Below, in pieces: positions 1-49,871 of a stretch of DNA of 49,871 nt. The position numbers and the translations under genes are program-made. The stretch's first letter is position 1, and each line of letters begins with the position of its first letter. The DNA lies in assembly GCA_903901225.1 (NCBI GenBank), contig CAIUQE010000015.1, forward strand, positions 1 to 49,871. The letters run 5' to 3'. The stretch is from Candidatus Omnitrophota bacterium. GTDB taxonomy: Bacteria > Omnitrophota > Gorgyraeia > Zapsychrales > Fredricksoniimonadaceae. The notes beneath the pieces were generated by a model that saw nothing but the letters and a program-made list of their open reading frames with translations, had not been told where the DNA came from and did not search any database.

Positions 1-42
1 AATAGTTTATTTATAAAAATTATAAATTTTATTTATATAAAA

Positions 43-83
43 GGGCGGGTCATACCTACCTGCCGGAAGGCAGGGACCCGCCC
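43..83 (-). terminator. Probable intrinsic terminator of the Tad operon
   Basis: A GC-rich inverted repeat pairs 43-51 (GGGCGGGTC) with 75-83, and an inner stem pairs 59-64 with 69-74 around a GGAA loop. Read on the minus strand the hairpin is followed at once by a run beginning TTTTATATAAATAAAA. It lies 60 bp past the tadC stop, where the minus-strand operon should end. The inner CCTGCC/GGCAGG stem resembles the palindrome at 47023-47042, so this may also be a member of a dispersed repeat family. Confidence 0.55.
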
Positions 84-97
84 CCACGCTTGAATGT

Positions 98-128
98 TTA
101 ATGTCCAAACTGGCAGATTGGACATTAA
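98..128. repeat. Inverted repeat TTAATGTCCAA / TTGGACATTAA
   Basis: Perfect 11-bp arms at 98-108 and 118-128 flank a 9-nt spacer, just downstream of tadC. The right half contains CAGATTGGACA, which also occurs (either strand) at 11094-11104 and twice in 27832-27860. It could be an operator, an mRNA 3-prime hairpin or a small dispersed repeat; the sequence alone does not decide. Confidence 0.5.
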
Positions 129-142
129 TTTATGTTTGCTAA

Positions 143-1027
143 CTAGCCGCCCGCCATATGTTTAAGAGGATTATTGTACATGAAGTCGAGGAAGATCGGG
201 GCACCAACCAAAATACCAACAACGGGGAAAATGCAGAACAAAAGCGGGGCCAACATTTTTAGCGGAGCCTGCAAAGCCATGGCCTCACCCCTGCGGTAAC
301 GGGCCAGGCGCATGTCCTCAGACAGGATGTTCAAGGCTTCGCTCACGGAAGTGCCCATCTTATCCGCCTGGATCAGGGTACGGGAAAAGGTTGACAGGTC
401 CGGCAACTCATACCGCTTCGCCAGGTCGCGCAACGCCTCTCGCCTGGGCTTGCCGACATTGATCTCCTGCAGGACATTGTTCAGTTCGGAAACAAAGACA
501 GTTGGCGGAGACTTTTCGACCACCCATTTGAGCGCCATCATGAAATCCAGCCCCGCGTTAACGCAAAGCCCCAGCAGGTCGACCGTGTCGGGCAGCTGCC
601 GGACGATCTGCTCTTTTATTTTTTTTATCTTGCCGCGAAAAATAATGTCAGGGATGACCCACCCTCCGGCAAAAGCCATCACGTAACTGAACAACGCCAT
701 CTTTTCCCCGAAGAACGGCGGGAACAGGAACAGCGCCGTAACAACGGACATTTCCTTGATAAAAAGCATCTCTTCCACGGACACGCCCAGGATAGCATTC
801 TTCGCCATTTCCTGGCGCATCGCCGGCGTTACCAGCGGCTTGTTGATGCCAGCGAACCGGCGAACGATCGTCATCAGCGTAAATTTCGCGGGGGGCGGCT
901 TCTTGATCGGAGATTCCAGGCCATGGATCTTCAACGTCGGGCGACGGGCGAAAATATCATTGTACTGGATCCCCATGACGATGAGGAGCCCGGAAGCGAA
1001 GGTCAATATCGCGATCAATGTCAACAT
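143..1027 (-). CDS. tadC: Tad pilus assembly inner-membrane protein TadC
   Basis: A 294-residue membrane protein of the type II secretion F (GspF) superfamily, the second of the two platform proteins in Tad/Flp pilus machines. A transmembrane segment lies at the N terminus (about 3-22), a hydrophobic pair at about 92-128 and a hydrophobic C-terminal segment at about 255-280. The central soluble part contains TVDLLGLCVNAGLDF and EALNILSEDMR, typical of TadC. It follows tadB with a 12-bp gap and is the last gene of the minus-strand operon. TadC partners TadB and the TadA ATPase to drive pilin polymerisation at the inner membrane. Length and order match the family. The tadB/tadC assignment rests on gene order and these motifs. 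Confidence 0.85.
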   Translation of the reverse strand: MLTLIAILTFASGLLIVMGIQYNDIFARRPTLKIHGLESPIKKPPPAKFTLMTIVRRFAGINKPLVTPAMRQEMAKNAILGVSVEEMLFIKEMSVVTALFLFPPFFGEKMALFSYVMAFAGGWVIPDIIFRGKIKKIKEQIVRQLPDTVDLLGLCVNAGLDFMMALKWVVEKSPPTVFVSELNNVLQEINVGKPRREALRDLAKRYELPDLSTFSRTLIQADKMGTSVSEALNILSEDMRLARYRRGEAMALQAPLKMLAPLLFCIFPVVGILVGAPIFLDFMYNNPLKHMAGG

Positions 1028-1039
1028 GCGCCCTCTCTT

Positions 1040-1900
1040 TTAGATGTCATCGAAGGTGCTGATCTTGATGATCAGGAACGTGCCCAGCAGCCACAGGACA
1101 ACGGCGGTCACCATGAGCACCCGCCCCAGGTCCGTGGTCAGCATGACCTTGAAATACCCGGGGTTGGTGGATTTGACCATGAAAAAAAATCCCACCGGAA
1201 GCCCGCTCATGACAATGGCCTGCAGCTTGCCCTGCATGGTCAGCACGCGCAGGTTCTCCTCGATCTTGTGCCGTTCGCGGACCGAGGCAATGATGCGCGT
1301 GAAAATCGCCGGAAGGTTGCCGCCCGTCTCGCGCGACAGGAGGATGGCGCTGACGAACTGCTGCATGGCGGGCGACGGCATCCGCTTGTAGAACCGCGCC
1401 AGCGCCTCCTCGAGCGCGACGCCCATCTTGTTCTCGCCGAGCACGATCTCGAACTCATGCCGGGCCGGGTCGGGCATTTCCTCGACGACGGCTTCCATGG
1501 ATTGCACCAGGCTCAGGCCTCCGCGGAAAGAACTGGTCATGATCATCAGCGCGTCAATGATCTGGCCTTCGAACATCGCGCGGCGTTTTTTAAGGATGAA
1601 CCCGGCGTAATACTTCGGCAAGAACATCCCCAGGGCGAACCCGAGCAGCAGTCCCGGAAGTCGGAAGCTGTTCTCCGGCGCCAGGACAAAACCCGTGGCC
1701 GCGCAGACGAACGGAGCGATCATGTAAAAACGCGATACCAGCGCGATATTCTTCGATTCCAGGGTGCGGTCCATGGCGTGCGCGAAACGGTTCGCGCGCT
1801 TCTGGTTGAACTCATGGACCAGCTGCAGGATCAAAGGAATGACCACGAACACGATGAAGATCGCGTAAATAAAAACCAGAAAAAGAATAGCTGTCAGCAT
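1040..1900 (-). CDS. tadB: Tad pilus assembly inner-membrane protein TadB
   Basis: A 286-residue type II secretion F-domain protein. There is an N-terminal membrane helix (about 3-27), a second hydrophobic region at about 62-100, a cytoplasmic domain with SFRGGLSLVQSMEAV and LSRETGGNLPAI, and two C-terminal membrane segments (about 208-228 and 255-280). TadB family members carry this GGN motif in the F domain. It sits directly upstream of tadC, as in known Tad loci. The start at 1900 gives a plausible leading membrane helix. The protein should form the inner-membrane platform with TadC, engaged by the TadA half of the fusion ATPase at 11487-13661. Confidence 0.85.
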   Translation of the reverse strand: MLTAILFLVFIYAIFIVFVVIPLILQLVHEFNQKRANRFAHAMDRTLESKNIALVSRFYMIAPFVCAATGFVLAPENSFRLPGLLLGFALGMFLPKYYAGFILKKRRAMFEGQIIDALMIMTSSFRGGLSLVQSMEAVVEEMPDPARHEFEIVLGENKMGVALEEALARFYKRMPSPAMQQFVSAILLSRETGGNLPAIFTRIIASVRERHKIEENLRVLTMQGKLQAIVMSGLPVGFFFMVKSTNPGYFKVMLTTDLGRVLMVTAVVLWLLGTFLIIKISTFDDI

Positions 1901-1923
1901 AAATTAGACCCGCGTGCCTCTTG

Positions 1924-2262
1924 TCATTGACAGCCCGCCGTGCAGGCTGATCTCACACCACTGATACATGCGTCGTAATCGGCTTCATTCGCGTGCGCGC
2001 AATTTCGCGCCAACACCTCATTGTCGTAACACGCCTGGGCGTACCAGATCTTCTGGGCGGGATCATAGGCGCAATCCAAGGTCCCGTGCGCCGCGAACTG
2101 CCGCCCGAAAGAAATAGACGTGCCCACCTTGCGGTACTGGCCCTGAAACCCCCGACGGATATACGTTGAAAATGCCAGCAGTCCGAACATCACAATGATC
2201 GCGAGCATCACGTATTCCAGCACCGCGAACGCGCGCCGCAGGGCGGTAAACTTCCTTTTCAT
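1924..2262 (-). CDS. Small pilin-like protein
   Basis: 112 residues. A basic leader (MKRKFTALRR) is followed by AFAVLEY, the counterpart of the GQSxxEY cleavage and polymerisation motif of its paralogues, then a long hydrophobic helix and YIRRGFQGQYRKV, which matches the YxxRxxQGR motif of the pilin array upstream. The C-terminal half has six Cys residues, unlike the array members, suggesting a disulphide-bonded head. I chose the ATG at 2262, which overlaps the stop of the preceding gene as ATGA, over the ATG at 2271, because every paralogue begins with a short MxR/K leader. It probably encodes a minor pilin. Expression should be coupled to the 1033-residue gene upstream. Confidence 0.7.
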   Translation of the reverse strand: MKRKFTALRRAFAVLEYVMLAIIVMFGLLAFSTYIRRGFQGQYRKVGTSISFGRQFAAHGTLDCAYDPAQKIWYAQACYDNEVLARNCAHANEADYDACISGVRSACTAGCQ

Positions 2263-5200
2263 GACCCGCATTTCTTGAATTTTACATCCATTTTTGACCC
2301 GTCATAACGATAATCCGCGCAAGTTTCCGCCCCGACTCCCCGCTGCAGGCACGCCTCGACGCTGTTGAGGCAGTCCTGCGCGCCCGCTGTCGCCCCCGTG
2401 TCCGTGGCGTTGATCGGCGGGTTAAGGATGAAAGCGCCGTTCAACCCTCCGTTAAGGCTGCTGCTGCCTGTTACAGCCACCTGGTAGGTCCACGCGTCAT
2501 CTGAACCGTTGGGCACTCTTTTGTAATGCACCCGAAAACATTTATCGACAACATCCGCCGGAGAACACGTCGCCGTGGAGCGCGGATTGCCATAGGAGAC
2601 CTGCCACAACGGCACGCCGCTGAGAAGCTTGAGAAGCCCGCCCTGGGCGGGGTCATGGTCTTCATCATAACGGATCACGCGCGTCCCCACGCTCCCGTCG
2701 GTCTCGGTGAGCTCGAAACAGCGCTTGCTGCCAAGGAAGCCCTCGGTCCAGTTCCTCACCCAGGGGAATCTCGTCGCGGGCCCCGTCGAAATCCCCGGAG
2801 CGAACGCCCGGGTGGGAATGGACGCCTCGACCTTGACCAGGTGCAGGTAGCCATATTCCCCGTGGGACTTGGTGGCATCCCATGTTGACGGCGTCGCCGA
2901 CAGCCAGCCATAAACCGCATTCCCCAGCTTGAGCGTGCTCTTGCGCGTGGCCTGGTTGATCAGCTTTTTCAGATATGCCTCGGCCAGGTCAAGATACGGC
3001 TGCGGGCTTCCCGCGGGAAACAACTGAGTGTCCGTGGCATCCACCTCGGGATAGCCCACCTGCGCATTCGTCGCACTCAACAAATAATGGACATCTTTCA
3101 TCAACGCGTAAGCTGCCGTGAGCCTGGCCTTGTACGCCAGCACGCGGTCCCTGATATCCCGCAGGTACGCGCCACGCACGGCGAATCGCGGGTCCTGCGG
3201 CGCCGCGAGCGCCTGGCTGGCCGCGATCTGGCCCATGTAAGCGCCGCGATAAGCGGCAAGATCCGCATCCGAGCAATAATCCGGAGCAACCCAAGGCGGA
3301 TCCGGCGGGACCGGCAGAGGATCCGGCGGGACCGGCGGTGGATCTCCCGCCCCAAAAAAATTATGGCCGTCACAGATGCCGCCATGGACGATATGGTCAT
3401 CCGAATTAAAACCGGCGACCAATGTCCGCGGCAAGCCGTAACACGAGGCATCATCATGACAGCTCGCGAAGCGCGCGGCATTTGTCGAATTATATTCCGC
3501 GCACCGGATAACGCTTTCCAGCGACCCCCATTGCGTGCCGGCGCCCGTCGCGGGATCAACAGAAGCCGTGATATACGCGCTTTCGTTCGCGCGGACACTG
3601 CCCGGTGGCGGCACGCACCAGGCGCTGCCCAGCGAATAGTACGAGCCCGACGGACCGTCTTTCCCCTCAAGCCAGGGTTGCAGGAGCCCCTCGGCCGCCG
3701 TGAGGCGCTCCACAAGCTTTTTATAAACATTGATCTGCCATGTCGCGTACGAACCGTCGGCATTCGCGACCTGGATCGTCTTGTCTTGCGTAAAATACTG
3801 GATGTCAGTCAGTAGCCCGGGGCCCCAGCTGGACACGCTATCCGCCAACGAAGTCTGGCTTCCGGTCGTATTGTTATAAACGATCGAGCTGGCCGCCTGC
3901 ACGATCGCAATCAGGTGCATGCTGATCTCGTCGAGAAAATCATCCCGCCACATCGGCTGGTTCGACGCCGGGACTGACTGGCACGAACACGGCTGTTTTC
4001 CGGTCGCCGCGGCCGTGGCATCCTGGCAGGCAGCCACCGCGCTGGTCGGCGGATTAGGCGGGAACGCGCCCATCTTGTAGGGATACGTCCCCCCGTCACT
4101 GCCGGCAAATACCGGCGACAAGGTGTCACTGCCGGGTTTCCACAGGCTGTCAAACAACCCTGTCGCGGGATTCGGCGCGGCACATTCACCGTCGCCCAGC
4201 GGGGACATGCCGGCGACCGCCGGGACAGTGTCGATCAGCGGCGTCCCGCCGTCAATTCCCGTCGGCGTGTCGCGCAGGTACCATAACAAGGAAAAAATAA
4301 CCCCCTGGCTGTCACTGGCAAGGAACGTCGGCGCCGCGGGCGCGTTGCCGGCGGGCGAATTCCATTGCTGGGCATCGCGGCCGATGAGGTTCATGAGCCT
4401 GTCCGCGTTCGGCGGCGCGGGCGGTGCTGTGGTTTGCAAAGAGGTCGCCCAGGCCCCGTAAGCGGGGTCATAAACATAACACTTGTTGAGATTGCCCGCG
4501 CCACATCCCGAGGCTGCCGCGCATTCCGACGGGACAAGTGTTTTGGAACAACCCTTTGGCCTGACTTCAGGCGATTGGCAGCATGAATTGCACTCCGCCT
4601 TGACCGTCCCGTCGGCGTTATAACACGCGTCAGTCGCTGAGCCCGTAAGGCTGTAAACGCCAAGGTCGATCGTCACGCCTTTCATGGCCTGCTGAAAAAG
4701 CAGGAAATTCGTCAGGTCGGTCTTCTTGTACAATTCCCTCAGCCGTTGCGTGTAATAATACGTAAAACGCGGGATCTGGGACCCGGCCGTGCCGGTGCCG
4801 TTGCGCAGCCAGCGCCCGTCCATGTCGATATCCCATTCATCATCCACGTACACCGAATCGTTCATGGCCGTGGAAAGGGCCGTCTGTATCCCCTGTTCAA
4901 AGAACTGATCCTCCTGCGTGGGCAAACTCTGCATGTATTTCGAGATCGCCGCCGTAATCGACGGCTGCATCACGACCTGCACGACAACGGCCGCGGCCGC
5001 AAGGCCCGCGCTAATGGCCAGCGACGTGATTATCTGGCTCCCGACCAAATCACCAAGCCCTGGGACAGCAACCATGGCAACCAGAACAACCACAACCAAA
5101 ATAAATTTTAGCAGGGCCGCAAAAAGACCCGTATTGTTGCAATACTTTTTCTGCCCGCCCAGCGTTGTCTGGATCTGGTAATTGGCGTAACTGCCCATCA

Positions 5201-5360
5201 TGGACACCAGCGCCGCGGTGCCGGTATTCGACGCGATCGTCACCTGCGTCTTGTATCCCGAAACCTTCGACCAGTTGAGCGTGACCGCGTAAAAGATCAG
5301 CGCGAGCGCCACCACGAAGATCATGATCAACGACATCTGTCCTTTACGCTTCCTTGTCAT
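2259..5360 (-). CDS. Large protein with pilin-like N-terminal anchor
   Basis: 1033 residues. A basic leader ending RKRKGQMSLIMI is followed by a hydrophobic helix, as in TadE/TadG-type pseudopilins, but the rest is far longer than those families. A second strongly hydrophobic stretch lies at about 80-130. The remainder is predicted extracellular, with Cys-rich segments (near CNSCCQSPEV), a Pro-rich linker (DPPPVPPDPLPVPPDPP) and many Asp/Asn/Thr residues. The ATG at 5360 is preferred over 5366 because the GAGGG ribosome site abuts the earlier codon. Its place between minor-pilin genes and tadB suggests a pilus-tip or surface adhesin (TadG-like role). I recognise no enzymatic domain. Confidence 0.65.
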   Translation of the reverse strand: MTRKRKGQMSLIMIFVVALALIFYAVTLNWSKVSGYKTQVTIASNTGTAALVSMMGSYANYQIQTTLGGQKKYCNNTGLFAALLKFILVVVVLVAMVAVPGLGDLVGSQIITSLAISAGLAAAAVVVQVVMQPSITAAISKYMQSLPTQEDQFFEQGIQTALSTAMNDSVYVDDEWDIDMDGRWLRNGTGTAGSQIPRFTYYYTQRLRELYKKTDLTNFLLFQQAMKGVTIDLGVYSLTGSATDACYNADGTVKAECNSCCQSPEVRPKGCSKTLVPSECAAASGCGAGNLNKCYVYDPAYGAWATSLQTTAPPAPPNADRLMNLIGRDAQQWNSPAGNAPAAPTFLASDSQGVIFSLLWYLRDTPTGIDGGTPLIDTVPAVAGMSPLGDGECAAPNPATGLFDSLWKPGSDTLSPVFAGSDGGTYPYKMGAFPPNPPTSAVAACQDATAAATGKQPCSCQSVPASNQPMWRDDFLDEISMHLIAIVQAASSIVYNNTTGSQTSLADSVSSWGPGLLTDIQYFTQDKTIQVANADGSYATWQINVYKKLVERLTAAEGLLQPWLEGKDGPSGSYYSLGSAWCVPPPGSVRANESAYITASVDPATGAGTQWGSLESVIRCAEYNSTNAARFASCHDDASCYGLPRTLVAGFNSDDHIVHGGICDGHNFFGAGDPPPVPPDPLPVPPDPPWVAPDYCSDADLAAYRGAYMGQIAASQALAAPQDPRFAVRGAYLRDIRDRVLAYKARLTAAYALMKDVHYLLSATNAQVGYPEVDATDTQLFPAGSPQPYLDLAEAYLKKLINQATRKSTLKLGNAVYGWLSATPSTWDATKSHGEYGYLHLVKVEASIPTRAFAPGISTGPATRFPWVRNWTEGFLGSKRCFELTETDGSVGTRVIRYDEDHDPAQGGLLKLLSGVPLWQVSYGNPRSTATCSPADVVDKCFRVHYKRVPNGSDDAWTYQVAVTGSSSLNGGLNGAFILNPPINATDTGATAGAQDCLNSVEACLQRGVGAETCADYRYDGSKMDVKFKKCGS

Positions 5361-5372
5361 CAACATCCCTCG

Positions 5373-5597
5373 TTATTTCTGAAAAATGGCGTCGAGCGGC
5401 TGCGCCTGGTGAAAATTCGGGTTCAGTTGCGCTTCCGTATTAAGGCTCGTGTTCATCAGCACCGCGTCGTGATCATAACGCCGCTCCGCGAGATCGACCA
5501 TGCCCCAGCGCAGGACCCCCACCATGCCGTAAATGATCAGGCACAGGACAGCCACACCCGCCGTGAACTCAATGATGGTCTGCGCCTTGTCCTTCAT
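5373..5597 (-). CDS. TadE-like minor pilin
   Basis: 74 residues. The leader MKDKAQTIIEF resembles the AQxxIEF/TadE signature, followed by one hydrophobic helix (about 10-30) and a short polar tail rich in Asn. TadE-family pseudopilins are processed by the prepilin peptidase and help to initiate or anchor the pilus. It begins 3 bp after the stop of the 457-residue TadE/G-like gene and ends 12 bp before the large anchor protein starts, so the three are surely cotranscribed. Its small size is below typical TadE (around 150-200 residues), so it may be reduced. Confidence 0.65.
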   Translation of the reverse strand: MKDKAQTIIEFTAGVAVLCLIIYGMVGVLRWGMVDLAERRYDHDAVLMNTSLNTEAQLNPNFHQAQPLDAIFQK

Positions 5598-5600
5598 AGG

Positions 5601-6974
5601 CTATAAACTTCCCTGCCAGGTCGCGCCCGTGTCCGTCAACCACTTGCGGCCGCGCGTGTCGCTGATGCGGCTGCGGATGTAAAGCCGCTTGTTCGTCGCG
5701 TCAAAGCATGTCGCGGTGCTCGACGCGCAACAATCGGCGCCGGCACTGGACAACTGCTCGATGTCGGTTGCCCCGGTGCAAGAGGTTTCGATCACGCCCG
5801 GGTTCCTGTCCTTGAAACTCTGGACATCCGCCATGTTCTTGTTCAACTGGTAGATGCGTTCGACCATATCATACTGGTTTTTCTGCGCCGTGCTGACGCT
5901 CGTCGACGGGCTTTCCTTGATATCCAGATACGTCCCGTCGAGCGTGCTGTAAATGCGCATGTCCGAACGAAACCCGGGTTTGTCATAGGTATTGTCATAA
6001 TCCAGATATGACTTCGACGAGTCGACGTCACCAAGACTGGACGCCATCACCTCGGCCCGGTACGCGGTATATCCCGGACATGTTTTCGCTTCCAGCGCGT
6101 AGATCGTTTCCTCGCTCAGGTCGCCATCGAGATCGTATTGCGGAAAAGAACCATTCGTGGTGTCGATCTTGCCGGCCACCGTCGCCAGGGTATCATATTG
6201 CCAGGCCCAATAAGCGCCGCTCTTGTTGCAATCATAGGGTGCCGCTGTTAAAAAAGCAGCACCCCCCGTGCGCCGGTAATCAAATGACCTGGCGCCCCCG
6301 GAACCACAACTGGCGTCGGCATAGGTGACCTTCCTGGCAAAAAAATCCTTGTACTTATTCGCCTCGAACGTCAGGCGCCGGGCCGCTTCATGCCCCAGAT
6401 ACGCCTTCGGCAAGCCCATGGCCGCGCCGCAATCCAGGTTATCCTGGGCAACTGGCCCGACATGGACCTCAGCCTCGGCGCTCGCGGGCACGTTGTTGAT
6501 CGTGGTGTACGTCATGCCGGTGGGGATAAAAACATAATAATTGGCGAAGCCGGACGTCCTGAGCACAAAGCTCTGCCCATTGACCTTGAGATCCATGACC
6601 GGAAGATTGGTCGTGTCATCCCAGTCCACGGACTGCATCACCTGCGTGGACATGTAGCCTGAACCCGACGCGACGATCGGCTGACGGTCCGTTGACCCGT
6701 ACTTGCCCACATCCGTGCCCAGGCGGTCGTCAAACATCTGGAACGTCCCCGACGCGCGGTCCGCGCGCCCCGCCTCACTCGACTTGTACGACTGCAGGAG
6801 GGCCATGCGCATCATCTGCAGGCGGGAATTCTGCTGGTAGGCGCTGTTGATATACGTCGAGGCGCTCACGCCGATCAAATAAAAAAGGACGGCGCTGAAG
6901 ACCGCAAGCTCGATCAACGCCTGGGCCATCCGCGGCCTTTTCATGTCCCGGTGCGGTTTACGCATACGTTTCAA
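5601..6974 (-). CDS. TadE/TadG-like minor pilin, 457 aa
   Basis: The N terminus has a basic leader followed by RMAQALIELAVFSAVLFY, the AQxxIE motif of TadE-like pseudopilins, and a single membrane helix. The rest is a predicted secreted domain with Cys pairs (a CCASSTATC cluster near the C terminus) and many Asp/Ser/Thr residues. The annotated start is a TTG overlapping the TGA of the preceding pilin gene; an in-frame ATG at 6965 is an equal alternative. It is likely a minor pilin or tip protein cotranscribed with the pilin array. Similarity to TadE/TadG is inferred from the leader and genomic position; the secreted domain is not one I recognise. Confidence 0.65.
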   Translation of the reverse strand: MKRMRKPHRDMKRPRMAQALIELAVFSAVLFYLIGVSASTYINSAYQQNSRLQMMRMALLQSYKSSEAGRADRASGTFQMFDDRLGTDVGKYGSTDRQPIVASGSGYMSTQVMQSVDWDDTTNLPVMDLKVNGQSFVLRTSGFANYYVFIPTGMTYTTINNVPASAEAEVHVGPVAQDNLDCGAAMGLPKAYLGHEAARRLTFEANKYKDFFARKVTYADASCGSGGARSFDYRRTGGAAFLTAAPYDCNKSGAYWAWQYDTLATVAGKIDTTNGSFPQYDLDGDLSEETIYALEAKTCPGYTAYRAEVMASSLGDVDSSKSYLDYDNTYDKPGFRSDMRIYSTLDGTYLDIKESPSTSVSTAQKNQYDMVERIYQLNKNMADVQSFKDRNPGVIETSCTGATDIEQLSSAGADCCASSTATCFDATNKRLYIRSRISDTRGRKWLTDTGATWQGSL

Positions 6975-7285
6975 TATCCCGCGAACGAATTGGTTGTACT
7001 GCTTTCGGCCCCGTTGGAGGTATCGGTCCTGTACGTGAGCATCCCGTTCGTCCCGTTATAAAGGACGCCCATCACCGCCTGGACCCGCGATTCCGAGACC
7101 GTGTTGGTGGCATAGCGGATGTTGCTGCTAAAAGCGTTCGTGTCGTACTGGTCGCCCAGCTCGTCGACCGATTGCTTCCAGCGGCCCTGGAACGAACGCT
7201 TGATGTAGATCTGCATCGTCAAAAAAGCGGCGATGATGATAACCATCAAAATACTGTATTCCAGAACGCTCTGGGATCTTTTCAT
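6971..7285 (-). CDS. Flp-like pilin paralogue (DELGD type)
   Basis: 104 residues. The leader MKRSQSVLEYS carries the SQSxxEY prepilin motif, then a hydrophobic helix and YIKRSFQGRWKQSVDELGD. The same YIKRxxQGR...DEIGD arrangement occurs in the pilin at 8064-8378, so the two form a subfamily; both then have a TNTVSE or SNTSE segment. The tail is Ser/Thr/Asn rich. It lies 3 bp after the 7289-7627 pilin gene. It is a predicted substrate of a Flp/TadV-type prepilin peptidase that is not encoded in this window. Confidence 0.75.
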   Translation of the reverse strand: MKRSQSVLEYSILMVIIIAAFLTMQIYIKRSFQGRWKQSVDELGDQYDTNAFSSNIRYATNTVSESRVQAVMGVLYNGTNGMLTYRTDTSNGAESSTTNSFAGY

Positions 7286-7288
7286 CCG

Positions 7289-7627
7289 TTACTCCTGGGT
7301 CCATCCCGAATTCGTCAGCATGCTTGAATTCGTGTCCGTTGTCTCCTGTGAATCGATCCGGACCGTGCCGTTGACGTCCGTGCGGCTGTAATTCTTCGCC
7401 GTCCCCGTCACCGTATTCGAAGAGGCGACATAACTGTCCCCGGCGTTAAAACTCTGTTCAGACCCGCTCTGGGGGCCTATCTGATCGGCCCCTGTCTTGA
7501 TCAGGCTCTGCGTGCTGCGCTTGATCCGCGGCAGCATCGTCGCGATCGCCGCCGTGACAATGGCGATCAGCAGCAGATACTCCATGATACTTTGCCCCAG
7601 CCGTCTCCCGCGCGCTGAAAACAACAT
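7289..7627 (-). CDS. Flp-like pilin paralogue
   Basis: 112 residues. The leader MLFSARGRRLGQSIMEY contains the GQSxxEY prepilin cleavage and Glu5 motif and is followed by a hydrophobic helix (about 18-34). After it comes RIKRSTQSLIKTGADQIG, a diverged version of the KRxxQGR...DEIG segment of its neighbours. The C-terminal part is very rich in Ser, Thr, Asn and Gly with no Cys, suggesting a short exposed head. It belongs to the tandem pilin array and should share the promoter at 9251-9278. Confidence 0.72.
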   Translation of the reverse strand: MLFSARGRRLGQSIMEYLLLIAIVTAAIATMLPRIKRSTQSLIKTGADQIGPQSGSEQSFNAGDSYVASSNTVTGTAKNYSRTDVNGTVRIDSQETTDTNSSMLTNSGWTQE

Positions 7628-7649
7628 GTCCGCTCCCTGCGATGACCCG

Positions 7650-7994
7650 CTACGGCTGCAACGGGGATTTCTGGTCGCCTTCGGCCGCGGCCCTGTTCTG
7701 CGAAACAGCCGTCACGGCAGCGCCGCCGCCCGCGGTCGTTTCCGTTGTTGTCTTTTCCGCGTCCGTATTGCTGGTCTGGCGCTTATAGTAGGGTTCATAC
7801 TCGTACAGGACATTGATGCCGCTCGCGTTCGCCGCCGTGGTTATCATGTACCTGTCGGCATCCCCGATCCGGGCCTGCAAGGTCCGGCGCACATACACCG
7901 TCATGGCCGTAATGGCCACGGATATCAGCGCAATGAGCACGACATATTCAGCCGTGACAGCCTGCCCTTTTTTTCTGCGGAATGAACTTAACAT
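7650..7994 (-). CDS. Flp-like pilin paralogue (YEPYY type)
   Basis: 114 residues. The leader MLSSFRRKKGQAVTAEY has the KGQxxxxEY prepilin motif and a hydrophobic helix. The segment YVRRTLQARIGDADRYM corresponds to the YxxRxxQGR motif of its paralogues, and the downstream YEYEPYY is shared with the pilin at 8401-8751, so these two define a second subfamily. The tail is Thr, Ala and Gly rich. It is preceded in transcription order by a UUCG-loop hairpin at 8027-8046, which may set its level relative to the upstream pilins. Confidence 0.75.
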   Translation of the reverse strand: MLSSFRRKKGQAVTAEYVVLIALISVAITAMTVYVRRTLQARIGDADRYMITTAANASGINVLYEYEPYYKRQTSNTDAEKTTTETTAGGGAAVTAVSQNRAAAEGDQKSPLQP

Positions 7995-8026
7995 GACGGC
8001 GTCCTGGAAAAGCCTGCCAAAGGAAG

Positions 8027-8046
8027 AAGGGCCCCGAAGGGCCCTT
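8027..8046 (-). terminator. UUCG-loop hairpin between pilin genes (attenuator or processing site)
   Basis: Perfect 8-bp stem AAGGGCCC / GGGCCCTT. On the minus strand its loop is TTCG, a very stable tetraloop, and a pyrimidine-rich stretch (CTTCTTCC) follows. It lies in the gap between the pilin genes at 8064-8378 and 7650-7994, one of the wider gaps of the array. It may be a partial terminator or mRNA-stabilising hairpin giving the promoter-proximal pilins higher expression. Confidence 0.5.
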
Positions 8047-8063
8047 TGTGACCAAAGAACGTT

Positions 8064-8378
8064 TTAATGACCCCAGTATTCGCCATCCGAGTTGGTCCCG
8101 ATCGACGTATTGGTCGATGTGAGCGTCGGAGCGCGCATCGTCGAGACCGTCGTTCCGGCCACCGCGTTCTCGGACGTGTTTGAACGGGTATACGTGGTCT
8201 TGATATAATTCGCCCCGTTCGCCTGCGAATACCCGTCACCGATCTCGTCCGCCGAGCTCTTCAACCGGCCCTGGATACCGCGCTTGATATACACCTGAAG
8301 GCTCAATAAGGCGGCAATGACGATGACCATCAGGATGGCATATTCAAGCACGCTTTGACCTTGTCTGAGTTTCAACAT
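8064..8378 (-). CDS. Flp-like pilin paralogue (DEIGD type)
   Basis: 104 residues. The start is the ATG at 8378, preceded by an AGAAAGGA ribosome site; the frame is open further upstream but that part lacks pilin character. The leader MLKLRQGQSVLEYA has the GQSxxEY motif, followed by a hydrophobic helix and YIKRGIQGRLKSSADEIGD. It is closest in the window to the pilin at 6971-7285. The tail is Ser/Thr/Asn rich. It is followed in transcript order by the UUCG hairpin, so it may be one of the more abundant pilins. Confidence 0.75.
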   Translation of the reverse strand: MLKLRQGQSVLEYAILMVIVIAALLSLQVYIKRGIQGRLKSSADEIGDGYSQANGANYIKTTYTRSNTSENAVAGTTVSTMRAPTLTSTNTSIGTNSDGEYWGH

Positions 8379-8400
8379 AAGCGTTCCTTTCTGTCGTACA

Positions 8401-8751
8401 TTAAAATCCGGCCTGATCGTTGCTTGACGGAGCGGCGACGTTCCTGTACTCCGTGCGGTCAACCGCGTTCTTGTAACTTGTTGTTGTGGAATTCTCCAGA
8501 TTTCCCGTCGATGTCTTCGACGATTCCTTGTCCGTGTCCGTGGTCGAATTGGAGTAATACGGCTCATACTGCAGCGTGTTTCCGATCAAATTCGTCTGGT
8601 CACGCAGCGTAACGCTTGCGTCGCGCAAACGCCCCTGCAACGCGCGCTGGGCGTAAGTCTGCATGGCAACCACACCACCGATGACAAGCGCGATCAGGAT
8701 CGCGTACTCAGCAGTGTTCTGAGCTTTCCTGTTGTTGAACGATCTTGCCAT
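8401..8751 (-). CDS. Flp-like pilin paralogue (YEPYY type)
   Basis: 116 residues. The leader MARSFNNRKAQNTAEYA carries an AQxxxEY variant of the prepilin motif, then a hydrophobic helix and YAQRALQGRLRDASVTL. The LQYEPYY segment is shared with the pilin at 7650-7994. The rest is a Ser/Thr/Asp/Asn-rich head with no Cys. A GAGGA ribosome site lies just before the ATG. Together with the DEIGD-type pilins it forms an alternating array (YEPYY, DEIGD, YEPYY, ADQIG, DELGD in transcript order), suggesting duplication of a two-gene unit. Confidence 0.75.
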   Translation of the reverse strand: MARSFNNRKAQNTAEYAILIALVIGGVVAMQTYAQRALQGRLRDASVTLRDQTNLIGNTLQYEPYYSNSTTDTDKESSKTSTGNLENSTTTSYKNAVDRTEYRNVAAPSSNDQAGF

Positions 8752-8768
8752 GATATCCTCCTCAACAA

Positions 8769-8957
8769 TTAATGTGAATTAGTGAGCTTGCCGGCGATGG
8801 TGTTCATGGAATCAACGCTTCCCTGCAACATGCTGTTATACGCCGCGCGGAACGGGGATTTATTGCTGGCCACAAGCCCGATGATGACAACAATGACCGC
8901 CGTGACCAACAGCACGTATTCGAGCGTGCTTTGTCCGTTCTTATTGTTCCTTGCCAT
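8769..8957 (-). CDS. flp: Short Flp pilin
   Basis: 62 residues, the usual size of a Flp major pilin. The leader MARNNKNGQSTLEYV holds the GQSTLEY prepilin motif, followed by a hydrophobic helix (VLLVTAVIVVIIGLVASN) and a short head ending in NTIAGKLTNSH. It lacks the YxxRxxQGR motif of the longer paralogues and so looks most like a classical Flp subunit. It is second in the promoter-proximal pilin array. Whether it or the first pilin is the major subunit cannot be told from sequence. Confidence 0.75.
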   Translation of the reverse strand: MARNNKNGQSTLEYVLLVTAVIVVIIGLVASNKSPFRAAYNSMLQGSVDSMNTIAGKLTNSH

Positions 8958-8984
8958 GAAGCTCCTCCTCGTTAAGATAGCGTT

Positions 8985-9143
8985 TTAGTCCTTCTGGTAC
9001 TCGTCGCTCACCGTCTTCTGCTGCGCCTGGACGGCGCGGTAAACATAGACGCTCATGGCGGACGCCGCCATGCCCACGACCGCGATCACAAGGGCATATT
9101 CGATCAGGCTCTGGCCTTTAAAATGAACCACGCGCCGTTTCAT
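8985..9143 (-). CDS. flp: Short Flp-like pilin, first of the array
   Basis: 52 residues from the ATG at 9143, which has a GGAG ribosome site and begins a typical leader, MKRRVVHFKGQSLIEYA. The open frame continues upstream but that part has no pilin features. A hydrophobic helix and YVYRAVQAQQKTVSDEY follow, a short form of the YxxRxxQ motif of the longer pilins. It is the first gene after the promoter at 9251-9278 and is separated from it by an untranslated leader of roughly 100 nt. Confidence 0.7.
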   Translation of the reverse strand: MKRRVVHFKGQSLIEYALVIAVVGMAASAMSVYVYRAVQAQQKTVSDEYQKD

Positions 9144-9250
9144 CTTGCCGCTCCGAATGTTAGGGCCCGAACCTTGCATTTTATTACAAAATTCCGTCGG
9201 GAATACTGGCATGGAAACAGAGCCCAGAGCCCGTGGTCCCGCGTAAAAAA

Positions 9251-9278
9251 AGTATAACATATATAGTATGCGTGTCAA
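9251..9278 (-). promoter_or_regulatory. Promoter of the pilin array
   Basis: On the minus strand, TTGACA (9278-9273) and TATACT (9256-9251) are separated by 16 bp. It lies between the helix-turn-helix gene and the first pilin gene, so the pilins can be expressed independently of the assembly-machine operon upstream. Confidence 0.7.
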
Positions 9279-9295
9279 CGCCGTCGCAAGATCAA

Positions 9296-11086
9296 TTAAT
9301 TTTTATCTGACGACAGAATGGAGAAGTGGTACTTCCGATCATCATAATCCGTCATGCACGAGCGATTCACAATATCAACAGCGCCGCGCAGTGCCGCGAC
9401 CCTGGAAAATCCCGGCTCCGGTACCAATAGCACATGAATCGCGGTCTTTTCATGTCTGATATGCCCGGGAACATTCAGGATATCGTCCATGATCGTTTCA
9501 TCACCGTGGACACCCAACAAGAATTCCCGTGATCTTTTCTTTAGCAGATCGAATGTCATCGTTAATAACGATTCAATTCGCTGACAGACAGCTACCGCTT
9601 TCATATCAAAGGCCATGCTACTCATGATCAGATCGGGATTTAAATCGTTGTTATCACTTATCTTGCGGATATTTGACATTCTATGAAGATATTTCTCCAT
9701 CAACTGAACCGCGGAAGCTTCCTCCTGTGGAATATTTGTGAGTAAAACCGTCCTTTCAGAAGAATTCTGATGCGTTACGTCAATGGCCCTTAACATGAAT
9801 GAGCGATGTTCATCCGGCTTGCAGCGGCCTTCGGCTAAAATGTAGCGCTCACCAAAATTAGGATCAAAGAACTCTGTCTTTAAGGCATTACCAGTTATTT
9901 CAATGTTTCCCACAAATTGCGGTATATTCGCGATAAATTTTATATTTTTACTCTGACTTACTACCGTACTCCATATCAAATTCCTGTTCATGCTCCACAA
10001 TTCAATTTTATCCAGCTTATAGGTAGTTGCGCCATCCAAAAACATTAGAAATTCACAAAAACTTTGATCAACCACTCCATTTTGATCAAACATAATGAGC
10101 TTTTCTGTTCCAACGAGGCCATCTACAACTAATTCTATGGCCTTTAATACCGGTCGTCCTCCACTTACCGTTTCGCCCGGAAGCACCCTCCCAAGATCCG
10201 CCGACAAACAAAAATGCTCGCCCGTATCTGCCACGCATTTTAAAGTGTCCACGCAAATACCGGCCGCCATCAGCTCAGACTCAAGCGCCATTGCCAAAGA
10301 CCGGATCGGAATATTTTTCCCGAGGAACCCCGTTATCAGTGCCTCCGCCGGCTGAGGTTCAGCATCAAATATCTTCCAAAGCCTGTCCGGGGAACTTTCC
10401 TGGACCGCGTTGAGCAAGTCCACGCCCATGGCCCGTGAAAATAACACCGCCTCAAGCAAAGCCGCCTTCGTCAGATCAATGCCCGCGGCCCGGGCCAGGA
10501 CATACCCCAGCGACGGGCGCCGCATGATGTCCTGCATAACAGCCCGTATCAAAATATATCCGGCCTGGCCCAGCAGCGGCCCGCGGTCCCCGTCCCAAAT
10601 GCATGCCCGCGACGGCGGCGCTTCAGGTGTTATCGACACCGGTTCAGCCTTGCGCGCCAGGATATCCGCCGACAAAGAAAGAGCTTCGACGGGCTCCGGA
10701 GCCTCTTCTTGCGGGGCTTCCATTTCTTCTGTTACCAGCGCTTCAGGGCTTTTTGGAACTTCCGGCTCTTTAATTTCTGTCGTGGCGGGCAGGCCTCCGA
10801 GGAACGGGACGACCTGGGCAAAAAGCTGTTCTTTCTTTTGCAACGGGATAAGGAAATTCTTCGGGGCCTTCTTCCTTACATCAGCATCCGGCCCTGGTGT
10901 CCGGCCCACAGGGCTACTCAAGGATGATCCTTTAAGGACCGCGTTGATCGATGATTTCGAAATTTCGAGATGAAACACTTCCTGCAGGACCATGGCAAGC
11001 TTTCTGCAACTTACCGAAGGCTCTGCCCTTTTCTTTTCGATAATAAAATCTATGATTTCTTGTTTTAATTTGTAAGTAACGCCCAT
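9296..11086 (-). CDS. Helix-turn-helix protein resembling a domesticated transposase
   Basis: 596 residues from the ATG at 11086; alternative in-frame starts are 11122 (ATG) and 11140 (TTG), none with a strong ribosome site. The N terminus (about 1-60) looks like a DNA-binding homeodomain-like fold: KLKQEIIDFIIEKK, CRKLAMVLQEVF, then SKSSINAVLKGS as a possible recognition helix. A Pro/Glu-rich linker (EEMEAPQEEAPEPVEA) follows, then a long region with IMFDQNGVVDQS and VLLTNIPQEEASAVQLMEKY that faintly resembles DDE transposases. I see no flanking terminal inverted repeats. It sits inside the Tad locus between the machine genes and the pilin promoter, and is more AT-rich than its neighbours. 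A regulatory role is possible but unproven. Confidence 0.5.
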   Translation of the reverse strand: MGVTYKLKQEIIDFIIEKKRAEPSVSCRKLAMVLQEVFHLEISKSSINAVLKGSSLSSPVGRTPGPDADVRKKAPKNFLIPLQKKEQLFAQVVPFLGGLPATTEIKEPEVPKSPEALVTEEMEAPQEEAPEPVEALSLSADILARKAEPVSITPEAPPSRACIWDGDRGPLLGQAGYILIRAVMQDIMRRPSLGYVLARAAGIDLTKAALLEAVLFSRAMGVDLLNAVQESSPDRLWKIFDAEPQPAEALITGFLGKNIPIRSLAMALESELMAAGICVDTLKCVADTGEHFCLSADLGRVLPGETVSGGRPVLKAIELVVDGLVGTEKLIMFDQNGVVDQSFCEFLMFLDGATTYKLDKIELWSMNRNLIWSTVVSQSKNIKFIANIPQFVGNIEITGNALKTEFFDPNFGERYILAEGRCKPDEHRSFMLRAIDVTHQNSSERTVLLTNIPQEEASAVQLMEKYLHRMSNIRKISDNNDLNPDLIMSSMAFDMKAVAVCQRIESLLTMTFDLLKKRSREFLLGVHGDETIMDDILNVPGHIRHEKTAIHVLLVPEPGFSRVAALRGAVDIVNRSCMTDYDDRKYHFSILSSDKN

Positions 11087-11093
11087 AGGAATT

Positions 11094-11106
11094 GTCCAAT
11101 CTGGAC
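11094..11106. repeat. TGTCCA...TGGACG inverted repeat near the HTH gene start
   Basis: The short palindrome TGTCCAATCTGGACG lies 8 bp upstream of the ATG at 11086. The 11-mer TGTCCAATCTG within it recurs at 114-124 (reverse strand) and twice as an inverted pair at 27832-27860. If translation starts at 11086 it sits where an autoregulatory operator would be; if it starts earlier the site is coding. Confidence 0.4.
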
Positions 11107-11148
11107 GTTTCCAATATATCATGCGACATTCACACTGCAAGATGATTT

Positions 11149-11490
11149 CTACGCCGTTTGCACCACATCACCAATAGTTGTGGCGGTACTTTGGATTGTG
11201 CCTGGCGGAAGTTCGATCACGCGATCAGCCGACCAGAATACCGGGCTTAGCCGGTTAGGCGGGATATTCTCCACGATACCGACAACTTTGCCCTGACGGT
11301 CCACGAACACGGCATCGATCGGGAATTTCATGAAGAACATGTGGATGGAATTGCAACGGGTGATGATGAGGCCTTGCCCGGTGCCCAGCGCCTGTCGCCC
11401 CAGCAAGCCGCGCGCTCGCGCGAAAAACGTGTCGGCCAGATCCGCGCGTGCGCAAAGAACAGTATGGCGCGTGCGATTCGTAACGATCAC
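11149..11490 (-). CDS. DUF192 family protein
   Basis: 113 residues matching the DUF192/COG1430 family: FFARARGLLGR near the N terminus, a central HMFFMKFPIDAVFVD and a C-terminal VIELPPGT. The family is a small beta-rich fold of unknown biochemical function, usually secreted or lipid-anchored; here no signal peptide is visible. The start overlaps the stop of the fusion ATPase gene by 4 bp, so it is translationally coupled within the Tad operon. DUF192 genes are sometimes found beside Tad loci, and the coupling suggests a pilus-related job, but none is established. Confidence 0.8.
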   Translation of the reverse strand: MIVTNRTRHTVLCARADLADTFFARARGLLGRQALGTGQGLIITRCNSIHMFFMKFPIDAVFVDRQGKVVGIVENIPPNRLSPVFWSADRVIELPPGTIQSTATTIGDVVQTA

Positions 11491-13661
11491 GGGGCCGGAT
11501 CAGCCTTGTCGGGTAAAAAAATATCCTGTTTGATATCGACGCCGCGCTTGACAAAATCCTCGAAACAAACCGGCACGTACCCCGTAGGGTGGTAGGTGCC
11601 AATGATGCGGCCGCTGGGGTCAATGCCCTTGTGTTCAAAAACAAAAATGTCTTTAAGTTCTGGGAGCCCGTCGACGATATTGCCGGTCACCTCCGTGATC
11701 CCCGTGATCTTGCGCGACCCGTCGGAAAAACGCGAGATCTGGATCACGATATCAATGGCGGAGGCCACCATGTCGTACACCGCGCGCAGGGGCAGTTCGA
11801 TCCCGCTCAACAGCATCATCGCGTTCAGGCGCGTGATGGCGTCGCGGGTGGTGTTCGCGTGCAGGGTGGTCAACGACCCGTCATGGCCGGTGTTCATGGC
11901 CTGGAGCATGTCGAGCACCTCAGGGCCGCGGCACTCACCAATGATGATCCTGTCCGGCCGCATGCGCAGCGTGTTGATGAAAAGGTCGCGGATCAGGACG
12001 GCGCCCTTGCCTTCAACGTTCGCCGGGCGCGACTCGAGCCTCGCCCAGTGCGACTTGGTGAGCTTGAGCTCCGCCGCGTCCTCGATCGAAATGATGCGCT
12101 CACCGTCGGGAATGTACTCCGAGATGATGTTCAACAGCGTTGTCTTTCCGGAACCCGTGCCGCCCGAAACGACCATGTTCTTGCGCGTGACGACGGCGGC
12201 ATAGATGAATTTGGCCATGGCCGGCGTCAGGCTCTTGAACTTGTTGAGGAGGTCATCCATCGTATGCCGGTCCTGCCCGAACTTGCGAATGGTGATCATC
12301 GGGCCCATCAGCGACAACGGCGGGATGATCGCGTTGATGCGCGAACCGTCCGGGAGGCGCGCGTCGACCATGGGCACCGACTCGTCGATGCGGCGCCCCA
12401 GCGGCGCGATGATCCGGTCGATGACCGAACGGACCTGTTGGTTCGACAGAAATCTTTTGGACGTCAGGATGATCTTGCCGTTCTTTTCAACGTAGATCTC
12501 GTCCTTGTTGTTGACCATGATGTCCGTCACGTCCTGGTCGGCCAAAAGGTCTTCAAGGGGCCCCAGCCCCAGAGCTTCGTTGAGGATCTCGGTCACGATG
12601 ATCGACCGCTCCTGGTGCGACGCCGAAAAATTATCCCCCTCTTCCGCCAGAAGGTCGACGATGATGCGCTCCGCCTGTTTCTTGATCTGCGCCGCCTGCT
12701 CGGGATCGGCCAGCGCTTCCGGCGTGATGGCCTTGAGGTTCATCCGATCGATCAGTTTCTCGTGGATGCGTTTCTTCAAACGCGTCACCTCATCTTCTTC
12801 CTTCTTGATGCCGTACGACGCCTTCGTCGACAGGTTGGCCGTAATGCCGAACTTTTCCCAGAACCCGTCGTCTTTTTTCTCTTCCGCGGTGCGGGTGCGC
12901 ACGACCTCGGTCGTGTTGACATAATGGCCGTCTTTTTCAAGCTCATGGGCAAGGTCAATGAAAGAGGTCGACACTTTGGCTTTGGGGCTGTAAACGACGG
13001 TCGGAATGCCGCGATTAAGCGCCACGCCCACGGTCTTGCCATCAGAAGGGATGCGGGAAATAATATCGCACCCCAGCGCGTCCTTGACCTCCTGCCACGC
13101 CACGCCGCCATGGCTTTCCGCGCGATTGAGGACCATCTGGATCATTTTCGAGGGGTACCGCTGCCCCTGCAGGACATCCAGCCCCCAACGCAATTGGTAC
13201 ACCGCGAGGATGTCGGGCGTCGCCACCAGGAGGATCAGGTTGGACATGTCGAAAATGGACAGGAGCGTCTCGGTAAAGTTCTTCCCCACGTCCACAATGA
13301 TGTAATCGTAGGCCGCCGATATGCGCCGGAAAAGCAGTTTTATCCCGTCGGGCGTCACCTGCCCCGCCTGACGGATGTTCATCACGGAGGTGATGAAATG
13401 GACTCCCGAAGAATGGATGGCAACGAATTTTTTGATCGTTTCCGGGTCCTGGGAATGTTCCAGTTCCGGCAGGATGTCGACGATGGATTGCCGCGGCGCG
13501 ATATTGAACATGCGCGCCATGTCCTGCCCGGCCTGGAAATCAAGGTCAATGACCAGCGTCCTTTTCCCCGACAAGGCCAGGGCCGTCGCCGTGTTAACGC
13601 AGACGAATGTCTTGCCGACACCGCCCTTGTTGCTGAAAACTGTTATCACCCTTGCCGACAT
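11487..13661 (-). CDS. TadZ/CpaE - TadA/CpaF fusion ATPase
   Basis: 724 residues holding two machines in one chain. Residues about 1-250 are a MinD/ParA-type ATPase: deviant Walker A KGGVGKT at about 12-18, VIDLDFQAGQD and YDYIIVDVGKN, the TadZ/CpaE localisation factor without its usual N-terminal receiver-like domain. A charged linker (about 250-295) leads to a complete TadA/CpaF secretion ATPase with VTDIMVNN, Walker A GGTGSGKTT, RIIIGECRG and TTLHAN. In most Tad loci these are separate adjacent genes. No stop or frameshift separates them here. It should sit at the inner membrane, positioning the apparatus and powering assembly through TadB/TadC. The gene follows the secretin gene by 9 bp. 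Confidence 0.9.
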   Translation of the reverse strand: MSARVITVFSNKGGVGKTFVCVNTATALALSGKRTLVIDLDFQAGQDMARMFNIAPRQSIVDILPELEHSQDPETIKKFVAIHSSGVHFITSVMNIRQAGQVTPDGIKLLFRRISAAYDYIIVDVGKNFTETLLSIFDMSNLILLVATPDILAVYQLRWGLDVLQGQRYPSKMIQMVLNRAESHGGVAWQEVKDALGCDIISRIPSDGKTVGVALNRGIPTVVYSPKAKVSTSFIDLAHELEKDGHYVNTTEVVRTRTAEEKKDDGFWEKFGITANLSTKASYGIKKEEDEVTRLKKRIHEKLIDRMNLKAITPEALADPEQAAQIKKQAERIIVDLLAEEGDNFSASHQERSIIVTEILNEALGLGPLEDLLADQDVTDIMVNNKDEIYVEKNGKIILTSKRFLSNQQVRSVIDRIIAPLGRRIDESVPMVDARLPDGSRINAIIPPLSLMGPMITIRKFGQDRHTMDDLLNKFKSLTPAMAKFIYAAVVTRKNMVVSGGTGSGKTTLLNIISEYIPDGERIISIEDAAELKLTKSHWARLESRPANVEGKGAVLIRDLFINTLRMRPDRIIIGECRGPEVLDMLQAMNTGHDGSLTTLHANTTRDAITRLNAMMLLSGIELPLRAVYDMVASAIDIVIQISRFSDGSRKITGITEVTGNIVDGLPELKDIFVFEHKGIDPSGRIIGTYHPTGYVPVCFEDFVKRGVDIKQDIFLPDKADPAP

Positions 13662-13670
13662 ATGTTCTTC

Positions 13671-15275
13671 TTAATTGGGGTTGTTCGCGTTCTTCGCGAT
13701 CGCGTCGAGGCTGTAAATGATCGGGATATTGAGGGAAACTTCCTGGTCATCCATCCCCAGTGGAAAAGCGGCGTACGGAGAAAGGATCTGCGCCGTATTG
13801 ACCGCGTCCTGGTCAAACACGTCGTGGCCCGATGAATCTTTCACGGCAACGCTCTTGAGCGTCCCGTCCTTCTGGATCACGAGCGCGAGCTTGACAACGC
13901 CCTCCCAGCCTTTTTCCTGGGCTTCGAACGGATAAGCGATGGCCGACCCGATCTTTGCCTGCACCGAGACAGCGTAAGCGTCAAACATGGTCGGCGCGGA
14001 CTTTTCCGGCGCCGGTTGGGCCGCGGCGGCGACGCCCGCGTTGGTCTGTTTGCGTTTTTCCGGCTGCAGGATCGTTGACGTGATCGAAATAACAACCTCC
14101 GTCTCTTCGTTCGCCGGATTGGTATGCGTGTAGCGGAAGAACATGCCCAGGACCGGTATCTTGCTCAGGTACGGGACACGGTTGGTCATCTGGTTGGTGC
14201 TGCGCTTGATCATCCCGGCCAGGACAATGGTCTGATGGTCTTCCATCACCAGTTGCGTCTGGGCCGAACGCGTCAAGAACGCGATATCCGTCCCCGCGGG
14301 TTTGCTGGCATCAATATCGCTGATCGACACGTTCAGCAGGACATTGATCGTTCTGTTATCATCAATGGTCGGCGTGATGGCCATGTTGACGCCATAGTCC
14401 TTGAACGTGGTGTTCTGCGTCTGCGCCCCGCCCGACGCCGATGTCGTGGTCTGCTTGATGGGGATCTGCCCGCCGACCAGGAACGTGGCTTCCTTGCCGC
14501 TGACGACCACCAGGCGCGGCTTGGAAAGTATCTTCGCCCGGCCCTGCTGGATGAGCGCGTTGACTGTCGCGGTCAATGCCGCCGTGCGCGAAAAATCACC
14601 GATCTTGAAAAGGTCCTTGAGCGTGCCGTTCTGGCGGGGGATGTGCGTGTCGGTCGCCACATAGTTCTCCGTGTAGGCGTAAGAACCATTCCCCCAGTCG
14701 ACCCCGAGTTCCTTCGTCAACGTCGTGTTGAGCTCCGTCACCTGAACATCGATCTGGACCAGTTTCTCTTCTTTTTGCTTCTGGATAAAATTAATGATGC
14801 GCTCGCTGAAAGGCTCAAGGAGCTTCTTGACGGCATCGTTCTTGTCGTCGCGCGCCTGGCCCGAAACAATAACCTTCCCCTCTTCCGTGTTGGCTTTAAC
14901 AACGACACCTTCGATGCCCGCGCTTTTCAGGAGGCTCTCGATCCTTTTCTGCAACAGGACAAGGTCCTCCTGGACCACGCGGATGATGATCGTGCTTTTG
15001 CCGGAATCATCCCAGACGAAAAGGACGGTTTGCCCATTCTCAATACCAATGATCTCGACGGATTCCGCGCGCGCGTCGTTGATATCGGCGACCTTGGGGT
15101 CCGTGATAGAAACGCGCTTGAGGTTGCGGGTAGGGATAGTTTCGATGTCACCCTTGAGAAGCTCTATCTCGGTATAGGAACCGCTGGCAGGCACCGCGCT
15201 ATTCGCGACCGGCGTCCCACCCGCGACTATCAAAACCATCAACCCCACACGCGCGGCGCGTTTCCAGAAAAGCAT
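13671..15275 (-). CDS. cpaC: Tad secretin (CpaC/RcpA) with TonB-like C-terminal domain
   Basis: 534 residues. A signal peptide (about 1-27, ending near ANSAVPA) is followed by the pilus-secretin N domain (about 35-105), a BON-like domain (about 110-175) and the secretin core (about 250-415) with GGQIPIK, DYGVNMAITPTID and TNRVPYLSKIPVLG. After a Pro/Ala linker, residues about 440-525 resemble a TonB C-terminal or energy-transducer fold (AYPFEAQEKGWEGVVKLALV, then KDSSGHDVFDQDAV). That fusion is unusual for CpaC. The protein should form the outer-membrane channel for the pilus. The start overlaps the cpaB stop as TGATG. The TonB assignment is by pattern only. Confidence 0.85.
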   Translation of the reverse strand: MLFWKRAARVGLMVLIVAGGTPVANSAVPASGSYTEIELLKGDIETIPTRNLKRVSITDPKVADINDARAESVEIIGIENGQTVLFVWDDSGKSTIIIRVVQEDLVLLQKRIESLLKSAGIEGVVVKANTEEGKVIVSGQARDDKNDAVKKLLEPFSERIINFIQKQKEEKLVQIDVQVTELNTTLTKELGVDWGNGSYAYTENYVATDTHIPRQNGTLKDLFKIGDFSRTAALTATVNALIQQGRAKILSKPRLVVVSGKEATFLVGGQIPIKQTTTSASGGAQTQNTTFKDYGVNMAITPTIDDNRTINVLLNVSISDIDASKPAGTDIAFLTRSAQTQLVMEDHQTIVLAGMIKRSTNQMTNRVPYLSKIPVLGMFFRYTHTNPANEETEVVISITSTILQPEKRKQTNAGVAAAAQPAPEKSAPTMFDAYAVSVQAKIGSAIAYPFEAQEKGWEGVVKLALVIQKDGTLKSVAVKDSSGHDVFDQDAVNTAQILSPYAAFPLGMDDQEVSLNIPIIYSLDAIAKNANNPN

Positions 15276-16153
15276 CAGTTCGCCCCTTTCCCAGCCTTAT
15301 AGACCAGAATGGAAGGATCAAGTCCTGTCTCCGGCTTTTTCTTGCGGTTTTTTGGCGACTCGACCACGATCGTATTGATCACGGGTGCCGCCATCGACGG
15401 AACAGGAAGGTCGGCCCCGGTATTCTCAAGCACGTATTCCGCCAGCGTCGACCATGTAGCCGCCGATATCATGGCGGGTTTCTTCTCGCTGGAAGAACGC
15501 AAGGCGAGCTCGATCTTGCCGTTCTTTTCCGCGAACGAAAGCAGGCTGGCCTCATCGGGTGCCACCGCGAGCGTGATCTTCATGTTCGTGTTCTTCTGCT
15601 GGTCATCGTAAACGCTCGGCTGATCCACGTTGCCATTGACCGCCATGACCTGGATGTTCTGGAAGATCATCGCCGTCACGGAGTCTTTCTTGGCAGGATC
15701 TTTGGCATTGGCCGCAGGGATATCCAGCTGGGCAATGATGTCAACATAATCGCCGGGGCTGAGCAGCCCGCCGACCGCCTTGAGCACATCGATCTGGATG
15801 GTCATGGCGCGCTTGCCGGGCGGCATACGCAGCGATAAAGCCTGCGGTTTTCTTTCTTTTTTGGCATCTTCCGCCTTTTTTGCGACCTGGGCGGCCGCGA
15901 TCCTGGCCACCTCCTGCTCCGCCTGCTTGGAACGCGACTCAAACTCGGCGATCCTTTGATTGAACATCTGTATCTGCTGGCGGTTCGCGTCGTCTTTCAA
16001 TTCCTGGTCCTTCTTGAATTTGGCAGCGATGCTCTGCGTCTGGTACGTGATCGTCGTCTGAACGAAATTACTGACGAGCACCGCCGCGATAAGCCCGGTG
16101 GCCACAGCCGCAATGAGAACAAAGATCTGTTTCTTGTTTTCCATCAGCGCCAT
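15275..16153 (-). CDS. cpaB: Flp pilus assembly protein CpaB/RcpC
   Basis: 292 residues. An N-terminal membrane anchor (IFVLIAAVATGLIAAVLVSN) is followed by a coiled-coil-prone region (about 40-95) and an RcpC/CpaB-type SAF-like domain with KRAMTIQIDVLKAVGGLL and GDYVDIIAQLD. Family members are periplasmic proteins that modulate the secretin. The start at 16153 has an AGGAG site 8 nt upstream, better than the internal ATG at 16144. It lies 3 bp after the isomerase gene and overlaps the secretin gene, so all three are cotranscribed. Confidence 0.85.
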   Translation of the reverse strand: MALMENKKQIFVLIAAVATGLIAAVLVSNFVQTTITYQTQSIAAKFKKDQELKDDANRQQIQMFNQRIAEFESRSKQAEQEVARIAAAQVAKKAEDAKKERKPQALSLRMPPGKRAMTIQIDVLKAVGGLLSPGDYVDIIAQLDIPAANAKDPAKKDSVTAMIFQNIQVMAVNGNVDQPSVYDDQQKNTNMKITLAVAPDEASLLSFAEKNGKIELALRSSSEKKPAMISAATWSTLAEYVLENTGADLPVPSMAAPVINTIVVESPKNRKKKPETGLDPSILVYKAGKGAN

Positions 16154-16156
16154 GGG

Positions 16157-17113
16157 TTATTCTCCTGTTGTGGCCTTGAGAAGATCTTCATTCACCTGCA
16201 CTTTGGTCCGCTGCTGGATATCCTTCACGGCATTGGCCAGGACCTGCTGCTGCTGGCGCAGTTTGAGGAATTTCAACAGGTCCGCCTTCACATCGTCATA
16301 CGCCACCTGTTCCCCGCCCCGGACATCTTCCAGCTTGACGATATAAAAACCTTCAGGCCCCTCGAACACGGAAGAGACCCCGCCTTTTTTAAGCGTTGAA
16401 ACGGCCGCGGCCATCGCCGGAAAAGTGGCTTCGGTGCGGAACCCCAGGTCACCGCCGTTATCTTTGGTCTTGCCCTTGGACTTGTCCTTCGCAAGCTGCG
16501 CGAAATCCCCGCCCTGCAAGACCTGCACCAGGATATCTTTCGCCTCGGCCTGCGTGGTTACAACGATCTCACGAAGCTGTTTTTCGATCGGCTTCTGGAA
16601 CTCCGTCGGATTGGTATCATAATATTTCTTCACATCGGCATCGGCCACAACCACATCCTTGGTCAGGCGGGTCACGATCTCCTGGACGAGCAGCGTGTTC
16701 TCAAACTCCTTGAGCGCGGTCCGTACTTCTTTACTGTCCTGAACGTTATCCCGGCGCGCCTGCTGAATAAGCAGCTGCTGGCGGACCAGCTCATTGAGCA
16801 AATTGGCCTTGGCCGCGGGATCCTTGTCATTGAAATCCTTCACCATTTCCTTGACGCCCTTGACGCGTTCATTGAACTCTTCCTTCGTCAGCGTCCACTC
16901 GCCTACCCGGGCCAGCACTCCGGCTGGTAAAGGTTTTCCATCATCCACGGCCGGGGCAGTTGCCGGCGCTGCAGTCGCTGCCGCGACCGGCGCGGGCGTC
17001 GTTACGGCCGCTGTTTGGCCCGGCGTGACCGGTTTTTTAGAAGGCTTAACGCTATCACAGCCAGCCGCCATCATCAGCGACAGGCAACTGAGCAGTACAA
17101 GGGATCTTTTCAT
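16157..17113 (-). CDS. Parvulin-type peptidyl-prolyl isomerase lipoprotein
   Basis: 318 residues. The ATG at 17113 follows a GGAGG site; the GTG at 17119 overlaps that site and is rejected. A signal peptide ends in a lipobox, LMMAAGC, so the mature N terminus should be a lipidated Cys. A Thr/Ala/Pro-rich linker leads to a SurA-like N domain (about 65-165) and one parvulin domain (about 180-275) with KDNGGDLGF and GGVSSVFEGPEGFYIVKL. These chaperones help outer-membrane and pilus proteins fold in the periplasm. It is the first gene of the Tad machine operon, so its likely client is the secretin or pilins. Confidence 0.85.
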   Translation of the reverse strand: MKRSLVLLSCLSLMMAAGCDSVKPSKKPVTPGQTAAVTTPAPVAAATAAPATAPAVDDGKPLPAGVLARVGEWTLTKEEFNERVKGVKEMVKDFNDKDPAAKANLLNELVRQQLLIQQARRDNVQDSKEVRTALKEFENTLLVQEIVTRLTKDVVVADADVKKYYDTNPTEFQKPIEKQLREIVVTTQAEAKDILVQVLQGGDFAQLAKDKSKGKTKDNGGDLGFRTEATFPAMAAAVSTLKKGGVSSVFEGPEGFYIVKLEDVRGGEQVAYDDVKADLLKFLKLRQQQQVLANAVKDIQQRTKVQVNEDLLKATTGE

Positions 17114-17149
17114 ACACACCTCCGTTAATGAATTTACTTAATAGACAAA

Positions 17150-17177
17150 ATTATACATCAACGCATCAAAATGACAA
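17150..17177 (-). promoter_or_regulatory. Promoter of the Tad machine operon
   Basis: On the minus strand, TTGTCA (17177-17172) and TATAAT (17155-17150) with a 16-bp spacer. It overlaps the 3-prime end of mdh and points at the isomerase gene starting at 17113, leaving a leader of about 30 nt with a GGAGG site. Confidence 0.65.
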
Positions 17178-18143
17178 GGTTGGCAAAACCTGTTCTTTTT
17201 CCGCAATCAACTCATTGAGCGTCACATTGATCTTTTCGCCCGCGAAAGCGTCATGCGTGATCCCCGGCACGATCTCCCAGGCACTGCCGTTGGAGCGGAC
17301 AGGAAAACCGAAGATAAGCCCCGGCGCGACGCCATAACTTCCGTCCGACGTCACCGCGACGGAAAAAAACTTTCCGGGGGGGGTAGGCGTGCACAGCGCG
17401 TGAACCGTATCGACCACCGCGTTCGCGGCGGATGCGGCGGACGACAGGCCCCTCGCCTGAAGGACCTGGGCCCCGCGCTTCTGGACAATATCAATGAACG
17501 TGCCCTTAAGCCAGTCAGCGTCCCGGATCACCTCTTCCGCCGGGCGCCCGCGCACCAGCGCGTGACGGAAATCGGGGAACTGTGTCGCCGAATGATTTCC
17601 CCAGATGGCCACATGACTCACCTCATCCACGCCAACCCCTGCTTTCGACGCCAGCTGGGCAGTCGCGCGGTTCTGGTCGAGCATGGTCATGGCAAAGAAA
17701 TTTTTTGGGTCCAGTCCCTTCGCGCATTCCCTGGCAATAAAAGCGTTGGTGTTGCAGGGATTGCCCACAACAAGGACCTTGCAGTCAGCCTTGGCGCTCT
17801 GGGCCAGCGCCTTGCCCTGCGTCAGGAAAACACCGGCGTTGATCTTCAACAGGTCGCCGCGCTCCATCCCCGCTTTGCGCGGAACGCTCCCGATGAGCAG
17901 AGCCCAGTCGCATTCCTTGAACGCGACAACGGGATCGCTGGAGATCGTGACTTTCTTTAACAGGGGGAACGCGCAGTCCTCAAGCTCCATCACAACGCCC
18001 TTAAGGGCCGGCAAAGCACCTTCGAGTTCCAGCAACGAAAGTTCCACGGGCGTGGTGGCCCCGAACATGCTGCCGGAAGCGATGCGAAAAAGCAAGGCAT
18101 AGCCGATCTGGCCCGCGGCACCTGTAACGGCAACTTTTACCAT
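17166..18143 (-). CDS. mdh: Malate dehydrogenase
   Basis: 325 residues. The NAD-binding motif [15 protein letters not shown] opens the Rossmann fold. [11 protein letters not shown] and [11 protein letters not shown] carry the coenzyme-binding and catalytic His regions, and [14 protein letters not shown] holds the substrate-binding Arg loop. This is the cytosolic (MDH type 2) pattern, interconverting malate and oxaloacetate with NAD in the cytoplasm. Length is normal. An AGAGGG site precedes the ATG. It is a housekeeping gene lying between the Tad operon and tRNA-Glu with its own promoter candidate. Confidence 0.95.
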
Positions 18144-18158
18144 AATACCCTCTGATTT

Positions 18159-18186
18159 TTAATACAGTGGATAGAAATAACCTCAA
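18159..18186 (-). promoter_or_regulatory. Possible mdh promoter
   Basis: On the minus strand, TTGAGG (18186-18181) and TATTAA (18164-18159), spacer 16 bp. A start point near 18152 would leave a leader of about 10 nt that still contains the AGAGGG ribosome site of mdh. Both hexamers are imperfect. Confidence 0.35.
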
Positions 18187-18263
18187 GGCATTTTACTAGG
18201 TATATGAGTTTTAAGGAGGGGTTTTTTGAATTTTTTCTTAAGGGCGGGAAATCTAAATACTTT

Positions 18264-18493
18264 TTATCATTCAGCCCTACGATTGACAGAGCAATCGTAG
18301 GCTCCAGTTAACACTTAACATTCAGCCCATCAATCGACGGAGCGTATCTGCGTACTGAATTTGATCAATACACCTTAATGCCTTTGTGTTTGAGCGCCGC
18401 GATCGACGGAGCGATCGCGGGCTTGAATTTATACTGAAATATTCAAGCACCCTTTATCATTCAGCCCATCAATCGACGGAGCGATTGCTGGGC
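18264..18493. repeat. Array of hairpin repeats with constant ACGGAG loop
   Basis: Four imperfect units. Unit 1 (18276-18301) has a perfect 10-bp stem CCTACGATTG around ACAGAG. Unit 2 (from 18319) keeps the left part and the loop but has lost its right arm. Unit 3 (18397-18420) has a perfect 9-bp stem CCGCGATCG around ACGGAG. Unit 4 (18464-18493) pairs GCCCA and AATCG around ACGGAG. Stems differ in sequence yet pair, while the loop and a leader (TTATCATTCAGCCC in units 1 and 4) are kept. No gene is visible in the 18144-18595 stretch. Unit 4 also serves as the second hairpin of the tRNA-Glu tail element. Confidence 0.75.
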
Positions 18494-18600
18494 CATAATT
18501 TTTTCTCTGAATGATCTGGCAAAATCAAAAACCCGCAGATGTTCTCCCATTCGGGTTAGAACATCTGCGGGTTTTTGATTTGATGGTAAAAATTATGGTG
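18493..18600 (-). repeat. tRNA-tail hairpin element of tRNA-Glu
   Basis: Read on the minus strand from the tRNA 3-prime end: arm CCATAATTTTT (18598-18588, including the CCA), a hairpin at 18581-18522 with a perfect 24-bp stem whose tip reads CCC-GAAT-GGG, the return arm AAAAATTATGG (18503-18493), then the GCCC...GGGC hairpin of the adjacent array. The same layout follows tRNA-Cys, tRNA-Val and tRNA-Gln with different stem sequences. No T-run follows the hairpin, so it is not a simple terminator. Confidence 0.75.
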
Positions 18601-18672
18601 ACCCTAACGGGATTTGAACCCGTGTTCCAAGCTTGAAAAGCTTGTGTCCTGACCAGGCTAGACGATAGGGTC
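18596..18672 (-). tRNA. tRNA-Glu (TTC)
   Basis: The acceptor stem GACCCTA pairs with TAGGGTC, followed by discriminator A and an encoded CCA. The anticodon stem CAAGC/GCTTG encloses loop TTTTCAA, giving anticodon TTC. The T arm contains GGGTTCAAATCCC. It is transcribed from the promoter at 18732-18759. The CCA tail is also the first part of the inverted-repeat arm of the downstream hairpin element. Confidence 0.95.
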
Positions 18673-18731
18673 GTGAATACAGCGCACAAAAACAGATAAA
18701 ACAGGCGTTAGCCGTGAATAAAATGTTCCTT

Positions 18732-18759
18732 ATTATATTTTTTCACGCGCTTCCGTCAA
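18732..18759 (-). promoter_or_regulatory. tRNA-Glu promoter
   Basis: On the minus strand, TTGACG (18759-18754) and TATAAT (18737-18732), spacer 16 bp, in the gap between the gyrA stop and tRNA-Glu. The predicted start point is about 50 nt upstream of the mature tRNA. Confidence 0.7.
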
Positions 18760-18778
18760 GAACAAACATGCGCCCGGC

Positions 18779-21244
18779 TTATTCTTCGACCGCATCATCC
18801 TCACGCGCCACGACATTGGCGACCGAAGCCACCTCATCCCCGGCGCCCATGCTCACCAGCCTGACCCCGACCGCGCTGCGGCCGGTGACCCTGACATCGC
18901 CCGGATTGCAGCGGATCATCATGCCCTGGCGGGTCACGGCCATCATCTCGTCATCCTCATGAACCACGAGGACATTGACCACATGCCCGTTCTTGGGCGT
19001 GCACTTGAGGTTGATGATCCCCTTGCCGCCGCGCGACTGGACGCGGTAATCGCCGAATTTCGACCGTTTCGCGTAACCCAGCGAGGAGCACGTCAAGAGC
19101 GTATTGCCGGTCTTGTCGGCGTCCGCGCCGAAAACGATCATGCCGACCACAAGGTCCTTGGGAGCGAGCCCGATCCCGCGCACGCCCCTGGCCCCGCGGC
19201 CCATGTCACGCAGCTGTTTTTCCTGGAAGCGCAGGGACTTGCCGAGCCGGGTGGCCAGCAGGACCTCTTTTTTACCGTCAGATATCTCGACGGAAATAAG
19301 CCGGTCGTCCTTCTCGAGAGTGATGCCGATGATGCCGCCCTTGCGCGGATTGCCATAAGCCGACAGCATGGTCTTCTTGACCACGCCATTGGCCGTGGCC
19401 ATGATCAGGAATTCGTCATCCTTGAATTCCTTGACCGCCACGATCGCGCTGATCTGCTCGTCACTCTCAAAAGACAACAAATTGACGATCGCCTTGCCCT
19501 TGGCCTGTCGCGACGCCACCGGGATCTCGTAAACCTTGAGCCAGCGGACGATCCCCTTGTTGGAAAATATGAGAAGATAGTCCTTCGAGGAAGCGACGAA
19601 AAGCCGCTCCACGAAATCCTCTTCCTTGGTCGTCATGCTCGTCACGCCCTTGCCCCCGCGCTTCTGCTTGCGGTAAACCTGGACCGGGATGCGCTTGACA
19701 TACCCCGTATTGGAAATGGTGATGGCCATGTCCTCCTCGACAATGAGGTCTTCCATCTCGATCTCTTCGGCCTTGCCCGCGATCTCGGTGCGGCGCTCGT
19801 CGCCGAATTTATCCTTGAGCTCCATCAATTCCTTCTTGATGATCGCGTCGACCTTCTTCGCGTCGGCGAGGATCGCGCGGTAATCGTCAATGGCTTTCAG
19901 CAATTCCGCGTACTCTTCCTCGATCTTCGAACGTTCCAGCCCGGTCAATTTCTGCAGCTGCATCTCGAGGATCGCCTGGGCCTGGATCTCGGTCAGGCCG
20001 AATTTTTTGATAAGGGAAACCTTGGCTTCCGGCGTTGACGCGGCCTTGCGGATCACCTGGATGATCTCTTCGATGTTTTTCAGCGCGATGCGCAGGCCTT
20101 CGAGGATATGGGCCCGGCGCAGGGCCTTGTCAAGATCGAACTGCGTGCGCCGGCGCACGACCACCCGGCGGTGATCGATGTAATACGCCATCAGCTGTTT
20201 CAGGTTCAGGACCCGCGGGCTGTTGTTGACCAGCGCGAGGTTGATGATGCCGAACGTCGTTTCCAGTTGCGTGTGCTTGAAAAGGTAGTTCAGGACGATC
20301 TGGGCTTCCACGTCGCGGCGCAGCTCGATGACAATGCGCACGCCGTCCTTGTCGGACTCGTCGCGCAGGTCCGTGATGCCCTCCACGCTCTTGTTCTGCA
20401 CGAGCGCGGCAATGTCGGAAACCAGGTTCGACTTGTTGACCTGGTAGGGGATCTCGGAAACGATGATGAAATCCTTGCCGTTCTTCTGCTTCTCGATCGC
20501 CGCGCGCGCGCGCAGGATGATCTTGCCGCGCCCGGTCATGTGCGCGTCCCTGATCCCTTCACGCCCGCAAATGATGCCCGCCGTCGGAAAATCGGGGCCC
20601 TTGACGAACTTCATCAGGTCCTTGACCTCGGCTTCAGGCGTATCGATCAGGAACAAAAGCCCGTCCACGACTTCGGTCAGGTTGTGTGGCGGCATGTTGG
20701 TGGCCATGCCCACCGCGATCCCGCTCGAGCCGTTGACCAGGAGGTTTGGCACGCCCGACGGAAGGATGGTCGGCTCTTCGAGGGTCGCGTCAAAATTCGG
20801 GGCGAACTTGACGGTATCCTTGTCGATGTCCGCGAGCATGCTCTCCGCGATGGAGGCCATGCGCGCTTCGGTGTAGCGCATCGCCGCCGCCGAGTCGCCG
20901 TCAATGGAACCGAAGTTGCCCTGCCCGTCGATCAGAGGATAACGCAGGGAAAATTCCTGCACCATGCGCACCATGGTGTCATAGACCGCGGAATCGCCGT
21001 GCGGGTGGTATTTACCCAGCACTTCACCGACGATACGCGCGCTCTTCTTGTAGGCCTTGCTGTGCTCCAGGTGGAGCTCTTTCATGGCATAAAGCACGCG
21101 CCGGTGCACGGGCTTGAGGCCGTCGCGCACGTCCGGCAGGGCGCGCCCGACGATAACGCTCATCGAATACGCCAGGTAGGAGCTCTTCATCTCCTCTTCA
21201 ATGGGAACGGCTACGATCTTCTCTTTTTTCGTGAAATCTTTCAT
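18779..21244 (-). CDS. gyrA: DNA gyrase subunit A
   Basis: 821 residues, close to the usual size. The N-terminal winged-helix/breakage domain has the [16 protein letters not shown] segment with Ser and Asp at the quinolone-resistance positions (wild-type pattern) and [11 protein letters not shown] with the catalytic Tyr. The C-terminal beta-pinwheel begins with a GyrA box, KRGGKG, and a second RGGKG occurs in the last blades. The C terminus is acidic (EDDAVEE). With GyrB it introduces negative supercoils. It follows gyrB by 12 bp in the dnaA-dnaN-dciA-gyrB-gyrA order. Confidence 0.97.
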
Positions 21245-21256
21245 CGCTAGATCCTT

Positions 21257-24003
<2,747 letters not shown>

Positions 24004-24004
24004 A

Positions 24005-25093
24005 TTAAAGCCGCATTGGCAATGCCAAATACAAGTAATTTTCTTTCCGGATCACGCAGGGCTTGTCCTGGCCGCCCAGCTCCAGGTATAAAACCTCGTC
24101 CGCGATATTTTTCAGCACATCCATCATGTACTGGGGATTAAAGCCCACGATCATTTCACTGCCGCTGTATTCCGCCGGCAATTCTTCCCGCGACTCCCCC
24201 ACGTCCGGCGTTGCTTTCGAAACGACCAGCTTATCCTTGAACACCTCGAATTTCACGGCCTGGAATTCCGATGTGGCCAAAAGGTTCGCCCGGCGTATAG
24301 CCGCGAGGAATTCCTGCGTGTTCACTTTTATTTTTGTCGTGACCTCGCGCGGGATGACCTGGGAATAGTTAGGAAAATCCCCTTCAATGATCCTTGTCGC
24401 GATGAGCACACCGTTAATATCGAACATCACCTGGCTGGCACCCGGAACGAACAGTAATTCACCTTCATCTTTAAGGTTCCGGTTCACCTCCGCGACAGCT
24501 TTGACCGGCAGGATAAAGCTCACTTCTTTCGCGACAGGGTTGCTCAATGGCCGCTCGATCTTGGCCAGGCGCCGCCCGTCCGTAGCCACCAGGCGTAAAA
24601 CATTTTTTGTAACTTCCACCAATATCCCGTTAAGGACATACCTGGATTCTTCATGCGATACCGCGAACGTTGTCATGCGGAACATTTCTTTAAGATCCGC
24701 CTGTTTCACTTTTACCGCTTCTTTATCCTTGAATTCAGGGAATTTCGGGAATTCTTCTTTAGGAAGGCCGAATAATTTCATGCGGCAATTTTGGCCCTCA
24801 ATATCTATCTGATTATTTTTACGCGCGTGGATAAGTATCTCGCCACTGGGGAATTCCCTGACAATATCGCTGAAACGTTTTGCCGGGATCGTCACCGCCC
24901 CGTCTTCCACAATGGTCACAGGTATTTCACAGGATATCCCGATGTCCAGATCGGTTGTATAAAAACGCAGCGTATCCTTTTTAGTTTCCACTAACATGTT
25001 GGAAAGAATAGGTAATGTCACTTTTGGAGAAACAATATTCTGTACTGTTTGTATTCCCTGCAGCAGGTCTTCTTTGGAAAGTTTAACTTTCAT
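24005..25093 (-). CDS. dnaN: DNA polymerase III beta sliding clamp
   Basis: 362 residues with the three-fold clamp layout. The N terminus MKVKLSKEDLLQGIQTVQNIV, the central VATDGRRLA and the C-terminal YLYLALPMRL are typical. It encircles DNA and tethers polymerase III and repair factors. An AGGAG site precedes the ATG. It is separated from dnaA by 137 bp that hold an inverted repeat and a DnaA-box-like site. No recF follows. Confidence 0.97.
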   Translation of the reverse strand: MKVKLSKEDLLQGIQTVQNIVSPKVTLPILSNMLVETKKDTLRFYTTDLDIGISCEIPVTIVEDGAVTIPAKRFSDIVREFPSGEILIHARKNNQIDIEGQNCRMKLFGLPKEEFPKFPEFKDKEAVKVKQADLKEMFRMTTFAVSHEESRYVLNGILVEVTKNVLRLVATDGRRLAKIERPLSNPVAKEVSFILPVKAVAEVNRNLKDEGELLFVPGASQVMFDINGVLIATRIIEGDFPNYSQVIPREVTTKIKVNTQEFLAAIRRANLLATSEFQAVKFEVFKDKLVVSKATPDVGESREELPAEYSGSEMIVGFNPQYMMDVLKNIADEVLYLELGGQDKPCVIRKENYLYLALPMRL

Positions 25094-25230
25094 ACAGGCT
25101 GTTACTCCTTTGCTTCTTTATTAAAATAAACAGTAATAATGGAAATAAGCCCTGTGAATCTTTTGATAAGGTCAAAACACCTTATCATGTAATGTTTTAC
25201 GAATAATATCTTCTGTGGATGAAATCCGTT
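25094..25230 (-). promoter_or_regulatory. dnaA-dnaN gap with hairpin and DnaA-box-like site
   Basis: TGATAAGGT (25164-25172) and ACCTTATCA (25179-25187) form a perfect 9-bp inverted repeat with a 6-nt loop. TGTGGATGA at 25214-25222 differs by one base from the DnaA box TGTGGATAA. The stretch is AT-rich. It may attenuate dnaA-dnaN transcripts or belong to a bipartite origin. No confident promoter is visible. Confidence 0.45.
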
Positions 25231-26601
25231 TCACTGTTTAAGGATTGTAGAAAGTTTTTCAACAATATACTTTATTTCACTGTTTTTGCTAAGACTTTCA
25301 TCGATTTTTTTACAGGCATAAAGAACGGTCGTGTGATCTTTACCCCCAAAAGCCTTGCCTATTTCAGGTAAGGAATGACGCGTCAAATTCCTTGTCAAAT
25401 ACATGGCCAGCTGGCGCGGGAGAACAAAATTTTTAGTGCGTTTGTTATTTTTTAATTCATTGATATTGATCTTGAAATGATCACAGACCACATGCTGGAT
25501 CATTTCAATGCTGATGATCTTGGTCGTTTCTTTTAACATATCCTTTAAGATCGTATGCGCTAACTGCAATGTGACCGGTTTATCCTGAAGGATGGAACTG
25601 GCCACGACACGGATAAGCGTTCCTTCCAGCTCCCTGATGTTAGTTTTTACCTGTTCCGCGATGAAAAACACAACGTCGTCGGGTACCGCGACATTTTCAA
25701 GCTCCGTTTTTTTACGTAAAATTGCCACGCGCGTTTCAAAATCAGGCGGTTGGATATCAACGATCAAACCCCAGAGAAAACGCGTTACCAGCCTGTCTTC
25801 GAGATCGGATATTTCTTTAGGAGGCCTGTCCGATGAAATAACGATCTGGCTGTGATGGTCATGCATGGCGTTGAACGTATTAAAAAATTCTTCCTGCGTT
25901 GCCCGGCGCCCCGCGATGAATTGAATGTCGTCGATCAACAGGATATCGACAGTACGGTATTTCTGTTTGAATTCGTTGGTTGTTTTATTGCGGATCGAAT
26001 CAATGAGTTCGTTGGTAAATTGTTCGGAAGTTAAATAAAGGCATTTTATCGCGGGATTTGTCCGGATCACATGATTGGCCATGGCCTGCATCAGATGGGT
26101 CTTCCCCATGCCCGATTGCCCGTATATAAAGAGAGGATTGTAAGCTTTTCCCGGCGCGTTGGCGACCGCCTGGCTTGCGCCCGAGGCCATTTGATTGGAT
26201 GAGCCCACGACAAAATTTTCAAATGTCAGGCGCGGATTAATGTGCAGGCCGCGCAATCTTTGCGTGGTGGCCGGGCTTGTCATCGAAGGCGGTGTGGTGG
26301 TTATTGCCGGTAAGGCATGAATAACAGGTTGTTTGACGCGGGCCACAGCGTCACCGGGTTGAGCCACGCGTATTTCCAGGGTTATTTCCGACGGAGAATG
26401 ATCTTTCAAAGCTGCCTGGATCACGGGAAAATAATGGTCCATGATCCAGTTCTTGAAAAACTCATCGGGAGCGATCAGGATGAGCGTGTTTTCTTTTTCA
26501 CAGGCGGCACTTAAATGGGAGAACCAGGAGCTGTAACCGCTCTCCCCTATTTTCAGGCGGATATTTTCTTGGACACTGGACCAGGCGTTTAACGGACTCA
26601 T
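25231..26601 (-). CDS. dnaA: Chromosomal replication initiator DnaA
   Basis: 456 residues, normal length. Domain I is followed by a Pro/Thr-rich linker (about 90-120). The AAA+ domain has NPRLTFENFVVG, Walker A GQSGMGKTH and IDDIQFIAGR. C-terminal domain IV carries GKAFGGKDHTTVLYACKKI, the DnaA-box-binding helix-turn-helix signature. It binds oriC, melts DNA and recruits helicase. It is transcribed away from the origin gap and heads the dnaA-dnaN-dciA-gyrB-gyrA series. Confidence 0.97.
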   Translation of the reverse strand: MSPLNAWSSVQENIRLKIGESGYSSWFSHLSAACEKENTLILIAPDEFFKNWIMDHYFPVIQAALKDHSPSEITLEIRVAQPGDAVARVKQPVIHALPAITTTPPSMTSPATTQRLRGLHINPRLTFENFVVGSSNQMASGASQAVANAPGKAYNPLFIYGQSGMGKTHLMQAMANHVIRTNPAIKCLYLTSEQFTNELIDSIRNKTTNEFKQKYRTVDILLIDDIQFIAGRRATQEEFFNTFNAMHDHHSQIVISSDRPPKEISDLEDRLVTRFLWGLIVDIQPPDFETRVAILRKKTELENVAVPDDVVFFIAEQVKTNIRELEGTLIRVVASSILQDKPVTLQLAHTILKDMLKETTKIISIEMIQHVVCDHFKININELKNNKRTKNFVLPRQLAMYLTRNLTRHSLPEIGKAFGGKDHTTVLYACKKIDESLSKNSEIKYIVEKLSTILKQ

Positions 26602-26899
26602 GATGTGATCTTAATTATCTGTGGAAACATGAAAATATTGTAACCCATTTGATTGCAGTTTGTTAGGAACTTACTAAAAAGAACTCCACAGGTTTTCCAC
26701 AGCTTGAAAAGGTTGTTGATTGGCAATGAGTTATGCATGCAATTCGTCGGAAAGGATTTTTGAAAGGTTCAGGATCATGAGAGTATTTGTAAATTTTCGT
26801 CATTATAGCAAAGAAGGTTTGAAATACAACTTCATTTTTTAAGCCCCAGGGATTCTTGTGGCTTTACCCACCCTCAACACGTTCACTTTAATACAGCAC
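26602..26899. other. oriC: Probable oriC
   Basis: This AT-rich gap separates divergent dnaA and rpmH, and every protein gene in the window points away from it. DnaA-box-like sites are TGTGGAAAC at 26620-26628 and TTTTCCACA at 26693-26701 (fits TTWTNCACA). AT-rich stretches near 26780-26845 could serve as unwinding elements. Two parS sites lie about 2.3 kb to the right. Boxes are few, so part of the origin may extend into the dnaA-dnaN gap. Confidence 0.65.
26802..26829 (-). promoter_or_regulatory. Possible dnaA promoter
   Basis: On the minus strand, TTGTAT (26829-26824) and TATAAT (26807-26802), spacer 16 bp. The predicted leader of about 195 nt contains both DnaA-box-like sites of the gap, compatible with DnaA autoregulation. 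Confidence 0.5.
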
Positions 26900-26927
26900 T
26901 TGACTTCAAAACGCCGTATGTTATAAT
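26900..26927 (+). promoter_or_regulatory. rpmH promoter
   Basis: TTGACT (26900-26905) and TATAAT (26922-26927), spacer 16 bp. A start point about 7 nt past the -10 box falls near 26934, only about 4 nt before the rpmH ATG, so this promoter would give a nearly leaderless mRNA. Confidence 0.7.
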
Positions 26928-26937
26928 TCACGCCATT

Positions 26938-27075
26938 ATGAAAAAAACACTCAAGACTCCAACGAAGATCAAGGGCAAAAAGACACACGGATTCCGCAAG
27001 CGCATGTCGACGGCAGATGGCCGCAAGGTCATCTCAGCCCGGCGCGCCAAGGGCCGCAAGCGCCTGTCGGTTTAG
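26938..27075 (+). CDS. rpmH: Ribosomal protein L34
   Basis: 45 residues, highly basic, with the L34 hallmark THGFRKRM and the C-terminal KGRKRLSV. L34 is a small component of the large ribosomal subunit. The N terminus [15 protein letters not shown] differs somewhat from the common MKRTYQPS start. No Shine-Dalgarno sequence precedes the ATG, which lies only about 10 nt after a TATAAT box. It is followed after 15 bp by yidD, with no rnpA in between. Confidence 0.95.
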
Positions 27076-27090
27076 TCAGCAGGATATCTC

Positions 27091-27300
27091 ATGTCCCGTG
27101 TGTTAATGTGGCTCATCCGAAAATATCAGGGTGTAAGTCATTCATTGCTTCCCAGGGCTTGCCGATTTTATCCATCCTGTTCCCACTATTCAATTGAAGC
27201 TATTAACAAATATGGCGCCTTAAGAGGTGTAGGTTTGGCCTTTTGGCGTTTGGTAAGGTGTTCTCCTATTAGCCATGGCGGATATGATCCAGTAAGGTAA
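27091..27300 (+). CDS. yidD: Membrane protein insertion efficiency factor YidD
   Basis: 69 residues with the YidD signature LLPRACRFYPSCSHYSIEAI and the C-terminal WRLVRCSPISHGGYDPV. An N-terminal amphipathic helix likely binds the inner membrane. YidD assists the insertase YidC, whose gene follows after 4 bp. Length and both conserved Cys clusters are normal. Confidence 0.93.
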   Translation: MSRVLMWLIRKYQGVSHSLLPRACRFYPSCSHYSIEAINKYGALRGVGLAFWRLVRCSPISHGGYDPVR

Positions 27301-27304
27301 TGTT

Positions 27305-28900
27305 ATGGAAAAACGACTCTTTTTAGCAGTTTTTTTATCATTGGTGGTGGTCTTTGTTTTCCAAAGCTTTCTTTCTCCAAAGAAGAATGCTTCACAATCA
27401 ACACCAGCACAACAAGTTACGACAGCTAATGTTGAGAAACAAACCTCAGCAGGCATTGCTGAAAAGCCTGTTGTGACGGAACCCGTCCCTTCTTTTGAGG
27501 AAAAGAGCACACTCGTCGAGAATTCAGAGTTTCAAATTCGTTTCTCCAATAAAGGCGGCGACATTGATGCCATACAATTGAAGAAATTCAATCATCAATT
27601 GCCCGCAAAGAATATTGCCAGCATTGACCTGTTCCAGGGAGAAAGATTTGTTCTCGATGAGAATGGCCGCGGCAATGTCAAATATTCATTTAAGAATGCT
27701 GAATGGCAAATTAATAAAGAATACATGATAAAGAATGATTATGTTATTTTGGATAAAATTATCGTTAAAAATCTATCCACAAGTTCGAAGAATTTAGTAG
27801 CTAAAGATTCAAATTTTACAATCAATATCCCCAGATTGGACAAATCAAATGTCCAATCTGACTGGTCTTTATGTGAATACAGCATAAAAACCAAGAAAAA
27901 CTTTATCAGAAAAGATAATATTAAAGTTTTAGACAGCAAATTGAATAGAAAAGAATTCAACGACGTTGAATGGGCGGCTTTTAGAGATAAATATTTTGTA
28001 ACGATTGTGCAACCTAAAAATCCATCAACAAATTTCTTTGTTAATGTCAAGTCTGATAAAGAATTTGAAATTGGTGCTGATCTTGCCAATGCGGTCATAG
28101 AGCCGGGAAAAACGGTGACATTTGAATATAAAATCTACGCTGGTCCGCAAGATCTTAAATTATTGAAGGAAGCCGATCCTTCTTTCGAAAAGGTCATGGT
28201 ATTCAGTAATTGGGGATGGCTGGATGCTGTGGCAAAGTTCATTCACTGGCTTTTGGGAGCATTGCATCATATTTTAAATAATTGGGGCTTGTCAATTATC
28301 GCTATAAGCCTTCTGGTTTATGGGGTTATGTATCCGTTGACCGTAAAAAGCTTGACGTCGATGAAGAAGCTCCAGGCGCTTCAGCCCAAGATGAAAGAGC
28401 TCCAGGATAAATATAAGAGCAATCCTGAAAAATTGAACAAAGAGATCGTTGAACTGTATCGCATTAATCAGGTGAATCCTTTGAGCGGATGTTTGCCGAT
28501 GTTGTTGCAGATGCCGATATTCGTCGGGTTATACCAGGTTCTTTGGCGGTCTATTTATTTCAGGGGTGAAAGTTTCTTGTGGATGAAAGATCTTTCTTTG
28601 CCCGATCATACGGTCAAGCTGCCCATGACATTGCCGGTCCTGGGGGAGTACTTGAACATTCTTCCGGTTTTAATGGTTATCATTATGGCCGTGCAGCAGA
28701 ATTTGAATATGAAAAGTATGACGGTCACGACCAAGGACCAGGCTGATCAACAAAAGATGATGGCTATTTTCTTTCCGATCATGATCGGATTCATCTTTTA
28801 TAATATGGCCAGCGGCCTGAATTTATATTTTGTTATTTTCTATATCTTGTCGACGGCCAGCCAGTGGCACATCACAAACAATATGAAGGCCCCGGCATAG
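27305..28900 (+). CDS. yidC: Membrane protein insertase YidC
   Basis: 531 residues of the Gram-negative type: an N-terminal membrane anchor (about 4-22), a large periplasmic P1 domain (about 70-270) and a C-terminal insertase core with five helices, including QALQPKMKELQDKY, NPLSGCLPMLLQMPIF and ASGLNLYFVIFY. It inserts inner-membrane proteins alone or with SecYEG. The gene is clearly AT-richer than those further out. An inverted pair CAGATTGGACA / TGTCCAATCTG (27832-27860) lies within the P1-domain coding region. Confidence 0.96.
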   Translation: MEKRLFLAVFLSLVVVFVFQSFLSPKKNASQSTPAQQVTTANVEKQTSAGIAEKPVVTEPVPSFEEKSTLVENSEFQIRFSNKGGDIDAIQLKKFNHQLPAKNIASIDLFQGERFVLDENGRGNVKYSFKNAEWQINKEYMIKNDYVILDKIIVKNLSTSSKNLVAKDSNFTINIPRLDKSNVQSDWSLCEYSIKTKKNFIRKDNIKVLDSKLNRKEFNDVEWAAFRDKYFVTIVQPKNPSTNFFVNVKSDKEFEIGADLANAVIEPGKTVTFEYKIYAGPQDLKLLKEADPSFEKVMVFSNWGWLDAVAKFIHWLLGALHHILNNWGLSIIAISLLVYGVMYPLTVKSLTSMKKLQALQPKMKELQDKYKSNPEKLNKEIVELYRINQVNPLSGCLPMLLQMPIFVGLYQVLWRSIYFRGESFLWMKDLSLPDHTVKLPMTLPVLGEYLNILPVLMVIIMAVQQNLNMKSMTVTTKDQADQQKMMAIFFPIMIGFIFYNMASGLNLYFVIFYILSTASQWHITNNMKAPA

Positions 28901-28901
28901 T

Positions 28902-29111
28902 ATGACCAATATGTCGAAGGCAATAGAATTTGAAGGTAATACTATAGAAGAAGCTATTAAGCACGCTGCCAAGACCCTGAAAGTTTCACGTGAAACATTG
29001 AATATTAAAGTTGTGTGTGAAGAGCAGCGCGGGCTTTTTGGCATGGAAAGCGCCAAGACAGCCAAGATCAAGGTTTCGATAAAAACAAAAAAAGAATCGC
29101 CTGCGGCATAG
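28902..29111 (+). CDS. Jag N-terminal domain protein
   Basis: 69 residues matching only the N-terminal domain of Jag/KhpB (SpoIIIJ-associated): AIEFEGNTIEEAIKHAAKTL and EEQRGLFGM. The KH and R3H RNA-binding domains that normally follow are absent; a stop comes after a Lys-rich tail. It follows yidC by 1 bp, the normal location of jag. A parS site lies inside the coding sequence and encodes VSRET. The protein may be a reduced Jag or an independent small protein. Confidence 0.75.
   Translation: MTNMSKAIEFEGNTIEEAIKHAAKTLKVSRETLNIKVVCEEQRGLFGMESAKTAKIKVSIKTKKESPAA
28983..28996. promoter_or_regulatory. parS site inside the Jag-domain gene
   Basis: GTTTCACGTGAAAC is the 14-bp core of the bacterial parS consensus (TGTTTCACGTGAAACA). 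It is bound by ParB, encoded about 1 kb downstream. It lies in frame within the Jag-domain gene. Confidence 0.9.
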
Positions 29112-29133
29112 TTGTGCTATATTGATTGCAATC

Positions 29134-29147
29134 GTTTCACGTGAAAC
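29134..29147. promoter_or_regulatory. parS site upstream of parA
   Basis: A second exact GTTTCACGTGAAAC core, 138 bp after the end of the first, immediately upstream of the parA start. It could seed ParB spreading and also influence parAB transcription. Confidence 0.9.
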
Positions 29148-29161
29148 ATTGTGTGAGCGCT

Positions 29162-29944
29162 ATGGGAAAAACAATCATCGTTTGTAATCAAAAGGGTGGA
29201 ACAGGGAAGACCACAACGTCAGTGAATCTTTCTGCGGCCCTGGCAGATCTTGGGAAGAAAGTTTTGCTTGTTGATATGGACCCGCAGGGGAATGCCACCA
29301 GCGGGGTTGGTGTGAACAAGAACGAGATAAAAAATTCCGCGTATGAAGTTCTCCTCAGCAAAGCCCAGGCATCAAAATCCGTAGTAAAAACTTCCGTAAA
29401 CAATTTAGAATTAATACCTTGCAACATTCATTTGACCGGGGCAGAGATCGAATTAGTGGGTGTTTTATCCAGGGAGTCAAGGCTTAAGAAAGCATTGCTT
29501 GAGGTTAAAGACGCCTACGATTATATAATTCTTGATTCACCGCCATCTCTGGGTCTGTTGACCTTAAATTCTCTTGTTGCGGCAGACTCGATCATTATTC
29601 CTATTCAATGTGAATTTTACGCCCTGGAAGGCGTTTCGCAGCTTCTTAACACGATAAGCCTTGTGCGTGAAAGTTTAAATCCGGCTTTGCAGATCGAAGG
29701 TGTTTTGTTGACAATGGCGGACTTCAGGACGAACTTAACCGTTGAAGTTATCAATGAGATCCGAAATTATTTTAAAGAGAAGGTTTATCAGAGCGTCATT
29801 CCCCGGAATATTCGCTTAAGCGAAGCCCCAAGCCATGGCAAACCGATCAATGTGTATGACAGCAGCTCTATCGGGGCGAAGAAGTACGCGGAATTGGCAT
29901 TGGAAGTTCTCGCGGCTACGGCTAAAAACATTGCAAGTGCTTGA
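29162..29944 (+). CDS. parA: Chromosome partitioning ATPase ParA/Soj
   Basis: 260 residues from the ATG at 29162; an earlier in-frame start would read through the parS site and lacks conservation. The deviant Walker A KGGTGKTT, LLVDMDPQGNATSG, YDYIILDSPPSLGLLT and the C-terminal VIPRNIRLSEAPSHGKP are standard ParA motifs. It binds DNA non-specifically with ATP and moves ParB-parS complexes to segregate origins. parB follows after 50 bp. Confidence 0.96.
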   Translation: MGKTIIVCNQKGGTGKTTTSVNLSAALADLGKKVLLVDMDPQGNATSGVGVNKNEIKNSAYEVLLSKAQASKSVVKTSVNNLELIPCNIHLTGAEIELVGVLSRESRLKKALLEVKDAYDYIILDSPPSLGLLTLNSLVAADSIIIPIQCEFYALEGVSQLLNTISLVRESLNPALQIEGVLLTMADFRTNLTVEVINEIRNYFKEKVYQSVIPRNIRLSEAPSHGKPINVYDSSSIGAKKYAELALEVLAATAKNIASA

Positions 29945-29994
29945 TTGACAATAACTTAAGAAATGTCCAAACAGAAACACATTAAGGACGCATT

Positions 29995-30840
29995 ATGGCA
30001 TTAGGTAGAGGGCTTTCGGCTCTTATAGCGGAAAAAAAGGATCAGGATCAAGTTGAAGGCGGCGTATTGCAGGTGGCAACTTCTTTGATCAAGGATAACC
30101 GCCTTCAGCCACGGCAGACGTATGATGTCCTCAAGATCGCTGAACTGGCGGAGTCGATCAAAGAAAAAGGCATGATCCAGCCGGTCATGGTGCGTAAGGC
30201 GGGTGAAGGCTACGAGGTGATCGCCGGCGAGCGGCGGTTGAAGGCCGCGCGCAAGCTTGGCCTGGAAAAGATCCCCGTTATCATCAGGGATGTGGATGAC
30301 AAGGAAGCGCTGGTCCTGGCGCTCGTCGAGAATATCCAGCGTGAAGAATTGAACGCGATCGAAGAGGGCGAAAGTTTTTCCCGCCTCATCGAGGAATTCA
30401 AACTTTCGCAGGAAGATGTGGCCCGGATGGTCAGCAAGGACCGCGCGACGGTGGCCAACCATATCCGGTTGTTGAAATTGCCCAAAGAGATAAAAGCGGC
30501 GGTCGTCGACGGGCGGATATCCGCCGGCCACGCGCGCGCGCTGCTGGCGGTGGAGAACACTCTCGCGCAAACGGAGCTTTTCACGCTGGTCGTGCACAAA
30601 GGCCTGTCCGTGCGTGAGACGGAGGAGCGCGTGAAAGCGGCTGTTTTCGGCAAGAAGCTTTTGAAAAAAGGGAAAGCGGCCCTCAAGGATCCCGAGGTAG
30701 CGTCGCTCGAAGAGGAATTGCGGCGGATCCTGGGCACAAAGGTTGAGATCGTCAACAAGCGCGGTAACAAGGGCAAGCTTGTCGTTGAATATTACACGCT
30801 GGATGACCTTGACCGGATCCTGGCGGTCCTCAGGAAATAA
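29995..30840 (+). CDS. parB: Chromosome partitioning CTPase ParB/Spo0J
   Basis: 281 residues. The N terminus ALGRGLSALIAEK is the ParA-contacting segment. The CTPase domain has LQPRQ, GERRLKAAR and ENIQRE, and the central helix-turn-helix binds parS. The C-terminal domain should dimerise. An AAGGA site precedes the ATG. Codon use becomes GC-rich from here onward, in contrast to parA and the genes nearer oriC. Confidence 0.96.
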   Translation: MALGRGLSALIAEKKDQDQVEGGVLQVATSLIKDNRLQPRQTYDVLKIAELAESIKEKGMIQPVMVRKAGEGYEVIAGERRLKAARKLGLEKIPVIIRDVDDKEALVLALVENIQREELNAIEEGESFSRLIEEFKLSQEDVARMVSKDRATVANHIRLLKLPKEIKAAVVDGRISAGHARALLAVENTLAQTELFTLVVHKGLSVRETEERVKAAVFGKKLLKKGKAALKDPEVASLEEELRRILGTKVEIVNKRGNKGKLVVEYYTLDDLDRILAVLRK

Positions 30841-30855
30841 ACGAAAGGTGCGGGC

Positions 30856-31677
30856 ATGATCACAGGCATGACAGGGTTTGGCTCGGCGGCATTTGTCGCC
30901 GGGAAGATCAAGGGAGTGATCGAGATCAAGAGCGTTAACCACCGTTACCTGGATATCGCGTTCTATTTGCCGACGGGATTCGGCGTCGTCGAGAACAAGA
31001 TCCGTGAAATGCTCGCGAAAGATGTGGCGCGCGGGCGGGTGACGATCTCGGTGCGCATCACGGATAAGCCCGGGCAGGAGGTTTCGTTCAAGGAGGAGCT
31101 CATTGAAGAATACCTGCGCCACGCCAAGAGCATTGAAAAGAAATATAAGCTTTCGAACAACCTGACCCTCGCGGACCTGATCCGGATGCCGGGCATTGTC
31201 GACGTGAAGGAAGTTTTCGTCGAAGCGCAGCAGATGTGGCCCGCGATCGAGAAAAGTTTCCTGGTGTGCCTTAAAAGCCTCAAGGTCATGCGCCAGCGCG
31301 AGGGCAAAAGCCTTGCCGTGGATATGGGCGACAAGCTCAAACGCATGAGCCAGAAACTCAAGGACATCCAGAAGCGGCATGACCTGCTGATCAAGGGCGT
31401 CCAGAAGAACAGCAAGCCTGAAGAGTTCGCGTCCTATCAGAAGAGCATTGATATCAACGAAGAGCTCGCGCGCTTCAACCACTATATTGAGGAAATGCGC
31501 GCCTTGCTGAAGGCCACCGTGCCTGTCGGCAAGAAAATGGACTTTATCGCGCAGGAAATGCAGCGCGAGGCGAACACGCTCGGTTCCAAGCTGCAGGACG
31601 AGATGGTGTCCAACGCCGTGATCGCCCTCAAGAGCAAGATCGAGAAGATCCGCGAACAGGCGAACAACGTCGAATGA
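30856..31677 (+). CDS. yicC: YicC family endoribonuclease
   Basis: 273 residues with the family start ITGMTGFG, an N-terminal KSVNHRYLDI and the C-terminal block EMQREANTLGSKLQDE ending in KIREQANNVE, characteristic of YicC. YicC proteins are metal-dependent endoribonucleases linked to small-RNA decay and stationary-phase fitness. It overlaps gmk by 4 bp, the usual yicC-gmk-rpoZ order. Confidence 0.92.
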   Translation: MITGMTGFGSAAFVAGKIKGVIEIKSVNHRYLDIAFYLPTGFGVVENKIREMLAKDVARGRVTISVRITDKPGQEVSFKEELIEEYLRHAKSIEKKYKLSNNLTLADLIRMPGIVDVKEVFVEAQQMWPAIEKSFLVCLKSLKVMRQREGKSLAVDMGDKLKRMSQKLKDIQKRHDLLIKGVQKNSKPEEFASYQKSIDINEELARFNHYIEEMRALLKATVPVGKKMDFIAQEMQREANTLGSKLQDEMVSNAVIALKSKIEKIREQANNVE

Positions 31678-32264
31678 GCCAGCCCGGCCGGATCATCATC
31701 CTGTCAGGGCCGTCGGGCGCCGGAAAAACAACGCTGCATGACCGCCTGCTGCGGGATCCGCGTTTCAAGGGCCATCTCGTGCGTTCCGTTTCAGCGACGA
31801 CCAGGGCGCCGCGCGGGGGCGAGCGCCACGGCCGTGATTATTTTTTTCTGACCCGCAAGATGTTCGAACACAAGATCCGCACGGGGCAATTCCTGGAATG
31901 GATGAAAGTGTTCGACAATTATTACGGTACGCCGTTGAAAAATGTCCGCGCGATGCAAAAGCGCGGCCGGCATGTCCTGTTGTGCATTGATGTCAAAGGC
32001 GCCGGCGTGGTCAAACAAGAGGTCCCTGACGCGTTGATGGTCTTTGTCAAGACGCCGACACTGGAGGTCCTGCGCCGCAGGCTGGTGGCCCGTGGGACGG
32101 ACAGCCCGCAGAGCATCGCGCTGCGGCTGAAGACCGCCGGCGCGGAACTGAAGAAAGCTCCGGCGTATGATCATGTTATCGTCAACGGGGACCTTGAGGC
32201 CGCGTACGCGCGGCTGGCTGAGGTCGTGGCTTCGTTGACATTTCCTTCGGGGTGTGTTATATAA
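31674..32264 (+). CDS. gmk: Guanylate kinase
   Basis: 196 residues. The P-loop GPSGAGKTT, the GMP-binding SATTRAPRGGERHGRDY and the lid region with FLEWMKVFDNYYGTP are all present. It phosphorylates GMP to GDP. It is translationally coupled to yicC. The length is slightly short of the 205-210 typical, mainly at the C terminus. Confidence 0.95.
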   Translation: MSQPGRIIILSGPSGAGKTTLHDRLLRDPRFKGHLVRSVSATTRAPRGGERHGRDYFFLTRKMFEHKIRTGQFLEWMKVFDNYYGTPLKNVRAMQKRGRHVLLCIDVKGAGVVKQEVPDALMVFVKTPTLEVLRRRLVARGTDSPQSIALRLKTAGAELKKAPAYDHVIVNGDLEAAYARLAEVVASLTFPSGCVI

Positions 32265-32305
32265 CACCACCATTAATGAAGATCAGAGGCTTTTAAGGAG
32301 GCTGC

Positions 32306-32545
32306 ATGGTTTATTTACCGCTGGAAGGATTACTGCCGAGGTCCGCGAACAGTTCATATAAACTGGTACGCATGGTCGCCGCGCGCGCGCTTGAGATCGG
32401 CGAGGGTGGCGTCAAGCTTATCGAGGCGCATATGAACGAGAAACCGGTCACAACGGCCATGCGCGAGATCATCGCCGGCAAGGTGATGACCAAAGAAGCG
32501 TCGGATATCGCCAAGAAGGCCTTGAAAGCGTCAAAAGCGCACTGA
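32306..32545 (+). CDS. rpoZ: RNA polymerase omega subunit
   Basis: 79 residues with the omega pattern: SANSSYKLVRMVAARALEI, a variable middle and TTAMREIIAGKV. Omega binds the beta-prime subunit and aids core assembly. An AAGGAGG site precedes the ATG. It lies in the yicC-gmk-rpoZ-coaC order. Confidence 0.85.
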   Translation: MVYLPLEGLLPRSANSSYKLVRMVAARALEIGEGGVKLIEAHMNEKPVTTAMREIIAGKVMTKEASDIAKKALKASKAH

Positions 32546-32550
32546 AGCTC

Positions 32551-33093
32551 ATGGGAAAAAAGCACATTGTCCTCGGGGTGACCGGAAGTATCGCGGCGTA
32601 CAAAGCCGCGGATATTGTTCGCCGCCTGCAGGACGGCGGGTTTGACGTGACCGTGATGATGACGCCCGGCGCGGAAAGGTTTGTCACGCCGCTGACGTTC
32701 GAGGCTTTGTCGCACCGGCCCGTTTACCGCGACATGTTCGCCAGGGAAGGCGCCTGGGATATTGCCCATGTGTCACTGGCGCAGAGCGCGGATCTTTTTT
32801 TGGTAGCGCCGGCGACGGCGGATATCATCGCGAAGATCGCCGGAGGTTTCGCGGATGATTTTGTGGCGTGCATGGCCGCGACAACAAAGGCGCCGGTCGT
32901 GATCGCGCCCGCGATGAATGACGCGATGTTCGCCAACGCGATCCTCCAGGAAAATATAGCGAAATTGAAAAAGCACGGCGTGACGTTCATTGAGCCGAAG
33001 AAGGCAAAGCTTGCCTGCGGAAGTGAAGGGGTTGGCGCGCTGGCGGATGTGGCCGAGATCGTTAAGTCTGTAGAGGCGATTCTGGCGCGGTAG
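32551..33093 (+). CDS. coaC: Phosphopantothenoylcysteine decarboxylase (CoaC half only)
   Basis: 180 residues of the Dfp/CoaBC flavoprotein domain: GVTGSIAAYKAADIVRRL, catalytic-His region DIAHVSLAQSADLFLVAPAT, substrate-binding PAMNDAM and the active-site Cys region KLACGSEGVGALA. The usual C-terminal CoaB synthetase domain is absent; the stop falls inside the tRNA-Cys gene. It decarboxylates 4-phospho-N-pantothenoylcysteine with FMN in CoA synthesis. A separate coaB must be elsewhere or the domain lost. Confidence 0.9.
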   Translation: MGKKHIVLGVTGSIAAYKAADIVRRLQDGGFDVTVMMTPGAERFVTPLTFEALSHRPVYRDMFAREGAWDIAHVSLAQSADLFLVAPATADIIAKIAGGFADDFVACMAATTKAPVVIAPAMNDAMFANAILQENIAKLKKHGVTFIEPKKAKLACGSEGVGALADVAEIVKSVEAILAR

Positions 33094-33158
33094 CCAAGTG
33101 GTAAGGCAGCAGTCTGCAAAACTGCTATGCACCGGTTCAAATCCGGTCCGCGCCTCCA
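33084..33158 (+). tRNA. tRNA-Cys (GCA)
   Basis: The acceptor GGCGCGG pairs with CCGCGCC, followed by discriminator T and an encoded CCA. The anticodon stem GCAGT/ACTGC encloses CTGCAAA, giving anticodon GCA. The first 10 nt overlap the last codons and stop of coaC on the same strand. The 3-prime tail forms the left arm of the hairpin element that follows. Confidence 0.95.
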
Positions 33159-33257
33159 TTTTGTTCCACTGTCAGAAAAACTTTTTACCCGAATGGGTAA
33201 AAGTTTTTCTGTTATGGGAAAACAAAATGGAGCCCTGAAAAGGATTCTTTTCAGGGC
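33154..33257 (+). repeat. tRNA-tail hairpin element of tRNA-Cys
   Basis: Arm CTCCATTTTGTT (33154-33165, containing the CCA) pairs with AACAAAATGGAG (33221-33232). Inside is a hairpin at 33173-33211 with 17 paired bases, one bulge and tip CCC-GAAT-GGG. Immediately after the return arm, GCCCTGAAAAG (33232-33242) and CTTTTCAGGGC (33247-33257) form a second hairpin with a GATT loop. Same layout as at tRNA-Glu, tRNA-Val and tRNA-Gln. Confidence 0.8.
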
Positions 33258-33416
33258 CTGTTAGATACAAGTTATCTTGCAAGGTTCCCTGAGTCGTCCC
33301 CGGATCATGGTGCTTTATATGATCGAGTGATCTGGTCCTGAAAAGGATTCTTTTCAGGGCCTGTTAGATACAAGTTATCTTGCAAGGTTCCCTGAGCCGT
33401 CCCCGGATCATGGTGC
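33234..33416 (+). repeat. 80-bp direct repeat between tRNA-Cys and tRNA-Leu
   Basis: Copies at 33234-33313 and 33337-33416 differ at one base by eye (GAGTCG against GAGCCG) and are separated by 23 bp. Each starts with the second-hairpin sequence CCTGAAAAGGATTCTTTT and contains ACAAGTTATCTTGCAAGG and CGTCCCCGG. It looks like a recent tandem duplication downstream of the tRNA-Cys element. No ORF or promoter is evident. Confidence 0.8.
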
Positions 33417-33432
33417 CAGATAAAAACATCAC

Positions 33433-33515
33433 GGGCGAGTGGTGGAATGGTATACACGAAGGACTTAAAATCCTTTGGCCGAAAGGCCTTGAGGGTTCAA
33501 TTCCCTCCTTGCCCA
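33433..33515 (+). tRNA. tRNA-Leu (TAA)
   Basis: The acceptor GGGCGAG pairs with CTTGCCC, then discriminator A. The anticodon stem AAGGA/TCCTT encloses CTTAAAA, giving TAA. The variable arm GGCCGAAAGGCC marks a class II tRNA. CCA is not encoded (the tail reads CCCATAAAG) and no hairpin element follows, unlike the other four tRNAs here. Confidence 0.95.
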
Positions 33516-33584
33516 TAAAGTTTTTCTTGTGGCTTTTTGAGAGACAGAGTATACTTTTAAAAAATTTGTTTGATGGTTGGACTT

Positions 33585-33823
33585 GGCTCCAATATTTCTC
33601 GGAAAAAACATTAAGGTAGCTGGACCCGTCCCGATTTCCATGGGGCTTGCCTGACGGCATTTTCGCTAGCGCGAAAACCGCCCCGGCAATCGGGACTAGG
33701 GTCCAATATTTCTCGGAAAAAAATTAAGGTAATTGGACCCGCCCTGTTCGCCAGGACGTGAACGTCGGCTCACAGGACTGGGCTCCAGCTTATCTCGGAA
33801 AAACATTAAGGTAGCTGGACCCG
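33585..33823 (+). repeat. Three tandem about 44-bp units ending in the tRNA-Val acceptor strand
   Basis: Units at 33585-33628, 33699-33741 and 33780-33823 share CTCGGAAAAA and ATTAAGGTA and each ends in GGACCCG. In the last unit those bases are the real 5-prime acceptor strand of tRNA-Val. Unit ends pair: GGGTCCAAT/ATTGGACCC in the second and TCCAGCT/AGCTGGA in the third, so pairing is kept with different bases. Spacers are also nested hairpins, e.g. 33629-33695 with TCCCGATT/AATCGGGA, GGGGC/GCCCC and TTTTCGC/GCGAAAA. Confidence 0.75.
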
Positions 33824-33894
33824 TAGCTCAGTTTGGTTAGAGCGCTTCCTTGACATGGAAGAGGTCAGAGGTTCGAGTCCTCTCGGGTCCACCA
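33817..33894 (+). tRNA. tRNA-Val (GAC)
   Basis: The acceptor GGACCCG pairs with CGGGTCC, followed by discriminator A and an encoded CCA. The anticodon stem CTTCC/GGAAG encloses TTGACAT, giving GAC. The T arm has GGTTCGAGTCC. Its 5-prime strand is the end of a 44-bp repeat unit and its 3-prime tail begins a hairpin element, so both ends lie inside inverted repeats. Confidence 0.95.
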
Positions 33895-33995
33895 TTTTTT
33901 TCCACAGCGCAACAAACCTCCTGCCCGCATGGGAGGAGGTTTGTTGCCTTTGGGAGAAAAAATGGTGCCCTGCGCGCCGTCCCCGGCGGGCAGGG
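33890..33995 (+). repeat. tRNA-tail hairpin element of tRNA-Val
   Basis: Arm CACCATTTTTT (33890-33900) pairs with AAAAAATGGTG (33957-33967). The internal hairpin at 33909-33947 has a perfect 13-bp stem and tip CCC-GCAT-GGG. A second hairpin follows at once, CCCTGC (33968-33973) with GCAGGG (33990-33995), around an inner GCC/GGC and a GTCCCC loop. The architecture is shared with the tRNA-Glu, Cys and Gln elements. Confidence 0.8.
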
Positions 33996-34030
33996 TTGGA
34001 TAACATGAGCAGCAGTATAAAAGATCGACT

Positions 34031-35764
34031 ATGGATTATTCCCGCGACATTGACAAACTCCGCCATACTTGTGCCCACGTGATGGCCCAGGCTGTCAAGC
34101 AGCTCTGGCCTGATACGAAGGTGGCCATCGGCCCGGCGATCGAGAACGGCTTTTATTACGACTTCGACAAGAAAGAGCCGTTCACCGACCAGGACTTGGC
34201 CCAGATCACCAAGGGCATGCAGAAGATCATCAACCGCAACCTGCCGTTGACATGCACATCTCTCGGTAAAAAAGAGGCGTCTGAACTTTTTGGCGCGCAG
34301 GGGGAAGTTTACAAGATTGATCTCATCGCGGGGATCCCGGACGAGAAAGTTTCCATTTACACGACGGGCCAGAACGAGTTCCAGGATCTTTGCAAGGGGC
34401 CGCACGCGGCGTCGACGGGTGAGATCAAGGCGTTCAAGCTTTTGTCGGTGGCCGGGGCCTACTGGCGCGGCGACGACAAGAACCCCATGCTCCAGCGCAT
34501 TTACGGCACGTGTTTTCCGACGAAGGAAGAGCTTGACCTGCACCTGAAGGCCCTTGCCGAGGCGGACAAGCGCGACCACCGCAAGATCGGCGCGGAGATG
34601 GACCTGTTCCATATTTATCATGAAGAAGCGGGCGCCGGGCTTGTGTTCTATCATCCCAAGGGCGCTCTGATGCGCAAGATCCTCGAGGATTACACCAAAG
34701 ACCTGCATTTGAAGCGCGGGTACGACCTGGTCCAGACGCCGAATTTCCTGCGCGGCAAGTTGTGGGAGATCTCGGGCCATGCCGAGCATTACCGCGAGAA
34801 CATGTATTATTTCAAGATCGACGGCGAGGAATATGCGGTCAAGCCCATGAACTGTCCGGGGCACATGCTGATCTACGGGACAAAAACGCATTCGTACCGT
34901 GAGTTGCCGATCAAGATGTTCGAGCTCGGGACCGTGTACCGCTATGAAAAAGCGGGCGTGCTTCACGGACTATTGCGGGTGCGCGGGTTCACGCAGGATG
35001 ACGGGCATATTTACTGCCGCCGGGACCAGGTCCAGGGCGAGGTCGAGAAGGTGCTTGACCTGGCGTTCGAGATCCTGTCCGCGTTTGGATTTAAAGAATA
35101 TGAAATTGAGCTCAGCACGCGCCCGTCCAAATATATCGGAGCGCTTGAAGACTGGGACCTGGCCACGTCGGCGCTGAAGAACGCGCTGGAGCATAAGGGC
35201 ATCGCGTACCAGGTCAACGAGGGGGATGGCGCTTTCTACGGGCCGAAGATCGACCTGAAACTCAAGGACGCGCTGGGGCGGAAATGGCAGTGCAGCACGG
35301 TGCAGTGCGACTTTGCCTTGCCCGAGCGTTTTGACCTTTCCTTTATTAACGAGCAGGGCCAGAAGGAGCGGCCGATCATGCTGCACCGCGCCTTGTTCGG
35401 CAGCGTTGAACGTTTCTTCGGGACGCTCATCGAACATCACGCGGGAAATTTCCCGCTCTGGCTTTCACCGGTGCAGGTCGTGACGATACCGATCAATCCG
35501 GACCATGACGCTTTCGCCCGCGAAGTCCTGGCTGAACTTCAGGCCGCGGGCCTGAGGGCCTCGCTTGACGCGCGCAATGAATCGCTGGGCAAGCGCATCC
35601 GCGAGGCGCGCCTGCAGCGGGTGCCGTATATCCTGGTCATCGGCGACAAAGAGGTCGCGGCCGGGACGGTCGCGGTCAGAAAACGCCCCGAAACTGACCT
35701 CGGCACCATGCCCGTCGGGCAGTTTTTGGCCATGGCCGGGAAAGAGATTGTTGACAAAGTATAA
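34031..35764 (+). CDS. thrS: Threonyl-tRNA synthetase lacking the TGS domain
   Basis: 577 residues against about 640 for the full enzyme. It starts directly with the editing domain (HTCAHVMAQAVKQLW, an HxxxH metal/editing motif), so the N-terminal TGS domain of about 60 residues is missing. The class II core has VKPMNCPGHMLIY (zinc Cys), YRYEKAGVLHGLLRVRGFTQDD and the C-terminal anticodon-binding domain. No good ribosome site precedes the ATG, which lies 10 nt after a TATAAA; I see no upstream in-frame extension with TGS character. Confidence 0.93.
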   Translation: MDYSRDIDKLRHTCAHVMAQAVKQLWPDTKVAIGPAIENGFYYDFDKKEPFTDQDLAQITKGMQKIINRNLPLTCTSLGKKEASELFGAQGEVYKIDLIAGIPDEKVSIYTTGQNEFQDLCKGPHAASTGEIKAFKLLSVAGAYWRGDDKNPMLQRIYGTCFPTKEELDLHLKALAEADKRDHRKIGAEMDLFHIYHEEAGAGLVFYHPKGALMRKILEDYTKDLHLKRGYDLVQTPNFLRGKLWEISGHAEHYRENMYYFKIDGEEYAVKPMNCPGHMLIYGTKTHSYRELPIKMFELGTVYRYEKAGVLHGLLRVRGFTQDDGHIYCRRDQVQGEVEKVLDLAFEILSAFGFKEYEIELSTRPSKYIGALEDWDLATSALKNALEHKGIAYQVNEGDGAFYGPKIDLKLKDALGRKWQCSTVQCDFALPERFDLSFINEQGQKERPIMLHRALFGSVERFFGTLIEHHAGNFPLWLSPVQVVTIPINPDHDAFAREVLAELQAAGLRASLDARNESLGKRIREARLQRVPYILVIGDKEVAAGTVAVRKRPETDLGTMPVGQFLAMAGKEIVDKV

Positions 35765-35778
35765 GTTTTTAAGATAAT
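35751..35778 (+). promoter_or_regulatory. infC operon promoter
   Basis: TTGACA (35751-35756) and GATAAT (35773-35778), spacer 16 bp, overlapping the end of thrS. The expected start point near 35785 coincides with the beginning of the leader hairpin. Confidence 0.7.
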
Positions 35779-35781
35779 AGT

Positions 35782-35812
35782 GCATCGCCTTCGCGCACGC
35801 GCGGGGTGATGC
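35782..35812 (+). promoter_or_regulatory. Structured leader of infC-rpmI-rplT
   Basis: GCATCGCC (35782-35789) pairs with GGTGATGC (35805-35812) over 8 bp (one G-T), with an inner CGC/GCG step and GCAC loop. A small GAC/GTC hairpin follows before the ribosome site. infC operons are commonly autoregulated by L20 binding a leader; this hairpin is a candidate, but I cannot match a defined L20-leader family. Confidence 0.4.
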
Positions 35813-35843
35813 GACGGAAAGTCGTTAACCAGAGGAGAATGTT

Positions 35844-36362
35844 ATTCAAAAAAGGATACGTATCAACGAGCAGATCCGCGTTCCTGAAGTTCGCGTGATC
35901 GGCCCGAATTCAGAACAGCTGGGTGTTGTGACGGCGTTGCGGGCCATGGAGCTCGCGGAACAATTTGAGCTTGACCTTGTTGAAGTGGCGCCCACGGCAA
36001 GACCGCCGGTGTGCCGTATCATGGATTTCAGCAAGTACAAATACGAGCAGGAAAAGAAAGAGCGCCGCGCGAAAAAGAACGCGCATGTTTCCCAGCTCAA
36101 GCAGATCAGGATCAAGCCGCACATCGAAGAGCACGATTACCAGACAAAATTAAAACAGACCGTGGCGTTCCTCGAGAAGAAGGACAAGGTCAGGGTTAAT
36201 TTGTTCTTCCAGGGGCGCGAGATGGCGTTCAAGGACCAGGCGAAGATATTGCTGCAACGGTTTGTGACGGACACAGCCGAACTTGCGCAAGTGGAAAAAG
36301 ACGTGATGATGGAAGGGCGGGTCATGTCCATTGTGATAGCGCCCAAAGCAGATAAGGTATGA
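35844..36362 (+). CDS. infC: Translation initiation factor IF-3 (ATT start)
   Basis: 172 residues if translation starts at ATT (35844), giving the N terminus [21 protein letters not shown] that IF-3 requires. A GGAG site lies 6 nt upstream. The first in-frame GTG (35895) would delete conserved sequence, and the ATG at 35839 is out of frame. The rare ATT start is known for infC and allows IF-3 to repress its own synthesis. [20 protein letters not shown] and the C-terminal domain are standard. It is followed by rpmI and rplT. Confidence 0.93.
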
Positions 36363-36378
36363 CCAAGGGGTAAATGAT

Positions 36379-36576
36379 ATGCCAAAGTTGAAGACGAAAA
36401 AAGGCGTGGCCAAACGCTTCAAGATCACCAAGTCGGGGAAGATCAAGAAGCGTAGCGCTGGTCGCGGACATATTCTTTCCAAAATGTCACGCAAGCGCAA
36501 GCGCAAGCTCCGCAAGGGAAGTTACCTCGCCGGCGTTGAAGTGAAGAAGATCAGGAGGATGTTGCCGTATGGTTAA
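36379..36576 (+). CDS. rpmI: Ribosomal protein L35
   Basis: 65 residues, very basic. [20 protein letters not shown] and the [17 protein letters not shown] segment identify L35 of the large subunit. It lies in the infC-rpmI-rplT operon, overlapping rplT by 8 bp. Confidence 0.95.
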
Positions 36577-36961
36577 GATCAAGAACTCTGTTGCGCGCAA
36601 AAGAGGGCGCAAACGTGTATTCAGGGCAACGAAAGGTTTTTACGGGCAGAAGAAGAACCGCTGGGGCCAGGCGATGCGCGCGCTCATCAAGGCGCTGCGT
36701 TATTCGACGAAGCACCGCAAGGCGCGGGCGCGCGATTTCCGCAGCCTGTGGATCGTCCGCATCAACGCGGCGTGCCAGCAGAACGGCATGACCTACAGCC
36801 GGTTCGTCCGTGGCCTGAAGGAAGCGAAGGTCGTCCTTGACCGCAAGATGCTCTCAGAGATCGCGATCAATGACGCGAACACGTTCAAGAAGCTGGTGGA
36901 GCTTTCGAACAAGTCCCTTCCGGCGAACGTGACGCGCAAGAAGGTCGCGGCCACTAATTAA
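36569..36961 (+). CDS. rplT: Ribosomal protein L20
   Basis: 130 residues. The basic N terminus [19 protein letters not shown], then [19 protein letters not shown] and the C-terminal [11 protein letters not shown] identify L20. L20 is an early assembly protein and in many bacteria represses this operon. It overlaps rpmI and is followed by an intrinsic terminator. The C-terminal tail is a little longer than the usual 115-120 residues. Confidence 0.95.
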
Positions 36962-36983
36962 GGTATTGATGAACACCGATTTG

Positions 36984-37013
36984 AAAAGGGCTCCTTTGTT
37001 GAGGAGCCTTTTT
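36984..37013 (+). terminator. Intrinsic terminator after rplT
   Basis: AAAAGGGCTCCT (36984-36995) pairs with AGGAGCCTTTTT (37002-37013) around a TTGTTG loop, with one G-T pair, giving a GC stem and a T tract. It ends the infC operon and overlaps the pheS promoter. Confidence 0.8.
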
Positions 37014-37023
37014 CATGTATAAT
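36996..37023 (+). promoter_or_regulatory. pheST promoter
   Basis: TTGTTG (36996-37001) and TATAAT preceded by TG (37018-37023), spacer 16 bp. The -35 box is the loop of the rplT terminator. The -10 overlaps the ATG at 37022, which supports the downstream ATG at 37055 as the pheS start. Confidence 0.6.
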
Positions 37024-37054
37024 GCGCGGAATATCAACTATTAATGGGCGACAG

Positions 37055-38068
37055 ATGTCCTGGGATATTGAAAAAATAAAAATTGATGTGGCCGCGGACG
37101 TGAATGCCGCCGGGGCGCTTGACGCGCTTGAGGCCGTGCGCGTGAAATACCTTGGCAAAAAAGGCCTTGTGCAGGAAATGTACGCCGGGCTGGCCACGGC
37201 CACAGGGGATGAAAAAAGATCCCTGGGCAAGGGCGCCAATGACATCAAAATCCTGGCTGACGCGCTGATCACGCAGCGCAAGGCGGCCCTCGCGGCCACG
37301 GTCAAACGCGCGCAGGCATTGGACGTGACGATGCCCGGCGTGGCGCGCGATGCGGGCACGCGGCATCTGATCACCCAGACGATCGAAGAGATCTGTGATG
37401 TGTTCGAGCGGCTGGGGTTCGTTATCCAGCGCGGACCTGAGGTTGAGACCGAATTCTACAACTTTACGGCGCTGAATATCCCGCTCGACCATCCGTCGCG
37501 CGATTCCTTTGACACGTTCTATCTCGATGAGAAAGATCCCACGGCCGTTGGCCGCTACCTTTTGTTGCGCAGCCATACCTCGCCGGGCCAGGTGCGCGTG
37601 ATGCAGAACCACAAGCCGCCGCTGGCGGTCATCATCCCCGGCAAGGTGTACCGTCCGGACGCGGTTGACGCGAGCCACGCGTTCATGTTCCACCAGATCG
37701 AGGGACTCTTGGTGGACAAGCACGTGACGTTCGCGGACCTCAAGGGCCTGCTGACGGCGTTCTGCAAAAAATTTTTCGGGGATGACGTGAAGATGCGTTT
37801 CCGCCCGCATTTTTTTCCGTTCACCGAGCCTTCCGCGGAAGTGGACATCCAGTCGAATATTTTCAAAGGGCGCGCCGGCAAATGGCTTGAGATCCTCGGG
37901 TGCGGCATGGTGCATCCGGCGGTGTTCGCGCACGCGGGGTATCCGGCGGGCGAGTACAGCGGCCTCGCGTTCGGCCTGGGCGTGGAGCGCATTGCCATGC
38001 TCCGGCATGGCATCGGCGATATCCGTACATTCACAGAAAATGACCTGCGGGTCCTGAAACAGTTCTGA
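37055..38068 (+). CDS. pheS: Phenylalanyl-tRNA synthetase alpha subunit
   Basis: 337 residues from the ATG at 37055; the frame opens at 37022 but that ATG is inside the -10 box. The N-terminal coiled coil is followed by the class II core with HPSRDSFDTFYL, LLRSHTSPGQVRVM, the MFHQIEGLLVD motif, FRPHFFPFTEPSAEVD and the C-terminal GLAFGLGVERIAMLRHGIGD. It forms the alpha2-beta2 enzyme with PheT, which starts 2 bp later. Confidence 0.96.
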   Translation: MSWDIEKIKIDVAADVNAAGALDALEAVRVKYLGKKGLVQEMYAGLATATGDEKRSLGKGANDIKILADALITQRKAALAATVKRAQALDVTMPGVARDAGTRHLITQTIEEICDVFERLGFVIQRGPEVETEFYNFTALNIPLDHPSRDSFDTFYLDEKDPTAVGRYLLLRSHTSPGQVRVMQNHKPPLAVIIPGKVYRPDAVDASHAFMFHQIEGLLVDKHVTFADLKGLLTAFCKKFFGDDVKMRFRPHFFPFTEPSAEVDIQSNIFKGRAGKWLEILGCGMVHPAVFAHAGYPAGEYSGLAFGLGVERIAMLRHGIGDIRTFTENDLRVLKQF

Positions 38069-38069
38069 T

Positions 38070-40094
38070 ATGAAATTAAGTTTGAAGTGGCTCTCACAGT
38101 ACATTGACCACGGCCTTTCTTCCGAAGAGCTGGCCAACCGCATGACCATGGCCGGGCTTGAGGTGGAGGCGGTTCTCCCGGCGGGGGACGACACGGTTTT
38201 TGAGATCGAGGTCACGCCCAACAGGCCTGATTGCCTCAATGTGCTGGGTCTCGCGCGTGAAGTTTCGGCGATCACCGACAGGGATCTGAAGGCGCTGCCC
38301 CCCAAGGCGCATGCGGACGTGGCCCAGGTCGATATTACCATCGAGGACAAAGAGGGCTGCGGTCGTTACCTTGGCACGCGCGTTGAGGGTGTTAACGTCG
38401 GCATACTGCCCGCGGACAAGTCTCGCCTTCTGCAGGCGATCGGGCTTAAGCCCATATCCAATATTGTCGATATCACGAATTTTGTGCTGTTCGAGTTTGG
38501 TCAACCCCTGCACGCGTTCGACGCGGATAAGCTTGAGGGCGGCCGGATCATTGTCCGTCGCGCGAAAAAAGGCGAAAAGATCGTCACGTTGGATGACATC
38601 GAGAGGACGCTCGATGAGGGGATCCTTGTGATCGCCGATGCCCGCAAACCCGTGGCCATTGCCGGCATCATGGGCGGGCGCGACACGGCGGTGACGGCGG
38701 GGACCCGTAACATCCTTCTGGAGAGCGCGTATTTCGATATGGGCCTGGTGCGACGCGCGTCGCGCAAACTTGGCCTTACGAGCGACTCCTGTTACCGTTT
38801 TGAACGCGGTGTCGATCCTGCCACCGTGCCGACGGCCGCGGACCGTGCCACGGACCTTATCCTTGAACTGGCGGGCGGGCGCGTTACGGCGCGTCGGGAT
38901 GTTTGCCTCCGGGAAGTCACGGCGGCCCGGGGCGTTATTGAAGTTGCCGCGCGCGATATCCGTCAACTTCTAGGGACGGACATTGACCCGCTCAGGGCGC
39001 GACGGATCCTTGAACGGCTGGCGTGCGCTGTGACGGTAACGGGCGACACTTTTTCTGTCCAGCCGCCGCGCAACCGCAATGACCTTAAGATCAGGGAAGA
39101 TATCATTGAAGAGCTCGCGCGGGTGGTCGGGTTCGATAACCTGGCGATGTCCCTGCCGAGTGTCGGCGCGATCAATATTACCGTCGACCGGGAAAAAGAA
39201 GACTTTAACGGGCGCCTGGCAACGAGTTTTGTTGCCCAGGGGTTTCACGAAATATTGACCCACGCGATGATCAGCCGCGCCGCGATGGAAAAAACCGGAT
39301 ATGACGGCATAGCGCCCATGGCCCTGCAAAATCCGATGTCCGCGGAGCAAGAGCTCATGCGCCCGACGATGTTGCCCAGCGCCCTTCAGGCGGTGGCGTT
39401 CAACATGAACCGCGGCCAGAAAGACCTTAAGTTCTTTGAGATCGGCAAACGCTACCTGCCGGCGGGCGAGCGCTGGACGCTGCTCATGGTGATGACGGGC
39501 CGGCATGAAGGGGACTGGCGCCGGGGCAAGCGCGACGCGTTCGATCTTTTTGACGTCAAGGGGGCGCTGGAAACGGCGTTTGCCGCCGTGCGCGTCAAGG
39601 GCCTTGAATATCGCGCGGGTGCGGCGGCGGCGTTCGAAGCCGGGCAGGCTGCGGGTGTCTTTTTGAAGGGCCAGCCGATCGGGTCCATGGGCCGGATCTC
39701 CGATGATGTCCTTGGAAAATTTGAGATCAAGAAGGCGGGCGTGTATGTCGCCGAGATCGATCTCGCGCCCGCGCTTGACGCGCTCACGCCGCAGGCAAAA
39801 TTCGCGGTGCCTGAAGAATTTCCCGCGATGGTGCGCGACGTGAGCCTGGCCGTCAAGGCGGCGCGGTTTGAAGATATCCGGGCTTTATGCGCGGCGCGCG
39901 GCGCGGGCCTGCTTCGAAAGATCGAGCTTGTGGAAGAATACCGTGGTGATAAGATAGATAAGGGATCCCGCGGGCTTGTCCTTTCGCTGACTTACCAGGC
40001 GGGCGACCGGACACTGACCGAGGACGCGGTCAACGCCCTGCATGAAAGCATCGTGAAAGAATTGATGGAAAAGTTTGAGGCTTTGAGAAGGTAG
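38070..40094 (+). CDS. pheT: Phenylalanyl-tRNA synthetase beta subunit lacking the EMAP-like domain
   Basis: 674 residues against about 790 usual. The N terminus (MKLSLKWLSQYIDHGLS...MTMAGLEVEAV) passes within about 15 residues to EIEVTPNRPDCLNVLGLAREV, so the roughly 100-residue tRNA-binding (B2/EMAP-like) domain normally inserted there is missing. The B3/B4 editing region (GLKPISNIVDITNFVLFEFG, AIAGIMGG), B5, core-like and C-terminal FDX-ACB domains are present. It is coupled to pheS. Confidence 0.95.
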   Translation: MKLSLKWLSQYIDHGLSSEELANRMTMAGLEVEAVLPAGDDTVFEIEVTPNRPDCLNVLGLAREVSAITDRDLKALPPKAHADVAQVDITIEDKEGCGRYLGTRVEGVNVGILPADKSRLLQAIGLKPISNIVDITNFVLFEFGQPLHAFDADKLEGGRIIVRRAKKGEKIVTLDDIERTLDEGILVIADARKPVAIAGIMGGRDTAVTAGTRNILLESAYFDMGLVRRASRKLGLTSDSCYRFERGVDPATVPTAADRATDLILELAGGRVTARRDVCLREVTAARGVIEVAARDIRQLLGTDIDPLRARRILERLACAVTVTGDTFSVQPPRNRNDLKIREDIIEELARVVGFDNLAMSLPSVGAINITVDREKEDFNGRLATSFVAQGFHEILTHAMISRAAMEKTGYDGIAPMALQNPMSAEQELMRPTMLPSALQAVAFNMNRGQKDLKFFEIGKRYLPAGERWTLLMVMTGRHEGDWRRGKRDAFDLFDVKGALETAFAAVRVKGLEYRAGAAAAFEAGQAAGVFLKGQPIGSMGRISDDVLGKFEIKKAGVYVAEIDLAPALDALTPQAKFAVPEEFPAMVRDVSLAVKAARFEDIRALCAARGAGLLRKIELVEEYRGDKIDKGSRGLVLSLTYQAGDRTLTEDAVNALHESIVKELMEKFEALRR

Positions 40095-40294
40095 GATCGC
40101 TGTTATTCCGCGCGCGGCTGACGGCCATGCGCGGGCACGCGTTTCCTGCTGTGTTCGTCAGGGATCTGGCTAATTTGAACCAATATTCAATACCTAGGGA
40201 ACTGTTGTCTTCGGCGCCTTCGGGTTCCGGGCTTGTTCCCACCTGCAAAACAGGTTCAAGGTTGCCCTTTCTCAACGGCACAAGCGGGATCTAA
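40095..40294 (+). ncRNA. 6S-like structured RNA candidate
   Basis: A 200-bp non-coding stretch between pheT and rarA can fold into one long rod. Pairings: CTGACG with CGTCAG in the 5-prime half; GGGAAC with GTTCCC in the middle; a small ACCTG/CAGGT hairpin on the 3-prime side, then a GTTG/CAAC hairpin; and GATC-GCT with AGC-GG-GATC closing the ends. Length, rod shape and a 3-prime-side bubble hairpin fit 6S RNA, and 6S genes are often near rarA. It is followed by a strong hairpin. I cannot run a covariance search. Confidence 0.45.
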
Positions 40295-40338
40295 TTTAAC
40301 CCGGATTTTTCCAAGGAGAGATCCGGGTTAAAAATTTT
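40295..40338 (+). terminator. Intrinsic terminator before rarA
   Basis: TTTAACCCGGAT (40295-40306) and ATCCGGGTTAAA (40321-40332) form a perfect 12-bp stem with a 14-nt loop, followed by AATTTT. It likely ends pheST and the RNA candidate. The symmetric A/T flanks would let it work on both strands. Confidence 0.7.
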
Positions 40339-40348
40339 ATGGGGTCCC

Positions 40349-41656
40349 ATGGCTTCCCTTTTTGAGACCAACCTCAACGCCCACGCGCCGTTGTCGGTGA
40401 GGATGCGCCCGGCCGCCCTTGATGAATGCGTCGGACAGGAGCATATCCTCGGCCCCGGCAAACTTCTCACGCGCGCTATCGAGGCGGATCGCGTCACGTC
40501 GCTGGTTCTGTACGGCCCTCCCGGGTCGGGAAAAACCTCTCTCGCCTTATGTATCAGCCGACGCACGAACGCCTGTTTTGAAAGCGTGAACGCGGTCGCG
40601 TCCAATGTTGAAGAATTGCGCAAGATCATCGCGGCCGCCCGCAACCGCCTGGCCACTTCCGGCGGCAAGACCATCCTTTTCATCGACGAGATCCATCGTT
40701 TCAACAAGGCCCAGCAGGACGTGCTGATGCCCGATGTGGAGAACGGCAACATCATCCTCATCGGCGCCACGACCATGAACCCCTTCTTTTCGCTGGTCAG
40801 CCCGCTGCTCTCGCGATCGCTTGTTTTTGAATTGAAGCCGCTGACGCGCGACAATATCAAGACGTTGCTGGAACGCGCCCTGCGCGACAGGGAACGCGGC
40901 CTCGGTGCGATCGCGGTAAAGGCTGAGGATGCTGCCCTTGATTTCCTGGCCGAGATCTCCGATGGTGACGCGCGTCGGGCCCTCAACGCGCTGGAGGTGG
41001 GGTGCCTGACGACCCCCAAAGGCCCGGATGGCGTTGTCACGTTGACCCTGGAAGCTGCCCAGGAATCCATCCAGAAAAAACAGGTGCAGTATGACAATGA
41101 TGGCGACGCGCATTTTGACACGGCGTCGGCTTTCATCAAATCCATGCGCGGATCGGACCCGGATGCCGCGCTGTACTGGATGGCGAAGATGATCTACGCG
41201 GGAGAAGACCCGAGGTTCGTGGCGCGGCGCATTTGTATTTGCGCGGCCGAGGATGTCGGCAACGCGGATCCCAACGCCCTGGTGATCGCGAGCGCGGCGT
41301 TGCACGTGGCGGAATTTGTCGGCTTGCCCGAGGCGCGTATCCCCCTGGCCCAGGCCGCGGTGTACGTGGCGTGCGCGCCGAAATCGAACGCGGTCTATCT
41401 GGGGATCGACAAGGCGCTCGAGGACGTGAAGAACAAGAAAGCGGGGAATGTCCCGTCGCATCTGAGGGACGCCTCCTATCCCGGCGCGGCAAAACTGGGG
41501 CACGGGCAGGGGTACAAGTACGCGCATGACTTTCCCGGGCATTACGTGCCGCAGGCGTATATGCCTTTTCACGCGGCATATTATGAACCGACGGAAATGG
41601 GTTATGAGAAGAAGATCAAAGAGCGCCTGCAGGCCTTGCGGAAATCCGGTGATTGA
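40349..41656 (+). CDS. rarA: Replication-associated recombination protein A (AAA+ ATPase)
   Basis: 435 residues. SVRMRPAALDECVGQEHIL opens the clamp-loader-like AAA+ domain with Walker A GPPGSGKTSLA, Walker B FIDEIHRFNKAQQD and ATTMNPFF. The C-terminal half has FIKSMRGSDPDAALYWMAKM and NVPSHLRDASYPGAAKLGHG, characteristic of RarA/MgsA/WRNIP1. It acts at stalled replication forks. The ATG at 40349 has a GGGG site; the ATG at 40339 is out of frame. Confidence 0.95.
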   Translation: MASLFETNLNAHAPLSVRMRPAALDECVGQEHILGPGKLLTRAIEADRVTSLVLYGPPGSGKTSLALCISRRTNACFESVNAVASNVEELRKIIAAARNRLATSGGKTILFIDEIHRFNKAQQDVLMPDVENGNIILIGATTMNPFFSLVSPLLSRSLVFELKPLTRDNIKTLLERALRDRERGLGAIAVKAEDAALDFLAEISDGDARRALNALEVGCLTTPKGPDGVVTLTLEAAQESIQKKQVQYDNDGDAHFDTASAFIKSMRGSDPDAALYWMAKMIYAGEDPRFVARRICICAAEDVGNADPNALVIASAALHVAEFVGLPEARIPLAQAAVYVACAPKSNAVYLGIDKALEDVKNKKAGNVPSHLRDASYPGAAKLGHGQGYKYAHDFPGHYVPQAYMPFHAAYYEPTEMGYEKKIKERLQALRKSGD

Positions 41657-41741
41657 GGGGAAATTTTTCTACTATAAAAAGAAAGATAATGATAATATAG
41701 GTCGCATTTATAAGGGGAATTTCAGCCTGATAACAGGTAAA

Positions 41742-42305
41742 ATGGTGAATATTCACGTTAAACAGGAATTGCGACAGCGGATCCTTGATCGTATAAAAGA
41801 GCAAAAGGAGGAAATTGCTTTATCCAAGAGCCGGATCATCTTTGCCAAGGTGATCGCGTTGCCGGTTTTTCAGAGCGCGAGGACGATCCTTTTTTACGCG
41901 TCCTTTCGGGGTGAAGTGGATACGTTCGCCCTTATGCGTGAAGCGATGGTGTTGAACAAGCGTGTGGCGTTGCCGTTGATACGGAAAGAAGAACAGCGCA
42001 TCGTTCCGATGCTGATAAAGACCCTGTCCGGGTTGAGACCCGGCCCTTACGGGATCATGACGCCGGAAGATGAGCCGCGGGACCGCGTGGACGCGGCCGA
42101 GCTCGACCTTGTCGTGGTGCCCGGGGTGGCGTTCGACCGCCGGCACAACCGGCTGGGCCGTGGCGCGGGGTACTATGACCGCTTTCTTTCCGGATTATCC
42201 GCGACAACCCCCACCATCGGTCTGGCGTACGACCTGCAGGTCGTGGATGCCATCACGGGCATCGAAGCGCATGACCGTCCGGTAACGTATCTCGTTACAA
42301 ATTGA
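41742..42305 (+). CDS. fau: 5-formyltetrahydrofolate cyclo-ligase
   Basis: 187 residues from the ATG at 41742; the frame is open far upstream into rarA but lacks conservation there. VFQSARTILFYASFRGEVDT, VALPLIRKEEQRI and the C-terminal PGVAFDRRHNRLGRGAGYYDRFL with its glycine-rich motif identify the family. It converts 5-formyl-THF to 5,10-methenyl-THF with ATP. An AT-rich stretch (41660-41700) after rarA may contain its promoter, though I see no good -35. Confidence 0.93.
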   Translation: MVNIHVKQELRQRILDRIKEQKEEIALSKSRIIFAKVIALPVFQSARTILFYASFRGEVDTFALMREAMVLNKRVALPLIRKEEQRIVPMLIKTLSGLRPGPYGIMTPEDEPRDRVDAAELDLVVVPGVAFDRRHNRLGRGAGYYDRFLSGLSATTPTIGLAYDLQVVDAITGIEAHDRPVTYLVTN

Positions 42306-42317
42306 ATTTTTTTACAA

Positions 42318-42467
42318 CCCCGGATTTCGCATTGAGCAGGGCCTAGGAGCGAAATACCGGGAAAGCCTCGCCCAGGCGCCAGGTCCATGATGACCGGCGC
42401 GCGACCCTCCTGCGGGAGGGCGGACCGTACTGTGTATGATCCGGGACAACTAACCGCGTCTAACGCG
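42318..42467 (+). ncRNA. Structured RNA or leader between fau and rny
   Basis: Four hairpins precede the rny ribosome site. P1 pairs CCCGGATTTCGC (42319-42330) with GCGAAAT-A-CCGGG (42349-42361). P2 pairs GCGCC and GGTC with GACC and GGCGC (42376-42400). P3 is CCCTCC/GGAGGG with a TGCG loop (42405-42420). P4 is CGCG/CGCG (42455-42467). CCCGGAT at 42319-42325 can pair instead with ATCCGGG at 42439-42445, so two exclusive folds exist. Possibly a regulatory leader of rny; family unknown. Confidence 0.5.
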
Positions 42468-42482
42468 ATAAAGGAGTTATGT

Positions 42483-44054
42483 ATGGGTGATAATATCTTG
42501 TTGAACATCCTGTTGTTCGTGTTCGTTGGTGCCGGAACATTCGTTGGCGGGTATTTTTTCAGCCGTGTTTTCAAGGGACGCCAGGCCAGGCAGCTTGAGC
42601 TGGAAGCCGCGTCGATCCGTGACATGGCCCAGCGTGAAGCCGAGACGATCAAGAAAGAAGCGGAACTGCACGCCAAGGACACGATGTTAAAGCTCCGTCA
42701 GGAGTTTGAGGGCGAGACAAAACAGCGCCGTGAAGAATTCACCGTCACCGAACGCCGGCTTTTGCAGAAGGAAGACCATGTTGAAAAGCGGTTAGACCTT
42801 CTTGATAAGAAAGAAAAGGACCAGACGGTCCGTTTTGAGTCGCTCAAGGCCAAGGAGACCGAGAACACCCAGAAGGCCGAAGAGTTGTCGAAGATGGTCC
42901 AGCAGGAAAAAGAGGTCCTGCACAAGATATCGAACCTGAGCCGTGATGAGGCGAAGAACATGCTCCTCGCCCGCGTGGACGAGGACCTTATCCACGAGAA
43001 GGCCGTGCGCATCCGCCAGATGGAAGAAGAGATCAAGGAAAGCGCGGACAAGAAGGGCCGGGAGCTTATTTCGATCGCGATGCAGCGGTGCGCGTCCGAT
43101 CACGCGGCGGAAACGACCATCAGCATGGTCCATCTGCCGTCGGATGAGATGAAAGGCCGCATCATCGGCCGTGAAGGCCGCAACATCCGCGCCCTGGAAC
43201 AGGCCACGGGGGTTGACATCATCATTGACGACACGCCCGAGGCGGTGACGATCTCCGGGTTCGATATGGTGCGCCGCGAGATCGCGCGCCTCGCGCTGGA
43301 ACAGCTTATCGCTGACGGCAGGATCCATCCCGGGCGCATTGAGGAAGTGGTCGAGAAGGCCAAGAAGACATTGGAACAGAAGATCAAGGAAGAGGGCGAA
43401 GCCGCGGTGTTCGAGCTGGGCATCCACAACATGCACATCGAACTGGTCAAGCTGGTGGGCCGCCTGAAATACCGCACGAGTTTCGGACAGAACGGCCTGC
43501 AGCACACCAAGGAAGTGGCCCGTTTGATGAGCGTGATGGCGTACCAGCTGGGGCTTGACCCGCAGCTCGCCAAGCGCGCCGGGTTGCTGCACGATATCGG
43601 CAAGGTGGTGTCTACCGAAGCGGAAGAAGGGACGCACGCGGTTGTCGGCGCCCGCCTGGCAAGAAAGTACGGCGAGGTCGAAGTGGTCGCGCAGGCGGTC
43701 GAGTCGCACCACAATGAGGTTGAGATGGGATCGATCTTCGGAGTCCTGGTGTGCGTGGCCGACGCGGTGAGCGCGTCGCGTCCCGGTGCCCGCGCCGAAT
43801 CGCTGGAAACCTATATCAAGCGCCTTGAAGGCCTTGAAAAGATCGCCTATTCGTTCAAGGGGATCGAGAAGGCGTTCGCCCTTCAGGCCGGACGCGAAGT
43901 GCGCGTCATGGTCGATCCCGCCAGGCTCAACGACGACGAGTCGGTGGTGCTGGCGCGCGACATCCGCAAGAAGATCGAGGCGGACATGGAATATCCGGGG
44001 CAGATCAAGGTCCTGGTCGTGCGTGAAACGCGGGCCGTGGAGTTCGCCAAGTGA
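42483..44054 (+). CDS. rny: Ribonuclease Y
   Basis: 523 residues from the ATG at 42483 after an AAGGAG site. An N-terminal membrane helix (LLNILLFVFVGAGTFVGGYFF) is followed by a long charged coiled coil (about 35-205), a KH domain (GRIIGREGRNIRALE) and an HD domain with LLHDIGK and VESHHNE. RNase Y is a membrane-anchored endonuclease that starts mRNA decay. It overlaps ymdB, the usual partner. Confidence 0.96.
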   Translation: MGDNILLNILLFVFVGAGTFVGGYFFSRVFKGRQARQLELEAASIRDMAQREAETIKKEAELHAKDTMLKLRQEFEGETKQRREEFTVTERRLLQKEDHVEKRLDLLDKKEKDQTVRFESLKAKETENTQKAEELSKMVQQEKEVLHKISNLSRDEAKNMLLARVDEDLIHEKAVRIRQMEEEIKESADKKGRELISIAMQRCASDHAAETTISMVHLPSDEMKGRIIGREGRNIRALEQATGVDIIIDDTPEAVTISGFDMVRREIARLALEQLIADGRIHPGRIEEVVEKAKKTLEQKIKEEGEAAVFELGIHNMHIELVKLVGRLKYRTSFGQNGLQHTKEVARLMSVMAYQLGLDPQLAKRAGLLHDIGKVVSTEAEEGTHAVVGARLARKYGEVEVVAQAVESHHNEVEMGSIFGVLVCVADAVSASRPGARAESLETYIKRLEGLEKIAYSFKGIEKAFALQAGREVRVMVDPARLNDDESVVLARDIRKKIEADMEYPGQIKVLVVRETRAVEFAK

Positions 44055-44824
44055 AGATCCTGTTCCTCGGCGATATCGTCGGGAATCCCGGGCGTGAAGC
44101 GGTTGCCCGGCATGTCCCGCTGCTGCGCCGCAGCGGTGAGGTTGATGCCGTTATCGCGAACGCGGAGAACGCGGCCGGTGGTTCGGGGATCACGGAAGCC
44201 GTGGCGCGCGAACTCTTTTCTTTTGGCTGTGATATCATAACGCTGGGTGATCACGTCTGGGACAAGCGGGATGTTTATCCGTTCCTTAATACGGCGCCCA
44301 ACATTGTCAGGCCCGCCAATTTTCCGGCTGACGTTCCGGGGCGCGGGCTGTGCGTTGTGGAGATCAACGGTGTCAGGGTCGCGGTGCTGGCCCTGCTGGG
44401 CCGGACGTTCATGAAATACCTGACGGACTGCCCGTTCCGGACGCTCGACAGCGTTCTCGCCGGCTTGATCGACGCGAAGGTCATCATTGTTGACATGCAC
44501 GCCGAAGCGACGAGCGAGAAGGTCGCGATGGGGTGGTACGCCGACGGGCGCGTGAGCGCGGTCCTGGGGACCCACACGCATATCCAGACGGCGGATGAGA
44601 AGCTCCTGCCCGGCATGACGGCGTATATCACGGATGCCGGCATGACCGGCCCGTATGATTCGGTGATAGGGCAGGCCAAGGACCTCATCATCAGCAGGTA
44701 CTTGACGGGAATGCCCAACAAATTCGAGGTCGCGGCGCATCCCGCGACGTTGTGCGGCGTTATCGTGGATGTGGATGAGGCGACCGGGCGCGCGCGCGGC
44801 ATCACGCGCGTTCAAAAAGATTGA
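44051..44824 (+). CDS. ymdB: YmdB-type metallophosphoesterase
   Basis: 257 residues, GTG start overlapping the rny stop as GTGA. KILFLGDIVGNPGREA, ANAENAAGGSG, TLGDHVWDK, DMHAEATSEK and GTHTHIQTADE hold the metal-binding Asp, Asn and His residues of the TIGR00282 family. Relatives hydrolyse 2-prime,3-prime-cyclic nucleotides and affect RNase Y-dependent decay. Its coupling to rny supports such a role. Confidence 0.93.
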   Translation: MKILFLGDIVGNPGREAVARHVPLLRRSGEVDAVIANAENAAGGSGITEAVARELFSFGCDIITLGDHVWDKRDVYPFLNTAPNIVRPANFPADVPGRGLCVVEINGVRVAVLALLGRTFMKYLTDCPFRTLDSVLAGLIDAKVIIVDMHAEATSEKVAMGWYADGRVSAVLGTHTHIQTADEKLLPGMTAYITDAGMTGPYDSVIGQAKDLIISRYLTGMPNKFEVAAHPATLCGVIVDVDEATGRARGITRVQKD

Positions 44825-44841
44825 AACCAGGGGAGGCAGCC

Positions 44842-45228
44842 ATGGCTTGGGAAGGACTGAACCGCCGTAAATTTCCGCGCGCGAATTTTCCATGTCTTAT
44901 CAAGATCATCCATCCGGGGGAAGCCGACGAGGTTATCCTGACGCACACGGAGAACGTGAGCCTGGGCGGCACGTGCGTGATCATCAAGAAAGCCTTTGAC
45001 CTTTTCACCCAGGTGACCGTTGAGATTGACCTGATGGATGCTGGAGAACCGATCCTGTGCCGGGCCAAGGTCGTCTGGTCGGTGCGGCGCAAGGCCATTG
45101 AAGAGAGCAAACCTTCGTTTTATGACCTTGGCCTGGAATTCCTGGACATCCAGTCGCAAGACCGTTCCCGGCTGGAAAAGGTCGTTGAACATCTTGTGCG
45201 CAGCGGGCGCGCCACGGAGTGGAAGTGA
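44842..45228 (+). CDS. PilZ domain protein
   Basis: 128 residues from the ATG at 44842, with GGGGAGG upstream. The N-terminal RRKFPRANF (RxxxR) and TENVSLGGTCV (N/DxSxxG) are the two c-di-GMP-binding motifs of PilZ domains. The rest is a beta-barrel-like segment with no extra domain, so it probably acts as a c-di-GMP receptor that signals to a partner. c-di-GMP may control the pilus encoded elsewhere in the window, but that link is speculative. Confidence 0.85.
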   Translation: MAWEGLNRRKFPRANFPCLIKIIHPGEADEVILTHTENVSLGGTCVIIKKAFDLFTQVTVEIDLMDAGEPILCRAKVVWSVRRKAIEESKPSFYDLGLEFLDIQSQDRSRLEKVVEHLVRSGRATEWK

Positions 45229-46505
45229 TGGTTAAAGTTCGCTTTGCCCCCAGCCCGACGGGATATTTGCATATCGGCGGCGCGCGCACCGCGCTGTTCA
45301 ACTGGATGTACGCGAAAGCCCAGGGCGGGTCGTTCGTGCTGCGGGTCGAGGATACGGACCTCGAACGTTCGAAGCCGGAATACGAGGCGGAGATCCTTGA
45401 CAGCATGGCCTGGCTTGGCCTGACGTGGGATGAATTTTACAAGCAGAGTGAGCGTTTCACGATCTACAAGCAACAGGCGGAGAAGCTGGTGGATGAAGGC
45501 AAGGCCTACCGCGACGGGACCGCGGTCCTTTTGAAGGTTGAAAAGGCGCGTCTGATCCGTTTTGACGATCTTATTCGCGGGCTTATCGAGTTCAACAGCG
45601 ACGAGATCAAGGACCAGGTCCTGATGAAGTCGGACGGGTCCCCGGCGTACAGTTTCAGCTGTGTCGTGGATGACGCGCTCATGGGCATCACGCATGTGAT
45701 CCGCGGCGAAGACCATATTTCGAACACCCCCAAGCAGATCCTGATCTATGAGGCGCTGGGCTTCAAGGTCCCGAAATTCGGGCACCTGCCGCTCATCATG
45801 GGCGCCGACGGGGCGCGGCTGTCCAAGCGTTTTGGCGCCGTCGCCGTGAGCGATTACCGCGGTGAAGGGTTTCTGCCCGAGGCTCTTGTCAATTACCTGA
45901 TGCTCCTGGGCTGGTCGCCGGGTACCCAGGAGATCATCAGCCTGCAGAACGCGTGCGCCAAATTCTCGATCAAGAAGGTCAACAAGACGGCGGCGCAGTT
46001 CAACATGGAAAAGCTCAAGTGGACCAACGGGCAGTACATCAAGGCCGGCGACACGGCCCGCCTGACGGACCTTCTCATCCCCTTGCTCAGGGAGGAGGGC
46101 TTGATCGCTGAAACGCATGAGCGCGCGCATATCGAGGCCGCGGTCCAGCTTTTCAAGGGCCGGATGCTGACGTTGCGTGATTTTTTGGAAAGAGCGGGAT
46201 TTATTTTCGCGAAAGAGTTATCCTTAAGCGGTGAGATCAAGGCGGAGCTTGGCGCGAAGGATCTCGCCCGTCCATTCGGGCTTTTGGCGGAACGCCTGGA
46301 AAAAGCCGGGACGTTCGATGTCGCGGCGGCGGAGAAGATCTTCCGTGAACTTGTGGCCGAACTGGGCATGGCCAGCGGCGATCTTGTCCATCCTGTGCGC
46401 CTGGCCATCAGCGCGTCGACCGTCGGCCCCGGGTTATTTGAGACCATGGCGGTGCTGGGGCGCGAACGGACCGTCGGGCGGTTGCGGGCGGCATTCAACA
46501 CATAA
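45228..46505 (+). CDS. gltX: Glutamyl-tRNA synthetase, shortened
   Basis: 425 residues against about 470 usual. The ATG at 45228 overlaps the PilZ gene stop, with GGAG 8 nt upstream. FAPSPTGYLHIGGARTALFN holds the HIGH motif and RLSKRFGA the KMSKS counterpart. Between DEGKAYRDG and RFDDLIRG only about 15 residues remain, so the roughly 40-residue insert with the zinc-binding region is missing. The C-terminal alpha-helical anticodon part is present. Confidence 0.93.
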   Translation: MVKVRFAPSPTGYLHIGGARTALFNWMYAKAQGGSFVLRVEDTDLERSKPEYEAEILDSMAWLGLTWDEFYKQSERFTIYKQQAEKLVDEGKAYRDGTAVLLKVEKARLIRFDDLIRGLIEFNSDEIKDQVLMKSDGSPAYSFSCVVDDALMGITHVIRGEDHISNTPKQILIYEALGFKVPKFGHLPLIMGADGARLSKRFGAVAVSDYRGEGFLPEALVNYLMLLGWSPGTQEIISLQNACAKFSIKKVNKTAAQFNMEKLKWTNGQYIKAGDTARLTDLLIPLLREEGLIAETHERAHIEAAVQLFKGRMLTLRDFLERAGFIFAKELSLSGEIKAELGAKDLARPFGLLAERLEKAGTFDVAAAEKIFRELVAELGMASGDLVHPVRLAISASTVGPGLFETMAVLGRERTVGRLRAAFNT

Positions 46506-46519
46506 GAAGGAGGAGGGGG

Positions 46520-46693
46520 ATGCGAAAATCCGTGCTAATGATCCTGTGCGTCCTGGCGGGAGTTGTGCTGCTTCAGGGGTGCGAGACGGTCAAGGGGGCT
46601 TCAAAAGACATTGATAATACGGCGCATAATATCGGTAAGTTAATGAATGGCATGCGTGAAGAAGATAACTCGTTCAGCAACAAATACTGGTGA
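46520..46693 (+). CDS. Entericidin-like small lipoprotein
   Basis: 57 residues, preceded by AAGGAGGAGG. A signal peptide (MRKSVLMILCVLAGVVLL) ends in lipobox LLQGC; the mature part ETVKGASKDIDNTAHNIGKL resembles entericidin-type peptides. Such small lipoproteins sit in the outer or inner membrane; the function here is unknown. It follows gltX by 14 bp and is probably cotranscribed. Confidence 0.75.
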   Translation: MRKSVLMILCVLAGVVLLQGCETVKGASKDIDNTAHNIGKLMNGMREEDNSFSNKYW

Positions 46694-46718
46694 TCCCGGG
46701 GCCCGGGTCTTTTTCTTT
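46692..46718 (+). terminator. Possible terminator after the entericidin-like gene
   Basis: GATCCCGGGGCCCGGGTC overlaps the stop codon and is followed by TTTTTCTTTT. The stem is short (GA-CCC with GGG-TC) and can pair in more than one register, but GC density plus the T-run fit an intrinsic terminator. Confidence 0.45.
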
Positions 46719-46746
46719 TGACAAGGGGCGCTCTTGTTTGTATATT
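46718..46746 (+). promoter_or_regulatory. Promoter upstream of tRNA-Gln
   Basis: TTGACA (46718-46723) and TATATT (46741-46746) with a 17-bp spacer. No ORF begins directly downstream, so it may start a longer tRNA-Gln precursor or a small RNA within 46753-46864, where I see no clear fold. Confidence 0.55.
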
Positions 46747-46828
46747 GTGGGGCTTGGTGACGTGTTTTTTCAGGTAAATGGTCAGGTTGTTGCGTTCTTC
46801 GGCGCATGGTTTGCCGACGGCTCAGGAC

Positions 46829-46856
46829 TCGACAATGCTTTTCTTGCAGGTATAGT
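46829..46856 (+). promoter_or_regulatory. tRNA-Gln proximal promoter
   Basis: TCGACA (46829-46834) and TATAGT (46851-46856), spacer 16 bp. The start point would fall right at the tRNA 5-prime end (46865), leaving almost no leader. Confidence 0.5.
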
Positions 46857-46864
46857 GGTTGCAT

Positions 46865-46939
46865 TGTCTCGTGGTGTAATTGGTAGCACAACAGACTCTG
46901 GATCTGTTTGTCTTGGTTCGAGTCCAAGCGAGACAGCCA
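46865..46939 (+). tRNA. tRNA-Gln (CTG)
   Basis: The acceptor TGTCTCG pairs with CGAGACA, followed by discriminator G and an encoded CCA. The anticodon stem ACAGA/TCTGT encloses CTCTGGA, giving anticodon CTG. The T arm has TTGGTTCGAGTCCAA. A tail hairpin element starts within its 3-prime end. Confidence 0.95.
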
Positions 46940-47057
46940 TTTTTCTAATTGCAAAAACATCTCCTGCCCGAATGGGTGGAGATGTTTTTGCTTTTATGGG
47001 AGAAAATGGCTGCCCTCAAAAGCCTGCCTGCCGGCAGGCAGGAATTCTTTTGAGGGC
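46935..47057 (+). repeat. tRNA-tail hairpin element of tRNA-Gln
   Basis: Arm AGCCATTTT (46935-46943) pairs with AAAATGGCT (47003-47011). The internal hairpin at 46951-46991 has a perfect 14-bp stem and tip CCC-GAAT-GGG. The second hairpin pairs GCCCTCAAAAG (47012-47022) with CTTTTGAGGGC (47047-47057), but its loop holds an inserted 20-bp perfect palindrome (47023-47042) made of CCTG/CCGG/CAGG blocks. It is the same architecture as at tRNA-Glu, Cys and Val. Confidence 0.8.
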
Positions 47058-47099
47058 GGTACCAATGGTCTTGAGTTAAAAAATCGTCCTTCCGAATGC

Positions 47100-47242
47100 C
47101 CCGCAGGCCCGGGCGTCCTTGGGAACGCCAGCGTAGCCTGCGGGACTCCTGGCCAAGGATCCTTGGCCAGTCGGGAAGAGGTTTTGTGCTTTTTAGAGGA
47201 AGAAAAATTGCACCCAAAAGGATTCTTTTGGGGTGTTTCCTC
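47100..47242. repeat. Cluster of palindromes downstream of tRNA-Gln
   Basis: CCCGCAGGC (47100-47108) pairs with GCCTGCGGG (47136-47144), enclosing GGCGT/ACGCC. 47149-47170 is a perfect 22-bp palindrome centred on GGATCC. CACCCAAAAG (47211-47220) pairs with CTTTTGGGGTG around GATT, the same loop as the second hairpins of the tRNA elements, and is enclosed by GAGGAA/TTCCTC. I see no convincing gene in 47058-47525. Confidence 0.7.
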
Positions 47243-47525
47243 TTCGTTGACCCGGGTTGGGATAAAGTCGATGCGCAGGAATATCTGGCAACATACCTTT
47301 CCATGGAAAAGGTTTGATCCCGCGCCCCGGCCTTCCGGTTGTGGCACAAGGTCGCTGCAACAGGTTGAAGTTGTCTGTTTATCGGCCTTGCTGAGGTTTA
47401 GGGTGGGAAGGCTGCTTCCCAGGCTGCTTCCCAAGTAAATTGGCACAATAAGCAATAATGTTCTATATTTGTTACAAGGACAAGGGGATTCGTGTGTTCA
47501 ACAGCATGGCAAGGGGATAAGTATA

Positions 47526-49736
47526 GTGTTCGTTAAAGTTTACTTATGGAAGAAAATCGTTTCCGGGCTTATGGCGGTTGTTTTTGCCGTGGGATCCGTG
47601 GGAACTTCGTATGCCCAGGGCGTCTCGATAACTGCGCCCGGGACCATGGTGTCCTTGAGTGAATCCTTTGCACCACCGCTGCTGAAGGGCGTCAAGGTTT
47701 ACCCTGATAACCCATTTCGGTTAGATTTCATCCTCGACAAAGGCAGCTCCAACGATTCGGCGGAATCGTTAAAGACTGAGTCAGCCCGATTGATCAAGTA
47801 TTTCCTGGCCTCGATCACTGTTCCGGAGAAGGACCTGTGGGTCAACCTGTCGCCCTATGAGAAGGATCGCATCGTTCCTGATGCGTTTGGCGTGACGGAA
47901 ATGGGGCGCGATCTTCTGGCGCAGGACTATATGCTAAAGCAGATCACCGCGTCAGTGATCTATCCTGAAGGCGAGGTCGGCAAGGCGTTCTGGGCCAAGG
48001 TGTACGCAGAGGCGCAGAAGCGGTATGGCACGTCCGATGTTCCTGTCGACACCTTTAACAAGGTCTGGATCGTGCCGGAGAAGGCCGTCGTATATGAAAC
48101 CAAGGACTCGGCATATGTTGTCGAAAGCAAGCTTAAGGTCATGCTGGAAGAGGATTACCTAGCCCTCGAGAAGAACTCGGCTGCAAAAGAGCAGGGTACG
48201 CCAGCGACCAACAAACTCGGTTCGGATATTGTCCGTGAGGTCGTGATCCCGGTTCTTGAGAAAGAGATCAATGAGGGAAGAAACTTCACACAGTTGAGAC
48301 AGGTATACCAATCACTAATTTTAGCTATTTGGTATAAAGACAAAATCAAGGAAAGCCTTTTGGGCAAATCCTACGTTGATAAAGAGAAAACCGGCGGTGT
48401 TGATATTGCTGATAAAGGAGCCAAAGATAAAATTTGGGCGCAATATGTGGTTGCTTTTAAGAAGGGGGCGTATAACTACATAAAAGAAGATTATGATTCG
48501 GCAACGCAACAGGTTGTGCCACGGAAGTATTTCTCAGGGGGAGCGAATTTTGGCGCGAAAATTAGAGGTGCAATACAACGAACACAAGTTCGTTCGCTGT
48601 TGCCTAGCGACGGATCAGATAGTGCCATGATTGTTCAAGTTGATATGGCAATGTCAAACGGAAGAGTGGCGAAAACGGTACAAGGGATTGGTCCTTACAC
48701 AAGAGTTGTTGAAAATCAACAGTTAGAGCGGTTCAGGAAAGAAGCTGGTATGGAGGTGGAAATTGTTTCTGGCGTGCCAGTTTTTACGGTTGATGTTGGC
48801 CGAAAAGAAGATGTAGCTAAAATAGCAGATTTATTTGGAAGGGGCGCAGTTTTCAGAATCATTAACGCGTTATTTGTTGGTGATGCCATCGAATTTGGTA
48901 CTGATAAGGGGCGCGTAGAACAATATGACTTTCGGCGAATTGCTGATGGAGCAGGTTACGATGTTTGGGGTGTAGAAAAAAAGGCTAAAGCCATGGGACT
49001 AAATAAGACAGATGTATTCTGTGGCACACCGTATGATTATTTCGTTAAAGGTAAAGACGAGTATTCTTCCAGGGGTTTAGGGATACCCGAAGATCGGTCG
49101 GCAGTCCTTATTTTTGATGCCAACAAACTTCGGGAAATTGAAGATACCGATGGCTATGCTTTTACTGATCCCGCGAACAAAAGAGAAGCTCTTTGGGGCG
49201 TGGTGAAATTCAGAGAGTTGCCAACCGAATTTGAGCGAGAACTGGATGGACTAAAATCCGTAGATGACAAAGTCAGTCTTCTTGAAAAAGAAGTTTTTCA
49301 GAATTTGAATACCAAGGAAGATCTTAAACAGGCGCCGTATCTTGCTCTTGCTGTTATCGCACTACTTTATCGTGAATCGTTAGAAAGCGCCAAGATCCCT
49401 TCCGATGTCAGAACACAGCGTATAAATCAATTAAAGAGAATCGCCGATCGTCTGGAATACGAAACACAAATGATTGATATTGTAGATAACATGGCAGGTC
49501 AAGTTGGGATGACGCGCGAAGCTTTTGGGAAAGATGATCCACGAAAAATGGCAATGATGAGAACGTGGCCAGATTTTGTTATAGAAACAACCCAGGGCTA
49601 TTTAATGGAATTGGAACTGGATGAGAAGTATAAACAAGCACTGGTTGATGTAATTAAAGACGCCGAGAAATGTAAACAGGAACTAGGGATAGGCGATAAG
49701 GCGCAGTCTGGCACATCGTTGTCGAAAGTTGGATAG
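47526..49736 (+). CDS. Large secreted protein of unknown function
   Basis: 736 residues from the GTG at 47526, with AAGGGG 9 nt upstream; a TTG at 47469 is a longer option. A weak TTGGCA/TATATT pair (47440-47469) may be its promoter. The signal peptide is KKIVSGLMAVVFAVGSVG followed by TSYAQG. Residues about 45-250 are GC-rich and repeat PEKDLWVNLSPYEKDRIVP-like text; I believe this N-terminal style is seen in Omnitrophota secreted proteins. From about 48300 the base composition becomes AT-rich and the protein changes character (FCGTPYDYFVKGKDEYSSRG, AVLIFDANKLREIED). No catalytic family is recognised. Confidence 0.65.
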   Translation: MFVKVYLWKKIVSGLMAVVFAVGSVGTSYAQGVSITAPGTMVSLSESFAPPLLKGVKVYPDNPFRLDFILDKGSSNDSAESLKTESARLIKYFLASITVPEKDLWVNLSPYEKDRIVPDAFGVTEMGRDLLAQDYMLKQITASVIYPEGEVGKAFWAKVYAEAQKRYGTSDVPVDTFNKVWIVPEKAVVYETKDSAYVVESKLKVMLEEDYLALEKNSAAKEQGTPATNKLGSDIVREVVIPVLEKEINEGRNFTQLRQVYQSLILAIWYKDKIKESLLGKSYVDKEKTGGVDIADKGAKDKIWAQYVVAFKKGAYNYIKEDYDSATQQVVPRKYFSGGANFGAKIRGAIQRTQVRSLLPSDGSDSAMIVQVDMAMSNGRVAKTVQGIGPYTRVVENQQLERFRKEAGMEVEIVSGVPVFTVDVGRKEDVAKIADLFGRGAVFRIINALFVGDAIEFGTDKGRVEQYDFRRIADGAGYDVWGVEKKAKAMGLNKTDVFCGTPYDYFVKGKDEYSSRGLGIPEDRSAVLIFDANKLREIEDTDGYAFTDPANKREALWGVVKFRELPTEFERELDGLKSVDDKVSLLEKEVFQNLNTKEDLKQAPYLALAVIALLYRESLESAKIPSDVRTQRINQLKRIADRLEYETQMIDIVDNMAGQVGMTREAFGKDDPRKMAMMRTWPDFVIETTQGYLMELELDEKYKQALVDVIKDAEKCKQELGIGDKAQSGTSLSKVG

Positions 49737-49835
49737 TGTCAAAAGTTCTATGAAGAATGAGCGTGAATAAAGATGGTTCGTATGAAGAATCTGGATGTGT
49801 TGGGCTTTTAAGATTGGGTTAGTTTAGGAGCGTAG

Positions 49836-49856
49836 GGGCCGACCTTGTGTCGGCCC
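49836..49856 (+). terminator. Hairpin after the last gene
   Basis: GGGCCGAC (49836-49843) pairs with GTCGGCCC (49849-49856) around CTTGT, 99 bp after the stop. No T-run follows, so it may be a 3-prime stabiliser or a dispersed repeat rather than a true terminator. The rest of 49737-49871 shows nothing else. Confidence 0.45.
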
Positions 49857-49871
49857 GAATGAGGCAAAAGA

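Follow-up and report, generated by a model that had tools for sequence, protein, structure and literature searches.

We describe a repeat family of Omnitrophota in which a cassette of about 100 nt, made of two hairpins (the long H1, followed by H2), stands at the 3' ends of tRNA and tmRNA genes. Its structure is conserved and its stems covary, an arm of H1 fits the host tRNA, tandem arrays of units occur, units and linkers are shared between loci, and presence turns over patchily among relatives. On balance we lean towards the view that copies of the cassette arise within genomes and take up places behind tRNA and tmRNA genes as two-way terminators, each with an arm that mirrors its host tRNA.

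Results

H1 opens with the final bases of the tRNA and continues through a trailer rich in T, an internal loop with the approximate consensus TTCCACAGC / TTTTGGGAG, and an inner stem to the tip CCC-GNAN-GGG, from which a return arm leads back that complements the trailer and the tRNA end. H2 follows directly; its tips are of two types, GATT/AATT or GAGG-CTCCGT-CCGA. The window, meaning the whole 49,871-nt stretch of DNA analysed, holds four copies, behind the genes that ARAGORN places at 33084-33158 (tRNA-Cys), 33817-33894 (tRNA-Val), 46865-46939 (tRNA-Gln) and 18596-18672 (tRNA-Glu, minus strand). These are the places given in a preliminary description, and each copy is a single long hairpin that starts inside the tRNA 3' end, with fold z-scores from -7.7 to -9.2 against dinucleotide shuffles (0/200 as good in each case). 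The GCCC...GGGC hairpin described right behind the return arm is present at all four, and the tip CCC-GMAT-GGG occurs 17 times in the 2.38-Mb genome, and most real copies lie at tRNA ends.

At tRNA-Cys, H1 occupies 33154..33232 on the plus strand (z = -8.6; 80 bits with the covariance model) and is terminator-like on both strands. Its left arm, CTCCA followed by TTTTGTTCC, spans 33154-33167, the first 5 nt being tRNA; the inner terminator-like stem pairs 33173-33190 with 33195-33211 around the tip CCCGAATGGG at 33188-33197, and the return arm lies at 33217-33232. H2 (GCCCTGAAAAG-GATT-CTTTTCAGGGC, 33232..33257, plus strand) comes directly after the return arm, has a second copy near 33335-33361 and, together with CCATTTTGTT, is terminator-like on the minus strand. 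The copy at tRNA-Val(gac), also on the plus strand, lies between the tRNA and thrS (H1 at 33890..33967, z = -8.0, 76.3 bits; H2 at 33967..33996, z = -4.3). At tRNA-Gln(ctg), H1 runs from 46935 to 47011 on the plus strand (z = -7.7, 73.8 bits), and its H2 (47012..47057, plus strand) is lengthened by an inserted palindrome, CCTGCCTGCCGGCAGGCAGG. The minus-strand copy at tRNA-Glu(ttc) has the longest inner stem, 24 bp plus the tip (H1 at 18493..18600, z = -9.2), and an H2 with a GCTCCGTC-type tip at 18464..18493. A contrast case is tRNA-Leu(taa) (33433..33515, plus strand), which has neither CCA nor H1.

Two further features of the window may be recorded here. Upstream of tRNA-Val, at 33583-33830, lie three near-copies of a unit CTCCAATATTTCTCGGAAAAA..ATTAAGGTAGCTGGACCCG, each closing on the 5' end of the tRNA itself (GGACCCG), a stretch that pairs with the beginning of the unit; the leaders of Ser and Arg tRNAs hold similar hairpins that involve the tRNA 5' end. 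Inverted repeats showed no significant general association with tRNA 5' ends. A 6S RNA gene lies at 40140-40294 (Rfam RF00013, 61.6 bits).

A full H1 stands behind 12 of the 44 tRNAs of the window's own genome, namely Cys, Val-gac, Val-cac, Gln-ctg, Glu-ttc, Tyr, Thr-cgt, Ser-gga, Ser-cga, Phe, Lys-ctt and Ala-cgc. Altered forms stand behind another two: Gln-ttg keeps the inner hairpin and has lost the return arm, and at Arg-cct the arms reach 7 nt into the acceptor strand with a different hairpin between them. The proposal that the element is tied to CCA-encoding tRNAs did not survive this survey. Ser-gga, Ser-cga, Thr-cgt and Phe carry it with no encoded CCA, so an encoded CCA is not required, and the association in this genome is weak, with CCA encoded in 9/13 tRNAs with the element and 11/31 without it (Fisher p = 0.05). 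No tRNA-Asp gene is among the 44 detected in this bin; the assembly may miss it. H1 also stands behind a short locus with a hairpin, GTTGGAGAGGTAGACAGCGGCGTGTCA..CTCCCCCCAG, and a promoter-like stretch (L154 on contig C26 of the same genome, L071 in G003, L084 in G004); this locus is conserved in congeners and may be a decayed tRNA or a gene for a small RNA.

The return arm fits the particular tRNA that it follows. Counted inward from the last base of the tRNA as perfect complementarity, the match averages 3.7 nt for the own tRNA against 2.4 nt for swapped tRNAs of the same CCA status (0/5000 permutations). Recently spread copies in genome G010 match little past the discriminator base whereas others match 7-8 nt, which suggests that fitting may continue after arrival.

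A T-tract follows the inner stem in 68 of 87 copies, giving the combination of stable hairpin and T-tract that characterizes an intrinsic terminator, and 76 of the 87 have an A-run in the return arm. Terminator calls are strand-specific, falling on the inner hairpin in the sense direction and on H2 followed by CCATTTT on the opposite strand. Where a tRNA without H1 closes a transcript, it is followed by a plain terminator instead. From these sequence features we infer that H1 and H2 would together form a two-way terminator cassette. With a terminator-like inner hairpin, the return arm may never be made in many transcripts, which weakens the earlier idea that the element sequesters the CCA tail.

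The anchoring extends to relatives, as the preliminary description had anticipated. The covariance model matched H1 in 29 of 55 related Omnitrophota genomes, and of 89 copies fetched (picked by model score from draft metagenome bins, with several arrays at contig ends), 64 start between -5 and +3 nt from an ARAGORN tRNA 3' end, for an expectation of about 8e-5 per hit. The anchored copies span many isotypes, including Asp, Met and Leu. Another four of the 89 are found at the 3' ends of tmRNA genes, and many of the remainder stand behind displaced tRNA-tail fragments resembling T-arm/acceptor ends, the arrangement that would result if the tRNA end had been cut off by another element. Among sampled genomes of the phylum and the class, matches are concentrated in one order and H1 is absent from most genomes of the class; other families of the class have single copies, at tRNA-Ser or tmRNA ends, with H2. 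A GTDB-wide pattern scan gave 58 matches, convincing under the model in Omnitrophota records only; the others look like chance.

Several features of the tails point beyond vertical descent. Tails of different tRNAs are alike in 69/367 pairs within a genome against 377/4340 between genomes (odds ratio 2.4, p = 8e-9), and the similarity extends into the linkers past H2, reaching 86% over 191 nt for Tyr and Val of G010. Tandem arrays of tip-arm-H2-linker units follow several tRNAs, and at two Gln loci of G010 the arms of the second units fit the other Gln tRNA. Presence is patchy, with match counts on both strands of 30, 24, 4, 16 and 3 within one genus. H1 also sits between genes of tRNA operons that are closely packed in relatives: tRNA-Cys and tRNA-Leu are 274 nt apart in the window versus 11 and 72 nt in two congeners, and Lys and Leu are separated by 227 and 285 nt with H1 versus 14 nt without it. 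We take the shared linkers, arrays, patchiness and gap changes as movement or ectopic copying rather than vertical descent alone; for some pairs of loci, gene conversion and not transposition may account for the shared units. Of the marks of a tRNA-targeting mobile element, H1 shows a tRNA 3'-end location and absence in relatives, and the earlier suggestion of an element that spreads precisely, landing at the 3' ends of tRNAs, is supported. A clean pair of empty and filled sites with target duplication was not found, the trailers too differing between filled and empty tails, and direct repeats of the tRNA end after H2 are confined to some Asp and Ser copies (L115, L109, L149).

A second insertion family was seen at tRNA 3' ends (L198, L228 and L112 in congeners; L034 in the own genome). 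Its parts are an inverted copy of the T-arm, a palindromic core rich in G+C (GGAGCCCCGCTGGATGCG...GGCGGGGCGGATGGCCGACCCGAA) and a direct repeat of the tRNA 3' end, which measures about 33 bp at Val-cac of G004. Behind the Gln-ctg gene of G001, this insertion has pushed H1 away from the tRNA. Separately, a short helix-turn-helix ORF (..PIRTAxxIxxKIIIEP..PLYQR..LGMSxxxIA..) reads through a reversed tRNA 3' end in several genera (L076, L126, L137, L156-L165; own copy at G000:C3:4961-5140) and resembles the C-terminal part left over when a tRNA-targeting recombinase is split at its attachment site. As a candidate mover of H1, this ORF fused to reversed tRNA tails was rejected, since it looks like the remnant of another tRNA-targeting element. 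Nor did we retain a phage origin (no phage record matched, and pattern matches on viral contigs fail the model) or a plasmid origin (plasmid matches are limited to tRNA-Val itself).

Covariation is strong, as the preliminary description had supposed. In nine copies brought into structural register, 97.5% of cells are paired, with 53 two-sided and 2 one-sided changes, in an alignment assembled by hand, with loops trimmed and register picked by pairing, and so not independent of structure. Among 83 copies from the own and related genomes, two-sided changes occur at 26 of 27 pairs (527 two-sided versus 41 one-sided cells) and the covariation score is 0.695, against 0.189 when shuffled and at most 0.118 in slid controls, values inflated by the fitting of this alignment to the structure. 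Inner stems of close copies, compared in pairs that are not independent, give 35 two-sided to 2 one-sided changes, more extreme (p = 0.008) than the 162:52 of tRNA stems in the same genus, and double changes cluster weakly (p = 0.08). Stems did not prove faster-evolving than loops (divergence 15.7% versus 19.4%). The rare mismatches in the inner stem are GU rather than AC by 15:2, as they are by 21:3 in other terminators of the same loci, a bias that fits selection as RNA in the sense direction. The outer arm proper has about 4 GU and 3 AC mismatches, too few to separate DNA-level from RNA-level upkeep; a raw count of 5 GU to 11 AC, suggestive of a DNA-level outer arm, comes mostly from internal-loop positions, without which it is about 4 to 3 and supports no conclusion.

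No known family was matched among those tested (REP/RAYT, attC, Rfam); the literature covered was open-access, so that a description in a subscription journal is possible. With Rfam 15, only tRNA, tmRNA and 6S scored above gathering, and nothing below threshold was credible.

Discussion

Our preferred reading is that of a repeat family that spreads by copying and serves its host genes as a terminator. The cassette would move as DNA, via an enzyme or by ectopic copying. Once in place, the inner hairpin with its T-tract would act as the intrinsic terminator of the host gene, and H2 with the T-run of the return arm could halt transcription arriving from the opposite side. The outer arm is the reverse complement of the 3' end and trailer of its host tRNA, and the arms would stay matched by template switching in replication, not by selection on the RNA helix alone. 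Two-sided changes have been described as products of template switching, where a single event copies one arm from its partner (PMC8794818).

A more far-reaching version, which we put forward only tentatively, is that the cassettes represent a new class of miniature mobile element that lands at the 3' ends of stable RNAs and writes an inverted copy of the host tRNA 3' end into its far arm at or after landing, custom-fitting each copy. Repeated landings would then give polar arrays whose distal arms match former or other tRNA tails.

The extreme covariation, the fit of the arm to its own tRNA and the compensatory changes between orthologous loci (for example Thr-cgt, Val-cac and Lys-ctt) are also what one would see if H1 were a conserved pre-tRNA element, its whole duplex selected as RNA and sequestering the tail or directing 3' processing, for instance by RNase III-type cleavage. 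We regard this as unlikely, however, since most tRNAs, and most genomes of the class, have no H1, and since it turns over inside a genus and occurs with or without CCA. The return arm has moreover been lost and the inner hairpin kept at Val-gac of G003, Ala-cgc of G001 and Gln-ttg of the own genome, the outer arm has no GU excess, and the terminator-like inner hairpin would stop the transcript ahead of the arm.

Alternatively, these could be ordinary tRNA terminators, immobile and vertically inherited, whose palindromes have been perfected and extended into the tRNA by template switching during replication. The terminator-like inner hairpin, the predominance of two-sided changes and the plain terminators at tRNAs without H1 agree with this, as does the finding that four-nucleotide loops favour template-switch changes in rRNA (PMC8794818). 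Yet H2, the internal loop and the linkers are common to unrelated tRNA loci of one genome, the asymmetry of the internal loop is conserved through the supposed copying, and both the patchy presence and the insertion within tight tRNA operons speak against immobility, so that we consider this account quite improbable.

Movement of a REP/REPIN-type repeat by a RAYT (Y1) transposase is hardly credible: the palindromic doublets, linkers and tandem arrays do resemble REPINs and BIMEs (PMC3116915, PMC3733652) and RAYT genes are present in these genomes, but the GTAG/CGTC tags of REPs stand at the hairpin feet of at most 6 of 89 copies, copy number is not correlated with the number of Y1/RAYT genes (Spearman -0.12), G014 and G022 have H1 and no Y1 match, and none of the 20 RAYT loci read has an H1. 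IS200-like RAYT (Y1) genes were noted at L312, L313 and L314, with ORF ends that look like REP translations, and REP-like GGGCGGACA..GTCCGCCCCTAC palindromes occur, for example behind the H1 of the own tRNA-Tyr.

Compensatory change in a stem is usually read as proof of selection on RNA. Here nature supplies about 100 copies, some of them no more than 10-15% diverged, whose stems alter on both sides together as the repeat passes from one tRNA gene to another; such a series allows a test of how stems are rewritten, by template switching or selection, and of how a repeat adapts to its target. If our preferred reading of a spreading terminator is right, the cassette would be a mobile terminator that remodels tRNA operons.

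The cassette can be compared with several known systems. Tyrosine-integrase islands and casposons (PMC6614799) likewise prefer tRNA 3' ends and leave the tRNA intact; the cassette, in contrast, has no genes, is about 100 nt long and has a mostly inverted rather than direct target repeat. Integron attC sites share the folded hairpins, the paired but variable stems, the genome-specific consensus and the arrays, whereas the cassette has no gene cassettes, has a tRNA anchor, and shows the core-site pair RYYYAAC/GTTRRRY in 0/89 copies. As REPINs and BIMEs do (PMC3116915, PMC3733652), it consists of short, terminator-like palindromes copied within genomes, downstream of genes and in tandem arrays with linkers; it differs from them in having no GTAG/CGTC tag and no RAYT link, in combining variable stems with fixed tips, and in being anchored at tRNA and tmRNA 3' ends with an arm matched to the host tRNA. 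With the intrinsic (Rho-independent) terminators of tRNA genes it shares a GU-tolerant, G+C hairpin and T-tract behind the tRNA, and it departs from them in its fixed tip CCC-GNAN-GGG, its tRNA-complementary outer arm, its second hairpin with a conserved tip and its spread between loci. We do not file the cassette among the REPs, and describe it as working like an intrinsic terminator with REPIN-like spread.
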